A stretch of 22,007 nucleotides of DNA from a virus, in IMG/VR virus record IMGVR_UViG_3300021512_000012, positions 1 to 22,007 of that record. One strand, 5' to 3'. Under the pieces are notes generated by a model, which saw only the letters and a list, made by a program, of their open reading frames with translations, ran no database searches and had not been told where the DNA came from. The translations under genes were made by a program, and so were the position numbers. Of this stretch, positions 1-22,007 are shown piece by piece; the first letter of the stretch is position 1; every line of letters starts with the position of its first letter.

Positions 1-24
1 AATTAGCTACGGGAGGGAGGAAAG

Positions 25-417
25 ATGAAGTATAGGGAATTGGTAGAGGCTGTAGCAGGGGCTACCGGGAGGTCTGAAGAGGAGGTTCAGCAGATTCTTG
101 ATAAGACAATAGATGTAATGATAGACACATTAGAGAATCTGGAGCCGGTAGCCTTCGGAAGCTTCGGGGTTTTCAGAGTGGAGTGCAACATAGAGAAAGG
201 CGAGCGTGATCCTTACACAGGGAAGCTTCACAGGTATGTGAGAAGCAGATATGTAAGCCTCTATCCTCACAGAAGACTCAGGGAGAAGATCTACATAATA
301 TGGTATCCTCGCAAGGTAGAGTTGGATGAGGTATACTGTTATTGCAGGAGATGCAAGTCTCAGCGGAGGAGCAGAGGATTATGGAGGTCAAAGTTCCTTT
401 CAACAAAATCCAAGTGA
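25..417 (+). CDS. HU/IHF-family DNA-binding protein with Cys-rich C-terminal tail
   Basis: This 130-residue protein resembles the HU/IHF histone-like family, whose dimers bind and bend DNA. Visible HU features are the helical N-terminal half (residues 1-40), the GSFGVF segment that starts the beta arm (about residues 45-50), the arm motif GERDPYTG (compare GRNPxTG in HU), and a basic segment RRLREK at the end of the HU core. HU proteins are usually about 90 residues. Here roughly 35 extra residues follow, very basic and carrying CYCRRC (C-x-C-x-x-C), a possible metal or nucleic-acid contact. The start is preceded by a strong GGGAGGGAGG site. The next gene begins inside its last 37 bases in another frame. 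It could compact phage DNA or assist packaging or regulation; which of these cannot be seen. Confidence 0.85.
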   Translation: MKYRELVEAVAGATGRSEEEVQQILDKTIDVMIDTLENLEPVAFGSFGVFRVECNIEKGERDPYTGKLHRYVRSRYVSLYPHRRLREKIYIIWYPRKVELDEVYCYCRRCKSQRRSRGLWRSKFLSTKSK

Positions 418-662
418 GTCTTGCAAAGGATCGGCGAGTGATCCTGTTTCCCTACGGCGACGAATGGTATGAAATGGAATGGGACAAAGTTCCCGGTCGG
501 TTTAAGGAGTTGTATGTTCTGAAGCTGAAGTTGAGTGGAGTGAGGATTCCAGAAGATCTGAAGGAATTTGAGAAGGACTGGATAGAGGTAAGCGAAGTAG
601 AAGTAAAACTGGACTTGAGCAAGGCTCGAGCTATCAACGAGCTTAATGAGCCTCTGGAGTAA
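381..662 (+). CDS. Small phage protein of unknown function
   Basis: A 93-residue protein that I do not recognise. I chose the ATG at 381 (MEVKVPFNKI) over the in-frame ATG at 342 because GGAGGA lies just ahead of 381 and the shorter form overlaps the HU-like gene less. The sequence is charged and has a likely beta-rich N-terminal half (VSLAKDRRVILFPYGDEWYEMEW) followed by an alternating VSEVEVKLDL strand. It ends three bases before the spike-like gene, so the two are probably translated together. No signal peptide or membrane segment is seen. A role linked to the tail spike, as a chaperone or small structural protein, is possible only by position. Confidence 0.6.
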   Translation: MEVKVPFNKIQVSLAKDRRVILFPYGDEWYEMEWDKVPGRFKELYVLKLKLSGVRIPEDLKEFEKDWIEVSEVEVKLDLSKARAINELNEPLE

Positions 663-665
663 AGG

Positions 666-2306
666 ATGCCTATTGCGTATGATCCCACTCTCAATACAAT
701 CACGGTAGTAGGATTTTCCGAGAGTAGCCCCTGCACTTTTGAGGACATTTATCAGGCGTCGGTAGATAATGGATGGGGAGTAGTGGAGAAAGCAGGGAGT
801 AAGAGCTACTTCATAAACGCATATTTGCAGTTCGGAGACGGCGAAACCGAGACATACTTCGCGGATAAACAGTTTTGTCTCGAGATGCCCAAAGAGCTTA
901 TAACTGAGGACGGCGAGAGGTTGGTCGATGCGAAAGATAACGCTTTTCTGGATTTTCAGCAAGGTATCTTTTTGTTCTCCGGTAGTTGGGGAGGGGGTAG
1001 CTGGGGAAGGTTTAATCTGGGAGAGAACAGCACAGTAGACTGGTGCTTTTTTATGAATCCTTCTGGGGACGTGGTAATTAGCGTCGGTTCTATAGTAGAC
1101 TCCTATGCTCATTTTCAGTCAGTGACTCCGAAAGTAAGGATACAAGGCGTTCGAATTAAGAAGACAGGATTGAATGTCTACTCGCCAGTGGAGATTTCCG
1201 ATGTAAGGCTTGAAGGTCAGTATGTCGGAATAAGAACTTCTTCATCGGGGCCGAGCAGTTTTGAGAACATAAAAGCTTACGGAAACACTTACGCAATACA
1301 GTATAACAATTATGTCAACCAAGTGAAAGAAAGATATCTTATCAACTGCTATTTTGATTCGTGGAAAGTCTACATTTATTACCATGCTGGGACAACGGGT
1401 TATCCAGTGATTTGGCGGAAGTATAAAATTAACCTCAGAGTTATAGACAGCGATGGAAATCCTGTTACAGGGCTTATCGTCAGGGTGTTTGACAAGGACG
1501 GAAATAAGGTAGGCGAATACATGACGACGGGAGATTACTTCGTTGTTGAAATGCCTTATGCCAAGCTGGATGGAGGGAGATATCCGGAATACATAGGAAG
1601 CGGTAACAGATACGCCTTCGAAGAAGACGAGTGGGAGATAATGAGTCCTTTCAAGATTCAGATTTGGAACGGTTCGGAGCTTCTGTATGAAAGCGTTCTG
1701 AAAGATGAGGATTATGTTAACAATCCTCCTGCCTACATAGACATTACAATAGACCCTCCTTCATTTACTCTCGCAGATTTGATGGAAGAAATTCAGTCTC
1801 ACAGAGATCAGGTTGAGCCGAAGATAGATGTTCCCATCAGCTCCAGACTCGCTTCTGACGACAGCAGACTGGACAACCTTGATGCTAAGATATCTTCACG
1901 CAGTTCTCATACGCCTGCAGATGTTTGGAGTTATCCTGACAGAGGGTTGTCCAATCCCGACGATTACAAAGCCGATGTGAGTGGTCTGGAGGATCTCGTT
2001 CAGGCTATAAAATCACAGACCGACCGGCTTCAGTTCGACGGGGAGGGAAACCTGATAGCGACTCTGACCAGCAGTCTGGTAGAGGTTCTAAGCTTGATAC
2101 TGGGATTAGTTCAGCACAATTATCGCTTGACGGATGTTGTTTACGAAGAGGCGGGAGGGAGAAAGAAACTGAAGTCAGCAAAGGTTCTGCTTTACGCAAG
2201 CCGGGAAGATCTGGAGAATGGAGGAGATCCTATTGCAGCATACCGGCTGGATCTTCAGTATGATGAAGAGGGGAATCTGATCGACTACAGGAGTGTAAAG
2301 CTATGA
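666..2306 (+). CDS. Putative tail spike/fibre protein (beta-helix plus Ig-like domain)
   Basis: A 546-residue protein with the build of a phage receptor-binding spike or fibre. Residues about 1-240 are Gly/Ser/aromatic-rich with short repeated strands, as in a parallel beta-helix (for example VRIQGVRIKKTGLNVY and VEISDVRLEGQYVGIR). Residues about 255-360 (INLRVIDSDGNPVTGLIVRV and what follows) look like a carboxypeptidase-regulatory-like or Ig-like beta-sandwich. Residues about 390-430 contain the recurring PISSRLAS...KISSRSS...ADVWSYPDR pattern that I associate with trimeric phage fibres. The last 60 residues form a small charged beta domain. The start follows GGAGTAAAGG, three bases after the previous stop. 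The stop overlaps the next start (ATGATGA). Host binding is inferred from architecture; no catalytic motif for a depolymerase was recognised. Confidence 0.65.
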   Translation: MPIAYDPTLNTITVVGFSESSPCTFEDIYQASVDNGWGVVEKAGSKSYFINAYLQFGDGETETYFADKQFCLEMPKELITEDGERLVDAKDNAFLDFQQGIFLFSGSWGGGSWGRFNLGENSTVDWCFFMNPSGDVVISVGSIVDSYAHFQSVTPKVRIQGVRIKKTGLNVYSPVEISDVRLEGQYVGIRTSSSGPSSFENIKAYGNTYAIQYNNYVNQVKERYLINCYFDSWKVYIYYHAGTTGYPVIWRKYKINLRVIDSDGNPVTGLIVRVFDKDGNKVGEYMTTGDYFVVEMPYAKLDGGRYPEYIGSGNRYAFEEDEWEIMSPFKIQIWNGSELLYESVLKDEDYVNNPPAYIDITIDPPSFTLADLMEEIQSHRDQVEPKIDVPISSRLASDDSRLDNLDAKISSRSSHTPADVWSYPDRGLSNPDDYKADVSGLEDLVQAIKSQTDRLQFDGEGNLIATLTSSLVEVLSLILGLVQHNYRLTDVVYEEAGGRKKLKSAKVLLYASREDLENGGDPIAAYRLDLQYDEEGNLIDYRSVKL

Positions 2307-2482
2307 TGATTCTGGGGAGCATTCTGCTGGGGGAGGAAGCGAAAGTGAATCACTATCCTGTTCCTGTTAAGGTAGCGGTAGAGAGAAAGGCTAAGTTGAC
2401 GGCTCGCAGGAAGGTAGCAAAGATCTCTGCTTGTCTGAGACGATCTCGTAGCCTTAAGATAACAGTCAGGAGGGCGGGATGA
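2303..2482 (+). CDS. 59-residue basic repeat protein, coupled at both ends
   Basis: A short ORF in the 170-base gap between the spike-like gene and the next one. It starts at 2303, where ATGATGA overlaps the upstream stop, and its TGA at 2480-2482 overlaps the next ATG at 2479. The product starts MMILGSILLG and then turns very basic. It carries three imperfect repeats of about 11-12 residues: AKLTARRK, AKISACLRRS and LKITVRRA. The alternation of hydrophobic and basic residues suggests short beta strands. The double stop-start overlap and the absence of any other gene in this stretch argue that it is translated. Function is unknown; a small fibre-associated protein is possible from position. 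Confidence 0.6.
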   Translation: MMILGSILLGEEAKVNHYPVPVKVAVERKAKLTARRKVAKISACLRRSRSLKITVRRAG

Positions 2483-2826
2483 TAGAGGTTTATCGCGGGG
2501 ATACATTGGAGATTGAGTGTGAAGTGAGGGATTCTAACGGGGAGTTGATAGACCTCGCCGGGAGTCAGATTCGTGCAGAGCTTACAGACCTGTCCGGGGT
2601 TTCAATCAAAAAGGCTACCGCAAATGTCGTCGGAGGAAGCGACGACGAGGTAAAAGTTACAGACCTGGGAAAGTTCGTTATTCTTTTCACTGCAGAAGAG
2701 ATGGAACAGTTGGAAGCTCGCGACTACTGGCTGGAGGTAGAAATCACGCAGGGCGATCGGGTCTTCACGGTCGTCCGGGAAAAAGTCCGCGTAAAGGAGG
2801 ACATCATAACATGGGACTCCAAGTAG
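2479..2826 (+). CDS. Putative beta-sandwich tail-associated protein (BppU N-terminal-like)
   Basis: A 115-residue protein beginning MIEVYRGDTLEIECEVRD. A short strand, RGDT, then alternating strands with SQIRAELTD and DYWLEVEITQGDRVFTVVREKVRV, form the pattern of an immunoglobulin-like or BppU-N-terminal-like beta domain found in phage baseplate and fibre accessory proteins. The start overlaps the preceding stop (ATGA), and AGGAGGGCGGG lies just before it. The downstream gene may start inside its last codons. The position next to the spike-like gene fits a fibre anchor or accessory role. The family assignment is a resemblance by eye, not a firm match. Confidence 0.55.
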   Translation: MIEVYRGDTLEIECEVRDSNGELIDLAGSQIRAELTDLSGVSIKKATANVVGGSDDEVKVTDLGKFVILFTAEEMEQLEARDYWLEVEITQGDRVFTVVREKVRVKEDIITWDSK

Positions 2827-3170
2827 CGGAGGGATCAGTCATGGAGATGGTCGGATTAGGCATCGGAATCCTGTCTCTTTACACGACTTTCATCTTCTTT
2901 CTGTGGAGGAATTTGTCCCAAAAGGTAGACAAGCAGGAGTTCTACCGCATACTGGATCGGTTTACAAGCAAAGAGCGGGTAAACGAGCTGACAGAAATCA
3001 TTTTGAGGCACGACCGGCTTCTGTCTTCTCTGCACGAAAGGATTGAGAAGATGGAGCAAATGCTATCTGAGATCCGCACAAAAGTAGATTTACTCAACGG
3101 CGGAAAACTGATCCGAGAGGTAGAGCAGTTAAAGGTCAAGCTGAATGAGCTTCTGAGGAGGATGGAATGA
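2811..3170 (+). CDS. Membrane-anchored coiled-coil protein, lysis cassette (spanin-like or holin accessory)
   Basis: A 119-residue protein with one N-terminal transmembrane segment (about residues 14-32, LGIGILSLYTTFIFFLW) followed by an almost entirely helical coiled-coil (about 35-119) rich in Leu, Glu, Lys and Arg. An N-terminal anchor followed by a coiled-coil is the layout of inner-membrane spanins. XhlA-like proteins have the reverse order. Two starts are credible: 2811 with AAAGGAGG ten bases ahead, overlapping the previous gene by 16 bases, and 2841 with GGAGGG seven bases ahead and no overlap. I list the longer. The stop overlaps the start of the DUF5675-like gene (ATGA). The neighbours support a lysis role. 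No lipoprotein partner (outer spanin) was found. Confidence 0.6.
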   Translation: MGLQVAEGSVMEMVGLGIGILSLYTTFIFFLWRNLSQKVDKQEFYRILDRFTSKERVNELTEIILRHDRLLSSLHERIEKMEQMLSEIRTKVDLLNGGKLIREVEQLKVKLNELLRRME

Positions 3171-3607
3171 TACTGCTATTGATAAGGTTCGAGAGTAGCG
3201 ACCAGGGAACAAAGGGAATCCTCATCCTTCCCGATGGAAAAACCTACTGCACTCTGGAGCTTCCATGGAAGAATAACCGACCTATGGTCTCCTGCATCCC
3301 GGAAGGGACTTATCGCCTCGTGAATCATTACTTCAGAGGCTACCGCAGAAGCTTCCGCCTGCTGGGTGTTCCCGGGCGGAGTTTCATTTTGATCCATAAT
3401 GGAAACTTTGCTGGAGACGAGGAAAAAGGATTCAAGACTCACTCCCGGGGATGCATCTTGGTAGGACGGAAGTTCGGGACTCTGCATGGGCAATTGGCAG
3501 TGTTGTATTCTATCCCTGCTTTGAGCGAGCTGACCCGGAGGCTATGGGGAGTAGGGGAGAAGTTCATCAGAATAACGACGGTCGGAGGAGAAAGGTATGT
3601 TGTTTGA
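3167..3607 (+). CDS. DUF5675-family protein, candidate cell-wall-acting lysis protein
   Basis: A 146-residue protein that I recognise as DUF5675-like. It has the CTLELPWKNN segment, IPEGTYRLV (about residues 44-52), and then FILIHNGN (about 73-80) and SRGCILVG (about 93-100). The spaced H-x-GN ... S-x-GC-I pattern resembles the active-site layout of YkuD-type L,D-transpeptidases, where a Cys and His act on peptidoglycan peptides. Whether DUF5675 proteins share that chemistry is an inference here. It starts at an ATGA overlap with the coiled-coil protein and overlaps the holin-like gene by 11 bases. Its place between two membrane proteins, and the lack of any classical lysozyme or amidase in the window, make it the best local candidate for wall modification or lysis. 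Confidence 0.7.
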   Translation: MILLLIRFESSDQGTKGILILPDGKTYCTLELPWKNNRPMVSCIPEGTYRLVNHYFRGYRRSFRLLGVPGRSFILIHNGNFAGDEEKGFKTHSRGCILVGRKFGTLHGQLAVLYSIPALSELTRRLWGVGEKFIRITTVGGERYVV

Positions 3608-4223
3608 AAGCTTGTTGGGAGGAATCACAGGACTGATAGGTTCGGCGATTTCTGCTTACTTCAACTACAAGAACCATCAACTGAAGATCCAAGAAAGGGA
3701 GCAGGAGTTGCAGTTCGAGCTTATGAAGTTGGATAAGGAGAAGGAGCTACTGAAGGCGGAAGCCGAAGCTCGTATTCAATCTATGACAGTGGAGGCTGAA
3801 GTCAGAAGAGACCTGAAAGAGATGGATGCATATCTGGAAGCCGTTCGGTCTGAGCGAGATACCCAAACAAGGCTATCCGAGCTGATGGACAGGTTGCTGG
3901 AAGTAAGGGGGAGGCTAAGACCGGTCGCCTTGCTCGGAGCGGTAGTGATTGGATTTGTGGATGGGGTAGTAGAGGTTTGGAGAAGATCCATGAGACCCGC
4001 TATAACGACCTATCAAGCCGTGATAACCACTTGGCTCGTCTGGCGGGCTTACGCTTTACTGAAGGCGGTAGGCGGGGGACTGGATCCTGCAGTGGCGTCT
4101 GAGATCTTCTCCCGTGCAGTGGATGCTGTGATCTTCCTGACGGTTTCTTGCTTTACTTGGTGGTTCGGAGATCGTCAAATGTCTCGCTTCTTGCAAGACT
4201 ACCTGAAGGAGAAGAAAGCATGA
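3597..4223 (+). CDS. Three-transmembrane holin-like protein
   Basis: A 208-residue membrane protein. A hydrophobic N-terminus (residues 1-22, LLGGITGLIGSAISAYF) leads into a long charged coiled-coil (about 25-100). Hydrophobic segments follow at about 108-128, 136-156 and 172-190. The end, FTWWFGDRQMSRF, and the MRPAITTYQ segment match the pattern I know from 3TM holins of gene-transfer agents and phages (R-P-x-x-T-Y ... W-F/Y-G-x-R). Holins permeabilise the inner membrane at the time of lysis. The start at 3597 follows GGAGGAGAAAGG, and the stop overlaps the next ATG (4220). The assignment rests on topology and the WFGDR motif, supported by neighbouring lysis candidates. Confidence 0.65.
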   Translation: MLFESLLGGITGLIGSAISAYFNYKNHQLKIQEREQELQFELMKLDKEKELLKAEAEARIQSMTVEAEVRRDLKEMDAYLEAVRSERDTQTRLSELMDRLLEVRGRLRPVALLGAVVIGFVDGVVEVWRRSMRPAITTYQAVITTWLVWRAYALLKAVGGGLDPAVASEIFSRAVDAVIFLTVSCFTWWFGDRQMSRFLQDYLKEKKA

Positions 4224-4423
4224 AAGTGGTTCTTATTCCGCTGGATGAATACAATTACTTCGTTCATGTAGCGAGGAACTCCCTGCTCGTGCTTTGCAGA
4301 CTGTCCGAGCAGTTGCAGGATCTCGCTATGAAGGCGGTCTTGAAAAGTAAGATAGCCGAGTTGGAAAGAGCTTTGAATGAAATATCAAAAACAAAGGAGG
4401 TCAGAGATGACTACAAGACTTGA
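4220..4423 (+). CDS. Small helical protein of unknown function
   Basis: A 67-residue protein beginning MKVVLIPLDEYNYFVHVARN. I chose the ATG at 4220 because it overlaps the holin-like stop (ATGA) with AAGGAG eight bases ahead. An upstream in-frame start at 4148 would lie deep inside the holin-like gene. The rest is amphipathic helix (LCRLSEQLQDLAMKAVLKSK and on) with a charged tail, consistent with a short coiled-coil. The next gene starts at 4407, before this one stops. I recognise no family. Position suggests it is co-expressed with the lysis genes. Confidence 0.6.
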   Translation: MKVVLIPLDEYNYFVHVARNSLLVLCRLSEQLQDLAMKAVLKSKIAELERALNEISKTKEVRDDYKT

Positions 4424-4877
4424 GGAAGGAAAGATCAGAGTGTTCCATGTTAGGGCTTCCGCCGAAAAGATTATGGACGAGGGGCTGATGAAGAAGCTCC
4501 TCATGACTACTGTTAGAAGGATAGGAATGACTCCACATGGACGACCCAAGATCGTCCGCTACCCAGTCCCAGAGCTGGGAACAACGGGCTTCGCTATTCT
4601 GGGCTATCAGACGCTGCACGGACTGGGGAAGGATAAGAGGAAGCTGTATGCTCAGGAGCTGGAGGAAAGTTATGTAGTAGCCGATACATGGCCGGAGCAG
4701 GGCTATATGAACCTGTTGGTCAACAGCTGCAAGCCTTACGACGACAGGCGAGTGGTAGAGGTTTTGAGGGAGTTCTTGGATCCAGAGATGATCTGGTTGG
4801 GAATGGAGGAGAGATATTCAGCTCAGCCGAAGCCGGGGCAGAAGGTAGTGTGGAGGAGAGAGGATGCAAGTTCCTGA
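4407..4877 (+). CDS. AdoMet decarboxylase (SpeD)-like protein
   Basis: A 156-residue protein from the ATG at 4407, which has AAAGGAGG at good spacing; an in-frame ATG at 4377 lacks one. The segment ESYVVADTWPEQGY ... NSCKPYD parallels the SpeD core ESHxxxHTWPExGY ... FTCG. Glu87-Ser88 would be the self-cleavage site that makes the pyruvoyl cofactor. Cys108 sits 20 residues after Ser88, the same spacing as Ser63-Cys83 in the Thermotoga enzyme. The His needed for processing (His68 there) is replaced by Asp93. An upstream GTTGFAILG segment resembles GVSGVVLI, followed by an insertion of about 16 residues. SpeD makes decarboxylated AdoMet for spermidine synthesis. Because of the His change, it could be an unprocessed homologue or one with a changed substrate. 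Confidence 0.65.
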   Translation: MTTRLEEGKIRVFHVRASAEKIMDEGLMKKLLMTTVRRIGMTPHGRPKIVRYPVPELGTTGFAILGYQTLHGLGKDKRKLYAQELEESYVVADTWPEQGYMNLLVNSCKPYDDRRVVEVLREFLDPEMIWLGMEERYSAQPKPGQKVVWRREDASS

Positions 4878-5211
4878 TCCCTTCTCAGGGCTGACCAAGA
4901 GTGAAAAGGTTTATCTGTGGAGACTGGAGAGAATAAGGCGAGGGATATGCCCATGGTGCGGGAGGAGAGTTGATGGAAAGGGGAAGAGGTATTGCAGTCG
5001 TTGCCGGGAGAAGCTCCGCTTCTACTTGCAAAGGTATCTGGAGAGGCGAGGGATGACACATTCAGAATACACACGCATGTATCGGGAGAAGTGGAGGAGG
5101 GAGGGGCGGTGCATTCTTTGCGGGGCTCCCATGAGGGGAGACTCCCGGGCTACTTGCACTAACTGTTCAACCAAGATTTGTGAAAGGAGGAGGCTGGGAT
5201 GCGTTTATTGA
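4864..5211 (+). CDS. Double zinc-ribbon protein
   Basis: A 115-residue basic protein with four C-x-x-C knuckles in two pairs: CPWC and CSRC (about residues 29-47), then CILC and CTNC (about 84-103). The two probable zinc-binding modules are joined by a charged helical linker (KLRFYLQRYLERRG). Such ribbons usually bind nucleic acid or protein, and no nuclease motif is seen between them. The start at 4864 follows GGAGAGAGG and overlaps the SpeD-like gene by 14 bases. The stop overlaps the phosphoesterase start by 13 bases. Function is unknown beyond metal binding; a role in DNA packaging or transcription is speculation. Confidence 0.7.
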   Translation: MQVPDPFSGLTKSEKVYLWRLERIRRGICPWCGRRVDGKGKRYCSRCREKLRFYLQRYLERRGMTHSEYTRMYREKWRREGRCILCGAPMRGDSRATCTNCSTKICERRRLGCVY

Positions 5212-6074
5212 AGTTTCGTATGCCTGAAGACTTTAACCTCTTTCTGTTCGGGGATTTGCATATAGGTAGTATTCTCTTCAGCAGGAAGAAGTGGGAAGCT
5301 TTCGTGAATCAGTTTCAGTCTTCCTACGCAGGGCTTCCTGCGGATAGGAACTACGCGGTCTGTCACGGAGATGTGATAGAGGCTATCCGGGTAGACGATC
5401 CCAGATATGATCCCAGAGTTCATAAGAACTTCCCACTGGAGCAGGTTCAGGATGCAGCAGAGTTGTTGAGCCAGCTCGGAGACGGTCTCTTGGTAGTCTT
5501 GCAGGGCAATCATGAGTTGGCTTTATGGAGAAGCGGAGACTGGGGGATGGAGATAGTGAATCGTCTGAAGGAGAAGCATCGGCTGAGGAGAGTGGAATAT
5601 GGGACGCTGACTGCAAAGATCTCCTACCTCCGACATCGCGGGCGGAGGCTACTGTTTAAACATTACGCGACCCATGGTAGGAGGCTAATCCGAAGCTACG
5701 CAGACGATCCTGAACGGCGTGAAAGTAATGAGAAGCTTATCCTGAAAAGACATTTGAAGAACATGGCAGGAGACGCCTTGCTTATGAGTAAGGGGCATAC
5801 GCATAAGCTCATAGTGGCTGAGCCTAAGAAGAGGCTTTATCTGATAGACGATGGAGAGAGGATCGTTCATCGCTATACTGAAGCCCGTCAGGGCGACTTT
5901 ATCCCTGAAGACATGAGATGGTATGTAAACACGGGAACTTTTCAGAAAGCTTTCGTTCTGGGAGTGAGCACTTACGCCGAGCGGATGGAGATGGAGCCTG
6001 TTATCTTGGGCTACGCGGTCGCAAGAGTCCGGGAAGGAAAGATCATTGGGGTTGATAAAGTTTACTTGGAGTAG
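5199..6074 (+). CDS. Calcineurin-like metallophosphoesterase
   Basis: A 291-residue protein with all the standard metal-binding motifs of the metallophosphoesterase fold: GDLHIG (Asp19, His21), HGDVIE (Asp58), GNHE (Asn104, His105), a later His (H155 or H159 in HYATHG), and GHTH (His200, His202). It should be an active two-metal phosphoesterase, perhaps acting on nucleic acid or a nucleotide. The substrate cannot be read from sequence. The start at 5199 follows GAAAGGAGG and overlaps the zinc-ribbon gene. Metallophosphoesterases are common in phage genomes, mostly with replication or repair genes, so this place between lysis and head genes is less usual. The C-terminal 80 residues form a beta-rich cap. 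Confidence 0.85.
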   Translation: MRLLKFRMPEDFNLFLFGDLHIGSILFSRKKWEAFVNQFQSSYAGLPADRNYAVCHGDVIEAIRVDDPRYDPRVHKNFPLEQVQDAAELLSQLGDGLLVVLQGNHELALWRSGDWGMEIVNRLKEKHRLRRVEYGTLTAKISYLRHRGRRLLFKHYATHGRRLIRSYADDPERRESNEKLILKRHLKNMAGDALLMSKGHTHKLIVAEPKKRLYLIDDGERIVHRYTEARQGDFIPEDMRWYVNTGTFQKAFVLGVSTYAERMEMEPVILGYAVARVREGKIIGVDKVYLE

Positions 6075-6079
6075 AGGCG

Positions 6080-6211
6080 ATGGAGGAGTTATGGACGGCA
6101 GTGAAATGGGTTTTGATCATTAGTGCGGTCGGGGGTTGGATTCTGGCTCTTATGTGGTATGGAACTAAGAAGTTAAAAGAGTTGATTGACTTCCTGCTGA
6201 GGGAGGAGTGA
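6080..6211 (+). CDS. 43-residue single-pass membrane protein
   Basis: A short ORF filling the gap between the phosphoesterase and the portal. The product begins MEELWTAVKWVLIISAVGGW, has one hydrophobic segment (about residues 9-27) and ends in a charged amphipathic tail (YGTKKLKELIDFLLREE). The ATG at 6080 has GGAG and AGAGG just ahead, and the stop ends one base before the portal ATG. The tight fit between neighbours supports a real gene. It could be a small holin, antiholin or portal-assembly membrane anchor; sequence alone does not decide. Confidence 0.6.
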   Translation: MEELWTAVKWVLIISAVGGWILALMWYGTKKLKELIDFLLREE

Positions 6212-6212
6212 G

Positions 6213-9050
6213 ATGAGCAGGCTGAAGAAGCTAATAGAGACGCTATCTTCCGTTAAGAGCACTTGGATAGCTCTGTTCAGAGCCAGTAGCGGAGGGGAGC
6301 AAGAACTGCTTCAACAACCTTACCGCAAGAGCGATTTGGTTTACATTTGCATCTCCACTACTGCTAAGGCTATTTCGCAAGTCCCGCTCAGGGTTTATCG
6401 CGTCTGGGATGAGGGAAGGGAGCCGGTAGAGAAGGATCATCCATGGCAGAAGCTATTCAGGAGACCGAACTACCTGATGGATCAGTATAGCTTCATTGAG
6501 GCTATTGTAAGCTACCTGATGCTGGACGGACATGTATGGGTAATCCCCTATCCGCCCGGGATTGTGAGGTCAGGAGGCGTCCCGGACAGTCTGTGGGTAG
6601 TCAGCAAGCGTAATATGGAGCCTGTCCGCAGTCCGACCGGGCATTTGCTCGGCTGGAGGTATCGCCCGAATCCAGTGAGTGGGGTCAGGGAGAGCATAGA
6701 GTTGGGCGTGGATGAGGTAGTAAGCATTTGGTTCTGGAATCCTTATGATCCTGTGATGGGGCTGAGTCCGCTCGAGGCGGGATACATGAGTATCATGACC
6801 GACTACAAGGCCGCCTACTATAATGCGGTCTTTTTTGATGAAGGAGCGATGCCCGGGGGCGTTCTCTATACCGAGCAGTCTCTGTCAGACCATCAGTTCC
6901 AGCGACTGAAGGAGCAAATAGAGGCTCGGCACAAGGGTTATACGAAGGGGCACAGGCTGATGATTCTCGAGCGGGGGCTTAAGTATCAGCAAGTCGCTAT
7001 TTCTCATAAGGACATGGAGTTCTACGATCTGAGAAGGTTCAATCAGGAGCGAATCTTGCAGATCTTCGGGATGAAGAAGGTCATTATCAGTGTAACGGAC
7101 GATCTCAACTACGCAACCGCCCGGGAGCAGAGGAAGGAGTGGTGGCAGGGAACTTGCATCCCAATAATGAGGCTTATTCAGAGTGCACTGAACTTCTCCC
7201 TGTTCAGAGACTCGGATCTGGAAGTGGAGTTCGACTTGACGACGGTAGAGGCTTTGCAAGAGGACTTGAAGGACAAGGTTGACACGGCTTTGAAGCTGTC
7301 AAAGCTCGGTTTTACGGCTAACGAGATAAATGAGCGACTGAATTTAGGCTTTGAGCCCAAGCCATGGAGGGATTATTGGTATGCTCCTGTTAATGTCTTG
7401 CCCATAGGGGGCGAGGAGGATGAGGAGGACGAAGAGGAAGACGAGGAGGGCGGGGGAAAACAGCTCAAGGAGGCAGATCTGGAAAAGCTTTACGAGGGCT
7501 ACTGGAAAAGCTTCATCAGGGGAGTGAGGGTTCTGGAGGATGAGCTGGAGAGGGATGTGAAGAAGCTCTTCCGGGAGATGAAGAACAAGGCTTTGAAGCT
7601 GTTATTCAGGGGCGAGCGTAAGGGCGTGGAAGACTTGACTGGGGAAGACTGGCGTGAGGAGAAGGAGAAGATCAAAAAGCTGGCGGGAGCGATCTACGCC
7701 CAGGCTATGAAGAAGGGGGCTGAAAGCATAGGCAGGGAGTTGGGGATTGGAGTAAGGTTTGATCTGACTGATCCTGAGGCGGTCTCGTTTCTTGCGAAGA
7801 AGCTACTTCAGGTCACGGGAGTCATAGACACGATAAAGCGTCAGCTCGCCCGGACGCTTGCCGAAGGAATGGAGCAGGGAGAGAGCATTGACGAATTGGC
7901 TGAGCGTGTAGAGAGAGTGTTTGAGGTTGCCGAGCATAGGGCGAGGACTATCGCGAGGACGGAGGTCATCGGGGCTGCAAACTACGGCCGTCATCAGCAG
8001 ATTATGAAGACCGATTATACTGAGGTCAGATGGTTTACGGCGTTGGATGAGCGGGTAAGGCCTACCCATAGAGCTATGCACGGGAAGACCAAGAAAAAGG
8101 ATGAGATGTGGGTAGTAGGAGGAGCAAGCCTCCGGTTTCCGGGCGACCCGGCGGGTCCCGCCCGGGAAGTAATTAATTGCAGATGTATTGAGGTAGTTGT
8201 TCCTGAGAGTCTCCGTTTGATCCCTTCCACAGACCCCAAACAGGAGTTTCTGAAGAAAAAGGAGAAGCTAATCCGCAAATATGCCAGTAAGCCCCGAGCC
8301 TACGGCAAAACAGCCCTTCAGCGAGCCAAGAACTTCATGAGGGAGCTTCGCAAGCTCGTAGACGACTACGGAGGAATAGACCAGCTGGACATGGAACTCC
8401 TTATGAACCTGAAGAAAGAGGAGGCGGAGGAGCTACTCAAAAAAGTCATTCCATCCCGACATCCCGGAGTAAAGAGGGTCAGGGAGTATCTGGCACGGTT
8501 TGCGGGCAGGTTCTTCTCACGCGAGGTTCTGGAGAGAGTAGCCCGTAGCAAGCTGGAGGTAGAACTCAAGGGCGAGGACTTCCGCAGTTACTACCTGAGA
8601 TCAGGCTGGGATGAGGGGAAGATAGCAGTCAGGAGCATGGAGTGGGGTCGAGGCGACCGTTTAGTTCCCTCTAACACTTTTGCTCACGAATTCGGTCATC
8701 ATGTAGAACACTCGCTATTAGGACCCGGAGCAGGCAAAGGCGGATGCCACATAAGAGATGTTCTGAAGGAATGGCTCTTAAGCCGAGCCAGGAAGGACAA
8801 GAGAGGGCAACCAGTCATCAAGTCTCTGAAGGAGTTGACGGGGCTTCCTTACGACGATGACGAGCTTGCAGTGGTAGAGGGGTTCATTGATGTTTATGTG
8901 GGAAGGGTTTACCCGAACTTCGTCTCCTCTGAGGTAGTCTCTATGGGACTGCCTGAGTTCTTAGAGCCTGAACGGCTTCGGGCTTTCATGAAGGAAGACT
9001 GGGAGCACTTCTCCATCGTATATGGAATAATCACGGGGGCGTTATCATGA
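6213..9050 (+). CDS. Portal - MuF head protein - zinc metallopeptidase fusion
   Basis: A 945-residue multi-domain protein. Residues about 1-395 are an HK97-type portal, the ring at the head vertex through which DNA passes. An acidic linker (about 400-415, EEDEEDEEEDEE) leads into a helical stretch and a MuF (phage Mu gpF-like) minor head domain. The MuF signature is ARTIARTEVIGAAN, then TALDERVRPTHRAMHG (A610-G622), FPGDP, and INCRC with Cys656 and Cys658. After a helical spacer, a C-terminal domain carries HEFGHHVEH (His825, Glu826, His829) and, further on, SSEVVSMG (Glu907), the arrangement of a gluzincin-type zinc metallopeptidase. Portal plus MuF alone would be near 650-700 residues. The peptidase would sit inside or at the neck of the capsid and might be injected with DNA. 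A separate prohead protease follows, so maturation is not its obvious job. Confidence 0.88.
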   Translation: MSRLKKLIETLSSVKSTWIALFRASSGGEQELLQQPYRKSDLVYICISTTAKAISQVPLRVYRVWDEGREPVEKDHPWQKLFRRPNYLMDQYSFIEAIVSYLMLDGHVWVIPYPPGIVRSGGVPDSLWVVSKRNMEPVRSPTGHLLGWRYRPNPVSGVRESIELGVDEVVSIWFWNPYDPVMGLSPLEAGYMSIMTDYKAAYYNAVFFDEGAMPGGVLYTEQSLSDHQFQRLKEQIEARHKGYTKGHRLMILERGLKYQQVAISHKDMEFYDLRRFNQERILQIFGMKKVIISVTDDLNYATAREQRKEWWQGTCIPIMRLIQSALNFSLFRDSDLEVEFDLTTVEALQEDLKDKVDTALKLSKLGFTANEINERLNLGFEPKPWRDYWYAPVNVLPIGGEEDEEDEEEDEEGGGKQLKEADLEKLYEGYWKSFIRGVRVLEDELERDVKKLFREMKNKALKLLFRGERKGVEDLTGEDWREEKEKIKKLAGAIYAQAMKKGAESIGRELGIGVRFDLTDPEAVSFLAKKLLQVTGVIDTIKRQLARTLAEGMEQGESIDELAERVERVFEVAEHRARTIARTEVIGAANYGRHQQIMKTDYTEVRWFTALDERVRPTHRAMHGKTKKKDEMWVVGGASLRFPGDPAGPAREVINCRCIEVVVPESLRLIPSTDPKQEFLKKKEKLIRKYASKPRAYGKTALQRAKNFMRELRKLVDDYGGIDQLDMELLMNLKKEEAEELLKKVIPSRHPGVKRVREYLARFAGRFFSREVLERVARSKLEVELKGEDFRSYYLRSGWDEGKIAVRSMEWGRGDRLVPSNTFAHEFGHHVEHSLLGPGAGKGGCHIRDVLKEWLLSRARKDKRGQPVIKSLKELTGLPYDDDELAVVEGFIDVYVGRVYPNFVSSEVVSMGLPEFLEPERLRAFMKEDWEHFSIVYGIITGALS

Positions 9051-9274
9051 GTGTCAAGTTTACCATAATCAAAGACGGTAGGGAGATCACTGTCAAGGAT
9101 GCATTGAAAATGACGCCACTCGTCTTCTACGATCCGCTTGGGTTTTACAATGAAAAGTCTCCCTACTATGTAGCTCATGTTCTGAACTACTTGAAGCGGA
9201 AGGGCTTGATAGACGATTGGAAGGCGGAGGGCGAGTTTCCAAAAATAGAATACAATCCTGATGTGATATATTGA
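9047..9274 (+). CDS. Small protein coupled to the portal-MuF-peptidase gene
   Basis: A 75-residue protein of unknown family, starting at an ATGA overlap with the stop of the peptidase fusion and lacking a strong ribosome site of its own. Its translation is therefore probably coupled to that gene. It begins MSVKFTIIKDGREITVKDAL and contains an aromatic, acidic central part (PLVFYDPLGFYNEKSPYYVAH) and a short helix (VLNYLKRKGLIDDW). No membrane segment or metal motif is present. Its stop codon lies inside the -35 box of the capsid promoter. An inhibitor or immunity role toward the upstream peptidase is suggested only by coupling and size. Confidence 0.65.
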   Translation: MSVKFTIIKDGREITVKDALKMTPLVFYDPLGFYNEKSPYYVAHVLNYLKRKGLIDDWKAEGEFPKIEYNPDVIY

Positions 9275-9300
9275 CTGGGCAAAGGATGAGTCATTATAAT
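9271..9300 (+). promoter_or_regulatory. Sigma-70-type promoter upstream of protease and capsid genes
   Basis: TTGACT (9271-9276) and TATAAT (9295-9300) are separated by 18 bases. The -35 box matches the bacterial housekeeping consensus at five of six positions and the -10 box at all six. It lies in one of the few real intergenic gaps of the window (9275-9320), so transcription would begin near 9306-9308, just before the ribosome site of the prohead protease gene. The TTGA of the -35 box overlaps the stop codon of the preceding small gene. No extended TGn element is present. Confidence 0.75.
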
Positions 9301-9320
9301 AGGAGCAGGAGGGATGAAAG

Positions 9321-10691
9321 ATGGCTTACATACTGAAAAGTAGTTCAGGAGAGGCGATCAAGGGAGGAGACAAGGAAGTTTGGGGTTCAGATGTCGTCCA
9401 CGCCGTCAAGGCAGTGGACTTGAAGAAAAGGACGCTAATCCTTACCGCTACGGATGAGACGAAGGATCGCGACGGGGATATCATATCCCTGAATGGCTGG
9501 ATCTTGGACAATTACATGAAGAACCCTGTTTTTCTTTGGGCTCATGATTATAAGAGCGTCCCGATCGGGGCAACCCAGAAGTTGATCCGTAGAAGGAAGC
9601 CTCCTCGCATGGAGGCGGTAATCAGGTTTCCAACTGAGGGGCTTTATCCCTTTGCAGACATGATCCTGAGGCTTTACGCGGAGAGGATCATAAATGCAGC
9701 CAGCGTCGGCTTTATTCCTCTGGAGTGGGAGCCTCTGGAAGAAAAACGCAACGGCGAGGTCGTCAGAGTAGGAAGGCGTTTTCTGAAGCAGGAGCTACTG
9801 GAGATCAGCGGATGTCCTGTTCCCAGCAACCCAAACGCCGTTCAGGACATGATCAAGGGGATGGGGCTTCCTGAAGAGGCCGCCTCATGGCTTACAGGAG
9901 ATCAGATTCCTGAGCCTGACCGCAAGGATGACATCCTCACTGAGCTGGAAGATCTGAAGGCTAAAGGAGTAGAGGTAGAGGAGGAGACAGACAGAGTGAT
10001 GGTTCAGGTTCCTGAGACGATCACTGAAGAGAAGAGAATCGTGGGCGATAAGAACCTGCCTTTGGATCCAAGACCTTCTTGGGACGGGAATGCAGCCAGA
10101 AGGAGAATCGCCCGCTGGGCTTCCAGCGACGGTAGCGGAGACAAAGACAAGATAGACTGGAAGAAGTATGCAAAAGCCTTCGTAGTATTAGCCGATCCGG
10201 ATAAGCCGGACAACTTCGGATCCTACAAGCTACCCTTCGCAGATGTGATTCGTGGCGAGCTGAAGGCGGTATGGGGAGGCGTGAAGGCTGCAATGGCGGC
10301 CGTGCTTGGAGCGAGGGGAGGAGTAGATCTTCCGGAAGCGGAACGCAAAAGAGCTTACAATTTCCTCGCCCACTATTACAGGAGGTTTGATAAGCCAGTG
10401 CCTGAATATCATCTGTTTACTGAGGCTGAGCGTGAGCTGTTTGAAGACTACGAAGAGGTCAGAGGTAGCCTTCAAGAGATCCGCCAGACTCTGGAAGCTA
10501 TCAAGGAAGGACAGGAGCATATTCGCAATGCTCTTGATGAGTTGATTTCCAAAGGGGACGAGGGAAGCAAAGACATTTCCTCTGACCTCTACTCCATCAT
10601 CCTCGAAGCCGAAAGCGAGCCCGGGAAGGAGGAGCTGGAAGGACTGGTCAAGGAGCTAAGGAGGATCACTGAAGAACTGAAAAAACTGTGA
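9321..10691 (+). CDS. HK97-family prohead serine protease with C-terminal extension
   Basis: A 456-residue protein. Residues about 25-190 match the phage prohead protease (peptidase S78) fold. The candidate catalytic His75 lies in WAHDYKSVPIG and Ser128 in NAASVGF, followed by the typical EISGCPVPSNPNA segment. Herpes/HK97-type proteases cleave scaffold and capsid N-termini during head maturation. Residues about 250-365 form a second domain (WDGNAARRRIARWASSD, FGSYKLPFADVI, YNFLAHYY) that I have seen attached to such proteases. The C-terminal 70-80 residues are coiled-coil and could act as an internal scaffold. Usual S78 proteases are about 200 residues, so this is a long multi-domain form. 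The start at 9321 follows AGGAGGGATGAAAG, downstream of the sigma-70 promoter. Confidence 0.88.
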   Translation: MAYILKSSSGEAIKGGDKEVWGSDVVHAVKAVDLKKRTLILTATDETKDRDGDIISLNGWILDNYMKNPVFLWAHDYKSVPIGATQKLIRRRKPPRMEAVIRFPTEGLYPFADMILRLYAERIINAASVGFIPLEWEPLEEKRNGEVVRVGRRFLKQELLEISGCPVPSNPNAVQDMIKGMGLPEEAASWLTGDQIPEPDRKDDILTELEDLKAKGVEVEEETDRVMVQVPETITEEKRIVGDKNLPLDPRPSWDGNAARRRIARWASSDGSGDKDKIDWKKYAKAFVVLADPDKPDNFGSYKLPFADVIRGELKAVWGGVKAAMAAVLGARGGVDLPEAERKRAYNFLAHYYRRFDKPVPEYHLFTEAERELFEDYEEVRGSLQEIRQTLEAIKEGQEHIRNALDELISKGDEGSKDISSDLYSIILEAESEPGKEELEGLVKELRRITEELKKL

Positions 10692-10703
10692 GGAGGGAGA
10701 GAG

Positions 10704-12059
10704 ATGAAGTTCTATGTAAAGGAAAACGGGCAGTTCAGAGAGGCTACTCAGGATGAAATCCTCAATCCCGAAGTCCAGCTCTATGATGAGAAGGGAGTTC
10801 CGCTCAAGAGGAAGTCAGCTCCTGCAGTCAAGAAGGAAGACCCCATCAAGGAGCTTCAGGGCGTGATAGAGGATCTTGCTGTTGCGGTCAAGGGCGTAGC
10901 CGGGATCAAGGAGAAGGTAGAACAGCTGGAAAAGGAACTTGCAGCATACAAGGAAGCTGCAAAGAAGGGCTTCCCTATTCCATCCCCAGAGGCAGGAGGG
11001 AAGGGAGCAGACGAGCTTCAGGAGATCGTAGGCTACGACCTCGCAAAGCAGGGCAGGAGGCTCATGGACAAGTTCTATCATCCATCTCATGTAATTGATG
11101 AGGAGACAAGAAAGGAGCTTGCCAGATACTTTACTCTGGTTGTCAAGGCAGGAGTGTTCCAAGATCCTGCAGCCAGAGCCAAGTTCTCTGAGGTTTACGG
11201 AAAGACCGCTATCGGCGATCCTGGCAATGAGTTTCCAGTGCCTGAAGTAGTGGAGGATGAAATCATAGCTTTTGCGAGGGAAAAGAGCGTCGTCCTTCAG
11301 TATGCAAGCGTCAGAGATATGACATCTGATAAGCAGTCTGTTCCTGCAGAGGTAGAGTCAGCAACAGCAGGATGGGGAAGCACTACGATTGAGTCTGAGC
11401 CAACAGTAGCCGAAGTAGAGCTTCAGGCTGAGGAGCTCAGTGCTTATTCTGCAGTAAGGAATTCTACGCTTCAGGATGCAAGAACAGACATCGTCTCATG
11501 GCTCACTGAAGCTCTGGCTGAGGCAGCAGGACTTGCTCTGGACGACGAGGCGTTTAACGGGGACGGAAGCAATGTCTGCACAGGGCTTCTGCTCGGAGCA
11601 GGTCATACGGTTCAGATGGAAACCGGGAAGACAAACTTCTCAGACCTTACAGCGGATCATCTCAGTGAGATGATAGCTAAGCTTGACGGAGTGAGAAAGC
11701 AGGGAGCAAGGTTCTATATGCATGGGCAGGTTCTCCACTATGTAAGGACTCTGAAGGACAGCGATGGAAGACCCATCTTCCTGAACACGATCGGAGATCC
11801 TGTGTCAGGGAATATTTACGGCTACCCGTATACTGAGGTCATAAAGATGCCTTCAGAGAGTGCTGCAAATACTCCGTTCATCATCTTCGGCAACCTCAAG
11901 TATTTCGTTGTAGGAAGGAGACTGGGAACGACTACTCTGCAGGTAGATCCATATGGGCTCTGGACAAGCAATAAGACGAGGTTTAAGCTCTATCAGAGAT
12001 GGGGAATGAAAATTGCTCTGCCGAAAGCCTTCGTCCGCCTCAAGACGGCTTCAAGCTAA
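10704..12059 (+). CDS. Major capsid protein, HK97 fold
   Basis: A 451-residue protein typical of HK97-type major capsid proteins, which form the head shell. Residues about 1-150 are a charged, partly coiled-coil region (LQGVIEDLAVAVKG, VEQLEKELAAYKEAAKKG) that probably works as a built-in scaffold and may be removed by the protease encoded upstream. The shell domain follows, with EFPVPEVVEDEIIAFAREKS, LQAEELSAYSAVRNSTLQD, LAEAAGLALDDEAFNGDGSN and an end typical of the family (YQRWGMKIALPKAFVRLKT). The start at 10704 follows GAGGAGGGAGAG. Arg codons are 19 AGA/AGG and one CGC, unlike neighbouring genes that use many CGN codons, as expected for a very highly expressed gene. Confidence 0.93.
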   Translation: MKFYVKENGQFREATQDEILNPEVQLYDEKGVPLKRKSAPAVKKEDPIKELQGVIEDLAVAVKGVAGIKEKVEQLEKELAAYKEAAKKGFPIPSPEAGGKGADELQEIVGYDLAKQGRRLMDKFYHPSHVIDEETRKELARYFTLVVKAGVFQDPAARAKFSEVYGKTAIGDPGNEFPVPEVVEDEIIAFAREKSVVLQYASVRDMTSDKQSVPAEVESATAGWGSTTIESEPTVAEVELQAEELSAYSAVRNSTLQDARTDIVSWLTEALAEAAGLALDDEAFNGDGSNVCTGLLLGAGHTVQMETGKTNFSDLTADHLSEMIAKLDGVRKQGARFYMHGQVLHYVRTLKDSDGRPIFLNTIGDPVSGNIYGYPYTEVIKMPSESAANTPFIIFGNLKYFVVGRRLGTTTLQVDPYGLWTSNKTRFKLYQRWGMKIALPKAFVRLKTASS

Positions 12060-12066
12060 TCCTCAG

Positions 12067-12108
12067 TTGGGGAGGAAAGCTTGGGTTTCCCTCCTCCTTC
12101 CCCAAGCT
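12067..12108 (+). terminator. Two overlapping hairpins after the capsid gene (possible attenuator)
   Basis: The 89-base gap after the capsid stop holds two alternative stems. One pairs TTGGGGA-GGA (12067-12076) with TCCTTCCCCAA (12095-12105), with one bulge. The other pairs AGCTTGGG (12078-12085) with CCCAAGCT (12101-12108), eight perfect base pairs. They share the 3' arm and cannot form together. What follows is C-rich (CCTTTCCCCCC), not a T run, so this is at best a weak or non-classical intrinsic terminator. It could reduce read-through from capsid to connector genes or protect the capsid mRNA end. Confidence 0.4.
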
Positions 12109-12148
12109 CCTTTCCCCCCACCCTTCATCCCATCAAAGGAGGGAGATC

Positions 12149-12337
12149 ATGATCCGCCAAGACAGGCTTTACCTTTGCCCCAAATGCGGGCATCAATTTT
12201 CCGCCCCGGCCGGCTTGAATCGTTGTCCTTACTGTGATCAGCCTCTGACCGCTTCTGCTATCATCAACAAAGTGGAGGTAGAGGATGCCAGGCAAAGCCG
12301 TAACAGTTCAGTGCGAATCGTGCAAAAGGGAGTTTAG
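12149..12337 (+). CDS. Zinc-ribbon protein (rubredoxin-like knuckles)
   Basis: A 62-residue protein beginning MIRQDRLYLCPKCGHQF. Two knuckles, CPKC and CPYC, about 16 residues apart form a classic zinc ribbon, followed by a tail with no recognised features. I chose the ATG at 12149 because AAAGGAGGGAG precedes it. An upstream in-frame ATG at 11999 falls inside the capsid gene. The next gene begins at 12285 within its 3' end. Function is unknown beyond metal binding. It follows the capsid gene, so a small head protein or packaging helper is possible. Confidence 0.7.
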   Translation: MIRQDRLYLCPKCGHQFSAPAGLNRCPYCDQPLTASAIINKVEVEDARQSRNSSVRIVQKGV

Positions 12338-12572
12338 GCTTGCAGAAGGCAGGGTTAGCTTCTATTGCCCTTACTGCTCGGGAGGGAGGTTTAGCGTGAG
12401 GGAAAGCCTCGTCGTCTCATGCCTCAGATGTGGGAAGAGGGTAGATCTTTTGGAAGGGGAGAAGTTTCGAGCTCGCTGTAGATGCGGAGGCTTCCTATGG
12501 GAGGTTCGCACTGTGGATGCCCATCAGCTACAGGCACTGAGGAGGCGTAAGAATGCTGATAACGCGGGATGA
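12285..12572 (+). CDS. Tandem zinc-ribbon protein
   Basis: A 95-residue protein with two probable zinc ribbons: CESC with CPYC (about residues 10-31), then CLRC with CRCG (about 46-68). The tail is basic (LQALRRRKN). The start follows GGAGGTAGAGG, inside the end of the preceding zinc-ribbon gene in a different frame. It overlaps the connector gene by 20 bases. Two consecutive zinc-ribbon genes between capsid and connector are unusual. I cannot assign a function; nucleic-acid binding or stabilisation of the head-tail joint are possibilities. Confidence 0.7.
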   Translation: MPGKAVTVQCESCKREFRLAEGRVSFYCPYCSGGRFSVRESLVVSCLRCGKRVDLLEGEKFRARCRCGGFLWEVRTVDAHQLQALRRRKNADNAG

Positions 12573-13086
12573 TCTGAAGGAAGAGTTGGGTCTGAATACG
12601 ACCGAGTATGACTCTCTGCTGGACTCTCTCGCGAGGGCGGTAGAGGATCTATGGAATCGTCTGACTGAGAGGGAGTGGTTATTGAAGGAGCATACGGAAC
12701 TCAGGCGTTGCTCCGGCGACGGGATTGTTTTGCTCAGGAACTACCCGGTAAGGGAGGTTCTTCATGTCTGGGAGGATGACAGGGAAGTGAAGGATGAAGA
12801 CTTCTCTGTGGATTGGGAAAATGGAATACTCTACTACCCGTGTTCCAAAGGCAGTTGGCTGAAGATAGTCTACCGTGCGGGATACGACTATGACGAGTTT
12901 CCCGAGTCCATTCGGCGAGTTCTGATAAGGCAGGCGTGCTACTGGTTTATGCAGGCTAAAAACCACGAGTGGCATGTGAGGAGTCGCACAGATCCCGCCG
13001 GCGGAGGCGGGATAACCTATGGAGTGGAGAGGAATTTGTTACCGGAGCTGGAAGAGCTGGCTGAAAGGGAAAGGAGGATGAGATGA
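12553..13086 (+). CDS. Head-tail connector protein (gp6-like adaptor)
   Basis: A 177-residue protein whose start (LITRDDLKEELGL, residues 2-14) and helical N-terminus, followed by a beta insertion (LLRNYPVREVLHVWEDD) and a return helix (ESIRRVLIRQACYWFMQAKN), match the head-tail connector/adaptor family of HK97-like phages. These proteins form a ring beneath the portal. The start at 12553 has AGGAGG upstream. The stop overlaps the next start as ATGA. Gene order (capsid, connector, gp10-like, terminator, tube) supports the assignment strongly. Confidence 0.78.
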   Translation: MLITRDDLKEELGLNTTEYDSLLDSLARAVEDLWNRLTEREWLLKEHTELRRCSGDGIVLLRNYPVREVLHVWEDDREVKDEDFSVDWENGILYYPCSKGSWLKIVYRAGYDYDEFPESIRRVLIRQACYWFMQAKNHEWHVRSRTDPAGGGGITYGVERNLLPELEELAERERRMR

Positions 13087-13571
13087 GGGCAGGGATTCAG
13101 GCAGAAGGGTTTTTTGAGTGGAGAAGGCGTTTCAGGTTGTCCCGGGGACGGAGCGAGAAGCTACTGAGGAGAGCCCTCAGTAATGCAGCGGAGTTGGTTC
13201 TCCTCAGAGCCAAAACATACTACCTTACCGGCGGAGCATTGAGAGTCCGGACGGGGCGACTGCGTTCTTCTGTAACAAAAAGACCGCCAACGGACTGCTT
13301 CAAGCAAGGCAATCGCTACTGGGTAGAGGTAGGAACAAATGTATGGTATGGAGCTGCATGGGAGCTGGGGTTTACTGTTCCCCCGCATGAGATCCGACCG
13401 AGAAGGAGGAAGGCTTTGAGGTTTGAAGTGGACGGGCGGGTAGTGTTCGCGAAGAGGGTCTTCATCCCGGGAAGGACGGAGAAGCCTCGCAAGTGGCTTG
13501 AACCTGCTATCCGGGATCAAATGCCTGCAATCATCACTCTATTGGAGGCTGCAGGAGTATCATGGCTGTAG
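13083..13571 (+). CDS. HK97 gp10-like neck/tail-completion protein
   Basis: A 162-residue basic protein. It shows the gp10-like pattern of an N-terminal helix (LLRRALSNAAELVLLRAKTY), TGRLRSSVTKRPP (about residues 57-69), the GTNVWYGAAWELGF segment (about 84-97) that corresponds to the VGTNVxYAxxxEfG signature, and a closing RKWLEPAIRD motif. Members act at the head-tail joint or in tail completion. The start overlaps the previous stop (ATGA) with AAGGAGG upstream, and it overlaps the next gene by 10 bases. Confidence 0.8.
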   Translation: MRAGIQAEGFFEWRRRFRLSRGRSEKLLRRALSNAAELVLLRAKTYYLTGGALRVRTGRLRSSVTKRPPTDCFKQGNRYWVEVGTNVWYGAAWELGFTVPPHEIRPRRRKALRFEVDGRVVFAKRVFIPGRTEKPRKWLEPAIRDQMPAIITLLEAAGVSWL

Positions 13572-13993
13572 CAAATCGCCTGCTTCAGATAATGAACAGC
13601 CTGAAGGAGAGGCTGGAACAAGCCTCTCCTCCCGGCTTCAACTATCGCTGGCAGGGGAGGGTTGATAAAGGTTTCGTTCAGTTACAGAACTGCATGGACT
13701 TTCCACATCTCTACTTGGCTGGGATAGAAGTCGTAGAGTCCGAAGCGGCCGATCAGGCGACTTTCAGTGTTCCCATCGCAATAGAGATCTATGGCTATGT
13801 AAAGGACGAAGAACCTATGGACGCGGTTCTGAAGCTGGTAGCTGATGTGGAGAAAGTCGTCTACTCAGAGCCCGAACTGGGAGGGCTGGTTTGGGGGCTG
13901 AAGATGAATGTTGAGGTAGGAGTAGCGGATCAGTATGGAGTAGCTCTTATAACATTGAGAGCTGTTACCGAATTCACTGTTCAGGAGGGATAA
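13562..13993 (+). CDS. Putative tail terminator/tail completion protein
   Basis: A 143-residue protein located between the gp10-like gene and the tail tube gene, where HK97-like phages encode the tail terminator. The sequence has an N-terminal helix (RLLQIMNSLKERLEQ), beta strands (FSVPIAIEIYGYVKD), a helix (MDAVLKLVADVEKVVYS) and a last strand pair ending TLRAVTEFTVQEG. That order fits the terminator/DUF3168-like alpha-beta fold. Position carries more weight than sequence here. It starts inside the preceding gene and ends two bases before the tube gene start. Confidence 0.6.
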   Translation: MAVANRLLQIMNSLKERLEQASPPGFNYRWQGRVDKGFVQLQNCMDFPHLYLAGIEVVESEAADQATFSVPIAIEIYGYVKDEEPMDAVLKLVADVEKVVYSEPELGGLVWGLKMNVEVGVADQYGVALITLRAVTEFTVQEG

Positions 13994-13995
13994 AA

Positions 13996-15045
13996 ATGTT
14001 TCTGACAGGTAGAGAAATCATTGCAGCCGTCAAGAAAGCGTCCACGTGGAGGGAAGCCGTTACAGTAGGAGAGGGCGACGGGCTTCTGATAACCAGAGAG
14101 GCGTTGGGAGCAAAAGCTCCCGAATTCGTAGCGGACGATAGTTTGGGTCTGTCCGATCCAGTCAGCCTGATGAAGGCAAAGGAGAAGGTCGAGGGAAGCA
14201 TTGAGGGGTATTTGAGATACGAGGGGTTGGATCTTCTTTTTGCTTTAGCTCTGGGATCTTCTTCAGACCCTCAGCAGATTGATAGCAGTTCGGCTTATTC
14301 TCATCTCTATCAGGCGAGCGACTCCATTAAGGGGTTGTTCGCAACGCTGGTTATCAAGAAGTCCCAGACTCCAAAAGGGGTATGGGAGATACCCTCCGCA
14401 AAGATCACGGGCTTTACCATTAGCGGGGAGGTAGGCGAGCTGGCTAAAGTGTCTTTTGATCTTCTGGGTAATAAGATTGAAACTGAGAACCCGGTAAACT
14501 CCGACTCCAGCCTATCCGCCGTGACCTACAAAGGCAAGGGACTGGTATGCCAGGTAAATGAAAAAGCCCGAGTCCGTATGAACAAGACCGAAGACGAGGC
14601 ATTGGACGATGATGACAGGATCTTTCCGTCCTCTTTTGAGATCACTTTCAAGCGTCCATTCAGAGAGAACTACGAGCTCGGCTATACAGATATGAGTGAA
14701 CCGGTTCAGGATGACTTCACAGAAGCTACCATCCGCCTGACTTTTGACAAGTATAATATAGACACTTTCATGAGTGCAATAGAGAGCCAAGAAGCCTATA
14801 AGATGGACTTCCTGTTTGAGGGGCCCCTGATCCCGGGAACTTCTGTGAAGTATCAGCTGAAGATAGAGATTCCAAAGGTTGTCTGGACAAGCGGAAGTGC
14901 AGATGTAGACAGCCCCGGGCTTATCAGCCATGTCGCTGAGGGAAGGATGATCAAACCCGAATCTGCTCCCAGCGGTATGGAGACTTCATCCGTGATAGGC
15001 GTCCAGATAGTGAATACGCTGAGCACAAATCCGCTTAGCGGATGA
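13996..15045 (+). CDS. Major tail tube protein
   Basis: A 349-residue protein, beta-rich, lying between tail terminator and chaperone genes as tube proteins do. N-terminal residues (MFLTGREIIAAVKKASTWRE) are followed by repeated sheets, for example KITGFTISGEVGELAKVSFD (about residues 136-155) and SFEITFKRPFRENYELGY, and a late ATIRLTFDKYN segment. These are typical of phage tail tube proteins that stack into hexameric rings around the tape measure. The start follows CAGGAGGGATAAAA. There is no sheath gene next to it, so the tail should be non-contractile. Confidence 0.75.
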   Translation: MFLTGREIIAAVKKASTWREAVTVGEGDGLLITREALGAKAPEFVADDSLGLSDPVSLMKAKEKVEGSIEGYLRYEGLDLLFALALGSSSDPQQIDSSSAYSHLYQASDSIKGLFATLVIKKSQTPKGVWEIPSAKITGFTISGEVGELAKVSFDLLGNKIETENPVNSDSSLSAVTYKGKGLVCQVNEKARVRMNKTEDEALDDDDRIFPSSFEITFKRPFRENYELGYTDMSEPVQDDFTEATIRLTFDKYNIDTFMSAIESQEAYKMDFLFEGPLIPGTSVKYQLKIEIPKVVWTSGSADVDSPGLISHVAEGRMIKPESAPSGMETSSVIGVQIVNTLSTNPLSG

Positions 15046-15061
15046 TGAAGGAGGGGGAAAG

Positions 15062-15484
15062 ATGATCAAGTTCAAGCTTACTCCTGAGCCTGTATGGGTA
15101 GCCGGGGATCATCCTCAATTTGACGCGACCGAAATAGGCTCTTACCCCAAAGAGGAAAGGAGGAAAGTGCAATTCCTGATCTACCCATTGACTCCTCAGA
15201 TCCTCAGGCGTGCCTTGAAGAATCCTGACGATGACGAGCGAGACGCGGAGATTCTGGATCAGATAGTCCGCGACTGGAAAGGAGTAGTAGATGAGAGTGG
15301 AAAGCCTATTCCTTGCACGAAGCAGAACAAAGTCGCACTTCTGAACGGAGGCTATCCGCTGATGGGCGGGGCTATCGTGAGAATAGCCTCTGAACTGATG
15401 AGCAAGTTTGAGGAATACAAAAGGGAGGAGGAAAAAAACTTGAACAATTCCTCCAGTGGATCAGCAGAAGGATCCGTGACATAA
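15062..15484 (+). CDS. Tail assembly chaperone, short form (G-like)
   Basis: A 140-residue protein just before the tape measure. It begins MIKFKLTPEPVWV and has an acidic helical centre (DDDERDAEILDQIVRDWKGV) and an acidic C-terminus. In lambda and most siphoviruses this place holds gene G, which together with a frameshifted G-T fusion coats the tape measure during tail assembly. Near its end codons GAA-AAA-AAC create an A AAA AAC slippery heptamer at 15433-15439, after which the -1 frame stays open to 15813. The start follows GGAGGGGGAAAG. Normal reading stops at 15484. Confidence 0.75.
   Translation: MIKFKLTPEPVWVAGDHPQFDATEIGSYPKEERRKVQFLIYPLTPQILRRALKNPDDDERDAEILDQIVRDWKGVVDESGKPIPCTKQNKVALLNGGYPLMGGAIVRIASELMSKFEEYKREEEKNLNNSSSGSAEGSVT
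15433..15439 (+). promoter_or_regulatory. Programmed -1 frameshift site (A AAA AAC)
   Basis: The heptamer fits X-XXY-YYZ in the reading frame of the short chaperone, with codons 124-126 reading GAA AAA AAC. A purine-rich Shine-Dalgarno-like AGGGAGGAGG lies directly upstream (15422-15431). A small stem (GGATC 15458-15462 with GATCC 15471-15475) lies about 18 bases downstream, farther than usual. After slippage the ribosome reads CTT GAA CAA and continues without a stop to 15813. Confidence 0.75.
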
Positions 15485-15813
15485 GAAGGGGGGCGGATGT
15501 TTCGTGTGAGAAGTGTCAAGTTTTGCGGAAGATGGGAGCTCGGCGACCCAGCTGTGAGGAGTGTGGAAAGGTTGAACTCTGCGAGAACAATCAGTTCGTC
15601 TGGTATGCCGTCAATGAGTTTCCTCTACTGGAGGCTACTCCGGGAGGCTACCGCATCAACATGGAAATGGTCAGGATCCTTTGCAGGGAGTATTACATTG
15701 AACCGGTTTCTGAATTTGTAAAGAGAGTAAACCTGGTCGGATTCTATCTGACAGGAGCGGGCGATGGCGAAGGAGATAAAGTTCAAGCTAACAGTAGAGG
15801 ATCAAGGAAGTGA
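15439..15813 (+). CDS. Tail assembly chaperone C-terminal part (T-like), made by -1 frameshift
   Basis: Reading from the slippery site in the -1 frame gives 124 residues added to the first 126 of the short form, a fusion of about 250. The extension begins LEQFLQWISRRIRD, then has a Cys-rich patch (CEKC ... CEEC ... C, about 24-52 residues in), then ENNQFVWYAVNEFPLLEATP and a helical end. The first ATG in this frame (15532) lies after CEKC, and the other in-frame start, a TTG at 15523, also lies after it. Separate initiation would therefore lose part of the Cys motif, which favours the frameshift. It overlaps the tape measure start by 50 bases. The end of the extension is basic (KVQANSRGSRK). 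Confidence 0.7.
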   Translation, partial: LEQFLQWISRRIRDIRRGADVSCEKCQVLRKMGARRPSCEECGKVELCENNQFVWYAVNEFPLLEATPGGYRINMEMVRILCREYYIEPVSEFVKRVNLVGFYLTGAGDGEGDKVQANSRGSRK

Positions 15814-18205
15814 AAAGGTAGAGCAGTTTGCAGAAACCTTTGACCATGTAGGGAAGGAAGTCGCTGAAGTTTCTCAGCAATTGAATGCCCTCAATCGCAA
15901 TGTTGCACGGATAGAGGGGAGGCTAAGGAGATTTGAGCGAGCCTTGTCCAAAGTTCGTGAAGTAGTTCTATCACTGAAAGCCGGTATTGGAATGTTGATA
16001 GGAGCGTGGGGGCTGAAGAGGCTTTCAGAAGGGTTTATGGAAGTAGCCAAGACGACGGAGAACTACGAGACGAGGCTGAGAGTCCTGTTGGGAAGCGTTC
16101 ATGAAGCTAACAGGCTATTCCGGGACATGGCTGAGTATGCGAGCCGAGTCCCGTTCCAATACAAAGAAGTGATGGAATCGGCAGTAATGCTCGCCGGAGT
16201 GCTTAAGGGAGGAGTGGAGGAGATAGAGAAGTGGATTCCTCTGATAGGCGACCTCGCTGCAGCAAGCGGACTGTCTATCCGGGAGGCTACGGATCAGTTC
16301 ATCAGAATGTATAGTGCGGGAGCTCAGTCAGCCGACCTGTTCCGCGAGAGGGGAATCCTTGCAATGCTCGGGTTCAAAGCTGGCGTCTCCTACACAGCCG
16401 AAGAGACGCGGAGAATCCTCTGGCGTGAGTGGACTAAGGCAGGTAGTCAATTCCGGGGAGCAACCGATCAGTTAGCCCGGACATGGGAAGGCACTATGAG
16501 CATGCTTGAAGACGCGTGGTTCCAGTTCAGGGATAAGGTAATGCGGTCTGGGGTCTTCCAGTTCCTGAAGATAGGACTTCAGACGCTTCTAAACCGCATC
16601 AACCGCCTCAAGGCCGAAGGGCGACTGGACGAGTGGGCTAAGCAGATGGCTCAAGACATCATTCAGGCTATGGAGGGAATAGCTACCGGAGCGGCTCTGG
16701 TAGGAGACAGCTTCAGGGGATGGATGGAGATTTGGGATCTGCTGAAGATAGGATTTGCCGGGCTGGCTGAGTTTATCGCGGAAGGACTGGAGCGGATAGA
16801 CCGCCTTACGGAGCAAGTCCCTCTGCTCGGCTGGCTCAATCGCGAATTGGGTGAGGCCGATCGTCGCCTGATAGAACTGCTGGATCGTTGGGAGCTGGAG
16901 TTGAACCGGAGAGGAAAATCAACTTGGGCTTACGCGGTTCATCTGTTGAGAGAATTCTTTCAGCTGGACGAAGAGCTGTTCTCCCGGTCTACAGAGACAG
17001 CGGAGGAGCTTCGTCAGTTTGCTCAAAAGACTTCCGAAGAAGCCCGGAAGCACTTAGCATCTCTGGCAGAGAAACCACTGAACAAAGACCGCATTAAGGA
17101 GTTTTTCTCAGAAGTCCGAAAGCAGATAGCCGAGCAACAAGAGTCCGTCAATGAAACGGTCAAGTCTCTTAGACGGCGAGTCCAAGAGGTCAAACAGTTG
17201 ACTGAGGAGGAGTTGGAAGCTTACTTGTCTATGTATGAGACATTAAGGGAGTTCGGCTACTCAGACTTCCGCTACCAAGTTCAACTGATAGAAAGGCGAA
17301 AGCAGAAGTTCATAGACATCACACACGATTCTGTCACTGCAGAGAGATGGGCTTCTCTGGAGAAGAGGAAAGCGTGGGAGGAGGATCGCCTCAGGTTCGG
17401 GACATTTGCAGAAGGCGTAAGGATTGCTTATGAGAGGATGAAGAGGGAAGCACGAAGCTTTGCTGAGATTGCCTATGAGTCTTTCCGGGATTTTGTAGAA
17501 GAGTCTCGGTCTCTGTTATCAGACTTGTTCTATGATACCTTTACGGGGCAACTTCGCAGTCTGAGAAGCTACTGGACTGAGTTCTGGAACAGCATGGTAA
17601 GAATCTTCAGCGAGCGATTGGCTGAAATCACGGTAGACTGGATCCTGGGAATCAGAAAAATGGAAACAGGAAGGGCGGCCGCTACTGCAGCCAAGACCGC
17701 TCTCGCAGGAAGCCCTCTGCTGGGGCTGGCAGGAGTAGGACTGGGAGGGTTGCTAACCGCTCCTACCGTAAAGGAAGCGAGCTGGCTCTTCAAGGCATTA
17801 AGCAAGATCCCGGGAGTCCGGGTTATGCCTCTCCCGAAGGGAGGCGTCACTCTGGGAGTAGGCGGAGCTCCGCTCGGTAAGATCCTGTCCGGGGCTGGGC
17901 TGGCTCTTGCGGGAGGGATGCTCTTGGGACAGATTCTACCGTTTCAGGAAGGCGGTATCGTAGTCAAGCCTACTCTGGGGATGCTCGCTGAGAGGAATCC
18001 CGAAGCTGTAATTCCGCTCAAGGGCGGAAAGATTCCTATTCAGATAGAACAGAAGCCGGAGCCGACCCCGGTTCAGCTGAACATAACCAATGTTGTAGAC
18101 CCATCACTGTTCAGAGACTTCCTCGCCTCTCCTCAGGGGGAGGATGCTATATTGAACATCATAGCTCGTAACAACTACAAGATACGCAAGATGATTGCGA
18201 GGTAG
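15764..18205 (+). CDS. Tail tape measure protein
   Basis: An 813-residue protein that sets tail length. An N-terminal coiled-coil (about 1-75) precedes the conserved TP901-type region: NYETRLRVLLGSVHEANRLF, MAEYASRVPFQYKEVMESAV and LSIREATDQFIRMY (about residues 98-185). The centre is long helix. Hydrophobic Gly/Ala/Leu stretches lie at about 640-665 and 705-725 (GAGLALAGGMLLGQILPF), as expected of a protein that may insert into membrane during DNA entry. The typical C-terminal FQEGGIV ... AERNPEAVIPLKGG motif is present. At about 1.5 angstrom per residue the tail would be near 120 nm. The start at 15764 follows AGGAGCGGG. Confidence 0.9.
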   Translation: MAKEIKFKLTVEDQGSEKVEQFAETFDHVGKEVAEVSQQLNALNRNVARIEGRLRRFERALSKVREVVLSLKAGIGMLIGAWGLKRLSEGFMEVAKTTENYETRLRVLLGSVHEANRLFRDMAEYASRVPFQYKEVMESAVMLAGVLKGGVEEIEKWIPLIGDLAAASGLSIREATDQFIRMYSAGAQSADLFRERGILAMLGFKAGVSYTAEETRRILWREWTKAGSQFRGATDQLARTWEGTMSMLEDAWFQFRDKVMRSGVFQFLKIGLQTLLNRINRLKAEGRLDEWAKQMAQDIIQAMEGIATGAALVGDSFRGWMEIWDLLKIGFAGLAEFIAEGLERIDRLTEQVPLLGWLNRELGEADRRLIELLDRWELELNRRGKSTWAYAVHLLREFFQLDEELFSRSTETAEELRQFAQKTSEEARKHLASLAEKPLNKDRIKEFFSEVRKQIAEQQESVNETVKSLRRRVQEVKQLTEEELEAYLSMYETLREFGYSDFRYQVQLIERRKQKFIDITHDSVTAERWASLEKRKAWEEDRLRFGTFAEGVRIAYERMKREARSFAEIAYESFRDFVEESRSLLSDLFYDTFTGQLRSLRSYWTEFWNSMVRIFSERLAEITVDWILGIRKMETGRAAATAAKTALAGSPLLGLAGVGLGGLLTAPTVKEASWLFKALSKIPGVRVMPLPKGGVTLGVGGAPLGKILSGAGLALAGGMLLGQILPFQEGGIVVKPTLGMLAERNPEAVIPLKGGKIPIQIEQKPEPTPVQLNITNVVDPSLFRDFLASPQGEDAILNIIARNNYKIRKMIAR

Positions 18206-18209
18206 AGCC

Positions 18210-19283
18210 ATGTATTCAGGAAAGCTTCATTTTTCTGGAGACTATGTTCTCAGAGATTTGTGGACGCATCTGATCCGCTTCGTAGTAGATGCAGGATGGA
18301 CGATTCATCGCGTCTTGCCTAAAGAGGAAGGCGTATCGTCTTATGACATTTCTCATGACATCGTGGTAGAGGAGCTGGATACATGGATAGATCTTCCTTC
18401 TGCAGACGCCTATGAAGAGTCCTTCACTCCAACACTGCAGGAAGGCGTAGACTACGAAATAAACAGACCTCTGGGAAGAGTAAGGTTTCTATCAGGCGGA
18501 TCTGTAACAGCAGGGCAGACCGTCCACATAGACTACCAATGGAAGAGAGAAGGAGTGATCCTGTTCTCCCCGGGCTACAGTGGAGAGGAACAGATCTATG
18601 TAGGGCTAAGACCCTTCATTGACACAGACGGCGTTCATGGACGGATAGAGCTAAAGGCTTATCTGGGATTTCAGGAGGAAATGGAATTTGAAGACACAAC
18701 GCTGGGAGAGCCTCTGAACAAGTATTCTCTGGAGCTGTGGAGCGGAGAGACGGATCTGTGGATATTCGTAAGCCCGCAAAGAATCATCGGAGTAGATCAC
18801 ATTCAGGGCTACTACGGTTGCTTCTATCTGGGGTTGTTGAATAGGCTATGCTTACCTCATGAGTATCCTTATCCGCTCTGCATTATATCCAGCGACTGTA
18901 AGGACTACGACTACGCCTCTACCAGTGATCATAGGAGATTCTTCCCTGATGCACATAATGTTTGCTTTGTAACTCCGGACAATAGATGGAACGCTTACTT
19001 GAGTCATGAGTGGAACAGTCCTTTCCATTTTCTTCCGCTTCAAGCCGATACGGGATATCTGGAGCAGATTCACTATCCCGAGTCTGCCAAGAGGGCTTTG
19101 CTCCCGGTCTACCTGTGGTGGCATGAGGAGGAAATCCTGGGAGAGCTGGAAGGCGTCTACCTTGCACCCGGAGCGATTTCATCCTCCGAAAGCGAAATAA
19201 CAGCGGGAGACGATACTTACATATGCTTTGAGAATGTTTTCAGACATGAGTGGAAAGACTTTATGGCTATTCTGGAAGCGTAG
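18210..19283 (+). CDS. Putative distal tail protein (YPYPL-type), first of two similar genes
   Basis: A 357-residue protein following the tape measure. I chose ATG 18210 over an in-frame TTG at 18195, which lies before the upstream stop. GAGG lies about nine bases ahead. The N-terminus (VLRDLWTHLIRFVVDAGWTI) is helical. Later comes a beta-rich section with GLRPFIDTDGVHGRIELKAY, TDLWIFVSPQRIIGVDHIQG, and FYLGLLNRLCLPHEYPYPL (about residues 210-232). I have seen the last pattern in uncharacterised phage tail proteins. Position after the tape measure suggests distal tail or baseplate. The organisation resembles the next gene. No enzymatic motif is seen. Confidence 0.55.
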   Translation: MYSGKLHFSGDYVLRDLWTHLIRFVVDAGWTIHRVLPKEEGVSSYDISHDIVVEELDTWIDLPSADAYEESFTPTLQEGVDYEINRPLGRVRFLSGGSVTAGQTVHIDYQWKREGVILFSPGYSGEEQIYVGLRPFIDTDGVHGRIELKAYLGFQEEMEFEDTTLGEPLNKYSLELWSGETDLWIFVSPQRIIGVDHIQGYYGCFYLGLLNRLCLPHEYPYPLCIISSDCKDYDYASTSDHRRFFPDAHNVCFVTPDNRWNAYLSHEWNSPFHFLPLQADTGYLEQIHYPESAKRALLPVYLWWHEEEILGELEGVYLAPGAISSSESEITAGDDTYICFENVFRHEWKDFMAILEA

Positions 19284-19294
19284 GAGGGCAAGAT

Positions 19295-20335
19295 ATGGCT
19301 CTGCCATGTAATTACTATGTCTTTGAGAATGTGAATGATGTAGAAAGCTTCCTTACAAATCTCAAAGACTGTGCTTCAGACAACGGCTGGACGATAGACA
19401 AGGACGATATTAGCAACTCCGGAGAGCTGTATCTCCATTCCAATCATCTGGGCAGAAACCTCTACTACAGCATGAAGGGGCATTTAAAGACGATAGGGGA
19501 CTGTTCCTTCTACAGGTTATCGCTGTATGCAAATCGGGGATTTGATGAGACAAAGGCGGTAAACGAGCAACCGGGTCAGTGGAATCCACTACCGGGAGAC
19601 TCTTCGGGATCGAACGGCGAGTTCAAACTATTCTTCCCTATGAGGAAGCAATATGTCCTCGCCAACGAACAAGCTCTGTTCGTCTTCTACGACTGCTACA
19701 AATCCGAAGCGATAGCCCCGACGGGACTGGATTGGACTTCCGACATATTCCCGGATCGCTTGATCTTGGGAATGGGAATAGGAGGAATAGATCTCTACAA
19801 TGAGTCTGACACTGAAGGGAATTTTCTTTTCTTCGACTTCATTGAGATCCGGGACGAGTGGGGAAACCAGATCATTCCATGGATGGAATCAGGGTCTCTC
19901 GGGAGCAGACGCGAAGAACAGTTTTGTCTCCTTTACGGCGGGGAGAACGCTGTAACGAGGGACAAATTTGGACTCTCAGTCGGATGGCAAATAGTATACC
20001 AGATGGACTGGAATCCCAACTATATAACTCACTTGAAGCCTTGCGATTCTCACTGGTGCATTTGGGGAAAGCACGGATTCAGATACGGTTGGGCTGTCGT
20101 TGTAAACCAGTCATATCTTAGGCTTAGCTTGATAAAGCCAATTGTCTCAATATACGAAACTGATGAAACCAATGAATACTTCTATCCCATCGGGGAGATG
20201 CCTTACTATGCTTGCAAAGGATATCCGTATACCAAAGCCGGAGACATTATGCAGTTTGGAACGAGGAAATTTGTAGCTTTTCCGTTGCTAAACTACACTG
20301 AAGAGGCTATCGCGATAGCAGTGGAGGTTCAATGA
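19295..20335 (+). CDS. Putative distal tail protein, second of two similar genes
   Basis: A 346-residue protein starting at ATG 19295 after TAGGAGGGCAAG; an earlier in-frame ATG at 19250 lies inside the previous gene. It opens with MALPCNYYVFENVNDVESFL and DCASDNGWTIDKDD, paralleling the DxGWTI segment of its upstream neighbour, then KGHLKTIGDCSFYRLSLYANRGF (given here in part), which parallels that protein's GRIELKAYLGF stretch. It is aromatic-rich and beta-rich. Distant duplication of the upstream gene is likely but not proven. A distal tail or receptor-contact role fits the position. The stop overlaps the next start (ATGATGA). Confidence 0.55.
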   Translation: MALPCNYYVFENVNDVESFLTNLKDCASDNGWTIDKDDISNSGELYLHSNHLGRNLYYSMKGHLKTIGDCSFYRLSLYANRGFDETKAVNEQPGQWNPLPGDSSGSNGEFKLFFPMRKQYVLANEQALFVFYDCYKSEAIAPTGLDWTSDIFPDRLILGMGIGGIDLYNESDTEGNFLFFDFIEIRDEWGNQIIPWMESGSLGSRREEQFCLLYGGENAVTRDKFGLSVGWQIVYQMDWNPNYITHLKPCDSHWCIWGKHGFRYGWAVVVNQSYLRLSLIKPIVSIYETDETNEYFYPIGEMPYYACKGYPYTKAGDIMQFGTRKFVAFPLLNYTEEAIAIAVEVQ

Positions 20336-21384
20336 TGACTGAGGGAGTAGTTCCCGAACCTGCGGCCTATCCCCAGCCCGGCTTCTTCTACCGCCAACTG
20401 AGTTGGGGAGTGTTCGGCAAAGCGAGCGTCGGAGTAGCCGGAAGAGGAGGAAGCCTTACGCTGGGAAGTAAGACTCATTCAGCCCTTTCCCTGTTGGGAG
20501 TTCATGCTTCCGATCTGCAGGACATAATCTATGGAAACCTCTGGGTAGTTCCTCCCGCATTGAACTTAGGCTTCGTTTATAAAACAATGTCTTTTGACCT
20601 CTACCTGTGGAATTCTCATTTTGACCAGACTCTTACTCTTCAAGACATCTCCTACCTTCGCATAGACGGAGTAGAAGTTTCCTTTGGGACTCTCCCAATG
20701 AACCTTCTGCCCCTGAAAGAGGCTCAAGGAGTGATTCAAGTCTCTCTGCAAGGAAAGCCTATTCTGGACGGAGCAGTGGAATTCAACACAGACCTGATAA
20801 AAGTTCAGCTGACGGTAACAGGTAGCCGAGTCTTACCGGCGAAGTTTGTAATCCACAGCCAAAAAACCAAAATCTCCTACTTCCGTCAGATAGTCAAAGC
20901 CGTAACGCAAAAGTTCCAAGAGTGCCGAAGAGAACTGGACGACGGGATCAAGCGAAAGCTGGAGTTCTCCCTGATTCTCACAGACCCGTCTTTGCAAGGC
21001 TTAACGGAAAGCCTCGCTGGGTTCGGACAGGACAAAGTCTTTGGAGTCGCGGTTGTAATGGAGAGGCTTACTCCAGTGGGAGCAGGAAACTTGCAAGGCT
21101 ATACCTCCATAACCGTCAAGGAAGATCTGAATCAGTTCTTCAACGCTCCCAGAGCAGAATTCGTTGGCGTTTATAATGCTCGGACTGAGGAGTTCGAGAT
21201 AGGGCGAGTAGTTTCGGTAGACACTTCTGCGAATACTTTCAATCTGGAAGACCCCATCTCCGGGAACTTCCCGGCGGATTGCAGTTTTGTCTATCCAGTA
21301 GTCCTATGTTGGCTGGAAGAGTCTGAAATAAGATTCAGATCGCTGAACCGGGCAGATTGCTGGATGCTCTTCAGGGAGGTATGA
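20332..21384 (+). CDS. Putative distal tail/baseplate protein
   Basis: A 350-residue protein starting at an ATGATGA overlap with the previous gene. The N-terminus is rich in Pro, Gly and aromatic residues (PEPAAYPQPGFFYRQLSWG). Beta strands dominate, with a charged helix (QIVKAVTQKFQECRRELDDG) near residue 195 and a C-terminal segment FVGVYNARTEEFEIGRVVSV and NRADCWMLFREV. No family is recognised with confidence. Its place downstream of the tape measure and before another tail gene supports a distal tail structural role. AGGGAGG near its end is the ribosome site for the next gene. Confidence 0.5.
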   Translation: MMTEGVVPEPAAYPQPGFFYRQLSWGVFGKASVGVAGRGGSLTLGSKTHSALSLLGVHASDLQDIIYGNLWVVPPALNLGFVYKTMSFDLYLWNSHFDQTLTLQDISYLRIDGVEVSFGTLPMNLLPLKEAQGVIQVSLQGKPILDGAVEFNTDLIKVQLTVTGSRVLPAKFVIHSQKTKISYFRQIVKAVTQKFQECRRELDDGIKRKLEFSLILTDPSLQGLTESLAGFGQDKVFGVAVVMERLTPVGAGNLQGYTSITVKEDLNQFFNAPRAEFVGVYNARTEEFEIGRVVSVDTSANTFNLEDPISGNFPADCSFVYPVVLCWLEESEIRFRSLNRADCWMLFREV

Positions 21385-21385
21385 A

Positions 21386-22007
21386 ATGGCTGACAGCATA
21401 ACAGGCATAACAAGCGACCCCATCCTCTGGACTCAACCCGCGAAGGCGGAGAACCTTGCAGATCACATATCCATTGCTTACCGGATAGGCTTCCCGGGAA
21501 CAGTGGAGGAATCTCGCAGACCGGTAGAGCGAACAGGGATGATACTGGAATACACTTTCCAGTTCAACAGTCCGCAAGAACTGAAAGAGTTCATAAGCTT
21601 CTTTGAAGACCGCAAGTCTTCTCTGCAAAAGTTCTGGCTTCCGGTATGGATGAATAGCTTTGAGTTGTATGAGCCTGTTCTTGAAAACTCCGACATCATA
21701 AAGATCCGACCTTGCTCCTTCAGTCTGACCTACCTGGGACATGAAAGGATATGGATGTTATTGAAGGACGGGTCGCGGATCGTAAGGCGAGTTACATCTG
21801 CATCAGACGAAGGCAGTTACGAGGAGATCAGAATAGACACGCCCATGGATCGCACTGTAACGCCCGAAGACTTACGCGTCTTCGGGAAGTTCATTCTTTG
21901 CAGATTTGCCTCCGACGAGCTTACCGTAGAATACCCGCTTCCCAACACGAGCATATCCGTCGTAAAAGTGAGGTTCGTAGAACTGCTGGGAGAGTATGAA
22001 GGGGAGG
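21386..22007 (+). CDS. Putative distal tail protein, 3' end beyond window
   Basis: An open frame of at least 207 codons with no stop before the window edge. It begins MADSITGITSDPILWTQPAK after AGGGAGG with six-base spacing. Another ATG at 21381 overlaps the previous stop but its frame closes after six codons, so 21386 is the start. The segment QELKEFISFFEDRKSSLQKF followed by WLPVW resembles the part of some phage tail proteins that packs against the tail tip. The right side (LRVFGKFILCRFASDELTVEY and on) is beta-rich. Name and role remain inferred from position. Confidence 0.7.
   Translation, partial: MADSITGITSDPILWTQPAKAENLADHISIAYRIGFPGTVEESRRPVERTGMILEYTFQFNSPQELKEFISFFEDRKSSLQKFWLPVWMNSFELYEPVLENSDIIKIRPCSFSLTYLGHERIWMLLKDGSRIVRRVTSASDEGSYEEIRIDTPMDRTVTPEDLRVFGKFILCRFASDELTVEYPLPNTSISVVKVRFVELLGEYEGE

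What the first reader, a model, noticed from the sequence alone, without database searches (positions are those of the whole stretch)
8400..9050. Zinc metallopeptidase domain fused to portal and MuF in one polypeptide
Seen directly: HEFGHHVEH at residues 825-833 and a later SSEVVSMG with Glu907, in the same open frame as a complete portal and a MuF domain. Known: MuF proteins lie in or on the capsid, and many temperate phages carry MuF fused to polymorphic toxin domains. Inference: the peptidase is packaged in the head or neck and may be delivered to the cell with DNA, acting on a host protein or cleaving the fusion itself. A separate S78 prohead protease is encoded next door, so ordinary head maturation is already covered.
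Basis: partly seen in the sequence, partly recalled or inferred. Interest (0 to 1): 0.75.

Follow-up and report, generated by a model that had tools for sequence, protein, structure and literature searches.

The report
Phage portal-MuF-peptidase with small partner
A bacterial virus carries a protein-cutting zinc enzyme built onto the end of its DNA-entry portal, and the gene right behind it encodes a small protein of a kind that accompanies the same enzyme in many unrelated phages, including the textbook phage P1, probably to keep the enzyme in check.

Summary
ORF 6213-9050 (945 aa, no break) is portal + MuF + a C-terminal zinc-peptidase domain; HEFGHHVEH is at 825-833 and the predicted third ligand is Glu907. 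Across 24 aligned phage relatives HExxH, that Glu, two Tyr and an Arg are invariant. The AlphaFold2 model (pLDDT 83) matches M34-type zincins best: PPEP-1/Zmp1 (Z 11.0), then anthrax lethal factor (Z 9.8). No Pfam or NCBIfam model covers the domain, but a profile built without DdrB-type rows finds the C-terminus of phage P1 DdrB (E 9e-15), a packaged virion protein. Portal-MuF and MuF-peptidase fusions are already known. A small acidic protein sits beside the peptidase gene in nearly every lineage examined, including P1 hxr next to ddrB. These proteins share a C-terminal signature: Ile/Val second from the end in 19/24 (background 13%), an [IV]Y end in 10/24 (background 2/270). Best reading: a virion-borne peptidase cargo with a dedicated partner, probably an inhibitor whose tail docks on the enzyme. 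Inhibition, packaging in this phage, substrate and self-cleavage are inferred, not shown. P1 hxr is non-essential, which argues against a simple lethal toxin-antidote pair.

The parts
6213..9050 (+). 945-aa portal-MuF-zinc peptidase polypeptide, one open frame
6339..7343 (+). portal domain (aa 43-377)
   Evidence: Pfam PF04860 E 2.1e-63
7413..7457 (+). acidic Gly-flanked linker EEDEEDEEEDEEGGG between portal and MuF, a possible hinge
   Evidence: sequence; role is inference
7845..8186 (+). MuF domain (aa 545-658)
   Evidence: Pfam PF04233 E 4.7e-20
8280..9047 (+). peptidase region (aa 690-945): N-terminal helices plus M34-like zincin core
   Evidence: AF2 pLDDT 83.1, pTM 0.82; VIA Z 11.0 to PPEP-1
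8685..8699 (+). HEFGH zinc-binding/catalytic motif (aa 825-829)
   Evidence: invariant in 24 of 24
8784..8786 (+). invariant Arg858
8895..8912 (+). YxGxxY motif, invariant Tyr895 and Tyr900; Tyr900 is the candidate catalytic Tyr (same 7-residue spacing to the Glu ligand as recalled for PPEP-1 Y178/E185)
   Evidence: PPEP-1 variant names; the equivalence is inference
8931..8933 (+). Glu907, predicted third zinc ligand
   Evidence: invariant
9047..9274 (+). 75-aa partner gene, overlaps the peptidase stop by ATGA (translational coupling); product ends NPDVIY-COOH
9263..9271 (+). C-terminal VIY of the partner, the shared [IV]Y-COOH signature
9321..10691 (+). separate head-maturation (S78-like) protease gene, context
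   Evidence: PHROG 80 E 6.9e-15
10704..12059 (+). major capsid protein gene, context
   Evidence: PF05065 E 8e-49

Best explanation
The C-terminal domain is an intact M34-like (PPEP / lethal-factor fold) zinc endopeptidase that rides into the virion as part of the portal-vertex protein and acts at or after DNA ejection, as do the virion-carried MuF and P1 Dar-type effectors. The gene behind it (9047-9274) encodes its dedicated small acidic partner, most likely an inhibitor or escort made in the producing cell. Its proline- and acid-containing C-terminal tail, ending in [IV]Y-COOH, probably docks in or near the peptidase cleft and keeps it from cutting phage or host proteins before packaging. 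Shown here: the domain, its conserved active site, the predicted fold, kinship with P1 DdrB, recurrence of a small partner gene and the shared C-terminal signature. Inferred: packaging in this phage, timing, inhibition and tail docking. Unknown: the substrate (a host protein, a defence protein, or the portal-MuF linker itself).
For: Active-site residues invariant in 24 relatives. AF2 model with confident core whose best solved relatives are PPEP-1/2/3 (Z 10-11, rmsd 3.2, about 149 aligned) and lethal factor (Z 9.8); an independent model of the Lactococcus homologue also ranks M34 structures first (Z about 7). A profile without DdrB rows finds P1 DdrB at E 9e-15 and the Vibrio Ackermannviridae-type proteins at 1e-22 to 1e-24. 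P1 DdrB is in virions and Hxr is absent from the virion list, though the 13-kDa DdrA was detected (PMC9024508). A small gene starts -11 to +14 nt from the peptidase stop in nearly all lineages; in locus L038 the partner gene lies just upstream of the peptidase instead. Portal-MuF relatives lacking the peptidase mostly lack such a gene. The C-terminal signature is highly enriched: [IV]Y end 10/24 vs 2/270 (p 1e-10); I/V at -2 in 19/24 vs 250/1856 (p 1e-12). Other MuF toxins have experimentally shown adjacent non-enzymatic inhibitor proteins (Apk2, PMC12226406; Bxa, PMC11699363).
Against: P1 hxr and ddrB are both non-essential by CRISPRi (plating 1.6 and 0.85, PMC10695390), so loss of Hxr is not lethal and a strict toxin-antidote role is unlikely in P1. 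The partner proteins are too diverged to prove one family by sequence: leave-one-out HMM searches rank many at 5-12 of about 880, but several (Vibrio type, L048, Lac) fall within background. About half of the 24 lack the terminal aromatic. Three loci (Xanthomonas Rb1, L023, L029) have no partner found. The fused AF2 model left the partner at low confidence, so docking was not tested. No virion data exist for this phage.
Confidence: 0.55

Rival explanations
1. Self-processing enzyme: the domain cuts its own polypeptide (between portal and MuF, or between MuF and peptidase) during head assembly, releasing MuF-peptidase from the 12-copy portal; the partner delays or guides this cut.
For: Iyer et al. 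2017 propose autoproteolysis for P1 DdrB and other polyvalent MPTases (PMC5512222); a ring of portal subunits each carrying an extra 500+ residues would be crowded (inference); a flexible acidic linker lies between portal and MuF.
Against: No test made. The domain also ends proteins without a portal, so portal release cannot be its general role. P1 DdrB peptides cover 59.5% of the full-length protein in virions, which neither proves nor excludes processing.
Confidence: 0.25
2. Classical MuF polymorphic toxin with immunity: the peptidase kills or arrests a newly infected cell and the partner protects lysogens.
For: Same gene order as the Apk2 and Bxa toxin-immunity pairs. Jamet et al. report metallopeptidase domains in 20% of 191 MuF toxins, and small ORFs behind 89.4% of toxin-bearing versus 25.5% of short MuF genes (PMC5576092).
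Against: The same pair occurs in Vibrio Ackermannviridae phages, a group I regard as virulent, and P1 hxr loss is tolerated. Toxicity not tested. Lifestyle of this phage unknown (22-kb fragment).
Confidence: 0.2
3. Structural leftover: the zincin fold serves only as a portal- or packaging-interaction module without catalysis, and the partner is an assembly chaperone.
For: In N4 virion RNAP the region containing the MPTase is needed for encapsidation while the protein stays unprocessed (stated in PMC5512222).
Against: All catalytic residues, including Glu826 and two Tyr, are invariant at 18-32% identity to the window, unlike a decayed enzyme.
Confidence: 0.08

Closest known systems
P1 DdrB (polyvalent-protein zincin MPTase) with Hxr
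   Same: Homologous C-terminal peptidase domain at the end of the gene (E 9e-15); overlapping downstream gene whose product ends QIVY; DdrB packaged in virions.
   Different: DdrB has an N-terminal ddrB-ParB domain (PF18763) and no portal or MuF; Hxr is annotated as a possible Xre-like repressor and its link to the peptidase is not stated in the papers searched here.
MuF polymorphic toxins (Jamet 2017; Apk2; Bxa)
   Same: MuF domain followed by a C-terminal enzyme domain and an adjacent small gene, in a head-gene context.
   Different: Here MuF is also fused to the portal; the enzyme is an M34-like peptidase not covered by Pfam or NCBIfam; toxicity and immunity untested; the partner tail signature also occurs outside MuF proteins.
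M34 zincins: PPEP-1/2/3 and lethal factor
   Same: Best-matching solved folds (Z 9.8-11); HExxH plus Tyr and Glu further on.
   Different: 10-15% identity; secreted enzymes rather than virion parts; no significant sequence-profile match; cleavage specificity here unknown.
Portal and MuF-like fusion proteins of Arthrobacter, Geobacillus and other phages
   Same: Portal and MuF in one polypeptide.
   Different: The complete relatives examined end after MuF or carry other tails; none had the HExxH domain.

Membership tests
MuF polymorphic toxins | MuF domain in a head-gene module | tested here: met
   PF04233 E 4.7e-20, next to protease and capsid genes
MuF polymorphic toxins | C-terminal enzymatic effector domain | tested here: met
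   conserved zincin domain
MuF polymorphic toxins | small gene immediately downstream | tested here: met
   9047-9274, ATGA overlap
MuF polymorphic toxins | toxicity neutralised by the downstream protein | not testable with these tools
   needs expression assays
MuF polymorphic toxins | temperate phage | tested here: inconclusive
   22-kb fragment; no integrase recognised among the ORFs searched, and not all ORFs were searched
Polyvalent-protein zincin MPTases (P1 DdrB type) | HExxH helix plus Glu on the following helix | tested here: met
   invariant; helices in the model
Polyvalent-protein zincin MPTases (P1 DdrB type) | sequence homology to the DdrB C-terminal domain | tested here: met
   profile without DdrB rows: E 9e-15 to DdrB and 1e-18 to L049
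Peptidase family M34 (PPEP, lethal factor) | fold | tested here: met
   VIA Z 11.0 (PPEP-1) and 9.8 (lethal factor); Foldseek prob 0.99 but E only 0.02
Peptidase family M34 (PPEP, lethal factor) | significant sequence-profile match | tested here: inconclusive
   no significant match in PDB sequences, Pfam or NCBIfam
Peptidase family M34 (PPEP, lethal factor) | catalytic Tyr a fixed distance before the Glu ligand | tested here: inconclusive
   7 residues in the window and invariant Tyr, but insertions lengthen the gap in P1 and Vibrio members
Peptidase family M34 (PPEP, lethal factor) | proline-directed cleavage | not testable with these tools
   needs substrate profiling
One homologous partner family including Hxr | sequence homology among partners | tested here: inconclusive
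   leave-one-out ranks high for some, background for others
One homologous partner family including Hxr | shared C-terminal [IV]Y-like tail and acidic character | tested here: met
   p 1e-10 to 1e-12

The most novel reading that the evidence does not exclude
Many unrelated phages, P1 included, share a two-gene cassette: a virion-packaged M34-like zinc peptidase plus a dedicated small inhibitor that blocks the active site with its own free C-terminus ([IV]Y-COOH). This would explain the function of P1 hxr and define a new class of protein inhibitor of HExxH peptidases.
Probability: 0.35. Interest if true: 0.7.

Novelty: new variant of a known kind. Interest (0 to 1): 0.5.

Why it matters
It ties the observed fusion to a peptidase family that spans MuF phages, cyanophages, Vibrio myophages and coliphage P1, and it names a specific partner gene with a C-terminal signature. 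Because P1 is genetically tractable and ddrB and hxr are both dispensable, the question of what packaged phage zincins do and what restrains them becomes directly testable in a model phage. A tail-docking inhibitor would also be a useful reagent class for M34-type peptidases.

Tried and rejected
(1) Pfam, NCBIfam and PDB sequence profiles for the peptidase: no significant family. (2) Docking by AlphaFold of the naturally in-frame Lactococcus cassette with the intervening TAA read as Gly (a device, not a claim of readthrough): partner pLDDT about 32-65, so uninformative. (3) Partners as one family by sequence alone: not demonstrated. (4) Partner as an HTH repressor, as hxr is annotated: no Pfam match for Hxr and only E 0.29 to a LexA fragment for the window protein; not supported. 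(5) Internal start giving a free MuF-peptidase: the only internal SD-like start is a TTG at 7056 inside the portal domain, before MuF; not supported. (6) Bacterial genomes: the first genome-contig scan found nothing, the second two Lactococcus loci; 1 of 398 genomes of their phylum has the domain. (7) Virion proteomics for phage pippi8-1: none seen in the passages read. (8) Portal-MuF relatives carrying the peptidase: none among those found.

Full report
What is there. The window is a 22-kb IMG/VR virus record. ORF 6213-9050 encodes 945 residues in one frame. Pfam finds a complete portal (43-377) and a MuF domain (545-658); the rest has no Pfam match. A second IMG/VR contig (L001) is identical across the gene. 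The head-maturation protease and major capsid genes follow.

The peptidase domain is real. tblastn of the C-terminal 280 residues against phage records finds distant relatives (about 27-34% identity) at the C-terminus of MuF proteins of Lactococcus and Flavobacterium phages, in a Planktothrix virion protein, and in large proteins of Vibrio phages. Further rounds added Streptococcus, Bacillus and Geobacillus phages and many metagenomic phages. In a 24-row alignment the two His and the Glu of HExxH, Arg858, Tyr895, Tyr900 and Glu907 are invariant although identity to the window is only 18-32%. Profile scores confirm membership with the query left out: window E 1e-19; P1 DdrB E 9e-15 with DdrB-type rows left out.

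Fold. AlphaFold2 on residues 690-945 with those 24 sequences gives mean pLDDT 83.1 and pTM 0.82; the core from about residue 160 of the model onward is mostly above 90. Foldseek puts the Pro-Pro endopeptidases first (prob 0.99, E 0.02). The finer aligner gives Z 11.0 over 149 residues for PPEP-1 and Z 9.8 for lethal factor, well above the unrelated zincins at about 5. A second model, of the Lactococcus homologue, ranks the same structures first, with a weaker Z of about 7. In the window Tyr900 precedes Glu907 by seven residues, which fits the PPEP-1 catalytic Tyr178 (named in the PDB titles) and its Glu ligand at 185 (my recollection). In P1 and Vibrio members an insertion lengthens this interval, so the equivalence is an inference. 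A shared fold shows no substrate.

Context that is already known. Portal-MuF fusions are common. MuF fused to metallopeptidase domains was reported by Jamet et al. (PMC5576092), and zincin MPTases in phage polyvalent proteins, including P1 DdrB, by Iyer et al. (PMC5512222), who suggest self-processing, action after delivery, or attack on host proteins. In P1, DdrB is a virion protein (39 peptides, 59.5% coverage; PMC9024508).

The partner gene. Directly behind the peptidase gene, overlapping as ATGA, lies a 75-aa ORF (9047-9274). The same arrangement recurs: a 70-107 aa ORF starting -11 to +14 nt from the peptidase stop in Planktothrix, Flavobacterium, Lactococcus, Streptococcus, Bacillus, Geobacillus and Vibrio phages, in P1 (ddrB-hxr) and in many metagenomic phages. 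In Bacillus BboS-125 the frame is present but its start codon is uncertain, and in Vibrio YC the gene is longer (130 aa). Planktothrix-type loci have tandem peptidase genes before one partner, and in L038 the partner precedes the peptidase. I found no partner in Xanthomonas Rb1, where the domain is internal, nor in L023 and L029. Among about a dozen MuF relatives without the peptidase, only L055 (unrelated Cys-rich ORF) and L070 (which has another C-terminal domain) had a closely coupled small ORF. Jamet et al. had noted small ORFs behind MuF toxin genes in general.

The tail signature. The partners are acidic (mean net charge per residue -0.08 versus +0.04 for background small genes) and their last 20 residues are rich in Asp/Glu (4.5 versus 1.9) and Pro (2.1 versus 1.2). 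Ten of 24 representatives end in [IV]Y (window ..NPDVIY; P1 Hxr ..HVDQIVY; Planktothrix ..EDIVY; Flavobacterium ..PKEIY; Streptococcus ..ENAIY) against 2 of 270 plausible small genes from the same loci (p 1e-10). Ile/Val at the second-last position holds in 19 of 24 against 250 of 1856 ORFs (p 1e-12). Representatives were chosen by position next to the peptidase, not by tail, but I noticed the tail in the first few before testing it, and the lineages are not fully independent, so the p-values are optimistic. A signature counted from the chain end suggests that the free C-terminus itself is recognised. Whole-protein homology could not be proven.

Mechanism. The most economical reading is cargo plus restraint: the peptidase is packaged through its portal-MuF body, and the partner, made in the same cell and not listed among P1 virion proteins, holds it inactive until packaging, its tail lying on or near the cleft. 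M34-type enzymes favour proline-containing segments (established for PPEPs) and the tails contain prolines, but this is suggestive only. Against a strict toxin-antidote reading, P1 tolerates loss of hxr (PMC10695390). The attempt to see docking in a fused model failed for lack of partner depth. Self-processing of the fusion remains a live alternative: the portal is a multi-copy ring, so each virion would otherwise carry about twelve peptidase domains (inference).

Verdict. The finding is correct and the enzyme is very likely a functional zinc peptidase by sequence and predicted fold. As a fusion it is a new architecture of a known kind (portal + MuF + DdrB-type zincin). The part that raises interest is the recurrent partner with its C-terminal signature and the link to P1 hxr, which makes the restraint hypothesis testable in a model phage.

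Noticed in passing
L050:5488-5796 (phage P1 hxr): Hxr, annotated as a possible Xre-like repressor, has no Pfam match, matches only a PHROG of unknown function (2292), and carries the same C-terminal IVY tail as the window partner; the repressor annotation looks doubtful.
   Followed up: partly
L005:2112-4357; also L021, L027, L028: Planktothrix PaV-LD-type phages carry two tandem peptidase genes followed by one partner gene; L038 has the partner upstream of its peptidase.
   Followed up: partly
window:4377-4877: ORF resembling S-adenosylmethionine decarboxylase (PHROG 3125, E 4e-5), unusual for a phage.
   Followed up: no
window:25-417: HU/IHF-like DNA-binding protein at the left end (PHROG 379, E 2e-10).
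   Followed up: no
window:5199-6074: Phosphoesterase/exonuclease-like ORF (PHROG 7339, E 2e-11) just upstream of the portal; no terminase large subunit recognised among the ORFs searched (not all were searched).
   Followed up: no
L012:2270-4309 (Bacillus phage vB_BboS-125): MuF-family head protein annotated as an arginine ADP-ribosyltransferase ends in this zinc-peptidase domain.
   Followed up: no
L023 and L029, ORF after the peptidase: Instead of the small partner, a 176-177 aa protein that looks like a SLOG-type (YspA-like) fold by eye follows the peptidase.
   Followed up: no
L070:7098-8363: MuF-type protein with a different C-terminal domain (JAB-like by eye) also directly followed by a 69-aa ORF.
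   Followed up: no
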